The translations under genes were made by a program, and so were the position numbers. A stretch of DNA of 64,000 nt from Planctomycetota bacterium (GTDB taxonomy: Bacteria; Planctomycetota; PLA2): assembly GCA_021776735.1 (NCBI GenBank), contig JAJFFH010000029.1, positions 85,676 to 149,675 on the forward strand. The letters are read 5' to 3'. The notes under the pieces were generated by a model that saw nothing but the letters and a program-made list of their open reading frames with translations, ran no database searches and had not been told where the DNA came from. Numbering within the stretch: position 1 is the stretch's first letter; the number at the start of each line of letters is the position of its first letter. Positions 1 through 64,000 of the stretch are shown here, one piece after another.

Positions 1-466
1 TCTTGTCGCCGCCATCGAGGCTCTTCGGCAGCTTGGGCGCGTACTTGATCTTGCGCTGCTTTGCGTCCTTGCCCGGCGAAACCGACGCCAGAAACGCATT
101 GAGGTGCTCGACTTCGATGGCGGTGAGACCCTTCTTGCGCTTTTGAAACGCCTTCACGCAGATGTTGCCGGCGTCCCCGGCGGTCTTGAGCTTGCCCTTC
201 TTCTTGTTTTTCCACGCACCGCGGTGCGCGGTGTTGAAGACCGGGAAAGCGGGACGGATCTGCTTGGTCTTTTCGAGCTCGTCCTTCGCCGACACCGTTG
301 CGTGGCAATGGGCGCACGACGGATAGTCGAGGTCCTCGCCGGTCCCCATGAAGATCTTGCGGCCCTTCTCGACGTCTCCGGCGGCCCAGGCCAAGGATGC
401 GGCCAGTCCAACGAAGAGAGCGAGACCAAAGAAGAGCAAGGCGCGGGTTCGTAACGTTCGGTTCAT
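1..466 (-). CDS. Exported cytochrome c-like protein, 3' end outside window
   Basis: This reading frame runs off the left edge without a stop, so it is absent from the ORF track. The ATG at 466 follows an AGGTGAGGA ribosome-binding sequence. The protein opens with MNRT and a hydrophobic signal peptide ending near AWA, then shows one haem-binding CAHCH motif at about residue 58. The rest is Lys-rich with a second Cys (NICVKAF). A single CxxCH and an export signal indicate a periplasmic c-type cytochrome or a related small electron carrier. The missing C-terminus hides the distal haem ligand, so the subfamily is not assignable. It lies on the same strand as the sigma/anti-sigma pair upstream, with an 85-nt gap. 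Confidence 0.75.
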   Translation of the reverse strand, partial: MNRTLRTRALLFFGLALFVGLAASLAWAAGDVEKGRKIFMGTGEDLDYPSCAHCHATVSAKDELEKTKQIRPAFPVFNTAHRGAWKNKKKGKLKTAGDAGNICVKAFQKRKKGLTAIEVEHLNAFLASVSPGKDAKQRKIKYAPKLPKSLDGGDK

Positions 467-551
467 GGGATTCCTCACCTGTTGGATGTTGCGGGGTCGC
501 CTGAGGTTACCAACCCGTTCGGATTCCGCTGCCCACGACCCCGGCCAGGGA

Positions 552-806
552 TCAGTCCGGTCCCGCCTTTGGGCCGCGGGACGCCAGAATCGCCCGGATC
601 AAGTCCTCGGGGACATCGTCGGGAATCGAATCCTGCGGCTGCCGGGACGCGGCGGCAAGTTCGATCGTCTTGCGATAGGTGTCGAGGTACTCGACGCAGT
701 GCGGGCAAACGGCCATGTGTTCCTCGAAACGCTCGCGCTCGGCCGGTTCCAACTCGCCGTCCGCGTAATCGGCGAGAAACTCGAACAGCTCACGACAGGT
801 CAGCAT
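552..806 (-). CDS. Putative zinc-finger anti-sigma factor
   Basis: This 84-residue soluble protein carries an N-terminal TCRE and then HMAVCPHC, the His-x3-Cys-x2-Cys pattern of ZAS-type anti-sigma zinc-finger domains. Its start overlaps the end of the ECF sigma gene by 7 nt, the usual translational coupling of a sigma factor with its antagonist. No transmembrane segment is visible, so it would act in the cytoplasm, perhaps as a redox- or zinc-responsive inhibitor (inference from family). The C-terminal half is acidic and short. The assignment rests on the motif plus the gene pair. Confidence 0.8.
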   Translation of the reverse strand: MLTCRELFEFLADYADGELEPAERERFEEHMAVCPHCVEYLDTYRKTIELAAASRQPQDSIPDDVPEDLIRAILASRGPKAGPD

Positions 807-1411
807 CCGGCGAACCCCCCAAAACGAGTCGAGATGAGCCCGCGCAGTGCCGCACGCGCGCGGTGAAGCCTCGTCTTCACGACCGCCACGCCGACTCCGA
901 GCACGATCGCGGTCTCCTTCGTGTCAAGCTGTTGAACATCCCGCAAGACAACGACCTCGCGATAGTCGTCCGGCAGGGAATCGATCATCTCGCGAACAAT
1001 CGCCCGCGTCTCTTCCTTCTCCACCGAAACCAGCCCGGGGTCGCACCATCCCAAGTTGGCGCTGGCGCGATGGCCGTCATCGAGCCACTGCGGCAGGTAC
1101 TCCTCGATCGAGACTGCGGGGCACGCGCGGTTCGAGCGAAGCATCATGAGCGCCACGTTCACCGTGATCCGGTGGAGCCACGTCTTCAGACGGGACTGGC
1201 CGCGGAACGAATCGATCTTGCGAAACGACTGGACGAACGCTTCCTGAACGGCATCCTCTGCATCCGCATCCTGGCCAAGAATGCGACGGGCGACCGCGAG
1301 CATCGCGCCCACGTGCTGCCGGACCACGGCCTCGTAGGCGGCATCGTCGCCCGCGCGCAAACGCTCGATGAGTACGACCTCGTCTATTGGTTGCATATTC
1401 GGGGGCGGCAA
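800..1411 (-). CDS. ECF-family RNA polymerase sigma factor
   Basis: This 203-residue protein has the two ECF regions. Region 2 lies around residues 22-90 (DAEDAVQEAFVQSF then RGQSRLKTWLHRI), and region 4 around 140-195 (SLPDDYREVVVLRDVQ and the helix-turn-helix TKETAIVLGVGVAVVKTRLHRAR). Family knowledge places it as an alternative sigma factor directing core polymerase to a small regulon, held by the overlapping zinc-finger anti-sigma gene. The start could also be the internal Met six codons downstream (MQPIDE). It is transcribed away from the trigger factor gene, and the 110-nt divergent spacer holds a plausible promoter for that gene. Confidence 0.93.
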   Translation of the reverse strand: MPPPNMQPIDEVVLIERLRAGDDAAYEAVVRQHVGAMLAVARRILGQDADAEDAVQEAFVQSFRKIDSFRGQSRLKTWLHRITVNVALMMLRSNRACPAVSIEEYLPQWLDDGHRASANLGWCDPGLVSVEKEETRAIVREMIDSLPDDYREVVVLRDVQQLDTKETAIVLGVGVAVVKTRLHRARAALRGLISTRFGGFAGC

Positions 1412-1468
1412 TTCGATAGCGTACGGTGATCAAGTCGGTGCGCCAAGTCGTTTCCACATCCGCCCCGC

Positions 1469-1496
1469 TTGACCACCTCTCCCCCGAACCTACACT
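1469..1496 (+). promoter_or_regulatory. Candidate sigma-70-type promoter for trigger factor
   Basis: TTGACC at 1469-1474 and TACACT at 1491-1496 are separated by 16 nt, in the spacer between the divergent sigma factor and trigger factor genes. Transcription would start about 1503, giving either a leaderless message from the ATG at 1504 or an 18-nt leader before the ATG at 1522. This is sequence matching only. Confidence 0.35.
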
Positions 1497-1521
1497 GCGC
1501 CGCATGACACGCAGCGAAACG

Positions 1522-2817
1522 ATGGAATTCTCGGTTGAAGACGCTGGCCCTTGTCGCAAGCGCGTCACTGTGAGTATCCCGACCAAGCTCGTCAGCGAGC
1601 AGTTCAAACGGTCGTTCACCCAGTGGTCGAATTCGTCCCCCATCCGGGGGTTCCGGCCCGGCAAAGCGCCGCGCGCCCTCGTCGAGAAGAGGTTCGGCAA
1701 GGACATCGCGATCGAAGTAAAGCGCACGCTGATTGACAACGCGTTCGACGAGGCCCTCGAAGCAAACGAGCTGGCGCCCATCGCCGATCCGGAACTCGAC
1801 TTCGATACCGTCGAAGTCGTCGCCGGCCAGCCCATCGACTTCAAGTTCGTCGTCACCGTGCGGCCGGAGTTCGATCTTCCGGATCTCGGCGGCATCGAGG
1901 TCTCGGTTCCGGCCGTCGATGTTTCCGACGACGAACTCGCACACGCGCTCAAGAAACTCCAGAGACACAAGGCGACGCTGCGTCCGCTCGATCACGGTGC
2001 GGTCGAGCACGGGGACGTGGTCACGCTCAAGGTAGCGGCGATGTCCGCCGATACCGGCGCGCTCGACGGTTCCGAGATGGCATACGAGATCGGCTCTCGA
2101 CATCTCGGCGAGCTGATCACCGAGGATCTTGATGCCACGCTCGTCGGCAAGGAGCCCGGTGCCACGGTCAGGACGACCGGTTACGTTTCCCCGCACGCCG
2201 TCCAAAACCCGCTGGCGGGCCAGGACGTCGGTCTCAAGGTGGAGCTCATCGACGTGAAGCGGCCCGAGTTGCCGAGCATCGACGACAACTTTGCCAAGGA
2301 GCTCGACTTCGACAGCCAAGAGGGACTCCGCGAGGCCGTCCGCAAGGACGTCACCAACCGGCTCGCACGGGATCGCGAACGCCTCGTCGAAGACGCCGCA
2401 CTCGCGCAGCTCGTCCGGCAAGTCGGCATCGAGCTACCGGCGTCCCTGGTCGAAAAGGAAACCGACGAGACCGCGCGACGCGGAGCATACGGCGCGCAGA
2501 TACGCGGCGACTCTGCCGACGATGTCGCCAAGACAATCATCGACATTCGCAATCGCGACGCCGGGGAGTCCGCAAAACAGCTCATGGCCTACCTCATTCT
2601 CGATCAGATCGTCGACGCAGAGCGCATCGTCGTCACCGAGGACGAGGTCCGCGACGCCGTCGCACGGATCGCGACCCACCACGATCAGGTGCCGGAGCAG
2701 CTGCACGCAGTGTTGCAGGCGTCCGGTCGCCTGGGCGGGCTCCGCAACCACCTCCGAGAAAAAAAGGCGCGCGCGAAGTTGCGCGAGAGAATCCGAGCGA
2801 CCGGCGCTCCGCGATAG
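1522..2817 (+). CDS. tig: Trigger factor, ribosome-associated chaperone
   Basis: The 431-residue protein has the order expected of trigger factor. The N-terminal ribosome-binding domain carries the signature GFRPGKAP at about residues 48-55. A central FKBP-like domain spans roughly 145-240, and a helical C-terminal chaperone arm follows. It would bind near the ribosome exit tunnel and shield nascent chains. The ORF extends to 1426, but MEFSVED at 1522 aligns with the family N-terminus (MQVSVE in E. coli), so that start was chosen; the ATG at 1504 is an alternative. There is no clear Shine-Dalgarno sequence. The gene stands alone, without clpP, clpX or lon next to it. Confidence 0.93.
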   Translation: MEFSVEDAGPCRKRVTVSIPTKLVSEQFKRSFTQWSNSSPIRGFRPGKAPRALVEKRFGKDIAIEVKRTLIDNAFDEALEANELAPIADPELDFDTVEVVAGQPIDFKFVVTVRPEFDLPDLGGIEVSVPAVDVSDDELAHALKKLQRHKATLRPLDHGAVEHGDVVTLKVAAMSADTGALDGSEMAYEIGSRHLGELITEDLDATLVGKEPGATVRTTGYVSPHAVQNPLAGQDVGLKVELIDVKRPELPSIDDNFAKELDFDSQEGLREAVRKDVTNRLARDRERLVEDAALAQLVRQVGIELPASLVEKETDETARRGAYGAQIRGDSADDVAKTIIDIRNRDAGESAKQLMAYLILDQIVDAERIVVTEDEVRDAVARIATHHDQVPEQLHAVLQASGRLGGLRNHLREKKARAKLRERIRATGAPR

Positions 2818-2837
2818 ACGGCGGGCTGCCGCCCCTC

Positions 2838-2876
2838 CCTTGGACCCGGGCTAATGGGCTGACCGCCGGGCCAAGG
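2838..2876. terminator. Hairpin between convergent genes
   Basis: CCTTGG-A-CCCGG pairs with CCGGGCCAAGG, giving an 11-bp stem with one bulged A and a 16-nt loop. It lies between the converging trigger factor and tautomerase-like genes, so it could stop transcription from both sides. There is no T-tract, which leaves the terminator function uncertain. Confidence 0.35.
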
Positions 2877-2928
2877 GATCGGATCCCGAAGCCCGATGGC
2901 GCGCGGGGTCGGAGGGGAGCGCGGCAAG

Positions 2929-3345
2929 CTACCCCCTCGCGATGGCCTGTCCGAGTTCGTGGTCGCTCATCGCCTGCCCATCGAGGTTCCACGCCCCGTC
3001 CACGGTATGAACGACATTGAAGTAGATGTTGTCCCTGGGCTGCCGTCCATTCGAGAGTTCCCGAACAATGTCCGTCGCCTCCTGCCCGAAACCGCTTTGG
3101 ACCTCGCGCGATGCGAAAGCGAAGGAAGGCACCTTCCACTCGACCCACGCGCCGTCGAACTCGTCGCCTCCGGAGAAGCTGAGTCCCTTCGGCACGATGT
3201 GGACGTTGGCGGTGACGTTGGGAGTCATGACCGAATTGCCGGTGAGCCCGTGCCACTTGAGCATGGACTCGGTCAGCCGTTGAATCGCGTCCTTGACCTT
3301 GTCGCGCGGAAGGACGCCTTCCGTGAATGTCAGCGTGAGAGGCAT
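2929..3345 (-). CDS. Tautomerase-superfamily-like protein
   Basis: This 138-residue protein begins MPLTLTFTEG, placing a proline directly after the initiator Met; in the tautomerase superfamily that residue is the catalytic base once Met is removed. Near the C-terminus the pattern RDNIYFNVVHTVDGAWNLDG resembles the end of larger 4-oxalocrotonate tautomerase relatives. The substrate cannot be inferred. It sits 71 nt downstream of an alpha/beta hydrolase on the same strand, so the two may be co-transcribed in breakdown of a small aromatic or keto compound (inference). The call rests on Pro-2 and general pattern. Confidence 0.5.
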   Translation of the reverse strand: MPLTLTFTEGVLPRDKVKDAIQRLTESMLKWHGLTGNSVMTPNVTANVHIVPKGLSFSGGDEFDGAWVEWKVPSFAFASREVQSGFGQEATDIVRELSNGRQPRDNIYFNVVHTVDGAWNLDGQAMSDHELGQAIARG

Positions 3346-3416
3346 CGTCGTTTCCTTTTCTGTCGGCCTGTGGCCTGCGGGCCATTTGCTTGATCGGTGA
3401 GGGGGGATTCCCGCAG

Positions 3417-4160
3417 CTACATGCTCACGAGGGTGCCGCTCGCCGCTTCGGCGAGCGCCTCGACGAGACGCTCCGGAATCGACATCAGCGGGAAGTGCCC
3501 CGACTCGAGCGTCAGGATCCGGTCGACGTCCGTGCCGGACACCATCCTGTCCTGCAGCGCGGGGGACAGGACCTTGTCGAGCGAGCAGCGCAGATAGGAC
3601 TTCGGGACGGAGCCGAACGCGGCGCGGGTCAACCTCGCCGGAACCGTGAACGGCTCAACCGCCTGTTTGACCGCAAACAGCGGTGCGAACTCATCGACGC
3701 GTCCGGCCTCCCTGACATCGTGCAAGAGAATAGCCCTGACGTCATCCTCCCTGAGAGTGGCGCAGGACCCGTCGTCCGAGAAGACGATCCTGGACAGCAA
3801 CTCGCCGGCCTCGTCGCTTTGCATCAACCCGAGCGGCGTTTCGCCGTTCCGAGGAAGGATCGCGCAGACGTACACGAGGCGCTCGATCTTCTCCGGCGCC
3901 AGCTCCGCGACCTGCGAAACAATCGATCCCGCGAGCGAGTGCCCGACGAGGACGACCTTGCCATCGATCGCACTGACCTCCTCGGCCACGCGCGCGACGT
4001 ACGCGTCCATCGTGACCTCCGCAATCGGCGCGACGGCGTGGCCGTGACCGGGCAGATCGATCGCACGGGCTTGATGCCCGCGCTCGTTCAGGATCTTGAC
4101 GATGTCCTCGAATTCCCACGCTCCGCCCCAGGCGCCGTGGATCAGAAGTATGTTGCTCAT
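3417..4160 (-). CDS. Alpha/beta hydrolase, methylesterase/HNL-like
   Basis: The ORF track begins at 4256, but the ATG at 4160 has an AAAGGAG ribosome-binding site at ideal spacing and starts MSNILLIHGAWGG, the family N-terminus with the oxyanion HG motif. The 247-residue protein has nucleophile motif GHSLAG around residue 80 and a late GHFPLM supplying the catalytic His. The layout matches small cytoplasmic alpha/beta hydrolases related to plant hydroxynitrile lyases and methylesterases. No signal peptide is present. It is probably transcribed with the tautomerase-like gene downstream. The substrate is unknown. Confidence 0.85.
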   Translation of the reverse strand: MSNILLIHGAWGGAWEFEDIVKILNERGHQARAIDLPGHGHAVAPIAEVTMDAYVARVAEEVSAIDGKVVLVGHSLAGSIVSQVAELAPEKIERLVYVCAILPRNGETPLGLMQSDEAGELLSRIVFSDDGSCATLREDDVRAILLHDVREAGRVDEFAPLFAVKQAVEPFTVPARLTRAAFGSVPKSYLRCSLDKVLSPALQDRMVSGTDVDRILTLESGHFPLMSIPERLVEALAEAASGTLVSM

Positions 4161-4346
4161 TTTCGTTCTCCTTTGTCGCGCGCCTCGAGCCGGCGCGACG
4201 ATGGGTTCATCTGATGCACTTGCTGCCGCGACCGAGCGCCTGGCCTCGCGGGTCAAGACGCGGCGGATGAGCCTCTCGATTCTGGCACCGTCCTCCTCCC
4301 GTGCGAGGTGGCCGGTATCGAGCAGGCGGCAACTCGATTCTTTCTC

Positions 4347-4943
4347 TTACGATTGCGCGTTCTTGCCCTCGAGTTCCGCGATGCGGTCGTTCAGCTCCTG
4401 GATGTGCGGTTGGAATTCCTCGACGGTGTAGCGCTGGGGGATGTGTTGCGGGCAGTTGCGGTCGTACGTTTCGATGTGGAACAGGAAGACGCGCTGCGGC
4501 TCGGCGTCGTACTCGGGATCGCGGACCTTGGCGAGCAGTTCCGGATCTCCCTCCACGACTTCGGCTCGACCCCAGATCTTGATGCGGCGCCGCGTCGGGT
4601 AGTCCATCAGGAACAGGAACGCGCGGTCGTTTTCGACGAGGTTGCCGGTCGAGATGTACTGGCGGTTGCCCGCGTAGTCCGCAAAGCCAAGCGTGGTGTC
4701 GTCGATGACCTTGAGAAATCCCTTGGGTCCGCCACGGTGCTGAATGTAGGGCTGGCCATCCTTGCTGGCGGTGGCGAGATAAAACGAGTCGCGTTCCGCG
4801 ACAAACGCGGCGAGCTCGGCATTGACCTTTGTGCGCCAGCCGATGTGGTTCGCGACGCCGCTATAGGTCTCGCGCGAGCCGAGGCGCTCCTGGACGGCCT
4901 TGACCGCCGGCGTGAAGGCGAGTTCGCTGGGATGGTAGCTCAT
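4347..4943 (-). CDS. Pyridoxamine 5'-phosphate oxidase-family flavoprotein
   Basis: The 198-residue protein starting MSYHPSELAF has the split-barrel flavin-binding pattern of the PPOX family: FYLATASKDGQPYIQHRGG, then GFADYAGNRQYISTGNL and DYPTRRRIKIWGRAEVV. These match the subgroup of FMN-dependent oxidoreductases that often sit near redox regulators. The ORF track start at 5006 adds 21 residues without family support. The C-terminal tail is helical (QELNDRIAELEGK). It is divergent from the NorR-like activator at 5092, so that regulator is the likely controller (inference from position). The substrate is not known. Confidence 0.82.
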   Translation of the reverse strand: MSYHPSELAFTPAVKAVQERLGSRETYSGVANHIGWRTKVNAELAAFVAERDSFYLATASKDGQPYIQHRGGPKGFLKVIDDTTLGFADYAGNRQYISTGNLVENDRAFLFLMDYPTRRRIKIWGRAEVVEGDPELLAKVRDPEYDAEPQRVFLFHIETYDRNCPQHIPQRYTVEEFQPHIQELNDRIAELEGKNAQS

Positions 4944-5020
4944 GCAGCCCGCTATTGCATAGCCCGGGCCAAATCCATCGAACCCCCTTAACTTACTTCT
5001 GATCAAGACTTTATGTCATT

Positions 5021-5030
5021 TGTTCGAACA
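5021..5030. promoter_or_regulatory. Perfect 10-bp palindrome in divergent promoter region
   Basis: TGTTCGAACA lies midway in the AT-rich 148-nt spacer between the PPOX gene and the sigma-54 activator. A second smaller palindrome, TTACGTAA, follows at about 5062. The position suits an operator or activator site shared by the two genes. No sigma-54 (-24/-12) element with correct spacing was found. Confidence 0.3.
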
Positions 5031-5091
5031 ACGATTTTTTGGCAATCACGAATTTTTGCTTTTACGTAACGAATTCTCGTAATCTACAGGA

Positions 5092-6687
5092 ATGTCGGGG
5101 GGACGGGACCGGGCCTTCAAGAAGCTCCTGCTCGCTATGGCCGGGCAACGGTCGGTCGGGCCACTGCTGGACCTGATCGTCGCGCGTCTCCTTGAGCGCC
5201 CGAATGTCGCCCTGGCCCGCATCTGGCTCAAAGCCCCGGGCGACATCTGCGGCGAGTGCCACATGGCCGATGTCTGTACCGATCAAAAGGAGTGCCTGCA
5301 CCTCGTCGCGAGTGCGGGCCGACCGGTTGCGGCGAAGGGCGAGGACTGGTCGTTTCTGAACGGATTTTTTCGGCGCTTTCCGATGGGCGTGCGCAAGGTC
5401 GGTCACGTCGCGGCGACGGGCGAGGCAATCGAGATCGCCGATGTCGCGGAGCAGAGTCGTTGGCTCGCGCGCCCCGACTGGGCCGCGGCGGAGGGCATCC
5501 ACGGATTCGGCGGCCAACCGCTCCAGCATCGCGACGACGTGCTGGGCGTACTCGCCGTGTTCACCCGCGTGCCGATGCAGCACGACGCGTTCGAATGGCT
5601 GCGCATGATCGCGGACCACGCGGCCGGCGCCCTCGCGAACGCCCGCGCGTTCGAAGAGATCGAACGGCTGCGTCAAAGAGTCGAGCTGGAAAACACATAC
5701 CTGCGCGAGGAGGTCTCCGCATCGTTTGGCAGCATGGTCGGCGCGAGTCCCGCCCTGCGCAACGTCCTCGAGCAGATCGAGTTGGTGGCGCCCACCGACG
5801 CGACGGTCCTGATCACCGGCGAGTCCGGTACCGGCAAGGAGCTTGTGGCCCGCGAGATCCACCAGCGCAGCCCCCGCGCCCCCCAACCCATGATCAAGGT
5901 GAACTGCGCGTCCATACCGCGCGAACTGTTCGAGAGTGAATTCTTCGGCCATGTGAAAGGAGCGTTCACCGGCGCACTGCGCGACCGCGCAGGTCGTTTC
6001 GCGGCCGCCGATGGCGGCACACTGTTTCTCGACGAGGTCGGCGAGATCCCGCTCGACCTGCAGGGCAAGCTGCTGCGCGTCTTGCAGGAACGGCAATACG
6101 AACGCGTCGGCGAGGAGCGCACGCGCGATGTCGATGTCCGCATCCTGGCGGCGACCAACCGCGATCTCCTCCACGACGTCGAGTCGGGTCGCTTCCGTCG
6201 CGACCTGTACTACCGCCTCAACGTGTTCGGGCTCGACGTCGCGCCGCTGCGCAAGCGCCAAGAAGATATCCCGCTTCTCGCCGAACACTTCCTCGAAGAG
6301 CTGGCGCAGCGGATGCACCGGACGCGCCCACGGCTCACGAAGGGCCATGTGGCGCAACTCCAGACTTACGCGTGGCCGGGCAACGTGCGCGAACTGCAAA
6401 ACGCGATGGAACGCGCCCTGATCACGTCACGCGGCCAAACACTGCGGTTCGACCTCGGAGAGCGGAGCGCGCCGTTGCACGAGCCAGCGCCGCATGCCGA
6501 GACCGCCGGGGAGGTCGCCACCGACGCGGAGATGCGCCGGCGCGAGCGGCAAAACCTGATCGCCGCACTCGAGTCCACCGGCTGGAAAGTCTCCGGCCCG
6601 GGAGGCGCCGCCGAACTCATGGGCGTCAAGCCGACGACGCTGGCGTATCGCATCCAGAAGCTGAAACTCACCCGACGGCGTGAATAG
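5092..6687 (+). CDS. NorR-like sigma-54-dependent transcriptional activator
   Basis: The 531-residue protein has an N-terminal GAF-type sensor (about 15-195), a sigma-54 AAA+ domain (about 210-445) with Walker A GESGTGKE and the sigma-54 contact loop GAFTGA, and a C-terminal Fis-like helix-turn-helix (about 485-531, ending MGVKPTTLAYRIQKL). This order matches NorR-type regulators that hydrolyse ATP to open sigma-54 promoters. The GAF region contains a cluster of Cys residues (CGECHMADVCTDQKEC), which suggests metal or redox sensing; that is inference. It is divergent from the PPOX flavoprotein gene. Confidence 0.93.
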   Translation: MSGGRDRAFKKLLLAMAGQRSVGPLLDLIVARLLERPNVALARIWLKAPGDICGECHMADVCTDQKECLHLVASAGRPVAAKGEDWSFLNGFFRRFPMGVRKVGHVAATGEAIEIADVAEQSRWLARPDWAAAEGIHGFGGQPLQHRDDVLGVLAVFTRVPMQHDAFEWLRMIADHAAGALANARAFEEIERLRQRVELENTYLREEVSASFGSMVGASPALRNVLEQIELVAPTDATVLITGESGTGKELVAREIHQRSPRAPQPMIKVNCASIPRELFESEFFGHVKGAFTGALRDRAGRFAAADGGTLFLDEVGEIPLDLQGKLLRVLQERQYERVGEERTRDVDVRILAATNRDLLHDVESGRFRRDLYYRLNVFGLDVAPLRKRQEDIPLLAEHFLEELAQRMHRTRPRLTKGHVAQLQTYAWPGNVRELQNAMERALITSRGQTLRFDLGERSAPLHEPAPHAETAGEVATDAEMRRRERQNLIAALESTGWKVSGPGGAAELMGVKPTTLAYRIQKLKLTRRRE

Positions 6688-6921
6688 CCTCAAACAGTCA
6701 AAGGGGGAGCGGGGGCAGCGGTCGCGAGTACCGCCGGGTATGGTGACGCCGATGAGCTGCTCCGTGCGCGGCCCGTGTGGTCGAGGCAGCGCGCGAGGCG
6801 GGCACCGCGCACAACGCTGGTTGTCACGAACGCACCAAAGACGGATGGAGCGAGAAGAGAGTAGCGTGAACGATGGCCGCGGTTTCGGCGCCGGCCAGAA
6901 CGCCACAGGCAAAAAACGACG

Positions 6922-8016
6922 ATGAGCCTCGCCTTCGCGCTGCGCCGTCCGTTGCTGCTGGTCCGCGATCTGTTCGTGAACCGCAAGCGGCCCGATCTCG
7001 AGCGGCTCGGCGCTATCGACGACCCGCGGCAATTTGTCTGGGCGATCCTCCCCCACGCCGCGCGGACGTTTTCTTCCCCGATCGCGCTGCTGCCGGGCCC
7101 TATCGCCGAAGCCGCGGCCGTGGGCTACCTGTACTGCCGGATGCTGGACACCTACGAGGACCTCGTCGCCTGTCCGCAAGAACGCGATCGAGCGCTTGGG
7201 CTCTTCGCGAACCGCCTGAAAACGGGCGACGCGGCGCCGCCGATCGTCACCGACCTCGCGCGCGACCGACGCGACGAGGCCCATCTGCTGCTCGTAAGGC
7301 GCTGCGAACTCGTCGATCGGGCGTACGCGGATCTGCCGACCGCAGTCCAGTCGCTCGTCCGCACTTTGGTCGCCGCGATGGCGGAGGGCATGCGCTGGTC
7401 CTCGAGCACGTTCACCGCGCAAGGCGGGATCCTCAACAGCGAGGAGCAACTCACCCGTTACTGCCGCCACGTCCTCGGCGAGCCGGTGCTGTTTTCCGCT
7501 CGGCTGCTTGGATGGCACGAATCCCGCGAATCCACACTGCCGAAATCAGTCGAAGCCGACGCGATCGCGGTCGGCGAGATGATCCAGCTCGCGAACGTGA
7601 CCCGCGACATCGAAAAAGACTTCGCCCGCGGTATCGCCTACCACCCGTCGTTGCAAGCCGACCTCGGCGCAGCGCCGACCGGCGAGCCCGAACAAATCGA
7701 GCGCATCCGCAGCGTCCGCGCCGAACTCATGGACCTGGCTCTGGGTCACGTTCCGGCCTACCGCCGGCTGGTCGCACACGTGACCCGGCGACGAATCAGC
7801 CTGGCGCGCGCGTCCGCGCTCTTGATGCTGCTGTTTACCGACCGCTACTACCGCGGCTGCGCCATACGAGCCGGCCGTACCACGTGGGGCGCTCGCCACT
7901 CGGGCGCTCGTCTCCTGCTGACAACCCTGCCCGCAATCCTGTCCCGTCGCTGGACAGACCGCATCCTGTCCCGGATCGAACACGACTTCCTGGCCGCGGT
8001 CGACAAGCGGCTGTAA
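6922..8016 (+). CDS. Squalene/phytoene synthase-family protein
   Basis: This 364-residue protein has both metal-binding aspartate motifs of the head-to-head prenyl synthase family: DTYED (about 75-79) and NVTRDIEKD (about 226-234), with YCRMLD preceding the first. The length fits squalene or phytoene synthases, which condense two FPP or two GGPP molecules. It could feed hopanoids/sterols or carotenoids; motifs alone do not separate these. No hopanoid cluster neighbours are present. The ATG overlaps the end of a 234-nt leader in which I see no gene. The C-terminal third is Arg-rich and probably membrane-associated. Confidence 0.85.
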   Translation: MSLAFALRRPLLLVRDLFVNRKRPDLERLGAIDDPRQFVWAILPHAARTFSSPIALLPGPIAEAAAVGYLYCRMLDTYEDLVACPQERDRALGLFANRLKTGDAAPPIVTDLARDRRDEAHLLLVRRCELVDRAYADLPTAVQSLVRTLVAAMAEGMRWSSSTFTAQGGILNSEEQLTRYCRHVLGEPVLFSARLLGWHESRESTLPKSVEADAIAVGEMIQLANVTRDIEKDFARGIAYHPSLQADLGAAPTGEPEQIERIRSVRAELMDLALGHVPAYRRLVAHVTRRRISLARASALLMLLFTDRYYRGCAIRAGRTTWGARHSGARLLLTTLPAILSRRWTDRILSRIEHDFLAAVDKRL

Positions 8017-8083
8017 GCCGGATGCGCCCTCGGTCTGATAGGTTCTGCGCTGCCACGACTTCAGAACCCATCCTAGGACTCTC

Positions 8084-8691
8084 ATGGACACCCTCGAAGC
8101 CATCTACTCCCGCCGCGCCGTCAAGCACTTCGACCCGGCCCACGTCATGGACGACGCCGAGGTCACAAAGCTGATCGAAGCCGCGATGCAGTCGCCCACT
8201 TCGTTCAACATCCAGCACTGGCGATTCGTCGTCGTTCGCGATCCCGAGCTGCGCCAACAAATCCGCGCCGCCGGCAACGACCAGGCCCAGATGACCGATG
8301 CGTCGCTCCTCGTCGTGATGACCGCGGACATCGATGCTTGGAAGAAAGGCCCAAGCGCTATTGGCGCAACGCTCCCACCGAGGTCGCCGACCTCCTGGTG
8401 AACTGGATGGGCCCGTTCCACGAGGGCAACCCCCAACTCCAACGCGACGAGGCGCAGCGCTCCATCGGCATGGCCATGCAGACGATCATGCTCGCCGCCC
8501 GTGACATGGGCTACGACTCGTGCCCGATGATCGGGTTCGAATTCGACAAGGTGGCCGAACTCATCCATCTGCCGAAAGACCACTGCATCGGCCCGATGAT
8601 CGCGATCGGCAAGCGATCCAAGGACACATGGCCGAAGCCAGGCCAGCTATCCCTCGACGAAGTGATGATCACCGACCGGTTCCGCGATTGA
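8084..8691 (+). pseudogene. Nitroreductase-family protein, frameshifted
   Basis: Two overlapping ORFs make one nitroreductase. The first (from 8084, MDTLEAIYSRRAVKHF) ends in nonsense after DIDAWKK. The second resumes in another frame with RPKRYWRNAPTEV and runs to 8691. The break lies at about 8338-8350 (aagaaaggccc) and is repaired by adding one base, so one nucleotide appears to be missing. Joined, the product is about 202 residues, close to family length, with the N-terminal FMN-binding SRRAVKHF and the later CIGPMIAIGK. The family reduces nitro or quinone compounds with NAD(P)H and FMN. Either the gene is inactivated or the sequence has an indel error; the intact second half favours error or very recent mutation. 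Confidence 0.8.
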
Positions 8692-8755
8692 GCTTGCGAG
8701 CCCATGAACCCTGCGAGGTCGCGAAGCCCGGATGACGCAGCACTGTCCAGAGATG

Positions 8756-9643
8756 TCATGACCGCGAGCCGCGGCGGGCCAGCAGGATTCCGAACAGGAT
8801 GACGGCTCCGCCGGCGGCCTGCCAAGGGCCAAGCGCTTCGCCCAACAGGAGCCAGCCGAGGAGCGCGACGCAGGCCGGTTGTAACAGCAGCGTGACCGAC
8901 GAAAACGACGCGGGCAGGTGTGCCAGGGCGTACGCAACGAGACCCTGGCCGACGATCTGTGCGACCAGGGCGAGGCCGGCAACCATCGCCCAGGCGTGCG
9001 CGTCCGGCGGCCAGAACGGTTCGGGCGACAGCAAGGCGATGGGCAAGAGGGCGATCGCGGCGACCGCGGAGGTCCACGCCATCAGGCGCGCGACGGGGAC
9101 GCCGGTTTCGCGCGCGCGGGCGATCGACAGGATGTAGGAGCCGTAAAACACCGCGGTCAACAGGCCCAAGAGATCGCCGTCCGTACGCTTTCCTCCGAAT
9201 GTGGCGCTCTCCCCCACGAGCAGAACGGCTCCAACCAACGCCAATATCATGCCGATAGTAAATACCTTGGTGATGCGACGCCGCCAAAGTAGCCAGCCGA
9301 ACAGGGTCACGAACACCGGCGCGAAGTTGGCCAGCAGCGTGGCGTTGGCGACGGTCGTGTAGTGGATCGACCAGTGCCAGACCCCGAGATCCGCGGCGAA
9401 GAACACGCCGGGGAGGATCAGGCGCAGGTTTAGGGGGGAGCGGGGGCCGCCGTTTTTGGAGGCGCGGCGGCGCGCGAGCAGGGCCAGCAGCGGTGCAGCG
9501 AGGACGAGGCGCCAGAACGCGGAGGCGGTTGGCCCGACGCCGGCGGCGATACACCAGCGCACGAAGATCGGTGCGAACGCGATGCCGACGGCGCCGGCGA
9601 GCAGCGCGAGGATCGCCCGGCGTTCGGGTGCCCGCGGTTCCAA
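8756..9643 (-). CDS. EamA/DMT-family membrane transporter
   Basis: The 295-residue protein is almost entirely hydrophobic, with about ten membrane segments arranged as two EamA repeats (residues about 10-140 and 155-290), as in drug/metabolite transporters. Family members export metabolites, amino acids or drugs; the substrate here cannot be told. The loop between the halves contains KRTDGDL, which is encoded by a copy of the dispersed repeat at 9172. It lies head-to-tail with the EF-P-like gene, 10 nt apart. Confidence 0.9.
   Translation of the reverse strand: MEPRAPERRAILALLAGAVGIAFAPIFVRWCIAAGVGPTASAFWRLVLAAPLLALLARRRASKNGGPRSPLNLRLILPGVFFAADLGVWHWSIHYTTVANATLLANFAPVFVTLFGWLLWRRRITKVFTIGMILALVGAVLLVGESATFGGKRTDGDLLGLLTAVFYGSYILSIARARETGVPVARLMAWTSAVAAIALLPIALLSPEPFWPPDAHAWAMVAGLALVAQIVGQGLVAYALAHLPASFSSVTLLLQPACVALLGWLLLGEALGPWQAAGGAVILFGILLARRGSRS
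9172..9184 (+). repeat. Dispersed repeat copy (one mismatch), inside EamA gene
   Basis: GATCGCCGTCCGT followed by ACGCTTTCC differs by one base from the window-wide core CATCGCCGTCCGT. It lies in frame in the interdomain loop of the transporter and encodes KRTDGD on the minus strand. Confidence 0.7.
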
Positions 9644-9652
9644 GACGGCCGA

Positions 9653-10225
9653 TCAGTCCTTCGCGCGGCCCTGGAAATCACCGGTGCGGGTATCGACGTT
9701 GATCTTGACCCCGGGGTCGATGTGCTCGGGAACCTGGAGTGTGAACCCGGTCTCGAGCGTCGCGGGTTTGGTGCGGCCCGTGGCCGAGTTGCCCTTCACG
9801 GCCGGGGATGTTTCCTTGATCGCCAGGACGACGTTGTTCGGCAGCTCGAGCGCGAGCGCGGTGCTGTTCCAGAACAGGGCGCGCACGCCCTCGATGCCGT
9901 CCACGAGGAAGTTGCGCTCCCATTCCAGGGCGTCGAGGTCGAGTCCGAACTGCTCGTACGAGGCCTCATCCATGAAGTGGCAGGCCTGCGCGTCGGAGTA
10001 CAGAAACTGCACCGGTTTTTTCTCGATGTCGGGCACCGCGAACGTCTCGTTGCCGCGATAGCTCTTGTCGAGCTTGTGCTTGGTGCGCAGGTTGCGCATC
10101 CGCACGCGGGTGATCGTGTTCCCGGCGCGCGCGGTCGGCGTGGAAACGGTGACGGACTCGATGGCGCACGGGGCGCCGTCCACTTCGATGATCAGGCCCC
10201 GCTTGAGATCGCCCGGCGTGTACAT
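9653..10225 (-). CDS. Elongation factor P-like protein, YeiP/EfpL type
   Basis: The start at 10225 (MYTPGDLKRG) is preferred over the ORF-track start because it aligns with the EF-P N-terminus and gives 190 residues, the family length. The tip loop reads TPTARAGNTITRVRMR, like SPTARGAATLYKMR of E. coli YeiP rather than the PGKGQ loop of canonical EF-P; the lysine modified in EF-P is replaced by the Arg of the YeiP type. The C-terminal pattern LALELPNNVVLAIKETSPAVKGNSATGRTKPATLETG is strongly conserved. The protein would bind between ribosomal P and E sites to relieve stalling at proline-rich motifs. Confidence 0.88.
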   Translation of the reverse strand: MYTPGDLKRGLIIEVDGAPCAIESVTVSTPTARAGNTITRVRMRNLRTKHKLDKSYRGNETFAVPDIEKKPVQFLYSDAQACHFMDEASYEQFGLDLDALEWERNFLVDGIEGVRALFWNSTALALELPNNVVLAIKETSPAVKGNSATGRTKPATLETGFTLQVPEHIDPGVKINVDTRTGDFQGRAKD

Positions 10226-10311
10226 GCCGGAAAGTGTACCGCCGTCCGCGACTCCATTCCGCTTTCCCCAACTGGGCAAACGCCCTTTCACCGGCTGATA
10301 TCTTGGGCCGC

Positions 10312-10947
10312 ATGCAACGGCTGTTTCTTGCCGCGGCGGTCGCGGTCGCCGGCCTCTGCGCCTGCACCTCCACGCCGCCGCCCCCGCGCCAAAACAACGG
10401 CGTCGCCCTCGCCACGGATGTCCGCCGGATCAGGCCCCGGCGTGGCTTTCTCGGCCGGACCACCACGGTCTACTTCGTGCGCCTTCCCGAGGGCCACGAA
10501 GGCCAGGCCGGCGGCGACGAGGGAAGCCTCGCCGGCGCATCGTCCGTGATCTCTTCCAACTTCGTTCGCGGCACGGTCTGCTACCTGCTCAACGCCGAGC
10601 CCGGCACCTACGCCGCCGTCGCCGCCAAGGAGACCAAGGACGGCAAGCAGCGAACGTACTATTTTCCGCTCGCGCTGATCGAGAAGACGATGGTCACGGT
10701 CAGCCCGGGCAAAGCCGCGTGGATGGGCCGCGCGGCCGTCAACGCACAGCCGTCCAGCCTGAATCAGGACGCCGCCCAGAAGCATTACCGCAGGCTGATC
10801 GGGCCGGACTGGCGCAGGATGCGGCCGGCCGAGCGAGTCTTCATGCGCAAGAATTACCTGACCGGCACGGTGTTCACGTTCGAACGCGAGGAAGCGGTCG
10901 TTCCGGCTGCCGTCGAAGAACTGTTCACGGAAGCAGGTTGGCGATGA
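10312..10947 (+). CDS. Lipoprotein of unknown function
   Basis: The ATG at 10312 opens MQRLFLAAAVAVAGLCAC, a lipoprotein signal with lipobox AGLC, giving a 211-residue protein anchored after export. The mature part begins with a Pro-rich stretch (STPPPPRQ), and a globular region contains GTVCYLLNAEPGTYAAVAA. I recognise no family. Its stop overlaps the next gene's start (ATGA), so it is translationally coupled to the HEAT-repeat protein and may work with it at the membrane. It is divergent from the EF-P-like gene. Confidence 0.75.
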   Translation: MQRLFLAAAVAVAGLCACTSTPPPPRQNNGVALATDVRRIRPRRGFLGRTTTVYFVRLPEGHEGQAGGDEGSLAGASSVISSNFVRGTVCYLLNAEPGTYAAVAAKETKDGKQRTYYFPLALIEKTMVTVSPGKAAWMGRAAVNAQPSSLNQDAAQKHYRRLIGPDWRRMRPAERVFMRKNYLTGTVFTFEREEAVVPAAVEELFTEAGWR

Positions 10948-12239
10948 CCCGCCTCATCGGACTGCTGGGACTGCTCGCGACAATCGCCACGGCGCAGGAA
11001 GCCGAAATCGAGGCGCTGAAGTCACCGAACGCGCGCACGCGCCGCGAGGCCGCCAAGGCTCTGGGCGCGATGGGCAAAAAAGCCGCCGCCGCGGTGCCGG
11101 CCCTGATTGCGAGCCTCGACGATCCCAATGCGCTCGTCCGCGGCGCGGCCCTGCTCGCGCTCGGCCCGATCGGCGACGCCCGCGCCGCGGGCCCCGTGGC
11201 CACGCGCCTGCTCAGTCCCGATCCGCGCACCCGGCGCCTCGCCATCAAGGCCATCACCGCCCTCGGCCCTCCCGCCGCGAAGGCGGTCCATGCAGCGTGG
11301 AACGAGGCCCCCAACGCCGCGGTCGCACGCGCCCTCGCCGGTCTCGGCGAAGCGGCGCGCCCCGCCCTCCCGGATCTCACCAAGCAGATGGCCCTGACCG
11401 ACCATACGGGCTTGCCGCGCCGTAGCCCGGAAGGGCGAGGGCGGGACGGCGATGTTTCCGTGTTCGCCGCGTTTGCCATCCTAGCGCTTGAGCCCAACCA
11501 CGAGAAGGCGCGCACGATTCTCAAGAAGGCGCTCACGAGCGGCACCGTCGAAGAGGCGACGCTCGCGCTCGACCACAAGGAGCGCTTTCCCGCCGTGACG
11601 CTTGCGCTCGCGCTACAGCATGAAGCCGCGCCGGTTCGCTGGCGGGCCTGCCGCGCTCTGGGCGCTTTGGGTCCGAAAGCCGCACCGGCCATGGCCGCAC
11701 TGATCCGGGAACTGGTCTCGCAAACCCATGTGCGCCGCGCCGCGGCGGGCGCGCTGGGACGCATCGGCGAGCCCGCGCTGCCGGCCCTCGTCGAGGCCCT
11801 GCGCGCCGCCGACTGCGCACGCGAGGTCGGCCACGCCTGCCAGACGATGCGCGAGCCGGCGTCCCGGCGACTCCTGCCGCTACTCGGCGACGACGACGCC
11901 GCGGTCGCGGCCCGCGCCGCGGCGGTGTTGGCCGATCTGCGTGCGGATGCCGCTTTGCCGGCGCTGCGCAAGGCGCTGTCGCACGCCGATCCTCGTGTTC
12001 GCCTCGAAGCCGGCCGCGCGGTCTGGCTGATCACCGGCGAAGCCAAAGACGCCGTCCCCGCGATCGCGGCGGGTCTCGATAGTCCGGACCCGGTCGTGCG
12101 GCGCCACGCGGCGGCCACACTGTTCACTCTCGGCGCGGCGGCCAAGCCCGCGGAGGCCGTGCTCGTGCGCGCGACCAGGGACACCGATCCAAAGGTCGCG
12201 GCGATCGCTAGCAAGATCCTCAAGAAACTTCAGCGGTGA
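10944..12239 (+). CDS. Exported HEAT-repeat protein
   Basis: The ATG at 10944 overlaps the previous stop and gives a 431-residue protein with signal peptide MTRLIGLLGLLATIATAQ. The rest is a solenoid of about ten HEAT/PBS-lyase-type repeats (for example RREAAKALGAMGKKAAAAVPAL and LRADAALPALRKAL). Such repeats are binding scaffolds; no catalytic motif is visible. A stretch around residues 155-170 (GRGRDGDVSVF) interrupts the repeat pattern and contains a degenerate copy of the dispersed repeat. It converges with the acetyltransferase gene, with a 10-nt overlap. Confidence 0.85.
   Translation: MTRLIGLLGLLATIATAQEAEIEALKSPNARTRREAAKALGAMGKKAAAAVPALIASLDDPNALVRGAALLALGPIGDARAAGPVATRLLSPDPRTRRLAIKAITALGPPAAKAVHAAWNEAPNAAVARALAGLGEAARPALPDLTKQMALTDHTGLPRRSPEGRGRDGDVSVFAAFAILALEPNHEKARTILKKALTSGTVEEATLALDHKERFPAVTLALALQHEAAPVRWRACRALGALGPKAAPAMAALIRELVSQTHVRRAAAGALGRIGEPALPALVEALRAADCAREVGHACQTMREPASRRLLPLLGDDDAAVAARAAAVLADLRADAALPALRKALSHADPRVRLEAGRAVWLITGEAKDAVPAIAAGLDSPDPVVRRHAAATLFTLGAAAKPAEAVLVRATRDTDPKVAAIASKILKKLQR
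11442..11458 (-). repeat. Degenerate dispersed repeat copy in HEAT gene
   Basis: GGGACGGCGATGTTTC matches the reverse complement of the dispersed core at 11 of 13 positions plus the flanking TTTC. It encodes RDGDVS in a loop between HEAT repeats. Confidence 0.5.
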
Positions 12240-13018
12240 CGCGGGAGCCACGCGATCGCGAAATCGACGGCGGCGCGCTGTGAGAACAAACGCGCTTTCG
12301 CTTGCGCCACGCGGCCGATCGTCTGGTTGGCGAACGCGGCGCCGAGTTCCGCGAAGTCATCGCCGTCCGTATGCTGCTGTTCGAATTCCCTCCATCCGGA
12401 AGCGGACGGCGCACCGGTCTTTTCTGCGACCTTGCCCTTCCACGCCGTACGGCATTCCGCGAGATGCAGCGACGAGTTGCGCTCGTGGCCGACGCCAAGC
12501 AACAGCACCTGCGCGTCGAGTTCGTACAGGCGTGCGAGCGGCGACGACTCGCCGAGGCCGTCGGCCAGGGCGTGGCCATCGATAACTTTCGCGGCGTGCG
12601 GGCCGCGGGCAACGAAGGAATACTGCGGGTGATCGCTGCGGCGCACGTCGGGATGGCCGCGAAAGCAATCGACGATCCGGCCCATCGTGCGGGTGGCTGT
12701 GCGACTGGGATCAAACGGCGGCATCGCGGCGCGGATCGTCGGCCACCACCCCTCGGGCACCGGGGGATTGCTCCACGCGGCGGGATCCGAGAGGTGCGCC
12801 GAAAACGCAGGCATGACGACGGTACCGGTGTTGCCGACGACCTCCTCGAGGGCGAGCACGACGGCGTGGGCGCCACCGCAGACCCAGCCGAGCGCGGACA
12901 ACGACGAATGCACGAGCACAACTTGGCCCGGCGAAACGCCCAGAGTGCGCAGGTCGCACGCCAGGGTGGCGACCGTGGCGGGCTTGGGCAGATCGCGAAT
13001 GGAGTCGGCTTCGCTCAT
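12230..13018 (-). CDS. AAC(3)-family aminoglycoside N3-acetyltransferase-like protein
   Basis: From MSEADS the protein is 262 residues and shows the AAC(3)/YokD pattern: VVLVHSSLSALGWVCGGAHAVVLAL near the N-terminus, GTVVMPAFSAH, and SDHPQYSFVARGPHA. The family transfers acetyl from acetyl-CoA to the 3-amino group of 2-deoxystreptamine drugs or to other amines; environmental members often have unknown substrates, so resistance is not proven. An upstream start at 13054 is possible. The C-terminal region includes QQHTDGDDFAE, encoded by a dispersed-repeat copy. It is divergent from tRNA-Val. Confidence 0.85.
   Translation of the reverse strand: MSEADSIRDLPKPATVATLACDLRTLGVSPGQVVLVHSSLSALGWVCGGAHAVVLALEEVVGNTGTVVMPAFSAHLSDPAAWSNPPVPEGWWPTIRAAMPPFDPSRTATRTMGRIVDCFRGHPDVRRSDHPQYSFVARGPHAAKVIDGHALADGLGESSPLARLYELDAQVLLLGVGHERNSSLHLAECRTAWKGKVAEKTGAPSASGWREFEQQHTDGDDFAELGAAFANQTIGRVAQAKARLFSQRAAVDFAIAWLPRHR
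12358..12370 (+). repeat. Dispersed repeat copy inside acetyltransferase gene
   Basis: An exact CATCGCCGTCCGT followed by AT and GCTG, as in the intergenic copies at 15558 and 57188 where TT precedes GCTG. On the coding strand it encodes HTDGDD. Confidence 0.8.
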
Positions 13019-13072
13019 GAGCCCAGTTTCCCTTGCGAGAACCGATTCGCACACTAGAATTGCCGTCTCGAA

Positions 13073-13149
13073 GGGCGGCTAGCTCAGTTGGTTAGAGCGC
13101 ACGGATCACACCCGTGAGGTCGGGGGTTCGAGTCCCTTGCCGCCCACCA
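13073..13149 (+). tRNA. tRNA-Val (anticodon CAC)
   Basis: A 77-nt cloverleaf: acceptor GGGCGGC/GCCGCCC, D-arm GCTC...GAGC, anticodon stem CACGG/CCGTG with loop ATCACAC (anticodon CAC, reading GTG), T-arm with TTCGAGT, and an encoded CCA end. Confidence 0.97.
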
Positions 13150-13153
13150 GGAA

Positions 13154-13181
13154 ACAGCCGGTTTTGCCGGCTGTTTTTTTT
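13154..13181 (+). terminator. Rho-independent terminator after tRNA-Val
   Basis: ACAGCCGG and CCGGCTGT form a perfect 8-bp stem with loop TTTTG, followed by a run of T residues, 4 nt after the tRNA. This is a classical intrinsic terminator for the tRNA transcript. Confidence 0.9.
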
Positions 13182-13250
13182 CGGCTGCTTTTCTTGCAGG
13201 CCGCGCGGAACTGCAATCAGCCTAAGCCCTTCGTAAGTCAAACCGTTACG

Positions 13251-14141
13251 ATGGAGGGCATGGGCTGGCGTACGTCGCTGTTTCAACGGTTCGCGAACGT
13301 CTATCCGACGGCGTCCATCGCGCGGTCGCGCGTCGCCCGGGGTATCTGGCGCACCGCGCTTGAGATTGTGCGCCCGGAGCGGGTCGTCATGGACCTGGCC
13401 GACTATCGCGTCGAGATCGAGACCAATCCGCGGTTTTATGGCCGCTCGCTGCTGCATCGCGGCGGGATCGAATCGGCCGCCACGGCGGGGTTCCGCGCGC
13501 AAGTCAAACCGGCGATCACGGTCGTCGATGTCGGCGCCAACGTCGGGCACTACACGCTCACGGCGGCGGCGCGCCTCGCCGGCACCGGGCGTGTGGTCGC
13601 GTTCGAGCCGGACCCGGGTGCAGGCGAACGCTTGCGGCGCAACGTCGCGCTCAACGAGTTCTCCAACGTCACCATCCATCCCGCCGCGGTTGGAGACACC
13701 GACGGCCCCGCGGAGCTGTATCGGGATGCGGGCAACTCGGGGGGCCACTCGCTCTACGAGTGCAACGTAAGCCGCAACGGCGACCACTGCACCACGAATG
13801 TCGTACGTCTCGACACCGTGTTTGGCGACGACACGGTCGATCTGATCAAGATCGACGCGCAGGGCGCGGACGACCTCGTCCTGATCGGCGCGGAGCAGTT
13901 GTTGCGACGGTCACGACCGGCGATCCTGCTCGAGTTCTGGCCCTGGGGCGTCGATCGGGCAGGCTCCTCGCCGAGTGGACTCCTCGCCCGGCTCGAGGCG
14001 CTCGGCTATGCCCCCGCCGCCGTTTATCTGGGACGCCGCACTTTCGAACACGACCTAGGCCGACGACTGACCGACCTGGCGGGCGAGGCGAACAATCCGC
14101 ACGCCGCCGGCGACATCCTGTTTGTTGCCCGAGAGCCGTAA
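13251..14141 (+). CDS. FkbM-family SAM-dependent methyltransferase
   Basis: The 296-residue protein from MEGMGWRTS has the FkbM pattern: VVDVGANVGHYTL (SAM-binding motif I), VVAFEPDPGAGERLRRNVALN, then DLIKIDAQGADDLVLIGAEQLL. The family O-methylates sugars and polyketides, so a role in glycan or surface polymer modification is likely but unproven. The ORF track start at 13137 lies inside the tRNA, so the ATG at 13251 was chosen. It is followed by a second methyltransferase after 6 nt and a DUF4291 gene, forming a three-gene run. Confidence 0.9.
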   Translation: MEGMGWRTSLFQRFANVYPTASIARSRVARGIWRTALEIVRPERVVMDLADYRVEIETNPRFYGRSLLHRGGIESAATAGFRAQVKPAITVVDVGANVGHYTLTAAARLAGTGRVVAFEPDPGAGERLRRNVALNEFSNVTIHPAAVGDTDGPAELYRDAGNSGGHSLYECNVSRNGDHCTTNVVRLDTVFGDDTVDLIKIDAQGADDLVLIGAEQLLRRSRPAILLEFWPWGVDRAGSSPSGLLARLEALGYAPAAVYLGRRTFEHDLGRRLTDLAGEANNPHAAGDILFVAREP

Positions 14142-14147
14142 CGCACC

Positions 14148-15005
14148 TTGGCCCCGATCACCCAAACCAGCCCGCAGACGCCCGCAGCATCGGAAGATGT
14201 CGCGTGCCCGCTGTGCGCATCCCAGGCACAAGCTCCGGCGCGCAGGGACGTGCTCTGCGAGGATCCGTGGCGTCTCGTTCGCTGTGACGGCTGCGACCTC
14301 GTGTTCTTGACCCCGCGACCGTCTCCGGGCGACATGCACGGCTCGTTTGAGTGGTTCGAACACGGGAGCGCGCAAATGTGTATCCGGCGCACGCGCCAAG
14401 GCCCTGCGCGGCGGCTGGCGCGGCGCTGCAGGGGCCTCCTGCGACGGCGGCGGGAGGACGTTGTCCTCGACCGGATTCGTCGCTTCGTTTCCTCCGGACG
14501 GTTTCTCGATATCGGCTGCGGCGACGCCGCGATGGTTCGGTGGATGGCCGAGCACGGCTACGACGCGCACGGAATCGACGTGTCGAGCCCAGCCGTCGAA
14601 GCCGCAGTCCGCGCCGGCATCCAAAACATCCGGCACGGGACGATCCACGACGCAGACTTCGCCGACGCCTCGTTTGACGCGGTCTTGCTGATGAGCGTCC
14701 TGGAACACGAACATCGTCCGGTCGATGCACTTCGCGAGGTCGCGCGCGTCCTGCGCCCGGGCGGCTACGCGTTCATCAAGGTGCCCAACTACGGATGTTG
14801 GAACCGCCGCGTCCTCGGGTCCGGCTGGTCCGGCTACTTTTTTCCGCAACACCTCTACTACTTCACGCCGCACACACTCGAACGCGCCGCGCACGCCGCC
14901 GGTCTCGTCACGGCGCGCAACCGCTGGCTCGACCATGTTCCGGTCAGCGACGTGATGTGGTTCACCGCACGCCGCCCGCTCACGGACGCCAACGGCACCA
15001 AGTGA
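14148..15005 (+). CDS. SAM methyltransferase with N-terminal zinc ribbon
   Basis: A TTG start at 14148 gives 285 residues; the first Met codon lies beyond the conserved N-terminus. Residues about 20-50 form a zinc-ribbon (CPLC...CDGC). The class I methyltransferase core follows, with FLDIGCGDAAMVRWM, VLLMSVLEHEHRP and RPGGYAFIKVPNYG. This N-ribbon/core arrangement is common in methyltransferases of surface glycan clusters. It directly follows the FkbM gene and overlaps the DUF4291 gene start (GTGA). The substrate is unknown. Confidence 0.87.
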   Translation: MAPITQTSPQTPAASEDVACPLCASQAQAPARRDVLCEDPWRLVRCDGCDLVFLTPRPSPGDMHGSFEWFEHGSAQMCIRRTRQGPARRLARRCRGLLRRRREDVVLDRIRRFVSSGRFLDIGCGDAAMVRWMAEHGYDAHGIDVSSPAVEAAVRAGIQNIRHGTIHDADFADASFDAVLLMSVLEHEHRPVDALREVARVLRPGGYAFIKVPNYGCWNRRVLGSGWSGYFFPQHLYYFTPHTLERAAHAAGLVTARNRWLDHVPVSDVMWFTARRPLTDANGTK

Positions 15006-15544
15006 TCCACGAGATTCGCGCGGTCTACGATTACGAGACGATCCGCGTGTACCAGGCGTACAGCGATCCCATCGCGAACGCCGCGCTGGCAGCCGGGACC
15101 TTCGTCTCGCCGTTCAGCATGACCCGGATGACGTGGATCAAGCCGTCCTTTCTGTGGATGATGTACCGCGCTGGATGGGGCCAAAAGGATGAGAGCCAAA
15201 AGCGCATGCTCGCCGTGGACATCCAGCGAACGGGCTTCGAATGGGCCTTGCGAAACTCCAGTCCCAGCCACGGCCCGTCGCTCGACAAGTCGAAGCCGGT
15301 TCGGGTCCAGTGGGATCCCGAGCGCACGATCGAACTCGAGAAGCTGCCGTACCGATCCATTCAGATCGGCCTGTCCGGCGATGCGGTTCGGCACTACGTC
15401 GATGATTGGATCGTGTCGATCGAGGATGTCTCGGAACTCGCCGAACAGGTCAGGATGACACGCGACGTGGCTTTCGTGCCAAGGGAACGTCCCTATCCGC
15501 TCAATCCCGAGCTGGCCGCAATCGTTGGCGTGACGCCGGCCTGA
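15002..15544 (+). CDS. DUF4291 family protein
   Basis: Starting at GTG 15002, which overlaps the previous stop, the 180-residue protein begins VIHEIRAVYDYETIRVYQAY and contains RMTWIKPSFLWMMYRAGWG, hallmarks of the DUF4291 family. The function of this family is unknown. The tight coupling to two methyltransferases is probably positional rather than functional, since DUF4291 genes are usually solitary (inference). No signal peptide or membrane segment is present. Confidence 0.9.
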   Translation: MIHEIRAVYDYETIRVYQAYSDPIANAALAAGTFVSPFSMTRMTWIKPSFLWMMYRAGWGQKDESQKRMLAVDIQRTGFEWALRNSSPSHGPSLDKSKPVRVQWDPERTIELEKLPYRSIQIGLSGDAVRHYVDDWIVSIEDVSELAEQVRMTRDVAFVPRERPYPLNPELAAIVGVTPA

Positions 15545-15557
15545 GCCACGCGCGAAA

Positions 15558-15576
15558 CATCGCCGTCCGTTTGCTG
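15558..15576 (+). repeat. Dispersed repeat copy, intergenic
   Basis: Exact core CATCGCCGTCCGT followed by TTGCTG, preceded by GCGAAA. It lies between the convergent DUF4291 and metalloprotease genes, and is one of the longest matches to the family (compare 57188). Confidence 0.85.
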
Positions 15577-15596
15577 TCGCCCGTCGACTCGGCCCG

Positions 15597-16454
15597 TTAT
15601 CCCGTTCCGATAGATGCGAGGTACGCGCGCAGGTCTGCGCGAAACGTATTCCCGCGGTAGTCATAGATGCGATCGAACTGTCGCACGCGGTCGCCATCGG
15701 AGGCGCGCTCGGCACGGATGTATCGGCGCAGAAGTTTCGGGTCGCGGCGCCGGAGCAGGAAGGACGCGAGCACCAGCGCCTCCGCGTAGTTGCGATGCGC
15801 CTTCGCGCCCACGAACTCGGGGTACTCCTGCAGATCCAACAGCCGCTCGATGTCGAGCCCGCCGCCCATGATCGTGCGGATGAATCCGGCGCGTTCCGGG
15901 CCGATGCCCGGCCGGTTCGGGTCGTACTCGAACGCCTGCGCCAGCCCCTCCATCAGCCACGGGCTGAAGCGCACCTGGTCCCCCGCCGCCGTGCCCATGA
16001 TCCAGTGCACGGTCTCATGGCGCAGCGTGGCCACCGACGTAGCGTGGGCCGGGAGAAAAATCGCGCCGTGGCGCGGGTCGGTGTAGCCGACCATGTTCGC
16101 GAACCGGCCGGGGTCGTGTTGCATCCGGCGGCCGGCGTACGCGCGAACCATGTCCGCCGATGAAAACAGGACGACGACCATGCGGCGCTCGGTCGGCACG
16201 CCGAGCAGGTCGCCCCAGTTTTTCTCAACGCTTTCGCGAAACCGCCGGACCTCGTACGCAGCACCGAAACCGGCTTTCTGCGTCGGCGCCAGCACGATCA
16301 GGTCGTCCTCGTCGACAACGACGTCGATGTTCTTGTCGAACTCGTGGACGCGATCGACCCAGCGCGAGGCCTCGCCCACCCGGCAGGCGCGCAAAGCGAC
16401 AATGATCACCGCAAACGGGACCAGCAGGAAGGCGGCCCGATACAGCGCCGTCAT
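15597..16454 (-). CDS. Membrane-anchored gluzincin metalloprotease-like protein
   Basis: The 285-residue protein starts with a hydrophobic anchor (AAFLLVPFAVIIVALRA) and has HETVH, a HExxH-type zinc site, at about residues 147-151 within TLRHETVHWIMG. LMEGLAQAFEY about 25 residues later supplies the third ligand Glu. This is the peptidase MA-like arrangement seen in many planctomycete exported proteins (family knowledge). The catalytic domain should face the periplasm. Its start overlaps the stop of the rhomboid gene by 4 nt, placing a zinc protease and an intramembrane protease in one operon with hpt. Confidence 0.8.
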   Translation of the reverse strand: MTALYRAAFLLVPFAVIIVALRACRVGEASRWVDRVHEFDKNIDVVVDEDDLIVLAPTQKAGFGAAYEVRRFRESVEKNWGDLLGVPTERRMVVVLFSSADMVRAYAGRRMQHDPGRFANMVGYTDPRHGAIFLPAHATSVATLRHETVHWIMGTAAGDQVRFSPWLMEGLAQAFEYDPNRPGIGPERAGFIRTIMGGGLDIERLLDLQEYPEFVGAKAHRNYAEALVLASFLLRRRDPKLLRRYIRAERASDGDRVRQFDRIYDYRGNTFRADLRAYLASIGTG

Positions 16455-17302
16455 TTGCCCAGGCGGCCCGACGCGCGCTTCAAGAAGCGCTTTTCCTCTT
16501 CGGTCAGCGCGGTCATGCCTTCGCGGTTCACCTTGTCGAGAATCCGATCGACCTCGGCGCGAAGCTCGGACGCCTTCTCCGCATCCTTGTGTTCACGCTT
16601 TCGCTGGCGCTTTTCCGCAAAGTTATCCGCAGCGTGCACGAGGCGTTCGGCGCCGCCGGTCTTGAAGTAGATCCACGCGTAGAGCGCACCGCCAAGGTGC
16701 GCCGAGTGCGCCACGCGGTCGGCGGTCTGCTCGAACATGAGCAGGAAGTCGGCCAGAACGATCACAACGGCAAGAAGCCAAAGCTTGATGCGCAGGACGA
16801 AGAACAGGAGAACCTCGCGGTGCGGGTACCAGAGCGCCGCGAGAACGATGAGTCCGAATTCGTATCCGCTCGCACCAACCAACTGCGCCATGTTGTCGAT
16901 GATCACGGACTCGGTGAGATAAACCGCCACCGAGACGATCTGCGCGGCGAGGCAGAAGAACCAGAAGCGGCGCTGGCCCAGCCGCTCCTCCACCATCGAC
17001 CCAAAGAAGTAGATCCCGACGCAGTTCCAAAGGAGGTGAGAGACTCCGCGTGCATGCAACAGGCCGCTGGTGACGAATTGCCACAGCCAAAACCGGCCGA
17101 GAGCGGACTCCCGCTGGAGCGCAAACACGTCGTCGATCGTGCGTCCCGCGGCGGGCGACATCCCCCGGATCACGGTCACAACGACGTGGATCGTGACCAG
17201 CGTGATGATCAGGATCTTGGTCGCCGGGATCGTCGCAAAAAACGACGGCCGCAGGCCGCCGCTGTCGCCGAAGTCGTGGCGGAAGTAGTCGCGATCACCC
17301 AT
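16451..17302 (-). CDS. Rhomboid-family intramembrane serine protease
   Basis: Beginning MGDRDYFRHDFG, the 283-residue protein has about six membrane helices. The catalytic Ser sits in VGASGYEFGL (GxSx motif) and the partner His in SAHLGGALYAW. SHLLWNCVGIYFFG matches the conserved N-terminal helix pattern. Rhomboids cleave membrane proteins within the bilayer. The C-terminus is a cytoplasmic charged helix (EKRQRKREHKDAEKASELRAEVDRI). The ATG overlaps the hpt stop by 8 nt. Longer ORF starts inside hpt were rejected. Confidence 0.92.
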   Translation of the reverse strand: MGDRDYFRHDFGDSGGLRPSFFATIPATKILIITLVTIHVVVTVIRGMSPAAGRTIDDVFALQRESALGRFWLWQFVTSGLLHARGVSHLLWNCVGIYFFGSMVEERLGQRRFWFFCLAAQIVSVAVYLTESVIIDNMAQLVGASGYEFGLIVLAALWYPHREVLLFFVLRIKLWLLAVVIVLADFLLMFEQTADRVAHSAHLGGALYAWIYFKTGGAERLVHAADNFAEKRQRKREHKDAEKASELRAEVDRILDKVNREGMTALTEEEKRFLKRASGRLGK

Positions 17303-17813
17303 CGAGCACCCCGAGATACGGCAGCGTCCGGTACTCCCCGTCATGGTCGAGCCCGTACCCGACGAGGAAACGGTCCGGCACGGTGAACCCGACGAAGTCG
17401 GCGTCGATCGCGACCTCGCGCCGCGACGGATTGTCGAGCAGGACGCACGACGCGACCTCCTCCGCTCCCCGCCCCCTCAACTCCTCCAGCACGGCAGCCA
17501 GCGTGTGCCCCGTATCGAGAATCGTATCGACCACGACCACGACGCGCCCGACCACATCGGCTTCCTCGAGCGCGCCAAGCTTCACGCGCCCGGTCGACGA
17601 CTGCCCTTCGTACGAACGCGCCCGAACAAACGAGAGCGCCGCGGGCTCCCCGACAACGCGCCCCAAATCGGCCAGAAAGACGGCGGCGCCCTTCAGGATC
17701 CCGAGCAGGGTCACGCGCTCTTTCGGCCAGCGTGCGCGGACGGACTGCCCCAAAAAAAGCACACGGACGGCGATGTCCTCGGCGGAGAAAAGGGCGTCGG
17801 CCACAAGCGCCAT
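17295..17813 (-). CDS. hpt: Hypoxanthine phosphoribosyltransferase
   Basis: The 172-residue protein from MALVADALFS has the PRPP-binding motif VVVVDTILDTGHTL (usually VEDIVDTG), the LLGILKGAAVFLADL region, and the C-terminal FLVGYGLDHDGEYRTLPYLG typical of purine phosphoribosyltransferases. It converts hypoxanthine or guanine plus PRPP to IMP or GMP. The start at 17813 was chosen over the upstream GC-rich extension. Near the N-terminus AEDIAVRVLFLG is encoded by a stretch matching the dispersed repeat exactly, in a position where the family also has an amphipathic helix. Confidence 0.93.
   Translation of the reverse strand: MALVADALFSAEDIAVRVLFLGQSVRARWPKERVTLLGILKGAAVFLADLGRVVGEPAALSFVRARSYEGQSSTGRVKLGALEEADVVGRVVVVVDTILDTGHTLAAVLEELRGRGAEEVASCVLLDNPSRREVAIDADFVGFTVPDRFLVGYGLDHDGEYRTLPYLGVLDG
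17763..17775 (-). repeat. Dispersed repeat match inside hpt
   Basis: ACGGACGGCGATG preceded by AGC at the family spacing. It encodes DIAVR in a conserved helix of hpt, so it may be coincidence rather than insertion. Confidence 0.5.
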
Positions 17814-17898
17814 GGCGGGAGTATACCGCGCCGTTCCCGCCCCCCGGCCCCCCTGATTTTTCCTGCTACACTTCCGCGCTTCAAGAGGAGGCATCTAA

Positions 17899-19632
17899 GT
17901 GAACCGCGCGAGATATCCCGAGCCGAAGCGGCCTGTCCCCAGCGATCTCGACATCGCGCAGGAGGCGGAAATCGATCCGATCCTGGCCGTGGCCGAGCGG
18001 ATCGGGCTTTCGATGGACGACCTGGATCTGCACGGGAAGTACAAGGCCAAGGTCCACCTGGATGTCCGCGAGAGATTCAAGGACCGCCCGCTGGGCAAGT
18101 ACATCGACGTCGCCGCGATCACCCCGACGCCTCTCGGCGAAGGCAAGACCACCACGACGATTGGTCTGGCGCAGGGGCTCGGACGCCTGGGGCACACCGT
18201 GTTCACCTGCATTCGGCAGCCGAGCATGGGCCCGACCTTCGGGATCAAGGGTGGCGCCGCCGGCGGCGGCTACAGCCAGGTCATCCCGATGGACGAGTTC
18301 AACCTCCATCTCACGGGCGACATCCATGCGATCGGGGTCGCGCACAACCTGCTCGGCGCAGCGATCGACAACCACATCCACCACGGCAACAAGCTCGACA
18401 TCAACCCGTTCTCGATCACCTGGCCGCGCGTGGTCGATCTCAACGACCGCGCCCTGCGCGACACCGTGATCGGTCTCGGCGGCAAAATCAACGGCTACCC
18501 GCGGCAAAACGGGTTCGACATCACCGTAGCGTCCGAGGTCATGGCGATTCTGGCCCTCGCGAACGACCTCAGGGATCTGCGCGAACGACTCGGCCGCATC
18601 AGCATCGGCACGAACCGCGCCGGCCAGTCGGTGACCGCCGAGGATCTCAAGGTTGCGGGCGCGATGGCCGCACTGCTGAAGGACGCGCTGATGCCGACGC
18701 TGCTCCAGACCCTGGAGCACACCCCGGCGCTCGTACACGCGGGACCGTTCGCAAATATCGCGCACGGCAACTCGAGCGTGATCGCCGACCAGATCGCGCT
18801 GCGCCTGGGCGACTACGTCGTCACCGAGTCGGGCTTCGGCGCCGACATCGGGATGGAAAAGTTCATGGACATCAAGTGCCGCGCGAGCGGGCTCACGCCC
18901 GACTGCGTGGTGCTGGTCGCCACGATCCGCGCGCTCAAGATGCATGGCGGCGCGGGCAAGGTCGTCGCCGGCAAGCCGCTGCCGCCCGAGCTCACCGAGG
19001 AGAACCTCGCGGCGCTGGAGGAAGGCGCGGCCAACCTCGTCGCCCACATCCGCATCGCGAAGCTCTTCGGCGTTCCGGTTGTCGTCGCCGTGAACCGCTT
19101 CACCAACGACACCGACCGCGAGGTCGAACTGCTCGAGCGCATTTCCATGGAAGCGGGCGCGGAAGCCGCGGTCATGACCAACCACTGGGCCGACGGCGGC
19201 GCGGGTGCGGTCGATCTCGCCAAGGCGGTCGCCGCCGCGTGCGAGCAGGACAAGAACTTCAAGTTCCTCTACGACCTCGACGTGCCGATCAAGGACAAGA
19301 TCGAGATCATCGCCACCAAGGTCTACGGCGCGGACGGCGTCGACTACGACGCGAAGGCCAACAGGCAGATCAAGCTGTACGACGAGCTCGGCTACTCGAA
19401 CCTGCCGATCTGCATGGCCAAGACCCACCTCTCGCTGTCGCACTCCCCGAAGCTGAAAAACGTTCCCAAGAACTGGCGCTTGCCCATCCGCGAAATCCGC
19501 GCGAGCGTGGGCGCGGGCTTTCTCTACCCGCTGTGCGGCACGATGCGCACGATGCCGGGGCTGCCGTCAAAGCCGGCGTTTGAGAACGTGGACATTGATA
19601 CGGCTACAGGGCGGGTGATCGGGCTCTTTTAG
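17899..19632 (+). CDS. fhs: Formate-tetrahydrofolate ligase
   Basis: A GTG start with AGAGGAGG upstream gives a 577-residue protein. Conserved features are PTPLGEGKTTTTIGLAQGL (ATP site), GPTFGIKGGAAGGGYSQV, and the late MAKTHLSLSHSPKLKN and GAGFLYPLCGTMRTMPGLP. The enzyme makes 10-formyl-THF from formate, THF and ATP, feeding purine synthesis or one-carbon assimilation. folD, the next enzyme of the pathway, lies about 6.4 kb downstream on the same strand, separated by an unrelated block of genes. Confidence 0.98.
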   Translation: MNRARYPEPKRPVPSDLDIAQEAEIDPILAVAERIGLSMDDLDLHGKYKAKVHLDVRERFKDRPLGKYIDVAAITPTPLGEGKTTTTIGLAQGLGRLGHTVFTCIRQPSMGPTFGIKGGAAGGGYSQVIPMDEFNLHLTGDIHAIGVAHNLLGAAIDNHIHHGNKLDINPFSITWPRVVDLNDRALRDTVIGLGGKINGYPRQNGFDITVASEVMAILALANDLRDLRERLGRISIGTNRAGQSVTAEDLKVAGAMAALLKDALMPTLLQTLEHTPALVHAGPFANIAHGNSSVIADQIALRLGDYVVTESGFGADIGMEKFMDIKCRASGLTPDCVVLVATIRALKMHGGAGKVVAGKPLPPELTEENLAALEEGAANLVAHIRIAKLFGVPVVVAVNRFTNDTDREVELLERISMEAGAEAAVMTNHWADGGAGAVDLAKAVAAACEQDKNFKFLYDLDVPIKDKIEIIATKVYGADGVDYDAKANRQIKLYDELGYSNLPICMAKTHLSLSHSPKLKNVPKNWRLPIREIRASVGAGFLYPLCGTMRTMPGLPSKPAFENVDIDTATGRVIGLF

Positions 19633-19633
19633 C

Positions 19634-19656
19634 AAAAACCGCCTGCGGCGCTTTTC
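19634..19656. terminator. A/T-flanked hairpin after fhs (shared with 45239)
   Basis: AAAA-C-CGCC, loop TGC, then GGCG-C-TTTT form a symmetric hairpin usable as a terminator in either direction, 2 nt after the fhs stop. The same hairpin in reverse orientation recurs at 45239-45263, so it is also a dispersed element. Confidence 0.6.
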
Positions 19657-19794
19657 GTTAGGTTCCAGCGCCCGGGTGGCCCCGGGCTGTTCGCACGCAC
19701 GGGAGCGGGATCTGACGCGCCCAGTCTTTTTTCCCAAGAGTGCATGCGGTTCCCGTGGTCTTTGTAGGACGCAGAGACACGAAGGAGACACGGC

Positions 19795-20457
19795 ATGGAC
19801 GACGAACAAAGACTCATCGGTCTTCTGGCGCAGCGGCGGGAGCTAACGGACAGCGGAGAGCCAACCGGCGAGATCGACCGGGAGATCATCGCGATTGCGG
19901 ATCCAGTGATTCGACGGGAAGTTCTGCCTCGATTCTCCGCCGTGCGGCGCGGGACCACGCCGGTCCAGACCGGCGGGAACCTCGAGCATAGTTTCCGGCC
20001 CTCGGAGCTGGCCAACGAGTTCTTTGCCCGCGTTCTGCAGCGCGGCCCCGCCCACGATCCGTTCTGGAAGGCCAGCACCTCCAGGGAACTCATCCTTTGG
20101 ACGTCGAAGGTGATCGGCCGGATGATCGTGGATCGCTTCCGAAAAGCGACACAGCGCTCGGAACTCAGCCGGGAGGACGGCCACCTCGCGGAATTCGTAC
20201 GGCGGCGCCAGGCACGGCTTGCCACGGAGTGCCCGGACTTGCTCCTCGTGGATGTCGCCCCCATCCTTAATGAATGGACCGCCAAGGGCGGACGACCCGC
20301 TCAACGGGCACTCGTGTTCGAACTCCGGTTCGTGGGCGGCTACTACGACCGCTCCGAGGCCGCTGCTGTGATGCAGATCCCGCTGGAGTTGCACGACGAA
20401 CTGCTCCGGGAAGCCAAGGAGTACCTTCGGCGGCGCCTCGGAGGAGGCAAGTCGTGA
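19795..20457 (+). CDS. ECF-like sigma factor paired with kinase
   Basis: The 220-residue protein resembles planctomycete ECF-type sigma factors. SELANEFFARVL and SRELILWTSKVIGRMIVDRFRKATQR fit region 2, and QRALVFELRFVGGYYDRSEAAAVMQIPLELHDELLREAKEYLRRRL fits region 4. Both regions are divergent, so the call is moderate. It ends in GGAGGAGGCAA, which serves as ribosome-binding site for the next gene, and overlaps it (GTGA). Sigma factor-Ser/Thr kinase pairs are a known planctomycete arrangement in which the kinase controls the sigma factor; that role is inferred here. Confidence 0.65.
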   Translation: MDDEQRLIGLLAQRRELTDSGEPTGEIDREIIAIADPVIRREVLPRFSAVRRGTTPVQTGGNLEHSFRPSELANEFFARVLQRGPAHDPFWKASTSRELILWTSKVIGRMIVDRFRKATQRSELSREDGHLAEFVRRRQARLATECPDLLLVDVAPILNEWTAKGGRPAQRALVFELRFVGGYYDRSEAAAVMQIPLELHDELLREAKEYLRRRLGGGKS

Positions 20458-23400
20458 GCGACAAATCGACGCCTGAATCGAATCGTCCGGAGCCGATCGG
20501 CCATGGATGGGAGGCGCCGGGCACGAAACTCCACGACGCCACGCTCCGGCGCATCATCGAGGCCGGATATCAGCTCGGCGACGAACTCGCCAATGGAGGA
20601 CAGGCGGTCATCCACGAGGTGACCGATCAACGCACCGGCGGGATCGCGGTCGCCAAGATCTACAAACGCCAAGATCCCGGAACAGTGCGTCGCGCCGACC
20701 ACGAAGCCAAGATTCTCCACTCGACGCGTATGCCCAAAGGCCTGGCCCCCGCCTACGAATTCGTGTCGCTGCCGGAATCGACAGACGACGGCCAGCCGTT
20801 TCTTGTCATGGACAAGGCTTGCGGTCGCCCATTGCACGTTGTGGCAGCCGATCAGCGTGACGACTCGTTGGCTATCGCCACACAGTTTCTTTCCGCCGTC
20901 GCGACGCTTCACCGGATCGACATCCTCCATCGTGATCTCAGCTGCAGCAACGTCTACTGGGACAGCGCCGCCGGCATCACGATTCTGGACTTCGGCTCCG
21001 CGAGCGTCGTGCAGACGGTCCGGTCGGGCCCCGCAGAGCGCCCTGCGTCGAGTCACGCCGTGCAAGGAGGGGCTCGGCTTGCGCCGGACGACGGCCGATA
21101 CGATCTCCGCGGTGCCGCCGCGGTCATTTATCAGATGTTCACGGGACGGCCTGTGGGCAACGATCCCGTCTGCGACCCGAAGGATCAGCGCGCGCATGCT
21201 TGGCTTGCTGCGCTAGCGTCCGCGAACGTCGATTCGGCATTCGCAACCGAAATCGTCAATAGCCTCATTCATCCCGCCCGCGATGTAGAACCGTTGCCCC
21301 TCTCACCGAGTCCCGTGCAGACCCTTTTGGAGACCTCGAGGAACGCTGTTCTGCGCGCGCCAAACATCCTGGCGAAAGCACACCGAGATCGCGCGCCAGT
21401 CACGCGTTGGGCTCAGGAAATCGAATGTCCTCGGACCGTCCTCAAGCTGCTGCGTCTAGACGACACGCGAGTGGTTGCCGGCACAACCGGATCATTGGCC
21501 GCGCTCGATCTCCACACAGGGAAGCTCGTTGAGGAGGCAACAGAGGGCCCTGAAGGCGCAATCATCACACTGGAACGTATCGCCGACGATCAGTTGGTGA
21601 CCGTCTGCGAGAAGGGACTCGTCACGCGGTGGCATCTTCCAACCCTTCGCCGGATCGGCACGCCCGCTTCGCTCCTTGCCACACGCGAACCGGGTCACGG
21701 TTTCGTTCCGGGCAGTGCCATTACCACTGCCCAACTGTCGTCCGACAAGGACTCGATCATCTGCCTTCACGGAGGCCATGTCTGGCTCTGGTGCTTGCGC
21801 GAGGACCGCCGCATGACGGAGCCGTTGTACGTGGGCCGGAAGCACCGGGCGCCGAAGCAATACAAGGATCGAGCGGTCGGAGCGATTGCACCGGTCGGCC
21901 GGGACCTCGTCGCGGTGGCTACGCGCAACCAATACGGACTGTTCGTCGATACGCGGATCGACCTGTGGGATACTCGCACGGGAAAGAGAATTCGCGAAGG
22001 GACGGTCCAGTCCGACTGTGGAATCGGAGCGCTACAGTCCTTTGACGGCTTCCGCAAGCTCTTGTCCTTTGGAGGTCGCATCGAAGTTTGGGATGTCAGC
22101 ACTTGCACACCCCGCGGGGCACCGCTCGCCCCCGACTTTGGGTTCGACTTCGTCTCCGACTCCGCCTCACCGGTGATCAGATGCTACGGGAATCTCGCCG
22201 TCGTCTCCGACGACGGGCGTCGGCTTCTCACAGCGAGCCACGCGAGAACGCTTCAACGATGGGATCTGGAACTTGGTCAGCCACGCGGTCGTCCTGTCTT
22301 CTGCGCCCACGATGTCGAGATCACCGACATGGTCGAGCTCGACGACCGTCACGCGTTGACCGCGTCGCTGGACGGCACGCTGAAGGTCTGGGATCTCGAC
22401 TGCGGTCGATCGCTCAGCGAGCCGAACAAAGTCGGTCACCTCGGCCAACACGACTCCGCGCCGATCGCAGTTGAGGTGCTTGGGCATACGACAAGGGCGG
22501 TCGTGACGCTTTCGCGATATCAGCATCAGATTTGGGATCTGGAGCGCGAGGAACCGCTCGGCAGCCCGGTCACAGCCGCGTGTCCATACGATGGTCACCT
22601 GTCGATACTCGACGAGCGCCAAGCGATCATCGTCGGCAGCCCGCTCGGGATCATGGACATCGGAACAGGTACGCTCAAGAGCACGTCATTTGGTCAGGGA
22701 GTCCCAGTCCTTACAGCAACCGCGTTGAGGAGATCGGGCCGTCTCGCGACCGCCTGCCATCACTATCTGCGGCTGTGGGATATCGACCAGGGGCGTCAGG
22801 TCGGCAAGCCGGTGCACCTCTGCCCGAATGGGCGACCTGGCGGCGAACCCAGGGTCATACTAGCTCTCTCACCGGACGAGACTAGGGTTATCAGCGCATG
22901 CCGCGACCATGTTCGGGTCTGGCGCGCAAACGATCTGGGGCTGATTCATGACCTTAGACTTTCGCCCGTCGGTCCCTGTGACGACTCTCGTCCAATCGGT
23001 GGGCTCGCGACCCTGCCGGACAATCGCCATGTCGTCGTTGCGCACGACGACGGGTCGCTCCGCGTCATCGACTTCGTGCAAGGTGCTCCGGTCGGCGATC
23101 CGATTCTGTTGCCGGAGAGCGCCCGTCCGAGTCAACAATTCTACGGACTACGCGATGTCGTCACATTCGACGATGGTCGCCGGGCCGCGTGCCGCGTCTA
23201 CCTTGACAAGGACATCTACCTGTTCGATCTCGTCGAAGGACGATTCCTTGAGCGCCTGACCGGACATCGGGGGGAGGTGATCGACTTGAAGGCGACATCC
23301 ATCCGTGGCGTGTCGCGATTGATCACGATCTCCAAAGACCGCACCGCCCGCGTCTGGGATGTCAAACCGTGGCTCGCGCCGGAGGGCCAGCTTGCTGTAT

Positions 23401-23558
23401 CTCGGCTGCCAGAGTCTGGAACGGAAGAGAAGCGGATTGCGCGGCTCGACTCGGAACCGGATCAACGCGCGAAGCCTGCGGCGTCCGGAACATCAGACGC
23501 CATCGGGTGTTGGGTTTGGATCATCATCGCGGCCATCGCTTACGCGTTCTTCCGATGA
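20454..23558 (+). CDS. Ser/Thr protein kinase with WD40 repeats and C-terminal anchor
   Basis: The GTG at 20454 overlaps the sigma factor stop and gives 1034 residues. The kinase domain (about 35-330) has IAVAKIYK (ATP-binding Lys), HRDLSCSNVYW (catalytic loop) and ITILDFGSASVV (DFG). Its glycine loop is weak (LANGGQAVIHEV) and no clear APE motif follows DFG. Residues about 350-1000 are WD40 repeats (KVWDLDCGRS, LRLWDIDQGRQVG, ARVWDVKPW). The chain ends in one membrane helix, GCWVWIIIAAIAYAFF. The polarity suggests a cytoplasmic kinase and propeller tethered by a tail anchor. The partner sigma factor is its likely target. Confidence 0.88.
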   Translation: MSDKSTPESNRPEPIGHGWEAPGTKLHDATLRRIIEAGYQLGDELANGGQAVIHEVTDQRTGGIAVAKIYKRQDPGTVRRADHEAKILHSTRMPKGLAPAYEFVSLPESTDDGQPFLVMDKACGRPLHVVAADQRDDSLAIATQFLSAVATLHRIDILHRDLSCSNVYWDSAAGITILDFGSASVVQTVRSGPAERPASSHAVQGGARLAPDDGRYDLRGAAAVIYQMFTGRPVGNDPVCDPKDQRAHAWLAALASANVDSAFATEIVNSLIHPARDVEPLPLSPSPVQTLLETSRNAVLRAPNILAKAHRDRAPVTRWAQEIECPRTVLKLLRLDDTRVVAGTTGSLAALDLHTGKLVEEATEGPEGAIITLERIADDQLVTVCEKGLVTRWHLPTLRRIGTPASLLATREPGHGFVPGSAITTAQLSSDKDSIICLHGGHVWLWCLREDRRMTEPLYVGRKHRAPKQYKDRAVGAIAPVGRDLVAVATRNQYGLFVDTRIDLWDTRTGKRIREGTVQSDCGIGALQSFDGFRKLLSFGGRIEVWDVSTCTPRGAPLAPDFGFDFVSDSASPVIRCYGNLAVVSDDGRRLLTASHARTLQRWDLELGQPRGRPVFCAHDVEITDMVELDDRHALTASLDGTLKVWDLDCGRSLSEPNKVGHLGQHDSAPIAVEVLGHTTRAVVTLSRYQHQIWDLEREEPLGSPVTAACPYDGHLSILDERQAIIVGSPLGIMDIGTGTLKSTSFGQGVPVLTATALRRSGRLATACHHYLRLWDIDQGRQVGKPVHLCPNGRPGGEPRVILALSPDETRVISACRDHVRVWRANDLGLIHDLRLSPVGPCDDSRPIGGLATLPDNRHVVVAHDDGSLRVIDFVQGAPVGDPILLPESARPSQQFYGLRDVVTFDDGRRAACRVYLDKDIYLFDLVEGRFLERLTGHRGEVIDLKATSIRGVSRLITISKDRTARVWDVKPWLAPEGQLAVSRLPESGTEEKRIARLDSEPDQRAKPAASGTSDAIGCWVWIIIAAIAYAFFR

Positions 23559-23600
23559 GACCAAGAGAACAATTCACGCCAGACTCACCCAGGAGAGGAC

Positions 23601-24095
23601 ATGGACAACGAAACAAAGCTGCTGACAGTGAGCCCGTCGATGTTCCGAAACCACCCGCTCCGGTTCAGCCTGATTCTTGCGGCCGTTGTGCTCGGAATCT
23701 ACATCTACCTTGAGCGCGACCAGCTGAACGCCTCCTGGAAGATCGGAATCCCAGAGGAGGCCCTTCCGATCCCCGGCCTCTTGATCGCCGGCCTCGCGGC
23801 GCTCAAGCTCCTGGTTTGGTGGATCCGGTCCGCCACGACGCGCTTAGTCGTGACCACCAAGCAGATCGTTCGGCACGAGGGAATCCTCGCACGGTACATG
23901 GTGCAGATGCGGCACGAAAACGTCCAAAACATCTATGTCAAGCAGACGATTCTCCAGCGACTCATGAACTGCGGAATCGTGGGCTTTTCGAGTTCGGGCC
24001 AAGCCGATGTGGAGATCGTCGTGGAAGGGATCCCGGATCCGAAACGCATCGCCGCAAAGATCCAAGAGATCCTGGATGGCAGGCAGCGCGGATAG
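23601..24095 (+). CDS. Bacterial PH-domain (DUF304/YdbS-like) membrane protein
   Basis: An AGGAGAGG site precedes MDNETKLLTVSPSMF. The 164-residue protein has two membrane segments (FSLILAAVVLGIYIYL and IPGLLIAGLAALKLLVWWI), then the bacterial PH domain motif TTRLVVTTKQIVRHEGILARYMVQMRHENVQNIYVKQTILQRLMNCG, typical of DUF304/YdbS proteins. The function of the family is membrane-associated but undefined. It follows the WD40 kinase by 42 nt on the same strand and may belong to the same module. Confidence 0.88.
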   Translation: MDNETKLLTVSPSMFRNHPLRFSLILAAVVLGIYIYLERDQLNASWKIGIPEEALPIPGLLIAGLAALKLLVWWIRSATTRLVVTTKQIVRHEGILARYMVQMRHENVQNIYVKQTILQRLMNCGIVGFSSSGQADVEIVVEGIPDPKRIAAKIQEILDGRQRG

Positions 24096-24398
24096 CCCGC
24101 GCCCCCCGCACTGCACGATCCCCCACGTCCCTGCTTGATCGCACATGCGGCCGCCTTGTCGAAAGGCCCGAATGCTTCGCGGGGTGAAACCCCGACCCGA
24201 TCGAAGATCTCGTGCCATCGATCGCGCTCGCGACCGGCAACGGCCTGGTCTTGAAACTTGAATTCTCCATCCGAGTTTCCCAAGAACACTGCGCTCGCGC
24301 GTTGACCCTGTGAAGAGCGGGCCGACCGGCCGAACAGTCGCACTTCGTAGCCAGAGGCCGCAGCGGCCACACCACGAAAACAGAAAGCGAGTAGCCCC
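24096..24398. other. 303-nt stretch without a gene
   Basis: No ORF here has a coding look on either strand; the minus-strand ORF crossing it (23844-25010) is a shadow of flanking genes. I see no tRNA, intrinsic terminator or dispersed-repeat copy. Confidence 0.6.
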
Positions 24399-24659
24399 AT
24401 GACCCCCGAACGCTTTGGACAAGTCACCTTTGTTGTCGTCGGCATCCTCGGCATTCCCACCGGTGCCTACTTTGCGGGCAAGGCCGCCGCGGTACTCCTC
24501 GCGCCGTTCTTGGTGTCGCTGGCCCACAATCACCTTGGCTGGACCCTCTCCGCAAACGCGGCGGGGCTCGTCCACTTCGGAATCGGAGCCGCAGTGTTTC
24601 TCTGGATCGTCGCGATGGGCGTGGGGGCTTGCAGCGCGCTCTGGGATTGGCTCTTCTAG
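24399..24659 (+). CDS. Small two-helix membrane protein, unknown
   Basis: The 86-residue ORF MTPERFGQVTFVVV encodes two or three hydrophobic stretches (VTFVVVGILGIPTGAYFAG, AAVLLAPFLVSLA, FGIGAAVFLWIVAMGVGACSA) and little else. I recognise no family. A membrane pattern consistent along its whole length and high third-position GC support a real gene. There is only a weak ribosome-binding sequence. It lies between the PH-domain gene and the ERCC4 nuclease on the same strand. Confidence 0.6.
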   Translation: MTPERFGQVTFVVVGILGIPTGAYFAGKAAAVLLAPFLVSLAHNHLGWTLSANAAGLVHFGIGAAVFLWIVAMGVGACSALWDWLF

Positions 24660-24716
24660 GAAACGGTGACGAGATCCAACGCGCCCCGTGTCGGAGGGCG
24701 CCGGATACTTTGAAGT

Positions 24717-25403
24717 GTGAACTTCGAGCCGGTTCGGATCCTTGTTGATCGGCGCGAGCAGAGCGGTGCGCTCTATCGCGCGCTGACTGTTCGCGATGAT
24801 GTCGCGCTCTCGATTGGGACGCTTGACGCGGGCGACTATCTGGTTGAGGACCGGGTCACGATCGAACGGAAAACCGTCAACGACTTTCGCGGCACGCTGG
24901 GTGATGGCCGCCTCTTTCGGCAAGCGGCGTTCCTCAAGGCGAATGCGCCACGCCCGCTCTTTCTGATCGAGGGGGCCGGACTCTCGCATGTCGCGGCCTC
25001 GATGTATCAAGGCGTTCGCGGCGCGCTCGTTTCATTGTCCGTGATGTGGTATCTCCCGGTCCTGTGGGCTCTCAGCGCCGACGAGGGTGCAGACATCCTC
25101 GTCACCATCGGCCGGCAATGGTTCGCCGACAACCGTGAAAAGTGGCTGGGACCGCCCCGCGCGCCGCGCCGCCAAATGAGCCCGGCCCAGAGCATGCTCT
25201 GCTGCATCGAGGGCCTCGGTCCCCGGGCCGCGAACGATCTGCTCAACCACTTCGGCTCGATGCGAGCCATCGCCCAAGCCACGTCACGCGACCTGGTCCA
25301 GGTCCACGGCATCGGCCCGGTGCTCAGCAAGCGAATTCAAGCCACCCTCGGCTCTCATGGGCTCATTCCTCCTACTAATCAAGATCCGCAAAGCGGATCT
25401 TGA
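24717..25403 (+). CDS. ERCC4/XPF-type nuclease with helix-hairpin-helix
   Basis: A GTG start gives 228 residues. The ERCC4 nuclease core (about 5-135) has ILVDRREQSG, DAGDYLVEDRVTIERKTVNDF (the V/I-ERK-x3-D active site of XPF/Mus81/Hef nucleases) and FLIEG. A tandem helix-hairpin-helix DNA-binding part follows (CCIEGLGPRAANDLLNHFGSMRAIAQA and LVQVHGIGPVLSKRIQATL). Such enzymes cut branched DNA near junctions. In bacteria this stand-alone form is sporadic, which suggests transfer or a phage link (inference). A 12-bp hairpin overlaps its stop codon. Confidence 0.9.
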   Translation: MNFEPVRILVDRREQSGALYRALTVRDDVALSIGTLDAGDYLVEDRVTIERKTVNDFRGTLGDGRLFRQAAFLKANAPRPLFLIEGAGLSHVAASMYQGVRGALVSLSVMWYLPVLWALSADEGADILVTIGRQWFADNREKWLGPPRAPRRQMSPAQSMLCCIEGLGPRAANDLLNHFGSMRAIAQATSRDLVQVHGIGPVLSKRIQATLGSHGLIPPTNQDPQSGS

Positions 25404-25404
25404 T
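25378..25404. terminator. Strong hairpin overlapping ERCC4 stop codon
   Basis: ATCAAGATCCGC pairs perfectly with GCGGATCTTGAT around an AAA loop, a 12-bp stem containing the gene's TGA. No T-tract follows; instead the dispersed repeat begins 3 nt later. It may end or stabilise the transcript. Confidence 0.5.
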
Positions 25405-25407
25405 AGA

Positions 25408-25420
25408 CATCGCCGTCCGT
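25408..25420 (+). repeat. Dispersed repeat copy, intergenic
   Basis: Exact CATCGCCGTCCGT followed by ACGCTTCCCC, immediately after the 25378 hairpin. It lies between the ERCC4 and cNMP-domain genes. Confidence 0.85.
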
Positions 25421-25510
25421 ACGCTTCCCCAAAACACGCGCCCCACGTAGATCGTGCGCCTTCGGCACACCGCGTGCATTCCGCCGCAGGTCTTACGGAA
25501 AAGGTGCAAA

Positions 25511-25969
25511 ATGGTTCCCAGCGAGACTCTGTCCGAGATTCCCTTTTTTGGTCGGTTGAAGGCCAACGAGCGGTCGCTGCTGTCGCCGCTCTCAACGCGC
25601 CGGCGCTACCGTGCCGGCGATGTCATCTTCGGCCTCGGCGAGGAGCCGCGCGCGTTGCGAGTGCTCGTCTCCGGACTCGTGTCGTTTCGCGACGAGGAGT
25701 CCGCGTTCGGCGCCGCCCGGGACGGCGACATCTTCGGCATCGGCTCCATCGTCGGGCAGGACGCGATCTATCCGCACAGCGCCGTCGCACTCGAGGACTG
25801 CGAAGTCATCGAAGTCGACGCGGCGCGTCTGCTCACGCTCTGCGAGGCCATGCCGGTGCTCGGCGTCCGCGTCCTGCATCGGTTCGCAACCGTCTTGTCG
25901 CAGCGTCTATCCGCCGCGCGCCAGCAGTTGCGCAGCCGTCTCGCCCCCGGCACGATCACCCACGGTTAA
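25511..25969 (+). CDS. Stand-alone cyclic nucleotide-binding-domain protein
   Basis: The 152-residue protein from MVPSETLSEIPFF is a cNMP-binding fold alone: RYRAGDVIFGLGEEPRALRVLVSGLVSF, DGDIFGIGSIVG and DCEVIEVDAARLLTLCEAMP. It lacks the C-terminal helix-turn-helix of Crp/Fnr regulators, so it would act through partners rather than by binding DNA. The Arg that contacts the cyclic phosphate in Crp is not evident (IVGQDAIYPHSAV), so ligand binding is doubtful. The start follows AAGGTG. It sits between the ERCC4 nuclease and folD. Confidence 0.82.
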   Translation: MVPSETLSEIPFFGRLKANERSLLSPLSTRRRYRAGDVIFGLGEEPRALRVLVSGLVSFRDEESAFGAARDGDIFGIGSIVGQDAIYPHSAVALEDCEVIEVDAARLLTLCEAMPVLGVRVLHRFATVLSQRLSAARQQLRSRLAPGTITHG

Positions 25970-26023
25970 GCGGCCGGCCCGCGCCCCCTCAAGAGATACA
26001 TCGGAGGTCCCCCGACACAGCAA

Positions 26024-26036
26024 ACGGACGGCGATG
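26024..26036 (-). repeat. Dispersed repeat copy upstream of folD
   Basis: Exact reverse core ACGGACGGCGATG with the upstream CAGCAA and downstream TCC conserved. It lies 45 nt before folD. Confidence 0.85.
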
Positions 26037-26080
26037 TCCGTGCAGCGTCGGGCTTCGCTCATCGTGTAGCATGTCGCCCT

Positions 26081-26971
26081 ATGGCAACTCTCGCTACTCT
26101 CATCGATGGCAAGGCGATCGCGGCGGACGTCCGCGCCGAGGTCAAGAAGGGCGTCGCGGCGCTCAAGGCCGAGCACGGCATTACGGTCGGGCTCGCAACC
26201 GTCTTGGTGGGCGACGATCCCGCATCGCACAAGTACGTGTCGATGAAGCGCAAGGCGTGCGCGGAAGCCGGGATCGAGAGTTTTCACCACCAACTCGGCG
26301 CGGATGCCACGCAGGATCAGGTGCTCGGACTCGTGCGCGACCTCGGCGCCGACGACCGCGTCCACGGCATCCTCGTACAGCTTCCGCTGCCGAAGCAGGT
26401 CGATGAAAAGACGGTCCTCGACGCCGTGCCGCTCAGCAAGGACGTCGATGGATTTCACCCGCTCAACATCGGTGCGCTCGCGATGAAGGGTCGCGACCCC
26501 GAGTTCCGCCCCTGCACGCCGCACGGCTGCATCGAGCTGCTCAAGCGATCGGGCACCGAGATCAGCGGCGCCAACGCCGTCGTTCTCGGCCGCTCCAACA
26601 TCGTCGGCATGCCGGTCGCGCTGATGCTGGTCGAGCAGAACGCGACCGTCACGATCTGCCACTCGCGCACCAAAAACACCCCGGACCTGATCCGCGAGGC
26701 CGACATTCTCATTGCCGCGATCGGTCGCGCGCACTTCGTGAAGGGCGACTGGATCAAGCAAGGCGCCACCGTCATTGATGTCGGCACGAACGTCATCGAC
26801 GACCCGTCGCGCAAGAGCGGCAAGCGCTTGGTCGGCGATGTCGACTTCGACGCGGCCAAGGAACGCGCGGGCAAGATCACCCCGGTTCCCGGCGGCGTCG
26901 GCCCGATGACGATCGCGATGCTGCTGCAGAACACGCTGCGGGCGGCGAAAAAGGGCGTGCCTTCCGGTTAG
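26081..26971 (+). CDS. folD: Methylenetetrahydrofolate dehydrogenase/cyclohydrolase
   Basis: The 296-residue protein has the FolD signatures: KYVSMKRKACAEAGI (catalytic Lys region), GILVQLPLPKQVDE, HPLNIGALAMKG, VVLGRSNIVGMPVALML (nucleotide fold) and ITPVPGGVGPMTIAMLLQNT. It interconverts 5,10-methylene-, methenyl- and 10-formyl-THF, linking directly to fhs upstream. The last codons and TAG stop lie inside the first hairpin of the repeat array that follows, so the repeat appears to have supplied the current end of the gene. Confidence 0.97.
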   Translation: MATLATLIDGKAIAADVRAEVKKGVAALKAEHGITVGLATVLVGDDPASHKYVSMKRKACAEAGIESFHHQLGADATQDQVLGLVRDLGADDRVHGILVQLPLPKQVDEKTVLDAVPLSKDVDGFHPLNIGALAMKGRDPEFRPCTPHGCIELLKRSGTEISGANAVVLGRSNIVGMPVALMLVEQNATVTICHSRTKNTPDLIREADILIAAIGRAHFVKGDWIKQGATVIDVGTNVIDDPSRKSGKRLVGDVDFDAAKERAGKITPVPGGVGPMTIAMLLQNTLRAAKKGVPSG

Positions 26972-27097
26972 CGCAGGATTCGCTAACCGGTGAATCGGGG
27001 TCGGACGGGCCCAGTGTCTCTTGGCTTCAACGGCTGACGCCGTTGAGAGCCTTGCGGGCCGGTGGCCCTTCCGGTTGGCGGAGGAACCGCTAACCGG
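26964..27097. repeat. REP-like hairpin array 1 (B-A-B)
   Basis: Three hairpins in a row. The first is CCGGTTAGCG/CGCTAACCGG overlapping the folD stop. The second is the TCAACGGC/GCCGTTGA type with loop TGAC (27027-27046). The third is CCGGTTGGCGG/CCGCTAACCGG with loop AGGAA (27071-27097). A short GGGCC/GGCCC hairpin lies between the last two. The unit recurs at 33579 and 36317. Confidence 0.85.
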
Positions 27098-27175
27098 TGA
27101 AACAGGTCGGGCGGGGCGGTGAACTATCGGTTGAAGAACAAACGGGCCTTCTGGCATTCTTTGTTCGGAGGGACC

Positions 27176-28150
27176 ATGCGAACGCTCCTGATCGTGATCG
27201 CCCTTTTCGCCGGCCAGACGCGGGCCGGCGAAACCGACAACCTGCTTGCCAACGGTGGGTTCGAGGACAAGCTCCAGGGCTGGACCGTACAGGCCAGGGT
27301 CGCGACGTACACCGCGACGAAAAAAGGCAAGGTCAAGGGCAAGTGGTGCCTGCATGCGCGCAAGCCGCGGGCGTTCTCGCATGGAGAAGCGCTGTTCGCC
27401 GACTTTGAGATTCCCAGATCGAGGCGCAACGGGCACGTCGTGGTGAGCCTGCGCGCGAAAGGCAAAAAGCTCGGGAACGCCTGGCTTCGCTGCTACCTGT
27501 ACGACGCTGCCGGCCAGACGTTGAACCGCGACGTCGATCTGCCACAGCTTCGCGGGACGTTCAAGTGGACCCGGCACGAAAAACGCTTTGCGGTGCCGAA
27601 ATCCGCTGTGCGAGGACGGGTTCTGCTCAACCTCTACATGGGCGAGGAGCTTTGGCTGGACGACATTAGGGTCGTCCACAAACCGGGCGCAGGCGAGCAG
27701 ACATCGTCGGGGATCAGAAACGGTGGATTCGAAGAGAAACTGAAGGGATGGATCACGCTACCGTCCACCGCAGGACGGGCGCGCGCGAGCGTCGATCGCA
27801 CTGTCAAGAACGCGGGCAAGGGCGCCCTGCGCCTTCGGCGCCGGCACCAACGGTTGTTCCCCCAAGCCGGCGTCAGCCAATCCACGCCCACGGGCGGCGT
27901 GACCAAGCTCGTCTTGCGCTACCAGGTTCGCGCGAGCGACGGCGCGCGCGCCGTGGTGACGCTTCTGGCGTTTGGTGGACGCGGCGACCTGGTGGCCTCG
28001 GCGCACCGAGAAACATCGCCGTCCGTCGGCTTTGTTCAAGGGGAACTCCCCCTCACGCTCCCCGCGTGGGCCGAAACCGTGACCGTGTCCCTGGAAATCG
28101 CGGGGTCGGGCAGCGTCTGGTTCGACGACGTCACGCTGGAGGAGAAGTAA
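27176..28150 (+). CDS. Secreted protein with two carbohydrate-binding-like modules
   Basis: The ATG at 27176 follows CGGAGGG. The 324-residue protein has a signal peptide (MRTLLIVIALFAGQTRA) and two modules of about 150 residues, each opening NGGFE(D/E)KLxGW and ending in WLDDIRV or WFDDVTL. This is the CBM_4_9-like beta-sandwich pattern used to bind polysaccharide. No catalytic domain is present. The second module contains RETSPSVGF, encoded by a dispersed-repeat copy. The stop overlaps the next start (TAATG), so it is coupled to a secreted esterase, suggesting a substrate-binding partner. Confidence 0.8.
   Translation: MRTLLIVIALFAGQTRAGETDNLLANGGFEDKLQGWTVQARVATYTATKKGKVKGKWCLHARKPRAFSHGEALFADFEIPRSRRNGHVVVSLRAKGKKLGNAWLRCYLYDAAGQTLNRDVDLPQLRGTFKWTRHEKRFAVPKSAVRGRVLLNLYMGEELWLDDIRVVHKPGAGEQTSSGIRNGGFEEKLKGWITLPSTAGRARASVDRTVKNAGKGALRLRRRHQRLFPQAGVSQSTPTGGVTKLVLRYQVRASDGARAVVTLLAFGGRGDLVASAHRETSPSVGFVQGELPLTLPAWAETVTVSLEIAGSGSVWFDDVTLEEK
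28014..28026 (+). repeat. Dispersed repeat copy inside CBM-like gene
   Basis: Exact CATCGCCGTCCGT preceded by GAAA and followed by CGGCTTTG. Here it is read in the frame giving TSPSV, not IAVR, so different copies are used in different frames. Confidence 0.8.
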
Positions 28151-29424
28151 TGCGTTTGCTCGCGATCCTCCTCTTGGCGACCGCGGCCCGCGCGGACGAC
28201 CTGACCACGCGGGTGCGCGAGGTGCTGGCGAAGGTGCTCGCCGAGCCGAGTGCCAACAAACGTCGGGCACTTGTGGCGCCGCTGCGCGACGCCGGCTCCC
28301 TGCGCAAGATCGCCACCGCGATGCGTCACGGCCCGAAGCTGCCGGGCAACGCGCGCAAGAAGCGGCGCGGCGAGAAGCTCACGACGGTCGGCAACACTAC
28401 GGTCGGCTACTCGTTTTCGTACGACGGAGAGAAATATATCTACGCCGTCGACGTGCCGAAGGGCTACGATCCGAACAAGCCGACACCGGTACTGCTCGAC
28501 CCGGGCCACGCGGGCATCCGCAGCAAGTCCGACAAGGAGAAGGCGGAAGCTCTTGTTTTCTTCCGCCGCATGCTCGACCAGGCGGGCTGCGCCGATTGGC
28601 TGCTCGTGCGCACGCACATCGTCGAGGACATCGGCGCGGACGCCAAAAACAAGCCGGAGGAGTACGGCGCGCGTGTGTTTCAGGAGATGTTTCGCGACCT
28701 CGCGACACGCTTTCACATCGATCCGGACCGCATCTATTGCACCGGGCTCTCCCAGACCGGGTTCTGGACGTGGATGCTCGGCCGCGCACGCGCCGATCGG
28801 TTCGCCGGCATCGCGCCGATGGGCGCGGTCGTCTGGGAAGTGCAGCGCTACCCGACGAACTTCATCAACCTGCCGGTCTTCGTCCTCCACGGCGAAAAAG
28901 ACCCCATCTGTCGCGTCGCCCCGGTGCGCGCGGTCCTGCCCGTCCTCGCGCGCCACGGCGTCCCGGTGCGCTACCTCGAACTCGCCGGTGCGGGCCACGA
29001 CGGCTCGGTCTGGAGCACGCTCCCGCGCGCGTTGGAGCACCTCAAGAAAACCGCGCGCGTTCGCTACCCCGCCCGCATCTCCAAGAGCCTCGGCACCACG
29101 CACGACGGCTGGTGCTCGTGGCTGCGCATCGACGCCATTCAAAAGGACAGCCAGGGACGCGCGCAGGACGCCCCCACCGCGGCGATCGACGCCGAACGCG
29201 ACGGCCAGACGTTTCGCCTCTGGTCCACACGCGTGAAGAAGGTCACGCTCTGTTTCTCGGACGAAATGGCCGACCTCGATCGCCCGATCGTGGTGCAATG
29301 GAACGGAAAGGAACTGTTTCGCGGCAAGGTGACGCGCGACATCTTCACCTTGTTTGAACTCGCCCATGAAAAAAGCGACTGGACGGCGATGTTTTCAGCC
29401 TCGCTGACGCTTGGGGTTCCCTAG
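28150..29424 (+). CDS. Secreted alpha/beta hydrolase (esterase/depolymerase-like)
   Basis: The 424-residue protein has a signal peptide (MRLLAILLLATAARA), the nucleophile motif GLSQTGFW, VFVLHGEKDPICRV (Asp region) and ELAGAGHDG (His), as in PHB-depolymerase/feruloyl-esterase-like hydrolases. The early DVPKGYDPNKPTPVLLDPGHAG forms the oxyanion side. The last about 100 residues form an extra domain of unknown role. It overlaps the upstream binding-protein gene (TAATG), and the sigma-fusion gene starts 3 nt after its stop, so all three appear to be one operon. Confidence 0.82.
   Translation: MRLLAILLLATAARADDLTTRVREVLAKVLAEPSANKRRALVAPLRDAGSLRKIATAMRHGPKLPGNARKKRRGEKLTTVGNTTVGYSFSYDGEKYIYAVDVPKGYDPNKPTPVLLDPGHAGIRSKSDKEKAEALVFFRRMLDQAGCADWLLVRTHIVEDIGADAKNKPEEYGARVFQEMFRDLATRFHIDPDRIYCTGLSQTGFWTWMLGRARADRFAGIAPMGAVVWEVQRYPTNFINLPVFVLHGEKDPICRVAPVRAVLPVLARHGVPVRYLELAGAGHDGSVWSTLPRALEHLKKTARVRYPARISKSLGTTHDGWCSWLRIDAIQKDSQGRAQDAPTAAIDAERDGQTFRLWSTRVKKVTLCFSDEMADLDRPIVVQWNGKELFRGKVTRDIFTLFELAHEKSDWTAMFSASLTLGVP
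29379..29391 (-). repeat. Degenerate dispersed repeat copy at esterase 3' end
   Basis: CTGGACGGCGATG preceded by AGCGA matches the reverse core at 11 of 13 positions and keeps the upstream AGC. It encodes DWTAMFS near the C-terminus. Confidence 0.45.
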
Positions 29425-29427
29425 CCC

Positions 29428-31548
29428 ATGGATTTCTCCCGGCGCCTGCTCGAGCACGGCGATTTTGTTCGCGCGTTGGCGCGTTCGCTGGTGCGCGACG
29501 CCCACCGAGCCGACGACGTTGCCCAGGAGACGTTTCGCATCGCGCTGGAACGGCCGCCCCAAAAAAACGGCAACCTGCGCGCCTGGCTCGCGCGCGTGGC
29601 CCGCAACGTCGTCTTGCTGGGCCACCGCCGCGAAGCACGCCGCCAACAACGCGAGGAGCGCACCGCGCGGCCGGAAGCGGTCGGCGCCACAGCGGACATC
29701 GTCGCGCGACTCGACTGGGAGTCCCGGCTCGTCCACGCCGTGCGCGAACTCGACGAACCGTACCGCGCCACGATCGTCCATCGATTCTTCGAACAGCTTG
29801 CGCCCGCAGAAATCGCACGCCGCATGAAAGTGCCGCGCAAGACGGTGTACACCCGGCTCCAGCGCGCACTGGAGCAACTGCGCGCCAGACTGGACCACGA
29901 CATGAGCGGCGATCGGCGCGCGTGGTGCGCCGCGTTGTTGCTGTTGGCGAAACGTCCACGGCGGGTTTGGGGGGGCGCGGGGGCCGTGGTCGCCGCAACG
30001 GCCGCCGCGATCGCGGTGTGCGTGCTCGTCTTCGCCAGGGCCGAGTCGGACGCCCATCGGGTTCAGACACGCCCGGCGAGCACGGCCCACGCACTCGTCG
30101 TGCGGCGGCGTGGCTCGGCTCCGGCAGGCGGCCTCACCGCAACGAAACCCGCCGTAGACGAGATTGCCGCCCGCGCGCAACGCTTCGACGCGCTCGCCCA
30201 CGACTACCTGATCGTCATGCCGGAGGCCGTACGGCTCGTCGACGGCGACCCCGATCTCCTGCCGCGTGTCTTCGCGGCTATGAAGTCGCCGTTCGCCAAA
30301 CAGCAGATCCTCAAGCTGCTCGGCGTGCGACGCAACCACCGCCACACACTCGAGGTTCTTTGGCTCGCTGCGCACGACGACGATGCCTCCGTCCGATGCA
30401 TGGCCCTTGCGGACACATCGTCCCACGTCGTACGGCGCATGACTCCGGACGAGACGCTCGCGTGGCTCGACCGCCACCGCCACGACGAACTGCGGCCACT
30501 CCTCGAGGCCCAGGTGCCAGCTGCCATCACGGCGATCGGACGTCTGGAGTTGATTCCCTTCACCGGGCGGCGCGGCTCATCGCTCTTCGTGCTCAAGAAG
30601 CAGCTGGACGCATTCGGCCTCCACGAGGTGCTCGACGACATGGGCGACGAGGCCCCGGAAGAGTTCGAATTCTGGAGCGGCTCGCGACCGCCCGCGTCCA
30701 ACCCGACGCCACGACCTCCGGCGGTGGCGCCCGATCTCTGGAAGCGGCTCCATCCCCACCCGGACCTCAACAAGGCCGTCGAGATCGCCGCGGGTTGGGC
30801 CGAGCGACCCGACGCGCTCGCCTACCTGCGCAGCCTGTGGGCGAACCTCGACGCGTTCTGGAAGACGCGTGCGCTGATCACGTTCACCGGTGTGCGGGCC
30901 CATCCCGACACGGTGCATGTTCTGGCGCTCGGCGTGCGCGACAGCGACTCCGACGTACGCAACGACGCGCTTGAAATGCTCGAGGAGGTCGTGTTCTGGC
31001 GGTTCAACGACCGCGCGGCATTCGAGCGGTGGGCAGCCGATTGGGAGCATCGTCGCTACGCTCGCATCCGGCACGCGCACGCGCAGCGTTTTGTCCGTAC
31101 GCTCACGCCCGCCACCCTTGCCGGAATCGACAGCTTTCGCGGTGCCGTGCCCTTGCTCAAGGAGGCCGGCCTGCTCGAAGCGCTGGCCCTGTGGCCCGAG
31201 CCGCCCATGGACCGGATCGAAGACCTCCGGCCGAGCCCCGCGTTTGTGCGCCGCGTGGTCTTGCCGCACTTGCGCGGCGGCGCCAGGAATCTCAAAACGA
31301 TCTGCCGACTGGTCGGCAAGACCAAGACCGTGTGGGCACGCGATGCGCTGCTCGACGCGCTGGCGCTCGCCCCGGCCGAAGCCGCGCACGGCCTCGCGTT
31401 CTCCGGAGACATCGCCGTCCGTACGCGTCTGTTCGATGCACTCGTGGAAGGCCACGATGTGGAGGACGCGTTGTCACGTCTTTCGGGCGTTCCGCACGGT
31501 CCGTGGGGCGTCGAATGGTGGCGCGGCAATCTTGTCCGGCGTCGGTAG
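29428..31548 (+). CDS. ECF sigma factor fused to membrane helix and HEAT-like domain
   Basis: This 706-residue protein begins as an ordinary ECF sigma factor. Region 2 (about 8-75) has ADDVAQETFRIAL and NLRAWLARVARNVV; region 4 (about 108-160) has LDEPYRATIVHRFFEQLAPAEIARRMKVPRKTVYTRLQRALEQL. A single membrane helix follows at about 182-206 (AGAVVAATAAAIAVCVLVFA), then about 500 residues of helical HEAT-like repeats expected outside the membrane. A membrane-tethered sigma factor with its own extracytoplasmic domain would need release or local action. A dispersed-repeat copy encodes SGDIAVRTRLF near the C-terminus. It is coupled to the secreted esterase pair. Confidence 0.85.
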   Translation: MDFSRRLLEHGDFVRALARSLVRDAHRADDVAQETFRIALERPPQKNGNLRAWLARVARNVVLLGHRREARRQQREERTARPEAVGATADIVARLDWESRLVHAVRELDEPYRATIVHRFFEQLAPAEIARRMKVPRKTVYTRLQRALEQLRARLDHDMSGDRRAWCAALLLLAKRPRRVWGGAGAVVAATAAAIAVCVLVFARAESDAHRVQTRPASTAHALVVRRRGSAPAGGLTATKPAVDEIAARAQRFDALAHDYLIVMPEAVRLVDGDPDLLPRVFAAMKSPFAKQQILKLLGVRRNHRHTLEVLWLAAHDDDASVRCMALADTSSHVVRRMTPDETLAWLDRHRHDELRPLLEAQVPAAITAIGRLELIPFTGRRGSSLFVLKKQLDAFGLHEVLDDMGDEAPEEFEFWSGSRPPASNPTPRPPAVAPDLWKRLHPHPDLNKAVEIAAGWAERPDALAYLRSLWANLDAFWKTRALITFTGVRAHPDTVHVLALGVRDSDSDVRNDALEMLEEVVFWRFNDRAAFERWAADWEHRRYARIRHAHAQRFVRTLTPATLAGIDSFRGAVPLLKEAGLLEALALWPEPPMDRIEDLRPSPAFVRRVVLPHLRGGARNLKTICRLVGKTKTVWARDALLDALALAPAEAAHGLAFSGDIAVRTRLFDALVEGHDVEDALSRLSGVPHGPWGVEWWRGNLVRRR
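31410..31422 (+). repeat. Dispersed repeat copy inside sigma-fusion gene
   Basis: Exact CATCGCCGTCCGT followed by ACGCGTCTG; read in the IAVR frame. Confidence 0.8.
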
Positions 31549-31570
31549 GGTCGCGTAGACTCCCCGGCCC

Positions 31571-33565
<1,995 letters not shown>

Positions 33566-33578
33566 ACGGCGGGTTGTT

Positions 33579-33777
33579 GGCTTCAACGGCTGACGCCGTT
33601 GAGAGCGGGTGGCTCTCCCGCTTCGCGGGGAACCGCGAACCGGTGAAGATGAATCGGGGGGCGGGCCGTTCGGCAGTGTCTTTTGGCTTCAACGGGTCTT
33701 TTGGCTTCAACGGCTGACGCCGTTGAGAGCCTCGCTTGCGGGCGGCGTACCCGCTTCGCGGAGGAACCGCGAAGCGG
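33579..33777. repeat. REP-like hairpin array 2 (A-B-A'-A-B), fills 307-nt gap
   Basis: Between the helicase and the broken kinase gene (33566-33872) there is no gene. The stretch holds hairpin A (33579-33606), hairpin B with one mismatch (about 33619-33644), a partial A duplicated in tandem (TTTTGGCTTCAACGG), a full A (33703-33731) and a perfect B, CCGCTTCGCGG/CCGCGAAGCGG with loop AGGAA (33751-33777). The remaining bases to 33872 show nothing recognisable. Confidence 0.85.
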
Positions 33778-33872
33778 TGAAGTGTACCGGCTCGCGGGCG
33801 ACAGAGGCACAGGTTAGAGATTCAGAGTGCCAGCTTGGCCACCATGGCCTTGGCGACGGCGGCAGCGCGCCG

Positions 33873-36259
33873 TCAGGCGTGCGAAGGGGGGAGGCCCCTG
33901 GCGCAACGAACACCCACATCTGTGCTCCGAGCTCGCGGGAGGTACGTGGTGCGGACCGCGCAACGCAAGAACGACGGTTGAGCGTTCCACGACCCGCCGC
34001 GCAGAACACGCGACGAACGGCGCTCATCTTCCCAGCTCGAGGTCCAGTCCCAGGCACCGCCCGAGGCGTCCCCCATACCGTAGACCGATTCTGCGGTTGC
34101 GAAGGCGCCCACCGGCTCCGGCTGCGTCGGTACCTCTCGCGACTCACGGCACTTGCCCAGCGACGCATCCTCCAGATCGCCCCACGCGAAGCGGCGGCCG
34201 TCCACGCCACGCCCCGCCTTCTCCCGCTCCTCCTCGGTCGGCAGGCGCCACTCCTGCCCTGTGGCCTCTCCTTTCCAGTTGCAAAACGCCTCGGCGTCGT
34301 CGTAGTCGATGCCGATCACTGGGCAACGCAGGTCAAAGCCTTCACCGTGGTGCTTCTCGCACCATTCGCGCGCCGGTCCTTCGACGAGAATCGGCAGCAC
34401 TCGCCACACGCCGTCCACCTTCTCCACGCACGGGCCGTCTCCCGGCGTCTGCGGTTTGCGGCGCTCGGCCTCCTCTTCATCCAGGATCGACAAGAATTCC
34501 AAGTACTCGCCGAACGTCACCGGGTACTTCGCCATCGCGAAGTCCGGCAGCTCCTTCGTGGTCGTCTCTTTGCCCTTTCCGTAGATGAACTTCCCCGCCG
34601 GCACATGCACGAAGCCGTCCCCGATCTCTTCGTCGCTCTTGAGGCCCACCTCGCCCCGCCACGTCTGTCCGCGCTCGATCAGCACCGGGTAGCGCGTGTC
34701 GCGCTTGCCGTCGGCTTTCAGGACGCACAGGTAGCTCCCGCTCGGCAGCGACGCCTCGACCGGTGTCGTGCCCAAGAATCGCTCGTTCACCGGCGTCTGC
34801 ACGCCGTCGATCTCCTCGTAGCGCGCGATCGTCACCTCGGCGGGGGCGTTCGAGGTCACTGTGAGACGGCCCTCTTCGACAAGCGGTTCGTCCACATAAC
34901 GCTCGATCATCACCTTGGCGTAGGCCGTGTCCACCCGGTGCCGGCGCCGCTCCGCATCGGTCAGGCGGTCCGCCCAAATGTGTGCCAGCTCCGCCCGCGC
35001 GGACTTGTTGTCGGACTCCCGCAAGAGCGCCGCGTCCAGCAGCTTCTGGCACTCCGCGAACGCCAGCGCCAGATCCACCTTGAGTTGCTCGACTCTCTCG
35101 CGCGCCTCGATCATCGGGCGCTTTTCTGAAACCGGCTGGTACGGCTTGTACTCTTTCACCTCCGCGTCGGCGGCGTCCTCGGCGCGCTTGATCTCGTCGC
35201 GCAGTTCCAAGTAGCGCTGCGTGGCCTGCTTGCCTTCGGCCGCAAGACGCTCTGCCTCCTCGTGGCGCCGCTGCCTCTCGGAGCGACCGTCCAGCCAGCG
35301 GCGCAGGTCGTCCGCCAACTCGTCCGCCATCTGGTAGCGCTGCTCAGGATCGGCCTGAAGCGCCTTTTCGCAGATCGTCGCCAACGGCTCCGGCACCTTG
35401 CGTCGCGCGTTGCGCGTGCGCACGTCCGCGATGTCGCCGGTCTGTTTTTTGACGATCAGGTCGCCGTCCGACGGATCGAACGCCGGCAGCAGGCACAGCA
35501 TCTCGTACAGCAGGCAGCCCAGCGCGTAGATGTCGCTGCGACGGTCCAGCTCGCGGGCCAACAGCTGCTCCGGGCTCATGTAGGGCAAGGTGCCCTTGAT
35601 CGAGCCCGCCTGGGTCTCAAGACCCGCGCTGGTCCGCGCGGTCTCCACCGCTTCGATGTCCATCTCGTCGTCGTAGTCGTCGCCATATCGGTCGGTGGTG
35701 CTGGCGACCCGCGCGAGGCCCCAGTCCATGACGTGCACCTCGCGTAGTCGCCCAGCATGATGTTGTCCGGCTTGAGGTCTCGGTGGATCACGCCCTTTTC
35801 GTGGGCGAAATGCATCGCCTCACATATCCGCTCGAGCACCGTCGCGAGCTTGTGCAGGTTGAACTCCCGCGCGATCTCTCTTCGGCGCAGCGTCAGGTCG
35901 TGCAGCACTTCGCGCAGCGTCCGGCCGCGCACGAGCTTCATCGTGAAGTAGAGCTTGCCGTCCTTGGTGATCCCGATGTCGTGGACCGGCGGTATCCCCG
36001 GATGCTCGAGCTGCGAGGTCGCCTGCGCCTCGGCGATGAAGTGCAGCAGTTGCTCGCGACCCTGGGCCTAGTCCCGCCGCTGGATCTTCATCGCCACCTG
36101 CCGCCGAAGGTCCTTGTCGGTGACGAGGAAAACCTCCCCCATACCGCCCTTACCAATCGGCGCTTCCACCAGGAACTTGTCCTGCGAGGGCGTGAATTCC
36201 GCCAGGACATCGCCGTCCCTGGCTTCTGCTTCCGGGTCGGTTTCCGCCCACTCGATCAT
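33873..36259 (-). pseudogene. Ser/Thr kinase-PEGA-SUMF1 protein, interrupted
   Basis: One gene of about 795 codons is split by two lesions. The kinase N-lobe (IGKGGMGEVFLVTDKDLRRQVAMKI) is followed by an in-frame TAG at 36068-36070. The same frame then resumes with GREQLLHFIAEAQ and HRDLKPDNIMLGDY. At about 35745-35755 one G is missing (should read GDYGEVHVMDWGLAR) and the frame changes to the long ORF ending at 33873. That part holds MSPEQLLARELDRRSDIYALG, a PEGA-like beta domain, and a C-terminal formylglycine-generating-enzyme/SUMF1 domain (VHVPAGKFIYGKG, WRLPTEEEREKA, RVLRGGSW, VGVRCAR). Kinase-SUMF1 fusions are typical of planctomycetes. It is either a decaying gene or affected by sequence errors. 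Confidence 0.85.
36209..36221 (+). repeat. Dispersed repeat copy (one mismatch) in kinase 5' end
   Basis: CATCGCCGTCCCT, one base from the core. It encodes RDGDVLAE ahead of the kinase domain of the broken kinase-SUMF1 gene. Confidence 0.55.
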
Positions 36260-36316
36260 GCTTCGGCGTCCGAGATTGAATTCCGTTTCTGGATTCTACG
36301 GGAACGGGCGGGAGGG

Positions 36317-36448
36317 CTCGGTTGGCGGAGGAACCGCTAACCGAGGAACAATGCGGGAGGGGCAAGTGTCTTCTGGCTCGGCGGCTGAACGCCGCCGAGC
36401 TGGTGGTGGCGGGCGGCCAACCCGTTTCGCGGATGAACCGCGAAGCGG
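36317..36448. repeat. REP-like hairpin array 3 (B-A-B)
   Basis: B is CTCGGTTGGCGG/CCGCTAACCGAG with loop AGGAA (36317-36345). A is GCTCGGCGGC/GCCGCCGAGC with loop TGAAC (36376-36400). B is CCGTTTCGCGG/CCGCGAAGCGG with loop ATGAA (36422-36448). Compared with arrays 1 and 2 the A stem is changed on both sides while the loop is kept. The array lies upstream of the kinase gene start and downstream of the polyprenyl synthase stop. Confidence 0.85.
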
Positions 36449-36462
36449 TGAAGGAACTCTGC

Positions 36463-37467
36463 CTACCGGTTGCGGGACAGCATGTAGGTTGCGGTCTCGG
36501 CTAGTAACGCTCGTTCCGGGCTCTCCGGTAACCGACCCAGTTCTGCGCGGGCGGAGGCGACGAGGGCGCTGGCTGTCTTCAAGGCCGACTCGATCGCGCC
36601 GTACTCTTCGAGCATCGCGAGAATTGTGCGCCGCTCTTCGGGGTCGTCACTCAGCAGAATCTTGTCGAAGCTTCGCCGGTCCGTCGCGCTGGCGCGGTCG
36701 CGCAGCCGCAGCAGCGGCAACGTGAACTTCGCCTTTTCGAGGTCGGTGCCCAGTGACTTGCCGACCGCGTCTTCCGAACCCGTCAGGTCCAGCACGTCGT
36801 CGCGAATCTGAAAGGCGCTGCCCACCTGCCGGCCGAACGAAGCCAGCGCTTCGCCCGTCGCACGATCCCCACCCGCGCATTGCGCGCCGCAGCGCAGCGC
36901 CGCCGCATACAGCGACGCGGTCTTGGCCTCGATGATCCGGAAGTAGGTCGCCTCTTCCATCAAGAGATCGTGACGGTGATGCACCTGCAGGATCTCGCCG
37001 CTGCAGACGATGCCCACGATCTCGGCGAGATAACGCGACGAAAACCGATCCTCGAGCGCCGCCGCTTCCTTGAACGTCGTGGCGAACAGATAGTCGCCCA
37101 AAAGCACCGCGGTCTCGGTGCCGACGCCGTGATTGACCGTCTCGACGCGCCGCCGCATGCGCGACTCGTCCAAAATGTCGTCATGCACCAGCGTCGCCGT
37201 ATGAATCAGCTCGACGATCGCGCCGACGGTGTGATGCGCGGGCCGCACGCCGCCGCACATCCGCCCGGCCAAAAGCGTCAGCGCGGGCCGCAGCCGCTTG
37301 CCCGCAAATCGACCGACGTGGTCGAGCAGCGCCTGCAAGGGTGCGGACCGCGAGGTCGTCATGCGCGCGATCTCGTCTTCGACCTTCGAAAGATCCGCCG
37401 CGATCGGACGATACAGCGCCCCAAGGGGATCTTGCGCCCCAAGGGGGTCTTTGGTGCCAGCCGACAT
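36463..37467 (-). CDS. Trans-polyprenyl diphosphate synthase
   Basis: The 334-residue protein from MSAGTKDPLG has GKRLRPALTLLAGRM, the first aspartate-rich motif LVHDDILDESRMRR, and the second, FQIRDDVLDLTG, as in long-chain (hepta/octa-prenyl) synthases that make the side chain of menaquinone or ubiquinone. Chain length cannot be read securely. The first 20 residues contain a tandem duplication (KDPLGAQDPLGA). It lies downstream, in transcription order, of the head-to-head dispersed-repeat pair at 37506. Confidence 0.93.
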   Translation of the reverse strand: MSAGTKDPLGAQDPLGALYRPIAADLSKVEDEIARMTTSRSAPLQALLDHVGRFAGKRLRPALTLLAGRMCGGVRPAHHTVGAIVELIHTATLVHDDILDESRMRRRVETVNHGVGTETAVLLGDYLFATTFKEAAALEDRFSSRYLAEIVGIVCSGEILQVHHRHDLLMEEATYFRIIEAKTASLYAAALRCGAQCAGGDRATGEALASFGRQVGSAFQIRDDVLDLTGSEDAVGKSLGTDLEKAKFTLPLLRLRDRASATDRRSFDKILLSDDPEERRTILAMLEEYGAIESALKTASALVASARAELGRLPESPERALLAETATYMLSRNR

Positions 37468-37505
37468 GCGCGGATCGTAGCGCACGTCAGGGGGCGAGGC
37501 GAGAA

Positions 37506-37559
37506 CATCGCCGTTCGTACGCTTTGGTCCGAATCAGACGCAGCAAACGGACGGCGATG
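37506..37559. repeat. Head-to-head pair of dispersed repeats forming a hairpin
   Basis: CATCGCCGTTCGT (37506-37518) faces ACGGACGGCGATG (37547-37559). Extending to the GCT/AGC ends, the arms pair over 18 bp with three mismatches around an 18-nt loop. The pair fills most of the 98-nt gap between the polyprenyl synthase start and the next gene's end. Confidence 0.85.
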
Positions 37560-37565
37560 CCTTTT

Positions 37566-38474
37566 CTACAGCGCGTCGGCGAACCAACTCGGATTGCTGG
37601 TGTCGGGGTGAACCGAGAAGAGCGCCCGCACGATCATCGAGAAGGTCACGAGCGAGACCAGCACGAGCAGGCCGACGCTCAGCGCCCAGAACGCGCCGCC
37701 GAGCGAGCCGGCGCCACCGAGAACCGCGAACAGCGTCGCGACCATCGAGGTCAGGCAGAACAGACCGATGAGCAGCGTGCAGCTCATCAGGTGGCGGCCG
37801 GCGCGGGTCATGCGGACGACCCAGGTCCCGATGACCAGGATCGCGAGTTGCATGAACACGAAGTTGACGACCGCGGGCATGCCCATTTCGCCGGCGTGGC
37901 GTGCCAGACCGATGCCCCAGATGATCGTCTCGACGCCGAGCAGGCCGATCGTGGCCTTCGCACCGTGGCCCAACCGGCGAATCTGGTCGCCCGAAAGCGT
38001 CGCCGGATCCCTTGCGCCGGCCAGATGGGTCTTCGCCATGGCGTAGGCCGTGAAGACGTAGCCGGCCGCGCACAGGATCGCGAGGAGCAAGAAGAACGCG
38101 CTGCCCGCGTCCGGGACGCACAGGCCCGCGACCAGCCAGATGCTCGCCACGGCTTGCACCATCACGACGCCGGTCGAACGCGCGGTCGCCTGGCCGCCCT
38201 TCATGCGCCAAAAGACCAAGGCGGAGGCCACAAGCGTGGCCAGCGTAAGACCGAAACCGAGCATGGGATGCCGTGCCGTGCCGGAACCGGCAACCTTCGA
38301 AAAGACCTGGACGCCGGCCAACACAGCAAACATCGCCGCGCCAGCCAGCAGCGTCACCGACGCCAGCTTCAGATTCGAAGACGCGCCCGGTCTCAAGGAT
38401 CCGCTCTGGTCTCCAGATCCGCTCTGGTCGCCAGACCCGCTTTGGGGCGGCGTGGTCGTGGATTCGTCCGACAT
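37566..38474 (-). CDS. Polytopic membrane protein of unknown function
   Basis: The 302-residue protein has a polar N-terminus made of an imperfect tandem repeat (SGSGDQSGSGDQSGS), followed by about eight hydrophobic segments from residue 36 to 290 (for example LASVTLLAGAAMFAVLAGV and FWALSVGLLVLVSLVTFSMIV). I recognise no family and see no catalytic motif. It might be related to respiratory-chain-associated membrane proteins, but nothing supports that firmly. It is transcribed toward the polyprenyl synthase gene on the same strand. Confidence 0.75.
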   Translation of the reverse strand: MSDESTTTPPQSGSGDQSGSGDQSGSLRPGASSNLKLASVTLLAGAAMFAVLAGVQVFSKVAGSGTARHPMLGFGLTLATLVASALVFWRMKGGQATARSTGVVMVQAVASIWLVAGLCVPDAGSAFFLLLAILCAAGYVFTAYAMAKTHLAGARDPATLSGDQIRRLGHGAKATIGLLGVETIIWGIGLARHAGEMGMPAVVNFVFMQLAILVIGTWVVRMTRAGRHLMSCTLLIGLFCLTSMVATLFAVLGGAGSLGGAFWALSVGLLVLVSLVTFSMIVRALFSVHPDTSNPSWFADAL

Positions 38475-38567
38475 CCCCGTTTAACTCCTCACGGCACGAA
38501 AGGCCACCGTCCTATCGACGGGACGAGAGTCGCGACTTGAGGGCCGCGGGAGCGCGGAATCGGGGCG

Positions 38568-38978
38568 CTACACGAGCTTTTCGCGGTTTTTGGACCACCA
38601 GCGATCCCACGCGTCCGGGTTCTCGCCGAAATCCTCGGAGGTGATTCGCTGAAGTTGGGTCAGGGCGGCCTCGCGGGCACGCGCGTTGTCGCTGCGCAGG
38701 GTCTTGATGAGCATATCGACGGCTTCCCGCTTCACTTCGGGTGTGGCGGGCTTGCCTTTTTGGCCCATCAGCCCCCGGATCGCGCCGATCAACTGGCCCA
38801 TGTGGGTGCGCGTGCGGAGGTTTTCCATCACCCCGAATGCCGTCGCGACCAGCAGCAGCGGCAGGACGATCCGGTTCATGAGGCCCTCGTCAAAGCCGGG
38901 CGGCGGGACGATAAAGAAGTAGACTGCCATGCCGAAAAGCAGGGCGGCGAGGGCGAGGGAAGCGGCTGTCTGAGACAC
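38568..38978 (-). CDS. Small membrane protein with helical tail
   Basis: The 136-residue protein has two membrane helices near the N-terminus (LALAALLFGMAVYFFIV and IVLPLLLVATAFGVMENL), then a cytoplasmic or periplasmic helical part with a HEAT-like stretch (REAVDMLIKTLRSDNARAREAALTQLQRITSEDFG) ending WDRWWSKNREKLV. The end pattern (edWxrWW) is common in planctomycete HEAT-type proteins. The function is unknown. It is divergent from the ferredoxin gene with 55 nt between. Confidence 0.7.
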   Translation of the reverse strand: MSQTAASLALAALLFGMAVYFFIVPPPGFDEGLMNRIVLPLLLVATAFGVMENLRTRTHMGQLIGAIRGLMGQKGKPATPEVKREAVDMLIKTLRSDNARAREAALTQLQRITSEDFGENPDAWDRWWSKNREKLV

Positions 38979-39033
38979 GGAAATCCTTGTCAGATGCGGA
39001 CTTGCGGCTAGAATTCTACAGCTTCGACCGGGT

Positions 39034-39489
39034 ATGGCCTACACGATCATCGACACCTGCATCGGCTGCACAGCCTGTGCAAAAAAATGCCCGGTGGAAT
39101 GCATCGCGGGCACGCGCAAGGAACTGCACCTGATCGATCCCACGCTGTGCGTGGACTGCGGCCTGTGTGGTTACGTCTGCCCGGTGAACGCGATCCTCGA
39201 CGATCGAGACGAGGTCGCCACACGCCTCAAGCCCAAGGAAACGCCGAAGGCGAAGGTCGATCCCGACCTGTGCACCGGCTGCGTCTTCTGCGTCGATGTC
39301 TGCCCCTATGACGCCCTGTCGATGGTCGATTACGACTCGGTTCCCGGGGTCAACATGGTCGCGATCGTCCATCAGGACGCCTGCCAAGGCTGCGACCATC
39401 TGTGCACCAGCGTTTGCATCAAGGACGCGATCGAGCTGCACTACCTGGAACCCAAAAAGAGCGCCCAGCGCGCCCCCGTCGGCGCATAG
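39034..39489 (+). CDS. Multi-cluster 4Fe-4S ferredoxin
   Basis: The 151-residue protein carries four Cys clusters: CIGCTACAKKCP (9-20), CVDCGLCGYVCP (about 38-49), CTGCVFCVDVCP (about 80-91) and CQGCDHLCTSVC (about 118-129). The first three are classical CxxCxxCxxxCP motifs; the last has CxxCxxxCxxxC spacing. It should carry at least three, possibly four, clusters and act as a low-potential cytoplasmic electron carrier or oxidoreductase subunit. No partner dehydrogenase is adjacent. The final 19 bases including the stop are tandemly duplicated just downstream. Confidence 0.92.
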   Translation: MAYTIIDTCIGCTACAKKCPVECIAGTRKELHLIDPTLCVDCGLCGYVCPVNAILDDRDEVATRLKPKETPKAKVDPDLCTGCVFCVDVCPYDALSMVDYDSVPGVNMVAIVHQDACQGCDHLCTSVCIKDAIELHYLEPKKSAQRAPVGA

Positions 39490-39596
39490 GGCCCCGGTCG
39501 GCGCGTAGGCCCTTCCCCCCGCACCCTCCAACCCTTCTTCATGCTAGGGAAACATGTCCGGCCAGTGGGCACCCGGACCCAGCCCGCGGCTTTCAC

Positions 39597-39820
39597 CCGG
39601 ACAGATTTCCCTCACCCCTCGGCTTTTTGTTGAAGCTGCCAGCCGATGAGGAAGACCGCTGCGCCTCCAGCCAGGAGGCCCAGTTCCAGCGGCATCGCGT
39701 TCGCGGTCCGCTCAAGGCCGAAAAGCAGGCCCAGGATCGGCAAAATGAGGCCAAGAGCCTGGAGAGCACGGCCTAGGGTGCGCATGGGCGGCAATCCTAC
39801 CAGCAGGGAAATCTGTCCGG
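39597..39820. repeat. 16-bp perfect inverted repeats flanking a small gene
   Basis: CCGGACAGATTTCCCT (39597-39612) and AGGGAAATCTGTCCGG (39805-39820) are exact inverted copies bracketing the 57-residue ORF. Imperfect similarity extends about 13 bases outward. A third copy, AGGGAAACATGTCCGG, lies at 39546-39561. The layout recalls a miniature element with terminal inverted repeats, but no clear target duplication is seen. Confidence 0.7.
39612..39785 (-). CDS. 57-residue two-helix membrane protein
   Basis: Starting MRTLGRALQALGLILPILGLLFGLE, the protein has two hydrophobic helices (about 8-24 and 37-50: ELGLLAGGAAVFLIGWQL) and a short charged tail. I recognise no named family; such tiny membrane proteins are frequent in planctomycetes (general impression). 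The upstream ORF-track extension crosses the inverted repeat and looks non-coding. The stop codon abuts the left inverted repeat. Confidence 0.6.
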   Translation of the reverse strand: MRTLGRALQALGLILPILGLLFGLERTANAMPLELGLLAGGAAVFLIGWQLQQKAEG

Positions 39821-39924
39821 AGCCGAAGCGGGCGCGCCAGCATGGATGTCTCATTTCGCGCAATCCGCCAGATTCCGCCGCTTGTCATATCTCCTTACGC
39901 TGAGCATACTTAGCGGCCACAGCC

Positions 39925-45093
<5,169 letters not shown>

Positions 45094-45238
45094 CGAAAAC
45101 GACCAACTGCTCTCGCTGGAAAGCGACAACAGAGAGGCCACGCGCGGATCCGCCACGGCCCGCCGCACCCGAGCACTCATACTCATACTTCATGTGGGCC
45201 CCCTGGGGCTGTGAAGCAGCCGACAGGGCCCGGGCCAT

Positions 45239-45281
45239 CGAAAAGCGCCGCAGGCGATTTTCGCAGAGCATCGCCGTCCGT
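45239..45281. repeat. Hairpin plus dispersed repeat after the sigma-54 regulator
   Basis: CGAAAA-G-CGCC, loop GCA, then GGCG-A-TTTTCG (45239-45263) is the hairpin seen after fhs, in reverse orientation. Five bases later comes an exact CATCGCCGTCCGT (45269-45281). It lies between the convergent regulator and TPR genes and could terminate both. Confidence 0.75.
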
Positions 45282-45287
45282 CAGCCA

Positions 45288-46616
45288 CTACTCATATGCG
45301 TGCCCGTAGATCCACCGAATCCGCGACTCGGCCTTCGATGAATCCGCGCCGCGTAGTTGCACGTGCTCCTTGTACGCGCGGATCGCTTCGCGGTACTCGC
45401 GCTGGAACTCGAAGATCGCGCCGAGCTTGAACGCGATTTCGGCTCGTAGCTCGCGGTCCTCGGCGGCGTCGTCGCGCGCGCGGCGCAGTTCGCGCACGGC
45501 GTCGTCGAATCGACCGACGGCGCGCAGTCCGTCGCCGAGGGCCGCCCGCGTGCGCGCCTGGCCGGGTTCGAGCTCCAGCGACGTCTCGTAGCACTCCACC
45601 GCGCGGCTCTCGCGTCCGGTACGGTAGTAGAGGTAACCGAGGTTGTTCCAGACCAGCGGATTCTCCGACGCCAGGAGCCGGGCTGCCTTCAGGCTGCGCC
45701 GCGCCGCGCCGAAGTTGCCGAGTTGGATTTCGATCTCGGCCAGGTTCACGTGCGCCGCCACGCTGGCTGGGTCGCCCGCGACCGCCGCCCGAAGATGCCG
45801 TTGAGAGTTTTCGAGGCACAGGTGCCGCCCGTCCGGCGATACGACAAGCTCGCCGCGGCGCGCGCAGAGGTAGCCGAGCATCAAGCGCGCCTCGACGAGA
45901 TCCGGGGCGAGATCGAGCGCGGTCTGCGCGTGCGTGCGCGCGGATTCAAGCAGCCGCAGGGCTTCCGCACGCGCCGCTTCCGAAGCCTGCACGCGGCCAA
46001 GCGCCCGTTCGCGCTCGGCGCGCTCGACGGCGTACTCCAGCGCACTCGCCTCGACATCCGCCAGTCCCAGGTGCCAAAACGGCTCGTCAGGCTCGTGAGC
46101 CAACGCCACCTCGAGCACCCCCTTGCGCCCCGCCACATTGTCCTCGGGGAGGACCGCGAGTTCGCGCAGCGTTTCGGCCCGCTCGTCGGTGACGCCCGGC
46201 GGCGGCTTGACGTACAGACCCGCCGCGTAGTCCGTGCCCTTCAGCGCGCGGGCGAGTTGGAGCCGGTGGAGGTGAAACGCAAGTCGCTCGGGGTGCGCGC
46301 CGCACAGCTTGTGAAAGACCGCGAGCGCCGCTGCCCCCTCTCCGTCCCGCTCCAGTTGGCGCGCCGTGCGGTAGGACGCGCGCGACGACGCGGACAGCCC
46401 GTCGCCCTGCGGGACGTAGTCCGACCGCGGCATCGTCGTGCACGCCGCCGGCGCCCAAAGCGCCAGCAAGACGGGATACCAGACAGTTCGACCGATACCC
46501 CATCCTAGCCCTCGGTACTCGTCGCCACGCGGGTTCTGGCCGGTCCTCGACCGGAACAAGAGACCGGACACCTTCGTCGGCGCCGGTGCCGTCCAAAACC
46601 AACTACTACGCGCCAC
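45288..46616 (-). CDS. TPR-repeat lipoprotein
   Basis: The 442-residue ORF includes a hydrophobic segment and lipobox (YPVLLALWAPAAC) around residues 47-59, then TPR units (AHVNLAEIEIQLGNFGAARRSLKAARLLASENPLVWNNLGYLYYRTGRESRAVECYETSLELEPGQ and others). The start is uncertain: GTG at 46616 leaves an unusually long region before the lipobox, so initiation may be nearer, for example the GTG at about 46571. TPR arrays mediate protein contacts. It is divergent from another TPR gene at 46653. Confidence 0.78.
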   Translation of the reverse strand: MARSSWFWTAPAPTKVSGLLFRSRTGQNPRGDEYRGLGWGIGRTVWYPVLLALWAPAACTTMPRSDYVPQGDGLSASSRASYRTARQLERDGEGAAALAVFHKLCGAHPERLAFHLHRLQLARALKGTDYAAGLYVKPPPGVTDERAETLRELAVLPEDNVAGRKGVLEVALAHEPDEPFWHLGLADVEASALEYAVERAERERALGRVQASEAARAEALRLLESARTHAQTALDLAPDLVEARLMLGYLCARRGELVVSPDGRHLCLENSQRHLRAAVAGDPASVAAHVNLAEIEIQLGNFGAARRSLKAARLLASENPLVWNNLGYLYYRTGRESRAVECYETSLELEPGQARTRAALGDGLRAVGRFDDAVRELRRARDDAAEDRELRAEIAFKLGAIFEFQREYREAIRAYKEHVQLRGADSSKAESRIRWIYGHAYE

Positions 46617-46652
46617 GAGTAATGCGGGCTATCGGTACAATCCCTGGTCGCA

Positions 46653-47045
46653 ATGGTGCAGGAGCATGATGAGCTGGAGATGGCCGGCATTCGCTTCCAG
46701 ATCGGGATCTTCGAGGAGGCGCTGCAGGACAACCCGTCCAACACGGAAGCGCTGCGCTTTTTGGCCCATGCCTACACGCTGGCCGGTCGGACAGAAGACG
46801 GCCTGTCCGCGGACCAGCGCCTCGTCGCGCTGCTCCCGACCGACCCGCGCGCGCGCTACAACCTCGCGTGCAGCAACGCCCTGAGCGGCAAGATCGAGGC
46901 GGCCCTTGCGGTGCTCCGGGAAGCCGTCGAACTCGGATTCGACGACCTCAATCTCATCAAGAAGGACCACGACCTCGATTCGCTGCGGGAAGAGCCCGGA
47001 TACCAGGCCATCATCGAGGACCTAGAGCGCCGCCGAAACGGTTGA
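46653..47045 (+). CDS. Small TPR protein
   Basis: The 130-residue protein has about three tetratricopeptide units: GIFEEALQDNPSNTEALRFLAHAYTLAGRTEDGLSADQRLVALLPTDPRARYNLACSNALSGKIEAALAVLREAVELGF. A final stretch, DLDSLREEPGYQAIIEDLERR, is typical of bacterial TPR proteins. No signal peptide is present, so it is cytoplasmic. The function is unknown beyond protein binding. Confidence 0.82.
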   Translation: MVQEHDELEMAGIRFQIGIFEEALQDNPSNTEALRFLAHAYTLAGRTEDGLSADQRLVALLPTDPRARYNLACSNALSGKIEAALAVLREAVELGFDDLNLIKKDHDLDSLREEPGYQAIIEDLERRRNG

Positions 47046-47152
47046 GCGCGGCGCAGATTCAGGGGCGCGGGGGCGCGGGGGCGCGGCACGAAAAAACCGC
47101 GGCCCGGCCGGAGCCGCAGCCGGCCGCAGCCAGCCGAGTTTTCGAACAGAGC

Positions 47153-47752
47153 CTAGAGGTCTTCGGACTCGAGCTTGTCGATCCAGGCTTCCCAGCGCTT
47201 GGCGGCGACCGCGCGCGACTCCGCCGAGCCGTTGTGGCTGAAGCCGAAGTTCTGCTTGGTCAGCTCGCGCAGAGCCTCGTGACACTTGAAGCGGTACTCG
47301 AGCTTCTCGCTCTTGAGCCCTTCGACGAGCGTGCGGTAGCCGCTGCGCGCGCCCAGGGTGCCGAGCTGGCTCGCGGCCTCGAAGCGCACGAAGGCCACCT
47401 TGTCCTGCAGCAGCGACTCCAGGGCGGGGACGGTCTTCGGGCTCCCGACGCGACCGAGCACCCACGCGCAACCCATGCGGGTCATGGCGTCCGAACTCTC
47501 GATGCCGCGCAGGCACACCGGGATCGCGGTCTCGCCGTACGCGGCGATGCGCTCCAGGTTCGTGACGAGGGTCACGCCTCGCTGGTACTTGATGTTTTCG
47601 ACGCGAGCCTGGAGGCGCGCCTTCACGAGCGGGTTGCTCGGCTCGACGAACTCCGCATTGGCATCGTCGGAGGCCTTCGCCGACTTCTGGCCCGACGATG
47701 AGCAGGAAACGGCAAGAGCGACCAGGCAAAGGACGGCGAAACGACGGGTCAT
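47153..47752 (-). CDS. HEAT-repeat lipoprotein
   Basis: From MTRRFAVLCLVALAVSCSSSG (lipobox AVSC) the protein is 199 residues, with HEAT repeats (TNLERIAAYGETAIPVCLRGIESSDAMTRMGCAWVLGRVGSPKTVPALESLL) and a C-terminal SRAVAAKRWEAWIDKLE. A GGAG site precedes the chosen ATG; the ORF track start adds an unlikely 52 residues. It is last in a minus-strand set of VWA protein, lipoprotein and this gene, all membrane-targeted. Confidence 0.8.
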   Translation of the reverse strand: MTRRFAVLCLVALAVSCSSSGQKSAKASDDANAEFVEPSNPLVKARLQARVENIKYQRGVTLVTNLERIAAYGETAIPVCLRGIESSDAMTRMGCAWVLGRVGSPKTVPALESLLQDKVAFVRFEAASQLGTLGARSGYRTLVEGLKSEKLEYRFKCHEALRELTKQNFGFSHNGSAESRAVAAKRWEAWIDKLESEDL

Positions 47753-47786
47753 CACTATCTCCGGGGGACGGGCCCGAAAAGAGGCC

Positions 47787-48362
47787 CTACCCGGAGTTGA
47801 TCGTCTGGAACCCCCGCCCCTCTTTAACGACAAGGGAACTTTCCGGTCCCTGGCCGAGTTGGGCCCGCGCCACGGTGATCTCGGGAGCCGCCGGAATCCG
47901 GATCCCATCGGGCTTCCAGACGGCGACCTCGAGTTCCTTTTTGAGGATCAGATGGATGGGGCCGCCCTGAAGCCGCAGCCCGTCCGGCAGAGGCCAAACC
48001 GTCCTCGCGCCCTGGCGGTCGGTCACCGAAACAGCCCCGGCCTCAAGCGTCAGCAGGCGATCCTCCGCTTCGCTGTGTGCCCGGAGCAACTGGTTGCGGG
48101 CCAAGGATTCCAGCCAGCGCCAGGCGGCCGCGGGCGGGAGGCGCCGTTTGACGACTTTCGCCCGGCCCTTCACGAAAAAGCCGTCCGGCAAGCGCGGCTT
48201 TTGTTTCGCCCCGCCCTTCGCGTTCCCGTTTTTCTTGCCGCGAGCGGTCTTGGGGGACTTGCCCGCCTCGTCGCCGGAGCCGGCCCCCGCCCCCCCCCCA
48301 ACACAACTCGAAAGCCCTACCAACAAGGACAGAGGCAAGGTCAAGAACCGGATACGTCTCAT
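47787..48362 (-). CDS. Lipoprotein of unknown function
   Basis: The 191-residue protein has a lipoprotein signal (MRRIRFLTLPLSLLVGLSSC), a Gly/Lys-rich linker (about 20-55), and a globular region of beta-strand character (LLTLEAGAVSVTDRQGARTVWPLPDGLRLQ). No family is recognised. Its ATG overlaps the stop of the VWA gene by 4 nt (ATGA), so the two are translationally coupled and probably work together at the outer leaflet. Confidence 0.72.
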   Translation of the reverse strand: MRRIRFLTLPLSLLVGLSSCVGGGAGAGSGDEAGKSPKTARGKKNGNAKGGAKQKPRLPDGFFVKGRAKVVKRRLPPAAAWRWLESLARNQLLRAHSEAEDRLLTLEAGAVSVTDRQGARTVWPLPDGLRLQGGPIHLILKKELEVAVWKPDGIRIPAAPEITVARAQLGQGPESSLVVKEGRGFQTINSG

Positions 48363-50359
48363 GAGCTTCTCCTGAACGCGGCGCCCACGACGATCAGAAC
48401 TGCGGCCAGCAGCAGCGTGATCGCCGCCTGCGGCCGGGCGCGGGCGGCGGGCGCCTCGGGCGAATGGTAGAGCTTACCGCCCGACGCACGGGCAATCGCG
48501 GCGGCGAGAGCCTCGTTGGGCCCCGTGCCGTCGAGTTCACTCGAACCGGCGGCCGGAGCAAGGACGGCCGCCGGCCCCACCCGCACCACCACGGGTTCCG
48601 GCGGGGCCGGATCGAGGACCGCTTCGGCGTGGTCCGGCGTCACGAGGCGCAGCGTGAGGGGTCGGTCACCGACCAGAACGCGCGTTTCGCCCGCCGCCGC
48701 ACCAATGCCGTACACGTCGATCCGCAGCGCACGCCCCTCGCGCCGTGTCCGGATCCGAACCCCGCCGTTCTCCCGCACGCACGCGCGCAGCAGCGCCGCA
48801 GGATCGCCGCCCGTCGCCGCGACCACGACCTTCCCGCCGCGCCGTTCCGCGCCGAGCAGCGGGATGTCGCCGGCGGCCAGCGCGACGGCCTCTCCGCGCC
48901 CCTTCGCGTAGAGCCGGGAAAAGCCACCGGGGAACCGCCCCGCCGGGGGCACGGCGCCTGCCAACCAATCCGGAATCTCGCCCTGCTCGGCGACGACCCC
49001 GTCGCCCTTCACGCGCTCGGTGGCCAGATCCTCGAGCTGGCGCAATTCCGCGGCCAGATCGCTGCCCGCGTCTAGAGCGCGCGGAAACAGACGGTGGGCC
49101 AAGGGGGGCGCGGGGGCCTTCACGAAAAGCGCGACGCGCGTCGCGCCCACCAGCGGAACCAGCGCCGCCGGGATATCAGGGGCGTCCTTCCACTCTCCGT
49201 CGGTGACAACAAAAAGGCGGCGCGTGCGCACGGACCCCGCTTCGCGAAACAGGCGCGCGGCGGCCTTGAGCGCCGGCACCAAGTAGGTGGCCCCCTGCGG
49301 CCGCGGCGAAAAGTCCCAGTCGGCGGTGCGGACCTCGGTCCAGGTGTACACCGAGCGAACGTCGTCGTTGAACACGACGGCGGCAACTCGATCGTCGGGA
49401 GCCATGGCCAGCAGAAGCTGTCGGACGCCGTCCACCAACGCCTTCTTGCGGGGGGTCATGCTGCCGGAGAAATCGAGCAATACGACCGTGGCGCGACCGC
49501 CGGGCGGGCGGTCGGTCAGCGGTAGAACGGAGTCGAGCGGATCGCCCGCGTAACCGGCGCCACCCAGGACGACGAGTCCGGTGCCGACGCGGACCGCATC
49601 GAGAAGCGCGCGCTGCTGGCCGGCTGTCGGCGGCTTATCGAGCAGGACCGCGTCGTACGCCGTGGGATCCGAAATCCTCTTCCGCACCGTCACATCGAGG
49701 TCGGGGGCCGCCACCGGACCGGCCAGCGACAAGATCCGCGGCCGCGTCCCCACGACGGCAACCGCCTCCCGCGCGTCATTCGCGGGCGCCCCGGCCTGGC
49801 CCACGAGCTCCGCGCGGTAGCGAACGACGCCATCGGTATCGACGCGGTCCGGAACCCGGATTCGGCGGCTCTGGCCCGATGCCAGCACGACGCGCCGCAC
49901 ACCGCCGACCTCCGCTCCGTCGCGGAGCAGACGCACCCCGATCTCAACGGGATCCGCCCCCAAGACCCGCGTGCGACGAAGTTCGATCTCCACGGCAAAG
50001 TCGGCTCCAGGCGGAATCCGGCGCGGAACGGCGAGGTCTTTCACACCGATGTCGTCGCGCCGGGGGCACAAAACGACATCCACCCGCAAGTCGGGCGGGA
50101 CGGCAACCAGGCCGTCCGGATCGCACCCGTCCGTATACAGCACGACGTGCCGGGACCCGGCCTGGCGCGCCCAGGCGAGGGCGGCTCCGAGTCGGCTGTC
50201 CCGGATTTGAGTCCCGGCGACATCGGGCGCAGCACACGAGTCGGACCGGTCCACGATCACATGCGGATTCTCCCGACCCCAGCGCGGACCCCAATTCATG
50301 GCCCCCCCCAAGGTCAAAATAAGGGCCGCTGTGATCGGAAGAACGAAAACCCGCTTCAT
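48359..50359 (-). CDS. VWA-domain membrane protein
   Basis: The 666-residue protein has an N-terminal signal or anchor (MKRVFVLPITAALILTLGGA), a first half with a glutamine-amidotransferase-like part (LLDKPPTAGQQRALLDAVRVGTGLVVLGG), a von Willebrand A domain with MIDAS DFSGSM (about residue 296) and DGEW, and a C-terminal helix (AITLLLAAVLIVVGAAF). The architecture resembles the large membrane VWA proteins of planctomycetes and Bat-like systems. It binds metal and probably a protein partner. It heads a three-gene run with two lipoproteins. Confidence 0.85.
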   Translation of the reverse strand: MKRVFVLPITAALILTLGGAMNWGPRWGRENPHVIVDRSDSCAAPDVAGTQIRDSRLGAALAWARQAGSRHVVLYTDGCDPDGLVAVPPDLRVDVVLCPRRDDIGVKDLAVPRRIPPGADFAVEIELRRTRVLGADPVEIGVRLLRDGAEVGGVRRVVLASGQSRRIRVPDRVDTDGVVRYRAELVGQAGAPANDAREAVAVVGTRPRILSLAGPVAAPDLDVTVRKRISDPTAYDAVLLDKPPTAGQQRALLDAVRVGTGLVVLGGAGYAGDPLDSVLPLTDRPPGGRATVVLLDFSGSMTPRKKALVDGVRQLLLAMAPDDRVAAVVFNDDVRSVYTWTEVRTADWDFSPRPQGATYLVPALKAAARLFREAGSVRTRRLFVVTDGEWKDAPDIPAALVPLVGATRVALFVKAPAPPLAHRLFPRALDAGSDLAAELRQLEDLATERVKGDGVVAEQGEIPDWLAGAVPPAGRFPGGFSRLYAKGRGEAVALAAGDIPLLGAERRGGKVVVAATGGDPAALLRACVRENGGVRIRTRREGRALRIDVYGIGAAAGETRVLVGDRPLTLRLVTPDHAEAVLDPAPPEPVVVRVGPAAVLAPAAGSSELDGTGPNEALAAAIARASGGKLYHSPEAPAARARPQAAITLLLAAVLIVVGAAFRRSS

Positions 50360-50464
50360 TGACGGACTTTCCGACCGCTGCTAGTCTCAAAAATGCGGCA
50401 GCGCGCCGCGCGAAGTTTCGTTACGAGTGTGTGGCGATCAGCCGCATGTTGGAAGGAGTCGCCT

Positions 50465-50734
50465 GTGACCAAGACCGAACTCGTCGAGCACGTCGCTCGC
50501 GAACTTGAGCTTTCCCGGGTTGATTCACAAAAGATGGTCGAGACCGTCTTTGGCAAGATCACGGAAGGACTCCAGAACGACGGCAAAGTCCAGATCCAGG
50601 GCTTCGGCACGTTCCTGCGCAAGGACCGCAAGGCCCGGATGGGGATCAACCCCCAGACGAAGCAGCCGATGCAGATTCCGGCGAGTCGAACCGTGGGGTT
50701 CAAGCCGGGCCAGGATCTCAAGAGCAAGATCTGA
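50465..50734 (+). CDS. HU/IHF-family DNA-binding protein
   Basis: The GTG at 50465 follows GGAAGGAGT. The 89-residue protein (VTKTELVEHVARELELSR) has the HU helical base and beta-arm region (QIQGFGTFLRKDRKARMGINPQTKQPMQIPASRTVGFKPG), including the intercalating-proline region. It would bend DNA and compact the nucleoid. The 3' end overlaps the convergent mnmA gene by 17 nt. The ORF track start at 50393 is too early. Confidence 0.95.
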   Translation: MTKTELVEHVARELELSRVDSQKMVETVFGKITEGLQNDGKVQIQGFGTFLRKDRKARMGINPQTKQPMQIPASRTVGFKPGQDLKSKI

Positions 50735-51788
50735 TCCGCCCTCCCCCCAACACGACGTCACCGTCGTAAAAAACCGCAGCCTGACCCGGCGTCACGGGCC
50801 AGGCAGCCTCGTCGAATGAAACCGCGGCCGTGCCGTCGTGTTGGTTGTGAATTTGTGCCCAAGCCGGCCGGGCGCGGTAGCGCAGCATGACTTCGGCGCG
50901 AATCGGTTCGCACGGCGGCTCGATCGCCGTCCAGACGATGTCGTGGACCGCCATCGTCATCACCCCCAGCGACGCCCGCGGCGCCACCACCACGCGCCGG
51001 GTCGCCGACTCAAGACGGACGACGTAAAGCGGTTCTTGGGCGGCCAGGCCCAGACCGCGGCGCTGGCCGACGGTAAACGCGCCAACTCCCTCGTGCCAGC
51101 CCAGCACGCGGCCGGTTTCGTCCACGATCTCGCCGGGGGTAAACGCATCCGGACGCCGCTCCCGCACCAGATCCCGGTAGTCACCGGTCGGCACGAAGCA
51201 GATTTCCTGACTTTCGGGCTTGTCCGCCACCGAAAAACCCGCTGCGCGCGCCCGCGCGCGAACATCGGCTTTCACGAGATCGCCGAGCGGAAAGCGGGCC
51301 GCTTCGATCTCGTCCTGGGTGAGGCCGAACAGGACATAGGACTGGTCCTTGTCGCGATCCCGCGCCTTGGCGATCGCCCACCGGCCGCGATAACGGACCC
51401 GGCGGGCGTAATGGCCCGTGGCCACGGCGGTGGCGCCAAGACCCCGCGCGCGCTTGAGCAACGCGCCGAATTTGACGTCCGTATTGCAGGCGATGCACGG
51501 ATTCGGAGTCTCTCCGGCAGCGTATGCATCGGCAAACCCGTCGATGATCCGGGCGAAGTCCCGTTCCGCGTTCTGGACGTAGTACGGGATCGACAGCCGG
51601 CCACAGACCCGCCGGGCGTCGGCCGCCTCGTCCGTCCCGCAGCAACGCGGTCGGGCACCGGGTGCAGTCGGCCCCGCCGTCACCCCGGTACGGAGGTGGA
51701 TTCCGATCGGTTCGTGGCCCTCTTGGACCAGGAGGAGGGCGGCAACGCAGGAATCGACGCCGCCCGACATCGCTACAAAGAGCTTCAT
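50718..51788 (-). CDS. mnmA: tRNA-specific 2-thiouridylase
   Basis: The 356-residue protein has the PP-loop MSGGVDSCVAALLL, the first catalytic Cys in PNPCIACNTDVKFG, DQSYVLFGL, the second Cys in ESQEICFVPTGDYRDL, and GQRRGLGL. MnmA thiolates U34 of tRNA-Lys, -Glu and -Gln using a sulfur relay. An extra Cys pair (RCCGTDE) near residue 48 is present, as in some bacterial forms. It is divergent from yajC. Confidence 0.96.
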   Translation of the reverse strand: MKLFVAMSGGVDSCVAALLLVQEGHEPIGIHLRTGVTAGPTAPGARPRCCGTDEAADARRVCGRLSIPYYVQNAERDFARIIDGFADAYAAGETPNPCIACNTDVKFGALLKRARGLGATAVATGHYARRVRYRGRWAIAKARDRDKDQSYVLFGLTQDEIEAARFPLGDLVKADVRARARAAGFSVADKPESQEICFVPTGDYRDLVRERRPDAFTPGEIVDETGRVLGWHEGVGAFTVGQRRGLGLAAQEPLYVVRLESATRRVVVAPRASLGVMTMAVHDIVWTAIEPPCEPIRAEVMLRYRARPAWAQIHNQHDGTAAVSFDEAAWPVTPGQAAVFYDGDVVLGGGRIRSCS

Positions 51789-51848
51789 GTGGCGAACGTC
51801 CCATTATAATCCCCGGTTTCGCCTCTTCAGCTCCCAGGCAAACTCTCC

Positions 51849-52226
51849 ATGCAATTGCTCGCTTTCCTGCTCGCCCTCCCGCCCGCCGATACCCCCGCGC
51901 CCGATGGCGGCGGAGGCGGCGGCGGCGGGCTCGGCTCCATGATGCCGATCATCCTGATCTTTTTGGTCGTGATGGTCTTGACCACCGTGCTCGGCGGTAA
52001 GAAGGATCGGGCGCGACAAAAGCGGCTCCAGGATGTCAAGAAGCACGACCGCATTATCACCACGGGCGGCATGCTCGGCACGGTCGTGAACCTGGACGAA
52101 AAAAACGTCACCCTCGAAATCGCCCGGGACGTGCGCGTGAAGTTCCGCCGTTCCTCAATCTTCGATTACGAAAAGACCGACCCAAAGCCGGCCCAAGAAG
52201 GCACCAAGGCAGCCGCCAAGAGCTGA
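51849..52226 (+). CDS. yajC: Preprotein translocase subunit YajC
   Basis: The 125-residue protein has a Gly-rich N-terminus, one membrane helix (MMPIILIFLVVMVLTTVLGG), then KKDRARQKRLQDVKKHDRIITTGGMLGTVVNLDEKNVTLEIA, the YajC signature. It joins the SecDF-YajC subcomplex that helps the Sec channel. secDF follows about 750 nt downstream on the same strand, with poorly defined ORFs in between. Confidence 0.95.
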   Translation: MQLLAFLLALPPADTPAPDGGGGGGGGLGSMMPIILIFLVVMVLTTVLGGKKDRARQKRLQDVKKHDRIITTGGMLGTVVNLDEKNVTLEIARDVRVKFRRSSIFDYEKTDPKPAQEGTKAAAKS

Positions 52227-52243
52227 CCGGTAGAGTTCATCCG

Positions 52244-52792
52244 ATGACAGCCCGGTGGTTGCTTCTCGGTTTGCTCGGCGCGCACCTCGCGTTGGCGCCC
52301 GCGCTGCGAATCACTGTCGAGATCGAGCGTCGCCCGACTGACGCGACCGCCGCGCCGACCGCGGGCCAAGGTGCCGAAACCGACACGCCGGTCGGATCGG
52401 AGAACCGACAGACCGCCCCGAACCAAAAAGAAAACGCACCGCAATACGTCGCCGTCCTTCGCGTCGTCATGAAGCCGGTCGCCCGGCGCAGTCGGCTCCA
52501 CGAGTGGGAGTTCGATGCCGGGTGGGATGGCGAAACGGACGACGACGACGACTTCACGCGCGATGTCGCCCAAAGCGCTGATTCGATCGGGCCCGGTGGC
52601 CCCGCGGGCCGCGACTCGTGGGCGGCGATCCGGTTCCAGCGCTGTTCGCCTTGGCGGGTTGCGACACCGACAAGAACAAATCACGACTGCGCCTCGCGCG
52701 CCGTCTACCCGGCAGGGCGCACTCTTGGCCGCACTCTTGTGTGCGCCGGTCTCCTCGACTTGCCGCCCCCGGCAACGCCCGGCTCGGTCTAA
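52244..52792 (+). CDS. Hypothetical exported protein between yajC and secDF
   Basis: The 182-residue frame starts MTARWLLLGLLGAHLALAPALRITVEIERRP, a plausible signal peptide, and stays acidic to about residue 125 (GETDDDDDFTRD). Its tail is less protein-like and overlaps another frame. I recognise no family. It may be intact, or a gene whose 3' part continues in the frame ending at 52988 after a frameshift. Confidence 0.4.
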   Translation: MTARWLLLGLLGAHLALAPALRITVEIERRPTDATAAPTAGQGAETDTPVGSENRQTAPNQKENAPQYVAVLRVVMKPVARRSRLHEWEFDAGWDGETDDDDDFTRDVAQSADSIGPGGPAGRDSWAAIRFQRCSPWRVATPTRTNHDCASRAVYPAGRTLGRTLVCAGLLDLPPPATPGSV

Positions 52793-52988
52793 GAAACCGC
52801 CCGGCCTGACTGTGCGCTTGGAACTCGAGCGCTGGCCACGCCTTCGGAGAATGCTCGCCGAACTCTCGGTTCGAGAACTCCCGGCTTCCTGGAACGAGCC
52901 TGCTGATCCCGACCGGTTGGAGCCGACGCGTGCCGGCACCGGTCCCGGATCGCTCCACGGCAGGAAAAGGCAACAAAACGATGATTAA
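52659..52988 (+). CDS. Possible small exported protein coupled to secDF
   Basis: A TTG-initiated frame (109 residues) contains a signal-like stretch (GALLAALLCAPVSSTC), then GLTVRLELERWPRLRRMLAELSVRELPASW, and overlaps the secDF start by 8 nt. GLTVRLELERWP is faintly similar to ALRITVEIERRP of the preceding ORF, which would fit a tandem pair. Support is limited to these observations. Confidence 0.3.
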   Translation: MRHRQEQITTAPRAPSTRQGALLAALLCAPVSSTCRPRQRPARSKKPPGLTVRLELERWPRLRRMLAELSVRELPASWNEPADPDRLEPTRAGTGPGSLHGRKRQQNDD

Positions 52989-55900
52989 GAATCTAGGTAG
53001 CCGCTTCACGCTGATCGCGTTCGTGGTGCTCTTCGCCGGGTACTTCGCGATGCGCGGCCTGAACGGCGGACTCGAGCTCGGCGTCGACCTCAAGGGCGGC
53101 TCTGAACTCCTCTTCAAGTTCGAACTGAAAGAAACGGACGCCAAGGGCGACCTGCTAGCGACGGCGCTCCGCGTCATCCAGCAACGTGTCGATGCGTACG
53201 GCCTGAAAGACGTCACGTTGCAGCCCATCGGCGACGACCGCTTCTCCGTTCAGATCAGCGCGAAGGACGCGGAACAGGTCAACGCGGTCAAGGATCTCGT
53301 CACCGATCTCGGTCTCCTCGAGTTTCATCTCACGCTGGAACCGACTGAAAGCGCGAACTACGACGCCTACTGGACGCTCTACCAGGACGACCTCAAGAAA
53401 AAAAACGTCACCAGGGAAGACGCGCGGACGATCACCGCCGAGGAACTCAAGGCCGAAGACCGCGACCGGTACTCGTTTGGGCTCCGGTGGTACGAGCTTT
53501 CGGACCGCGCAAAAAAAGAGGGCCACTGGAAGAGTCCGCAAGTCAAGCGGACGCCCTGGACTGCCGGGAAATGGCAACCCTGGGTTCTGGTCCGCATGGA
53601 CCAATTCGGCGTGACCGGCAAGTCGCTCGACAACGTGCTGTTCCTGCCGGACCAGCAAAAGGTCGGCGGGGGCTGGAAGGTCAGTTTCCGCGTGAACAAA
53701 CTTGACCAAAAGAACATGGGGGCGCTCACGAAGACCGAGGGCACGCACATGGCCATCACGCTCAACGGCCAGGTGGACTCGGCCCCGGTGCTGAACAGCC
53801 AGCTCACCTCCAACGGCGAGATCAGCGGAAGCTTTGACGAAAACGAAGCGCGTTCGCTGGCCGCAGTTCTCCAATCGGGCGCGCTCAAGAAAAAGCCCAC
53901 GCTGATCTCGGAGCGCACGATCGCTCCCGACCTCGCCGGCGACGCCCGCCAGCGGGGCATCCTGTCCACGCTGGTCGGCTTCCTGATCGTCCTCCTGATG
54001 ATGGTCTACATGTACCGGGGGCCGGGACTGCTCGCGAACCTCGCGCTGGTCCTCAACCTCGTGCTGCTGGTCGGAGTCCTGACCTGGTTCGGCGCGACAC
54101 TGACCCTGCCCGGCATCGCCGGTGTCGTCTTGACGGTCGGCATGGCGGTCGACGCGAACATCCTCGTGTTCGAACGGATCAAGGAGGAGAAAGCGAAGGG
54201 CCGCACCACCGTGCAGGCGATCCGCACGGGTTACGACCGCGCCCTCGTCACGATTATCGACGCCAACCTCACGACGCTCATCACCGCGTACTTCCTGTTC
54301 CAGATCGGTTCGGGCCCGGTACGGGGATTCGGCATCACACTCGCCATCGGCATTATCGCGTCGATGTTCACCGCCCTGTACGTAACCCGCACAGTGTTCG
54401 CCTGGTGCATCAAGAAGGGCATCGTGACCGAGGCGCGCATGCGCGGCGAGTTCACGCCTCGCAACATCGACTGGACCGGCAAGATGCGTACCACGGTAAC
54501 CGCGTCGGCGATCGCCATGGCGCTCGGCGTCGTCCTGTGGGAGGCCGTGCCCGAAAAGGCCAAGTACGACCTCGACTTCACCAAGGGTTCGAAGCTCATC
54601 ATGCGCTTCGCGGAGGATCAGACACTTGACTCCGTGCGCGGGGCCATCGAGAAGCTCGCGCTCAAGAACTCGAACTACGAGGATATCACCGCGCGCGTGT
54701 CGGCCGAGGGTATCGGCGCCGCGGTATCGGACGACAAGGGGCGCGGCTTCGAACTGCGCTCGCAAGACATCGCCACCGAAGACGACATCAACCAGTTCCG
54801 CGCGGATCTGCGCCGCGTTTTCGTGGGCCGGCTCCTACCCGGGCCGTTCAGCACGACGATCAAGGACGGCGGCGGTGGACGAGCCCTCGGCGAGGTTTAC
54901 TTCCTCAACGACCGGGTCACCACTACCGCGCTGCGGCAGGCGCTCCGCCTGTACGCCGAGGACACGGGACGACTCTCGGACCCGCGCGTCGAGGAAATCA
55001 AGACTCCGCCCCCGGGCACCAAGAAGGCGTTCCGGATCAGCGTCAAGAACTCGCCGGAAAATGCCAGCCGAATCGCGCTCAACGTGCGCAACGCGTTCAT
55101 CCGCTTCACCCTTCCGAAGGCGATCAAGGCCCTGAAGGTGCTGGAGAACGACCCGACGAAGAAGCCGTCGGAGCAGGACGCGGCCAAGGCGGACCGCGTG
55201 GCTCTTGAAAAGATCACGGACGACGTCGGCCCAACATGGTTCGCCATGGCGGACCCGTTCCCGCTTGCGGACCGGATCGATCCCAGTACCGCCAAGGAGC
55301 ACCGCGATGCCGCGGTGAAGGCCATCGCGCTGTCGATTCTCGGCATCATTCTCTACGTTGCGTTCCGCTTCCGCTCATGGTCGTTCGGGTTCGCGGCGGT
55401 TGTCGCCCTTCTTCACGACGTGCTGATCGTGCTCGGCCTCGTCGGTCTCGTCGACTGGCTCGGCCTGGTCGATGCGCGACTCAACCTCGTGACGGTCGCG
55501 GCGTTCCTGACCGTCATCGGCTACTCGATCAACGACACGATCGTCGTGTTCGACCGTATTCGAGAAAACCGCGGCGTCGGCAAGAGCCGCCTGCGCGGGA
55601 TCATCAACCGCTCCATCAACCAGACCTTCTCGCGCACGATCCGAACAACCGGCACGACGTGGGTCGTGGTTATGACGCTGCTCGTCATGAACTTCAACGC
55701 GGGATCGCCGCTGGAAGGCTTCGCCTTCATCCTGATGCTCGGCGTGCTCGTCGGCACCTACTCGTCGATCTTCATCGCCAGCCCGACACTGCTCTACATT
55801 CCGTGGCTGTGGGAGCAGAGCGGGAGTGCCGTGAAACCGTTCCTGAAGCGCTGCATCCCGTGGTGCGTCGGAACCATCGTCATGCTGCTCGCGGTGGATG

Positions 55901-56058
55901 GAATCCGCGGTACGCTGAGCAAGGCGGATCCCAGCCGGGAGATCCTAGCCGATATCCTGCTCGCGATTCCGGCCGGCGTGCTGGCCATGTTCCTGTGGAA
56001 CTTCGTCCGCTTTGTCCGGCAAGAGGAGGAGCCTCAAACCGACGCCCAGCCGGCCTAG
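52981..56058 (+). CDS. secDF: Fused SecD-SecF protein-export membrane protein
   Basis: The 1025-residue protein joins SecD (about 1-500) and SecF (about 510-1025). SecD has LGVDLKGGSELLFK, the P1 periplasmic domain and VGMAVDANILVFERIKEE. SecF has YDLDFTKGSKLIM, a large periplasmic part, and IGYSINDTIVVFDRIRENRG. About twelve membrane helices are present. It uses the proton gradient to pull proteins through SecYEG, with YajC. An ATG preceded by AGGAAAAGG was chosen. The fused form is known in several phyla. Confidence 0.97.
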   Translation: MIKNLGSRFTLIAFVVLFAGYFAMRGLNGGLELGVDLKGGSELLFKFELKETDAKGDLLATALRVIQQRVDAYGLKDVTLQPIGDDRFSVQISAKDAEQVNAVKDLVTDLGLLEFHLTLEPTESANYDAYWTLYQDDLKKKNVTREDARTITAEELKAEDRDRYSFGLRWYELSDRAKKEGHWKSPQVKRTPWTAGKWQPWVLVRMDQFGVTGKSLDNVLFLPDQQKVGGGWKVSFRVNKLDQKNMGALTKTEGTHMAITLNGQVDSAPVLNSQLTSNGEISGSFDENEARSLAAVLQSGALKKKPTLISERTIAPDLAGDARQRGILSTLVGFLIVLLMMVYMYRGPGLLANLALVLNLVLLVGVLTWFGATLTLPGIAGVVLTVGMAVDANILVFERIKEEKAKGRTTVQAIRTGYDRALVTIIDANLTTLITAYFLFQIGSGPVRGFGITLAIGIIASMFTALYVTRTVFAWCIKKGIVTEARMRGEFTPRNIDWTGKMRTTVTASAIAMALGVVLWEAVPEKAKYDLDFTKGSKLIMRFAEDQTLDSVRGAIEKLALKNSNYEDITARVSAEGIGAAVSDDKGRGFELRSQDIATEDDINQFRADLRRVFVGRLLPGPFSTTIKDGGGGRALGEVYFLNDRVTTTALRQALRLYAEDTGRLSDPRVEEIKTPPPGTKKAFRISVKNSPENASRIALNVRNAFIRFTLPKAIKALKVLENDPTKKPSEQDAAKADRVALEKITDDVGPTWFAMADPFPLADRIDPSTAKEHRDAAVKAIALSILGIILYVAFRFRSWSFGFAAVVALLHDVLIVLGLVGLVDWLGLVDARLNLVTVAAFLTVIGYSINDTIVVFDRIRENRGVGKSRLRGIINRSINQTFSRTIRTTGTTWVVVMTLLVMNFNAGSPLEGFAFILMLGVLVGTYSSIFIASPTLLYIPWLWEQSGSAVKPFLKRCIPWCVGTIVMLLAVDGIRGTLSKADPSREILADILLAIPAGVLAMFLWNFVRFVRQEEEPQTDAQPA

Positions 56059-56077
56059 CCGGCGCGGCGACACTCCG

Positions 56078-56098
56078 GGGCGCCGGCAGCCGGCGCCC
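56078..56098. terminator. GC hairpin after secDF
   Basis: GGGCGCCGG and CCGGCGCCC form a 9-bp stem with a CAG loop, 20 nt after the stop. There is no adjacent T-tract, although a run of eight T residues occurs about 50 nt later. Confidence 0.4.
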
Positions 56099-56241
56099 GC
56101 ACTCAAACGACTACGCCGTTCGTCCTCCGGGACGGGCGGCGATTTTTTTTGCCCGCAAACCAGCAAAACGAACCGCGACCGCTAGATATGGTAGGTTTAC
56201 CCTCGTATTCTTACAGTATGCTGTATGCGGAGGTCAGGTAG

Positions 56242-57129
56242 ATGGCGGACCGAGTCAAGTACTTCGTCCTCGGACTTCTCTTTCTTGTCGTCGCGGCGGT
56301 GATCGCCTACGACAGTTGGAACACGACGCCGACGGACATCCCGGACGCGGATCAGACCGCAAAACGAGACGGGTGCTCCGATCACGGCGACGGCGAGCCC
56401 ATGAACGTCCTCTCCGACGTGCCGGGTCCAGATACCGACAACCGTGATCGCCGGAATCCCGGAAGCGGTGACAGTCCGGCGTTGAACGTTGGATTGGGCG
56501 CCGACGAGGCGAAACGAGCAAGCGTAGCCAACGGCTACGGTAACGGGGACCCGCGTAACGGGGAACTGGGCGGCGGGAACCGGGGCGATCGGCGCTTTGA
56601 CGAGGGTCCGGGCTCCAACCGCGACGGCAATCGGAATCGAGCAGCCCCGATCGAACGGAATCCGGAATCGCGCACGGAGCCGAAACGCGGCGCTCGAACG
56701 GAGCCTGCTCGAAACGTGCCCGCACGCACGCACATCGTGCGGGCCAACGAGAACCTCGAAAAGATCGCGATCAAGTACTACGGCACCCGCCGCGGCGTCG
56801 CGTGGATTGTCACGGCCAACCGGCTGTCCAACCCCGACCGAATCTTCGAGAAACAAGAACTGATCATCCCGGCGCGCAAGGAACTGTCCGGAGTACCCGG
56901 CCATGCATCGCGCCGGCCCGCAGGCAAACGAGCCAAGACTGCGAAACGTTCCGGCGGAACCGCGCCGACGACCTACACCGTCAAGTCCGGCGAGGATCTC
57001 TACAAGATCTGTCGCCGTCTGTACGGGCAGGCGGGCCAAGGCGCACGCGTCTCGCGCATCATGGACCTGAACGGGCTGTACACCGCGCGCGTGAAAGCGG
57101 GCACGGTGCTACGGCTGCCCCCCCGCTAG
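56242..57129 (+). CDS. Membrane-anchored protein with two LysM domains
   Basis: The 295-residue protein has an N-terminal anchor (FVLGLLFLVVAAVIAY), a long disordered Asp/Arg/Asn/Gly-rich linker (about 30-150), and two LysM domains: THIVRANENLEKIAIKYYG...IIPAR (about 156-212) and TYTVKSGEDLYKICRRLYG...VLRLPP (about 242-294). LysM binds peptidoglycan or other GlcNAc polymers. The chain therefore links inner membrane and cell wall. No catalytic domain is present. Confidence 0.88.
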   Translation: MADRVKYFVLGLLFLVVAAVIAYDSWNTTPTDIPDADQTAKRDGCSDHGDGEPMNVLSDVPGPDTDNRDRRNPGSGDSPALNVGLGADEAKRASVANGYGNGDPRNGELGGGNRGDRRFDEGPGSNRDGNRNRAAPIERNPESRTEPKRGARTEPARNVPARTHIVRANENLEKIAIKYYGTRRGVAWIVTANRLSNPDRIFEKQELIIPARKELSGVPGHASRRPAGKRAKTAKRSGGTAPTTYTVKSGEDLYKICRRLYGQAGQGARVSRIMDLNGLYTARVKAGTVLRLPPR

Positions 57130-57159
57130 CTCGGATAACGGGACGCCTTCCTCGCTCCG

Positions 57160-57200
57160 AGTCCCCGCATGGCCGGGGACTTGGAAACATCGCCGTCCGT
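57160..57200. repeat. Hairpin plus dispersed repeat before hflX end
   Basis: AGTCCCCG, loop CATGGC, CGGGGACT (57160-57181), then an exact CATCGCCGTCCGT at 57188-57200 followed by TTGCTG. It lies between the convergent LysM and hflX genes. It has the same hairpin-then-repeat layout as 25378 and 45239, with an unrelated stem sequence. Confidence 0.75.
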
Positions 57201-57236
57201 TTGCTGCCGCCCGGTTCCGCCGCTACTTGAGCCAGA

Positions 57237-58538
57237 TCACGACTTGAGACTGTCCACCATGCGTCCGGCACGAGCGAGGTCGGACCGCGTCAGTCGTACG
57301 CGCAAATCGACCATCCCCTCGTCGTATTCACGGGTCAGGATCGTGCCGCGCTCCGCGAGGAACGCGAGGAGCTTGCCCGCACCCGCCGGGATTCGGAACT
57401 CCGCCTCGGTCTGCCGCTGGGTGATTTGGCGCTCGACCTCCTCGGCGAGGCGATCGAGACCTTCGCCCGTGCGCGCCGAGATGGCGACCGTCGGATCGAC
57501 GCCGCCGTTGCCGAGCAGGCGCAGCGCCAGCCGGTCCGGGACCGCGTCGATCTTGTTGAGTACCAAGACGCGCGGGGTTTTGAGCGCGCCGATCTCCTCC
57601 AGGACCTGGCGCACGGCTTCAAGCTGCAGGAGGGCATCGGGATGGGAAGCATCGACGAGCAGGAGCACGAGGTCCGCGGCCCGCACTTCCTCGAGCGTGG
57701 CGTGAAACGACGCCACCAGCCCGTGCGGCAGGTTGCGGATGAACCCGACGGTGTCGGACAAAAAGACATTCTTGGCGCTCGGTAGGGTCCACGCGCGAGT
57801 CTTGGTGTCGAGAGTCGCGAAGAGTTGGTCGGCCACCAGTGTCTCCGCGCCCGTCAGGCAGCGCAGCAGGGTCGACTTGCCCGCATTCGTGTAGCCGACG
57901 AGGCTGATCGTGAAGTACGCCTCGCGGCTTTGGGCCATCCTCTCGCGCCGCCCCTCGATCGCCTTCAGTTCGCGCTTCAATTCCAGCACGCGACGGCGCA
58001 GCAGACGCCGATCGATCTCGATCTGCTTCTCGCCCGGACCGCGCGTACCGATCGCCGCCGACTGGCCGGTGCCGCCTTCCCGGTTCAAGTGAGTCCACAT
58101 CCGGCGCAGGCGTGGCAGCAGGTACTGCGCCTGCGCCAGCTCGACCTGGAGCTTGGACTGGTGCGTGCGCGCATGCTTGGCGAAGATGTCGAGGATCAAC
58201 TCCGTCCGGTCCACGACGCGCACGTCGATGCGGCGCTCGAGATTGCGCAGTTGGGCCGGCGTCAGATCGAAGTCGGCCAGGACGACGTCGGCGTCTTCGG
58301 CGCTGGCCAGTTCGCCGACCTCGATCGCCTTGCCCTTCCCGATGTAGGTGGAGGCGTTCGGGCGCGCCAGGTTCTGCATCAGCCGACCAACCACAAGCGC
58401 GCCCGCCGTCTCCGCCAGTCGAGCGAGTTCGTCAAGCGGGCCCTCCACCGTCTCCGGTGTCCTCGCCAAGTGGGCGCCGATCAAGATCGCGCGCTCGTCG
58501 GCGGCTCGACTGCTTTCCCGTTTTTCCTTCTCTACCAC
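57237..58538 (-). CDS. hflX: GTPase HflX
   Basis: A GTG start gives 433 residues. The N-terminal HflX domain has GALVVGRLMQNLARPNASTYIGKGKAIEV and a coiled region (LLPRLRRMWTHLNREGGTGQSAAIGTRGPGEKQIEIDRRLL). The G domain has GYTNAGKSTLLRCL (G1), DTVGFIRNLPH (G3) and NKIDAV (G4). HflX splits stalled ribosomes under stress and binds the 50S subunit. It follows nadB on the same strand with an 81-nt gap that contains a duplicated TGGTCTCCGAT. Confidence 0.96.
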   Translation of the reverse strand: MVEKEKRESSRAADERAILIGAHLARTPETVEGPLDELARLAETAGALVVGRLMQNLARPNASTYIGKGKAIEVGELASAEDADVVLADFDLTPAQLRNLERRIDVRVVDRTELILDIFAKHARTHQSKLQVELAQAQYLLPRLRRMWTHLNREGGTGQSAAIGTRGPGEKQIEIDRRLLRRRVLELKRELKAIEGRRERMAQSREAYFTISLVGYTNAGKSTLLRCLTGAETLVADQLFATLDTKTRAWTLPSAKNVFLSDTVGFIRNLPHGLVASFHATLEEVRAADLVLLLVDASHPDALLQLEAVRQVLEEIGALKTPRVLVLNKIDAVPDRLALRLLGNGGVDPTVAISARTGEGLDRLAEEVERQITQRQTEAEFRIPAGAGKLLAFLAERGTILTREYDEGMVDLRVRLTRSDLARAGRMVDSLKS

Positions 58539-58619
58539 GGTCTCTGGTCTCCGATTGTCGTTGGTCTCCGATGTGATTTCGCCGTGCTGCGGCGTTCTGG
58601 GCGTTGATTGTGCCGGAGG

Positions 58620-60356
58620 TCACCCATGCTGTTTCGGCGTCGCACGCCTTGAGAGAATACCGTCTGCACCACCACCGGTTCGGTCGATGCCGACAAACCG
58701 TGCGGGGGCCCCACGGCGCCAGCAAAACGATCCCAAGAAGCGGGCGTCATCCCGCTCCGGATAGTCCTTGCGATCGTGCGTGCCCCGGCTCTCTTCGCGG
58801 GCTGTGGCAGCCGCGACCATCAGTCCGCCCAGGAGTAGGAGGTTCGCCACCTCGAATCCGCTCCGATCCTCGAGCACCACGCCGCCCATGAAGCCACGCC
58901 ATTCTGCGATAGCTGCAGCGGTAACCCCGAGATCTTCGGCGTCTCGCGTGACGCCCGCGGAGCGCCACATGCGGCTGATGAGCGATCGTCGCAGGTCGGC
59001 GAAGTCCGCCGAACCGCGCCGCCGTCCGATGGCGGGCGCGCATACGTCACCCAAGAAGCGCCCTCGCACCGCGGCCGCCCGCGCCGCCGCCGCGCCCACA
59101 CGCGGACCGAGGACGAGGCCCTCCAGCAGGGAGTTCGAGGCCAAGCGGTTGGCACCGTGCAGGCCGCTGCAGGCCGCTTCGCCGCAGGCGAACAGCCCGG
59201 GCAAGTCGGTCGCGCCATCGTGGTCGCACCTGACTCCTCCGATCGTGTAGTGGGCGGCGGGACGCACCGGGATCGGATCGCGCTCCGGATCGAGGCCGTA
59301 GTGCGCGCATGTTCGGGCCAGCCCCGGGAAGCGCCCCGCAACATGGCCCTTGGGCCAGTGGCGCATGTCGAGAAAAATGCCGAACACGCCTGGCCGGGCG
59401 AGATGGGCCAGCAACGCTCGCGAGACAATGTCGCGCGGTGCCAGCTCGGCATCCGGATGCACGTCCTTGAGAAAGCGATCACCGTGGTTGTCGATCAGCA
59501 GCGCCCCGTCGCCACGAACGGCTTCCGTGACGAGAACGCGCTCGACGCCGGCGAGATACAGTGTCGTCGGGTGAAACTGCACGAATTCCATGTCTCGCAA
59601 CGACACCCCGGCACGGTAGGCGGCGGCGATACCGTCGCCCGTCGCGCCCGGCACGTTGCTCGTCTCGCGAAACAGCTGCCCGGCCCCCCCGGTCGCGAGT
59701 ACCACGGCCCGCGCAAAAACCGCGTAGCGACCGCTGGGCCCCTGCACGAGCGCGCCAACACAGCCGTTCATGTCCGTGCCGCCGACGCCGGCGTCCGCCG
59801 TGATCAGATCGATGACGTACGCGTTTTCCTTTTCGCTGATGCGCGCGTGCTCCCGAACCCGGGTGATCAGCGTGCGGGAACACTCCGCACCGGTTGTGTC
59901 GCCCGCATGCAGGATGCGAGCGGCTCCGTGACCGCCCTCGCGCCCTAACGCAAACGTGGCTCCGTCCGCAGCGCGATCGAAACGAGCTCCCGAGTCGGCA
60001 AGCTGTCGCACCGCCGTGGGCGCTGCCGCGGCGATCTCTCGTACCAACTCGGTGTCGCACAGACCGCAGCCCGTGCGCAACGTATCGTCCGCGTGCGCGT
60101 CCGGATCATCGTCCGGAGCGACCGCCGCAGCGATCCCGCCCTGGGCCCAAGACGTATTCGAAAGCGCCGGCACGTCCTTGTGCAGCACGAGCACGTTCAT
60201 CGACTTGGCGGCAGCGAGGGCGGCACTCAGTCCCGCCACGCCCCCACCTACGACAAGAATGTCCGTGGAATAGCGCGGCAGGTCGCGCGTATCGAAGCCA
60301 ACGAGATACCTCTCGGAGGCGACCGCACGGTTTCCGCGACCCGCCGGGCTCGTCAA
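58620..60356 (-). CDS. nadB: L-aspartate oxidase
   Basis: A TTG start gives 578 residues. Features are the FAD fold DILVVGGGVAGLSAALAAA, SNTSWAQGGIAAAV, HPTTLYLAGVERVLVTEAVRGDGA, FLDMRHWPKG, RPAAHYTIGGVRCD and GLFACGEAACSGLHGANRLASNSLLEGLV. It oxidises aspartate to iminoaspartate for NAD synthesis. nadA and nadC are not in the window. The start overlaps the stop of the upstream exported-protein gene (TTGA), suggesting co-transcription. Confidence 0.95.
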   Translation of the reverse strand: MTSPAGRGNRAVASERYLVGFDTRDLPRYSTDILVVGGGVAGLSAALAAAKSMNVLVLHKDVPALSNTSWAQGGIAAAVAPDDDPDAHADDTLRTGCGLCDTELVREIAAAAPTAVRQLADSGARFDRAADGATFALGREGGHGAARILHAGDTTGAECSRTLITRVREHARISEKENAYVIDLITADAGVGGTDMNGCVGALVQGPSGRYAVFARAVVLATGGAGQLFRETSNVPGATGDGIAAAYRAGVSLRDMEFVQFHPTTLYLAGVERVLVTEAVRGDGALLIDNHGDRFLKDVHPDAELAPRDIVSRALLAHLARPGVFGIFLDMRHWPKGHVAGRFPGLARTCAHYGLDPERDPIPVRPAAHYTIGGVRCDHDGATDLPGLFACGEAACSGLHGANRLASNSLLEGLVLGPRVGAAAARAAAVRGRFLGDVCAPAIGRRRGSADFADLRRSLISRMWRSAGVTRDAEDLGVTAAAIAEWRGFMGGVVLEDRSGFEVANLLLLGGLMVAAATAREESRGTHDRKDYPERDDARFLGSFCWRRGAPARFVGIDRTGGGADGILSRRATPKQHG

Positions 60357-61447
60357 TCGCCCTCTTGTCTGCTGCCACTCCCGGCCGCGCGCTCAGGATC
60401 ACCCACCTCGCGCTCGGAACCCGCCCCGGAATCCCTCCCGGCCGCGGGATCAGGGGCCTTGGGATCGGGGTCGCGCTTGGCTCCCGACTCGGACTCCCCC
60501 GCGGAGCCGTTGGAACCGCGCTCGGAGTCAGACCGGGTGTCGTCCGTCGATGCCCCTGGGGCGTCACGGGTTCCCGCGCCCTCCTTGACTTTTTGGCCAG
60601 CGGCTGCTGCCCGCGGATCCAACTCGCGCAGAATCGGCGTGGATCGATGCACGGTCAGGCGCCGCACCTTGCCGAGGCGAATGCGATAAGAACCGAACTC
60701 GGCCTCGCCACGGAACGCGATTTCCTCGTTGTAGACCGGGAGTTCGAACGCCACCGACTCGCCCGATCGCAGCCGAGCGGTCCCAGTCAATCCGGGCCGC
60801 TTGCTGCGCCGACGCAGCTCAATGGTTTTGATGATGCGCAGCGGAATATCGACTCTCATCGAACCGCGCACGCCGGGGAGCACGTTTTCGGACGCGGCCC
60901 GGCGAAACCCCAAGACCTCGACTTCGACGCCGTGGCTGTCGCGCACGAGCGCATCAACGCTGCCGGTCGGGCGACCGAACTTCGGTAGGTCCGTGCGCTT
61001 GGTCCGGCCCAGGAATCGGAGCGAGCGAATGTCACGAAAGAACACGCGCACCCGCCCGAAGGTCGTGAACCCCTGGAATAGTTGTTCCGCCTCCCGCTGG
61101 TCGAAGGTCGCGGTGATCTCGCGCCCGGAGCGCAGCATCAACAACGCACGCGGGCGACCACCGGGACGCTTGGGCGCCTGCACCCGGACGGCGCGAACCC
61201 GGCCATAGGGCACCTCGACATCCGCCGCACCGACGAATCCGCGAAACATGTTCTCGCCCGTGGACCGATGAAACCCGACCACGCGGGTGCGCAGGCCCTC
61301 GGCATCGACAATCTCAACGTTGTAGAGTGGGGTTGTACCGCCATCGGCGGCGGCACGCGGCGCGCCGCATAGCACGAACGAGAGAAGGGCGATCGCGATC
61401 GAAAAGGCTCGCAACCGCAGGCTTCGCGCAGGGTGTCGGCTTCGCAT
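60353..61447 (-). CDS. Exported protein with duplicated domain and disordered tail
   Basis: An AAGGAG site precedes MRSRHPARSLRLRAFSIAIALLSFVLCGAPRAAA, a signal peptide. Two similar units of about 110 residues follow (VDAEGLRTRVVGFHRSTGENMFRGFVGAADVEVPYGRVRAVRV and VRDSHGVEVEVLGFRRAASENVLPGVRGSMRVDIPLRIIKTIEL), evidence of an internal duplication. The last about 85 residues are disordered, rich in Asp, Ser, Gly and Arg. I recognise no family. It overlaps nadB but is probably an envelope protein. Confidence 0.78.
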   Translation of the reverse strand: MRSRHPARSLRLRAFSIAIALLSFVLCGAPRAAADGGTTPLYNVEIVDAEGLRTRVVGFHRSTGENMFRGFVGAADVEVPYGRVRAVRVQAPKRPGGRPRALLMLRSGREITATFDQREAEQLFQGFTTFGRVRVFFRDIRSLRFLGRTKRTDLPKFGRPTGSVDALVRDSHGVEVEVLGFRRAASENVLPGVRGSMRVDIPLRIIKTIELRRRSKRPGLTGTARLRSGESVAFELPVYNEEIAFRGEAEFGSYRIRLGKVRRLTVHRSTPILRELDPRAAAAGQKVKEGAGTRDAPGASTDDTRSDSERGSNGSAGESESGAKRDPDPKAPDPAAGRDSGAGSEREVGDPERAAGSGSRQEGD

Positions 61448-61529
61448 AAGGAGGCTCCTTCGATTATAGCCGCGGTCCTACGACGCGTCGCGCGCCTACG
61501 GCCCGGGCGCAGACCCCGATTGGACGCGT

Positions 61530-61542
61530 ACGGACGGCGATG
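61530..61542 (-). repeat. Dispersed repeat copy, intergenic
   Basis: Exact ACGGACGGCGATG preceded by GCGT. A small hairpin GGTTCG/CGAACC lies 15 nt further on (61558-61574). It is located between two same-strand exported-protein genes. Confidence 0.8.
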
Positions 61543-61626
61543 TATTCAAAAACGGCCGGTTCGGAGCACGAACCCTCCAAGATGCCGCTCGCCGCCGCCT
61601 GCCGCTACGCCCTTCGGGCTTGGAGC

Positions 61627-62547
61627 CTAGCGGTCGGAATCCTCGTCGCTCTCCGTATCGCTGCCCCCGCCCCCCTCCTTCGCTTTGCCGTCGCCGCTCT
61701 CAACGGCGATCTCCGTCACGCCGGTGCTGACAAACATCCCCCCGCCCCTGTCGCCATCGCTCTCGGATCGAAACACCGAGATCGCCATCGGAACCCCGCC
61801 GCCGGGCCCGCCGACCAGGCCATCAATATTGGTTCCTTCGAGTTCCTTGCGCTGCTGGGCGTTCAGGCTTGCATCGATCTCGTCGCGAGTCTCTTTCCGG
61901 ATGCGCTTCAACTCCTCTCCGTAAGTCGCGTCGCGTCCCGGAATCTTGCGGTTGTAGACCGCCATCTGATCCTGCACGAATCGCAGCATGTTGCCGTGCT
62001 CGCCCTTCGTAATCGCTTCCTTGATCTTTTTTTGGCGCTCTTGCCGGCGCTCGAACGGGCTGGTCCCCGTTTCGTCCGGAATCTTCAGGATTTCTTCCCC
62101 TCGGCGCTTGCCGCGCTCGACGGAGTCCTTGACTCGGTCCTTTTGGGTCGGAGTCAGCTTGAGTTGGCGCGCGAGTTGGTCCACCGATCGCACGAAACGC
62201 GGAAGCCGCATGCCCGGCCCCGGGGAGGACCGCCGCCTCTCCGATCGCTTGCGCTCGGCCACCTCAAGGCGCGTGATCCGCTCGGTTAGGGACTCGTCGC
62301 TGGAATCCCCGCCCATGGGCTCAACTACTTCGGGGCGCCCGCCGGGATCGGCAAGCTCGCGCTGTACGGTTCGGGGCCGGGCCGACCGCGAACCCGACGC
62401 CAGCACGCTGTCCCCTGCGCCAGCCCGTTCGCCAGGGGTCGTCCGAGTCTTGCCAAGGTCGTCGGCCAATCGATCGACTTTCAGGTATAGGCCACCGACG
62501 CCCAGCAGTGCCGCCGTGGCGAGAATCGTCGCGAGCGCAGAATTCAT
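61627..62547 (-). CDS. Exported helical protein, Spy/LTxxQ-like
   Basis: GGAGGTC precedes MNSALATILATAALLGVGGLYLKV at 62547, which was chosen because the ORF track start lies inside a tRNA gene. The 306-residue protein has an N-terminal anchor, then a charged helical core with LKLTPTQKDRVKDSVERGKRRGEEIL and DASLNAQQRKELEG, reminiscent of Spy/CpxP LTxxQ chaperone-like proteins. The C-terminus is Gly/Ser/Asp-rich. The role is probably envelope-related; the family link is tentative. Confidence 0.72.
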   Translation of the reverse strand: MNSALATILATAALLGVGGLYLKVDRLADDLGKTRTTPGERAGAGDSVLASGSRSARPRTVQRELADPGGRPEVVEPMGGDSSDESLTERITRLEVAERKRSERRRSSPGPGMRLPRFVRSVDQLARQLKLTPTQKDRVKDSVERGKRRGEEILKIPDETGTSPFERRQERQKKIKEAITKGEHGNMLRFVQDQMAVYNRKIPGRDATYGEELKRIRKETRDEIDASLNAQQRKELEGTNIDGLVGGPGGGVPMAISVFRSESDGDRGGGMFVSTGVTEIAVESGDGKAKEGGGGSDTESDEDSDR

Positions 62548-62740
62548 CTTTGTTTGACCTCCAAGGGAATCGAACAACTCCCATGCTGCCCCAAATACGC
62601 ACCTAAGCCGCGGTTCACGCCCCAAAACCCGAACGGCAGATCGCCATCGCGGCGCGCGCGGGCCTCGATTTGCCCTGTGTGGGCGCGGCAATTCGAAGCC
62701 CCCCGGAGGGACGACGAACCGGCGCACCGCGGGCCGAACC

Positions 62741-62816
62741 TGGTGGAGGCGAGGGGACTCGAACCCCTGACCTTCGGCTTGCAAAGCCGACGCTCTCCCA
62801 ACTGAGCTACGCCCCC
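62741..62816 (-). tRNA. tRNA-Ala (anticodon TGC)
   Basis: A 76-nt cloverleaf on the minus strand: acceptor GGGGGCG/CGCCTCC (one G-U), D-arm GCTC/GAGC, anticodon stem TCGGC/GCCGA with loop TTTGCAA (anticodon TGC), TTCGAGT T-loop, and encoded CCA. Confidence 0.97.
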
Positions 62817-62852
62817 GGCTCGGTACAGGCCCATCCGACAACGGAACCGGAA

Positions 62853-62929
62853 TGGTGCGCACGGGTGGACTCGAACCACCGACCTCTCGCTTATCAGGCG
62901 AACGCTCTAACCAGCTGAGCTACGCGCGC
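62853..62929 (-). tRNA. tRNA-Ile (anticodon GAT)
   Basis: A 77-nt cloverleaf: acceptor GCGCGCG/CGTGCGC, anticodon stem TTCGC/GCGAG with loop CTGATAA (anticodon GAT), TTCGAGT T-loop, encoded CCA. tRNA-Ala follows 36 nt later in the same transcript direction. Confidence 0.97.
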
Positions 62930-62954
62930 GTCTTGGCTTCCGATCGTCTCGCAG

Positions 62955-62983
62955 AGTATATCGGCCGGTCCAGCCCTTGCCAG
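62955..62983 (-). promoter_or_regulatory. Candidate promoter for the tRNA-Ile/Ala pair
   Basis: On the minus strand, CTGGCA and TATACT are 17 nt apart, with the -10 box 25 nt upstream of tRNA-Ile. With the terminator after 5S, this suggests the two tRNAs have their own transcript. Confidence 0.45.
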
Positions 62984-63121
62984 CAGCCTGTCACGACTCC
63001 ACCGAACGACGCAACCGCTCTAGATGTCTCGCGCAGATCCGGCGAAAAGGGGCCGGCGGGTGGAAACAACACGTGCGCTCCCGAGCAAGCCTCCTGCCCC
63101 GAGACTCGCAGATCGCAAGTG

Positions 63122-63162
63122 AAAAAAAAGAGCGCCTGACCCAGCGAACCGGGCCAAGCGCT
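63122..63162 (-). terminator. Rho-independent terminator after 5S rRNA
   Basis: AGCGCTTGGCCC pairs with GGGTCAGGCGCT (12 bp with two wobbles), followed by eight T residues on the minus strand, just after the 5S gene. It should end the rRNA transcript before the tRNAs. Confidence 0.88.
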
Positions 63163-63166
63163 TTGA

Positions 63167-63278
63167 AACGTGGCGGTGACCTACTTTCCCGCTTTTGGCA
63201 GTATCATCGGCGTGCAGGGCTTAACGACCGTGTTCGGAATGGGGACGAGTGTATCCCCCGCACTATGGCCACCACGAA
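63167..63278 (-). rRNA. rrf: 5S ribosomal RNA
   Basis: The minus strand reads from TTTCGTGGTGGCC through CCCCATTCCGAACACGG, the conserved 5S loop, to GTAGGTCACCGCCACG. The two ends pair (CGTGGTGG with CCGCCACG). About 112 nt; ends estimated to within a few bases. The 261-nt spacer to 23S holds no gene that I can see. Confidence 0.95.
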
Positions 63279-63539
63279 ATTTTTTTTCGTGTAATTATGA
63301 AGGACAGAGGTTCCGCAGCTCCAGTTGGATTGCGGATTTCGCATCCAGGCGCGGAAATTCTTGAACTCAAACAGTTACTTGCGCAGTCGCCTGCGCGGTC
63401 CTTGTGTCGCATCTTTGTGAGGCATCTTGTGATGCACTCTGTGAGATGAACATGCGCGCCGGCTGCATCCCGACGCTGTGCGACCCTTCCTCCGCACGAC
63501 AGCCCGTTGGGGGACTATTCCATGAAGAGGAGGAAAGAA

Positions 63540-64000
<461 letters not shown>

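Follow-up and report, generated by a model that had tools for sequence, protein, structure and literature searches.

The locus analysed here lies in a 64-kb stretch of planctomycete DNA (the window) from a genome available as one assembly of 71 contigs. The genes fhs and folD share one orientation and stand 6.4 kb apart, as the original prediction had it, and the six genes that it named between them (an ECF-like sigma factor, a WD40 Ser/Thr kinase, a bPH_2 protein, a small membrane protein, an ERCC4 plus HhH nuclease and a cNMP-binding protein) are supported by both the translations and domain searches (Table 1). The start of the kinase gene overlaps the stop of the sigma factor gene (20454 versus 20457). 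A search of positions 17000-28000 against Rfam gave no match, and scans for sigma-70 promoters and terminators across the region returned counts at or under the chance level.

Table 1. Features of the fhs-folD region, with positions in the window
Feature	Position	Strand	Evidence
Motif copy in the hpt gene, encoding DIAVR; G003 has TIADR there without a gap	17758..17777	-	
fhs, formate-tetrahydrofolate ligase, left flank	17899..19632	+	PF01268, E=8.6e-261; orthologues in relatives 76-81% identical
Acquired block	19633..25405 (about 5.8 kb)	+	Missing between fhs and folD in all relatives; atypical codon usage
ECF-type sigma factor, diverged	19795..20457	+	TIGR02999, E=0.001; aligns with Sigma70_ECF proteins
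Ser/Thr protein kinase with WD40 propeller and C-terminal hydrophobic segment	20454..23558	+	Pkinase and WD40 above Pfam cut-offs
bPH_2 (bacterial PH) domain protein	23601..24095	+	PF03703, E=5.4e-12
Small membrane protein, no family	24399..24659	+	No Pfam match
Stand-alone XPF/Hef-type nuclease, ERCC4 and HhH	24717..25403	+	PF02732, PF12826
Perfect 10-bp hairpin CAAGATCCGC-AAA-GCGGATCTTG spanning the ERCC4 stop codon	25380..25402	.	Sequence
Motif copy GACATCGCCGTCCGTACGCT	25406..25425	+	Sequence; window and genome scans
cNMP-binding domain protein, native	25511..25969	+	PF00027; position kept in G001, G002 and G004; typical codon usage
Motif copy, inverted relative to the 25406 copy	26019..26038	-	Window and genome scans
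folD, right flank	26081..26971	+	PF02882, PF00763

The positions of fhs and folD were compared in a set of 99 relatives. The two genes are adjacent or nearly so across the clade. Wherever both were located near each other, the gaps are about 50-1,050 bp: 52-167 bp in five genomes related at the order or phylum level (G011, G016, G085, G013 and G066), 736 bp in G048 and, within the same family, 642, 693 and 1,048 bp in three genomes; the distance here is 6.4 kb. The genes from the sigma factor to the ERCC4 nuclease stand between fhs and folD in no relative examined. Neither of the two findings that were to refute an island, an identical gene order in distant relatives or a clade lacking adjacent fhs and folD, was thus obtained. 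The family conserves the left side of the locus, namely a rhomboid-like gene and the gene at 15597-16454, together with hpt in G003. On the right, G001 and G002 have a homologue of the cNMP gene (40-46% identity) between fhs and folD, and in G004 it follows fhs on a truncated contig; in G001 and G004 the homologue starts no more than about 20 nt away from the fhs stop. G003 has an antisense epimerase-like gene, as read from its translation, at this place.

A set of 315 genes from this genome served as the reference for codon usage. The kinase gene has both the lowest codon score and the lowest GC3 of the set, making it the most atypical gene, and three further genes of the block (sigma factor, ERCC4 and small membrane protein) have codon scores in the lowest 10%, whereas cNMP, fhs and folD are typical. 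Taken together, the absence of the block from relatives and its foreign codon usage show that 5.8 kb of DNA entered the genome between fhs and the genes natively next to it, cNMP and folD. The acquired stretch begins directly behind the fhs stop and ends directly behind that of ERCC4, with the right joint somewhere within 25404-25510. The suggestion of an acquired island is thereby upheld by an ancestral fhs-(cNMP)-folD order, the lack of sigma, kinase or ERCC4 orthologues in the family, and the atypical codons. Its proposed extent holds for the part from sigma factor to ERCC4; the cNMP gene, whose homologue adjoins fhs in three relatives, does not belong to it. An ancestral block with later loss from the relatives is scarcely credible: the fhs-folD interval is labile within the family, but many losses would be required, because five more distant genomes have the two genes at a distance of only 52-167 bp, and the codon usage of the block is foreign.

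The boundaries first proposed for the island, a dispersed hairpin on the left and repeat copies on the right, fared less well. For the left hairpin, a single imperfect match was seen elsewhere in the window, and 464 kb contain 11 occurrences of its 11-nt core, too few for a repeat family, so that this candidate was rejected. The right-hand copies (25406 on the forward and 26038 on the reverse strand) are real and far above chance; they belong to a motif that is spread over the whole genome and is not specific to the block. No motif copy lies in the block itself, but with copies spaced 3.1 kb apart on average this would happen by chance in about 16% of cases and is not significant. Motif density is no lower in codon-atypical genes, and because these genes are not poorer in copies, we dropped a lack of the motif in foreign DNA as an argument for the block.

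Pfam gives no match for the sigma factor and NCBIfam a weak one to an ECF family (TIGR02999, E=0.001); the protein aligns with clear Sigma70_ECF members of G015 and G019. No orthologue was found in the 99 relatives, and a search of 392 genomes of the phylum yielded one relative of 31% identity, in the distant genome G163, where it is followed by a kinase resembling that of the block (27%, E=8e-14). Elsewhere the kinase, whose translation shows HRDLSCSN and DFG motifs, has generic similarity only. Phosphorylation-type pairs of an ECF sigma factor and a Ser/Thr kinase (STK) are known as ECF43, ECF59, ECF61, ECF62 and ECF217, and several groups have been named from planctomycetes (PMC8999054). 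The present pair resembles these in that the sigma factor is encoded beside a Ser/Thr kinase, here with overlapping genes and a recurrence in G163, and in the absence of a recognised anti-sigma gene adjacent to it (PMC8999054). It differs from them in that the sigma factor is strongly diverged and has been given no ECF group, and in the WD40 propeller of the kinase. On the simplest reading, the two genes form an ECF-STK signalling pair of the kind described in planctomycetes and elsewhere (PMC8999054). This overlapping pair would constitute the core of the block; by analogy with characterised ECF-STK pairs (PMC8999054), the kinase may sense a signal and phosphorylate the sigma factor, and the phosphorylated sigma factor may then activate a small regulon. 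The PH-domain protein, the small membrane protein and the XPF-type nuclease would be passengers or separate acquisitions.

The nuclease aligns over its full length with archaeal XPF (2bgw) and Hef (1j22). Its translation contains the GDx(n)ERKx3D signature as GDYLVEDRVTIERKTVND and is completed by an (HhH)2 region (PF02732, PF12826), so that in domain content and length it equals the archaeal short XPF and Hef nucleases; unlike them, it has no helicase part, and its bacterial relatives are accessory and plasmid-borne. Relatives of 31-42% identity are scattered in the phylum, others occur on 153 plasmid records, mostly of Pseudomonas, and among phages the ERCC4 domain was found in two distant archaeal viruses only (four records). 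The closest relative, in G009, adjoins apparent ribosomal-protein and elongation-factor genes, as read from the translations.

It had been proposed that kinase and nuclease could form a stress, DNA-damage or conflict module, to be checked by looking for their co-occurrence near defence genes. The genes of the block are indeed consecutive and on the same strand, and PADLOC returned weak kinase-domain matches such as PD-T4-6, which are generic. Against joint action in an anti-phage or DNA-damage module, eight ERCC4 loci of relatives showed no homologues of the sigma factor, PH-domain or small membrane protein near the nuclease and no conserved linkage, a weak kinase match being present in one of the eight; the sigma-kinase pair of G163 stands without a nuclease in the short stretch examined; and PADLOC gave no defence match for the nuclease. 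With neither a specific defence match nor conserved gene linkage, and with the nuclease linked neither to the sigma-kinase pair nor to defence genes, we regard a coherent module as very unlikely. Beyond a clean acquisition with a known boundary, the block is of little importance.

The motif at its right edge is of wider interest. Copies of GACATCGCCGTCCGTNNGCT are found throughout the window, and GACATCGCCGTCCGTNYGCTT, counted at up to one mismatch of a 13-mer, has 1,725 near-copies genome-wide (869 forward, 856 reverse) compared with 11 for a reversed control (7 and 4). A blind k-mer search returned the motif as by far the strongest dispersed word, with 79 copies of ATCGCCGTCCGT in 400 kb where 0.5 were expected. 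Detailed statistics were taken from 464 kb, in which 120 copies give the consensus RARACATCGCCGTCCGTNYGCTTYNYY with TCGCCG invariant; the motif is asymmetric and about 20 nt long (RARACATCGCCGTCCGTNYGCTTY), and the aligned copies show no conserved sequence beyond about 25 nt. The density is about 0.26-0.3 per kb, or one copy per 3-4 kb. Perfect copies of the 12-mer core ATCGCCGTCCGT outnumber those with a single mismatch (108 versus 45).

Exact 19-nt matches number 313 in this genome, and none was found in 20 relatives, four of the same family included, by exact-pattern scans that would let variant motifs escape; the reversed pattern gave no match. The strict 21-nt form has one match in GTDB r220 when the records of this genome are left out, in an acidobacterium, which we take as chance, and ten single matches in viral contigs are at about the chance level for that collection by our own estimate. 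Sampled stretches of G002, G003, G066, G015, G006, G039, G018 and G049 contain no comparable dispersed word; enriched words in G066, G015 and G075 were rejected as dispersed motifs since they are local tandem repeats.

The placement of the copies was examined with our own codon-based, approximate gene calls. By these, 65 of the 120 copies lie in genes and 55 are intergenic, in a genome where roughly 10% of the DNA is non-coding, and the intergenic copies are mostly between convergent or tandem genes. Orientation is balanced and slightly more alternating than random (runs test, z=+2.3). Close pairs of copies are about twice as frequent as expected (8 versus 4); seven of them, including the nearly perfect palindrome ACGGACGGCGATATCGCCGTCCGT, are inverted. 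Within genes, 53 of the 65 copies keep one frame phase, 17 in the sense direction, where they encode xIAVR, and 36 in the antisense direction, where they encode TDGDV. In 26 of 32 orthologue alignments, covering 22 coding copies, the region of the motif is ungapped, with residues that differ and are equal in number. The same kind of alignment test showed that the USSs of H. influenzae are not insertions (PMC1626085), and from the ungapped alignments we conclude that the motif was written into genes by substitution: it arose in pre-existing DNA and not by insertion. A short mobile or REP/MITE-like repeat spread by insertion would account for the great uniformity of the copies and for those that follow hairpins or make inverted pairs, but such an origin is highly improbable given the ungapped coding copies, the lack of conservation outside about 25 nt and the location of over half of the copies within genes.

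Uptake signals of known sequence are the USS of Pasteurellaceae, AAGTGCGGT, and the DUS of Neisseriaceae, GCCGTCTGAA. The motif described here has those sequence hallmarks of both that were examined: copy number, an excess of perfect over single-mismatch copies, substitution origin, strand balance and both genic and intergenic placement. Competence machinery is also encoded in the genome, with ComEC, type IV pilus ATPases (the PilT family above its cut-off, and PilB-like proteins that fall a little short of the curated one for PilB) and, in addition, a cluster of pilin-like N-termini. A DUF1559 pilin-like protein, of a type characteristic of planctomycetes, was seen in G039, of the same phylum. 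An uptake-signal mechanism would be the likeliest for the motif on these sequence features: a receptor of the competence pilus may prefer DNA that carries the motif, and recombination of the fragments taken up could then let it build up across the genome.

A different explanation would make the motif a chromosome-maintenance or epigenetic site, either of the HIP1 type or recognised by a nucleoid or segregation protein, under a selection unrelated to uptake. Sites of this kind may also be abundant and genic, and HIP1 of cyanobacteria, a very abundant dispersed short motif that likewise occurs in genes, has been associated with DNA methyltransferases (PMC4390886). The HIP1 site is a palindrome of 8 nt, whereas the present motif is asymmetric, not palindromic and about 20 nt long; it also lacks strand polarity, has more perfect than single-mismatch copies and is present in one genome of the family only. 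We consider a maintenance site unlikely, if less so than a mobile repeat. For the locus as a whole, the joint explanation that we favour as rather probable is an acquired block with a sigma-kinase core, together with an uptake-signal-like motif whose role in uptake is putative.

Another dispersed motif, CCCCGGAGCCCCNNNNNATC, is present in the neighbouring genus g2, whose two species carry 117 and 101 exact copies; the other relatives have none, save one copy in G017. It is weaker than the motif here and has no clear frame bias. According to a 2025 paper (PMC12616744), Pasteurellaceae and Neisseriaceae are the only groups in which self-specific uptake through short genomic motifs is known. There is in our estimate an even chance that the two unrelated, genus-specific motifs (ACATCGCCGTCCGTNYGCT here and CCCCGGAGCCCCNNNNNATC in g2), which are seen in none of the family's other genera, represent a third, independent origin of uptake signals, outside Proteobacteria and probably in Planctomycetota. 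If this were true, gain and turnover of uptake specificity could be observed within one family, active natural transformation would be implied in an uncultured lineage, and one more case, from a distant phylum, would permit comparison of why uptake specificity evolves, of what it requires of a receptor and of how rapidly motifs turn over.

We term the motif uptake-signal-like and do not class it with USS or DUS, because it has their sequence hallmarks and preferential uptake is what we infer from them. It differs from USS and DUS in its unrelated sequence, its longer conserved motif, its phylum and in being known from sequence alone, and its density is about a third of that in known cases, where it is roughly one per kb (PMC1626085). 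It resembles them in having over a thousand copies with a strong asymmetric core on balanced strands, in its genic and intergenic placement with an excess of reverse over forward copies within reading frames, and in its inverted intergenic pairs and substitution origin (PMC1626085, PMC2346458).

The fhs-folD interval is labile in the family, since in G003, a relative from the same family, an antisense epimerase-like gene is found in place of the cNMP gene. In the window, the PH-domain gene is separated from the small membrane gene by a 300-bp stretch in which we detected no recognisable gene and no RNA family, and which could be a gene remnant.

Copies of the genome-wide uptake-signal-like motif were located in the window with up to two mismatches allowed in the 14-nt core, and several of them are immediately preceded by a hairpin. 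A longer second dispersed repeat, around GCAGTGTCTTTTGGCTTCAACGGCT, was also observed in the source genome (G000:C20), where part of the copies lie in tandem with a spacing of ~110 bp.

Coordinates of the intergenic stretch, the G003 fhs-folD interval and the repeats
Feature	Sequence	Position	Strand
PH-domain/small membrane spacer	window	24097-24398	
fhs-folD interval with epimerase-like gene	L062 (G003)	9195-10240	
Uptake-signal-like motif	window	9170, 12356, 15556, 25406, 28012, 31408, 36206, 37504, 45267, 57186	+
Uptake-signal-like motif	window	17777, 26038, 29393, 33554, 37561, 61544	-
GCAGTGTCTTTTGGCTTCAACGGCT repeat, examples	G000:C20	L084:13726 and 13839; L088:3633-3855; L087:1046	
CCCCGGAGCCCCNNNNNATC, examples	genus g2	L104:9538, L105:4489, L063:13227	

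Apart from one copy in G017, the motif CCCCGGAGCCCCNNNNNATC was not found in the remaining relatives searched; in G001 and G004, the two species of the neighbouring genus g2, it is dispersed (117 and 101 exact copies, respectively) and is unlike the motif of the source genome.

Follow-up and report, generated by a model that had tools for sequence, protein, structure and literature searches.

The window, a 64,000-nucleotide stretch of a Planctomycetota genome, encodes a protein in which an ECF (group 4) sigma factor, a single membrane helix and an outer domain of about 500 residues are joined in one polypeptide. The protein belongs to a large family, with at least 60 sigma–helix–ectodomain fusions in its own genome. 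Many family genes share an upstream promoter motif, and over half of the copies surveyed carry a probable second translation start, conserved at the nucleotide level and bordering the membrane helix. Together, these features suggest a one-protein receptor that would tether its own sigma factor, release it on stimulation, activate its own gene and, in many members, also yield a sigma-less second product. As a whole, this model is judged reasonably probable, with its parts graded separately below. The window copy has kept the fusion but has no internal start and no convincing family promoter.

Architecture of the fusion protein

The fusion gene begins with an ATG 3 nt downstream of the stop codon of the preceding gene. 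Its features, with residues numbered in the encoded protein, are as follows:

29428..31548, + strand: sigma–membrane helix–ectodomain fusion protein, a single ORF of 706 aa
29452..29643, + strand: sigma-70 region 2, residues 9–72 (Pfam PF04542, Sigma70_r2, E 1e-10; pLDDT >90)
29725..29880, + strand: sigma-70 region 4, residues 100–151 (Pfam PF08281, Sigma70_r4_2, E 1.7e-10; Foldseek)
29914..29949, + strand: juxtamembrane helix, residues 163–174, with a near-invariant Trp166 (family alignment; helix in the model; putative function)
29980..30036, + strand: single membrane helix, residues 185–203, with KRPRR just before it (hydropathy; helix in the model)
30043..31545, + strand: predicted outer domain of ~500 aa, mostly helical and weakly HEAT-like (Pfam; AlphaFold2 model)

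Both sigma-70 matches exceed the curated Pfam cut-offs, and little sequence lies between regions 2 and 4. A family profile matches solved ECF sigma factors, the top one being M. tuberculosis SigL (E 9e-27). In an AlphaFold2 model of the full-length protein, residues 1–170 mostly have pLDDT values of 90–98 and residues 185–211 form a helix. Foldseek searches with this model return ECF sigma structures, and region 4 superposes at ~1.5 Å on that of SigE/SigL. By region content and by a fold that resembles solved ECF sigmas, the window protein is an ECF sigma factor. A sequence-only reading of this DNA had described a complete ECF sigma factor, and the above-cut-off Pfam regions and confident model bear that description out; the region 2/4 fold on which the reading hinged is confidently modelled by AlphaFold2 and recognized by Foldseek. 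The sigma part is predicted to bind RNA polymerase and to direct promoter-specific transcription, consistent with the promoter motif shared by the upstream regions of the family.

The window protein contains one hydrophobic segment, residues 185–203, with a mean hydropathy of 2.52. It stands alone as a helix, is flanked in the positive-inside manner and is not buried in a soluble domain, and the earlier description of sigma factor, one membrane helix and some 500 outer residues in a single polypeptide holds. With sigma and sensor joined in this way, an adjacent anti-sigma gene is not needed. Across 118 family proteins, the 15 residues ahead of the helix carry a net charge of +1.5, and the side that follows it −0.1. 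This positive-inside pattern suggests that the sigma part is cytoplasmic and that the C-terminal ectodomain lies outside. Trp166, which sits in the short helix between region 4 and the membrane helix, is nearly invariant in the family alignment.

The outer domain of the window copy had been labelled HEAT-like. The Pfam hint is to HEAT_2 alone, at an E value of 0.007 that falls under its cut-off. Within the full-length model the ectodomain is all-helical at low confidence (pLDDT 30–77), and modelled by itself it reaches a pLDDT of 41, too low for a structure search. Its mostly helical character therefore stands in a low-confidence model, while the HEAT label stays tentative. No convincing relative of the ectodomain was found in the 59 genomes searched, and a search with the whole protein against GTDB r220 contigs returned generic ECF sigmas only.

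A large family with varied ectodomains

Searching the sigma part against its own genome returns 98 matches at E ≤0.001, 68 of which fall in open frames of at least 500 aa. Sixty loci were retrieved. In the 58 complete loci examined, the membrane helix lies at about residue 162–223, and the ectodomains are very different in length and sequence. Beyond the 60, at least four further, more divergent fusions are present in the retrieved DNA and one further copy is cut by a contig start, making 60 a lower bound. Carboxypeptidase-regulatory (CarboxypepD_reg)/transthyretin-like beta repeats make up 48 of the 58 ectodomains, and the window copy sits in a small helical minority.

A search for the architecture across planctomycetes had been proposed with the sequence-only reading; of the 392 genomes of the phylum that were sampled, 71 contain the family (threshold E 1e-20), with, for example, 38 and 31 copies in single genomes. 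That reading had seen a single odd gene; the fusion is real, but it is one of at least 60 in its genome, most of them lone genes. A same-strand gene lies within 50 nt upstream in 8 of 58 loci and within 50 nt downstream in 9 of 58, so that most members are not in tight tandems. Among the Pfam families that recur in at least two of the 96 immediate neighbours, no anti-sigma family is found in the first 25 of 108 families listed. Unfused sigma/receptor relatives were also sought; every short frame is cut by a contig end or is a probable frameshift.

A shared upstream promoter motif

Many family genes share an ECF-type upstream motif, TGAACC(G)nTT...CGGCAT, i.e. TGAACC-N14-CGGCAT. The plain pattern TGAA.C occurs upstream of 18 of 59 genes in the window's own genome, compared with 4.1 in shuffles and 5 on the opposite strand. 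Among relatives' genes the count is 29 of 60, against 3.5 in shuffles and 4 on the opposite strand. A matrix score of at least 7 bits is reached by 66% of genes and 2.6% of shuffles, with the matrix trained on the same genes; the plain-pattern counts, unlike these scores, are independent of matrix training.

In 45 of 65 good sites, the motif lies 33–48 nt upstream of the start codon. The −10 element would then end ~10–25 nt before the ATG, which would make the mRNAs almost leaderless. A Shine-Dalgarno site precedes just 22 of the 118 primary starts. The motif accompanies this sigma family in several genomes, which is most simply explained if the sigma factor activates its own gene, and autoregulation through TGAACC-N14-CGGCAT is the most likely arrangement for the family as a whole. 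With many copies sharing one promoter, it must also be asked how the circuits escape cross-talk.

A scan of eight genomes with the strict motif gives 26 exact matches, 9 of them ahead of family genes and the rest, by estimate, near chance. A wider regulon defined by exact promoter matches was rejected on the same estimate for the non-family matches. The window copy has, at best, a weak 7.3-bit candidate and no convincing family promoter. Looking for promoters of the window operon and of genes sharing its motif, as had been suggested, gave the family motif, a weak candidate in the window and few other targets.

A probable second start site at the membrane helix

In many family genes, an in-frame ATG borders the membrane helix. 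Shine-Dalgarno matches at the proper distance precede 54 of 94 such ATGs, compared with 60 of 952 other internal ATGs of the same genes (p 5e-33). The usual form of the site is GGA-GNN-NNN-NNN-ATG, with a spacing that is usually 8 nt. Where glycine is encoded four codons before the ATG, the codon is GGA in 40 of 51 cases, against 15.6% GGA among the glycine codons of these genes (p 4e-23), a preference that points to constraint on the nucleotides and not just on the peptide. When GTG and TTG starts are included, an in-frame site is present in 62 of 118 genes, compared with 10.8% of equally long control zones.

Full-length protein alignments of homologues show that the site is also retained. 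GGA is kept in 38 of 52 comparisons at the site versus 69 of 440 elsewhere, and Met in 42 of 73 versus 135 of 1315, the homologue pairs in both counts not being independent. The mRNA is predicted to fold less stably at the site than GC-matched windows from the same genes do (−11.2 versus −14.9 kcal/mol, p 5e-9), and genes that lack the site show no such weakening at the corresponding position. Among other membrane proteins with a cytoplasmic N-domain before the helix, the site occurs in 1 of 23; three of four apparent carriers in this control set were more divergent sigma fusions and were removed. The predicted internal product begins M-x-x-K and leads directly into the membrane helix. The site is missing from about half of the family, including the window copy, and so is not essential to the architecture.

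More divergent ECF heads are fused in the same manner in L226 (2412–5702, + strand) and on the minus strands of L043, L047 and L063. These fusions also have a Shine-Dalgarno site and a start ahead of the helix, which suggests that the dual-start layout extends beyond one ECF subgroup. Separately, gene C63 of the same genome (L225, − strand, at about position 4211 of the reverse complement) encodes a stand-alone membrane-anchored transthyretin-like repeat protein. It has no sigma part, and its N-terminus, MKSVHLL, resembles the predicted internal product.

The sequence pattern makes it likely that the second start is really used, and the chances that its product has a functional role are about even. 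In the fullest form of this proposal, the genes are dual-product: the near-leaderless start would give the sigma-bearing receptor and the internal start a sigma-less one, so that each circuit would set its ratio of signalling to decoy receptor at translation. Such circuits, of which a planctomycete lineage would run dozens, share a promoter and may therefore be wired together. This full proposal is as apt to be right as wrong.

Two other explanations of the site were weighed. It could be a relic of repeated sigma fusions, in which receptor genes brought along starts of their own, with no product made today. The C63 gene shows that receptor genes with such N-termini occur, and absence of the site from roughly half of the family would also fit, but a relic does not account for GGA and Met being kept between diverged homologues far above background, or for local mRNA that is open only where the site is present. 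The lack of unfused sigma or receptor neighbours, with the short frames explained by contig ends or probable frameshifts, likewise speaks against it, and a relic is considered rather unlikely. A much smaller probability attaches to the GGAG-like sequence being a translational pause that aids membrane-helix insertion instead of a start. Its position, always at the helix edge, is what a pause would predict; however, it is coupled to an in-frame ATG or GTG at start-like spacing, usually 8 nt, just 1 of the 23 other genes in which a cytoplasmic domain precedes a helix has it, and reduced mRNA structure is a property of start sites. A genuine start remains the favored reading.

Genes next to the window copy

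Two genes for secreted proteins precede the fusion gene, with a candidate promoter ahead of them:

27132..27159, + strand: weak family-promoter candidate TGAAGA-N14-TGGCAT, scoring 7.3 bits and lying 45 nt ahead of the tandem's first gene
27177..28150, + strand: secreted CBM_4_9-like protein (Pfam E 3e-5, just under cut-off); membership in a circuit not supported
28150..29424, + strand: secreted alpha/beta-hydrolase, PHB-depolymerase/S9-like (esterase; Pfam); link to the sigma gene not conserved

The secreted binding-type protein and secreted esterase reported beside the sigma gene are real ORFs. It had been proposed that they form a polymer-sensing circuit with the fusion, in which the window protein would sense a product of the esterase and binding protein and control their tandem. 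The tandem arrangement with tiny gaps and the family-like promoter candidate agree with such a circuit, although a score of at least 7 bits is reached by about 2.6% of shuffled upstream regions. Against it, two genomes of a sister genus (L228 and L229) encode an orthologous esterase, 52–53% identical, with a similar binding-type gene upstream, and no sigma gene lies within the 1.5-kb flanks of that esterase in either genome. The pair occurs there without the sigma gene, which makes the adjacency in the window recent and little informative. Tight tandems are also absent for most family members, and the ectodomain has no convincing relative in the genomes searched. The polymer-sensing circuit is accordingly unsupported and regarded as improbable, and a conserved link between sigma gene and esterase tandem was rejected on the sister-genus flanks.

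Several other features were noted nearby. Between folD and the CBM gene, positions 26960–27117 hold two copies of a 51-nt repeat that are 78% alike, each containing a hairpin, CCGGTTAGCG...CGCTAACCGG; this may be a mobile or terminator-like element. Positions 33678–33713, just past a helicase gene, are a perfect two-copy tandem repeat of GTCTTTTGGCTTCAACGG. At 33876–35738 (− strand), a Ser/Thr protein kinase sequence is fused to an FGE-sulfatase (SUMF1-type) domain.

Proposed mechanism and release of the sigma factor

In the proposed model, the N-terminal ECF sigma factor would lie in the cytoplasm, anchored at the inner membrane by one helix, with the C-terminal ectodomain in the periplasm. 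At rest the sigma would be tethered and kept inactive by the conserved Trp-containing juxtamembrane helix, by the tether or by both; inhibition by the juxtamembrane helix is suggested by its conservation. A stimulus at the ectodomain would lead to trimming and then to an intramembrane cut by an RseP-type protease, and the released sigma domain would bind RNA polymerase. In the family, freed sigma would act on its own gene through TGAACC-N14-CGGCAT, and translation would begin at the 5′ end of the resulting near-leaderless mRNA. Where the internal start is present, as in over half of the members surveyed, the same mRNA would also give a receptor lacking sigma, which might act as a competitor for ligand or damp down signalling. 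The window copy is a fusion of this kind, with neither the second start nor a convincing promoter of the family type.

Release by proteolysis is modelled on two characterized fusions. In IutY, Prc and then RseP cut the sigma/anti-sigma fusion, freeing the sigma (PMC5411451). SCO4117, of group ECF52, is proposed to work much like IutY (PMC5826349; review PMC8999054), and a truncated form without the membrane part switches on its own gene (PMC5826349). An RseP-type protease is encoded in the genome analyzed here. Given these precedents and this protease, proteolytic release is favored by analogy, and action at the membrane is the main rival. The sigma could act uncut while membrane-attached, with a ligand-driven conformational change and RNA polymerase brought to the membrane. 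This finds a parallel in the extended ECFs ECF41 and CorE, which are active without cleavage (review PMC8999054), and suits a protein with no zinc-finger anti-sigma domain between sigma and helix. However, IutY, the closest tested analogue, requires RseP cleavage (PMC5411451), and the activity of SCO4117 truncated before its membrane part (PMC5826349) also favors release, leaving an uncut sigma unlikely.

Comparison with known systems

Fusions of sigma factor, membrane segment and sensor are already known, and the window family is a variant that lacks the testable defining features of ECF52, IutY-type and ECF57 proteins. What is new here is the family-level shared promoter and the probable second start. 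No description of the family's scale, shared promoter and conserved second start was found in the open literature searched, and the family may already have an ECF group number. Fusions of a sigma factor to its own sensor are known from few cases; here they are seemingly the main sensory format of a lineage whose genomes hold tens of them, with outer domains that are interchangeable and a promoter in common. If it is used, the built-in second start would be a simple and directly testable way of setting signalling gain, and one that would escape annotation pipelines reporting a single start for each gene.

IutY of Pseudomonas putida (ECF243) is likewise a single protein in which sigma is joined to one membrane segment and a regulatory part in the periplasm, with no separate anti-sigma gene. 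It responds to an outer-membrane siderophore receptor and its periplasmic part is of anti-sigma type, whereas the family described here has transthyretin-like or helical ectodomains, at least 60 copies and, in about half of them, an internal start. Sigma and helix are present in the window protein, and no Pfam match to a FecR-type domain, an IutY-type feature, was found in it.

The actinobacterial groups ECF52 (SCO4117) and ECF48/ECF53 share an N-terminal sigma, a membrane helix, an outer sensor, proposed proteolytic release and autoregulation. They differ in having a zinc-finger anti-sigma domain ahead of the helix. In the window protein, about 25 residues separate residue 157 from the helix at 185, with a single Cys and no Pfam match, and so short a linker leaves no room for such a domain. 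The window protein also has no Pfam match to an outer carbohydrate-binding domain, a feature of ECF52. The genome encoding SCO4117 has no second ECF52 gene, compared with at least 60 fusions here.

ECF57 proteins are found in the same phylum and carry a long C-terminal extension on the sigma, often WD40. WD40 matches are absent both from the window protein and from the 25 families most common in the 58 ectodomains. ECF57 also differs in having two conserved cysteines that link sigma regions 2 and 4; residues 1–166 of the window protein contain no Cys, and none is conserved in the family alignments.

The second start has its own parallel in bacterial genes with internal in-frame starts, in which one gene gives two proteins, one of them an N-terminally truncated proteoform. 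In the present family, by comparison, the predicted start recurs across a large set of receptors, and the membrane helix is the exact point at which it divides sensor and effector.
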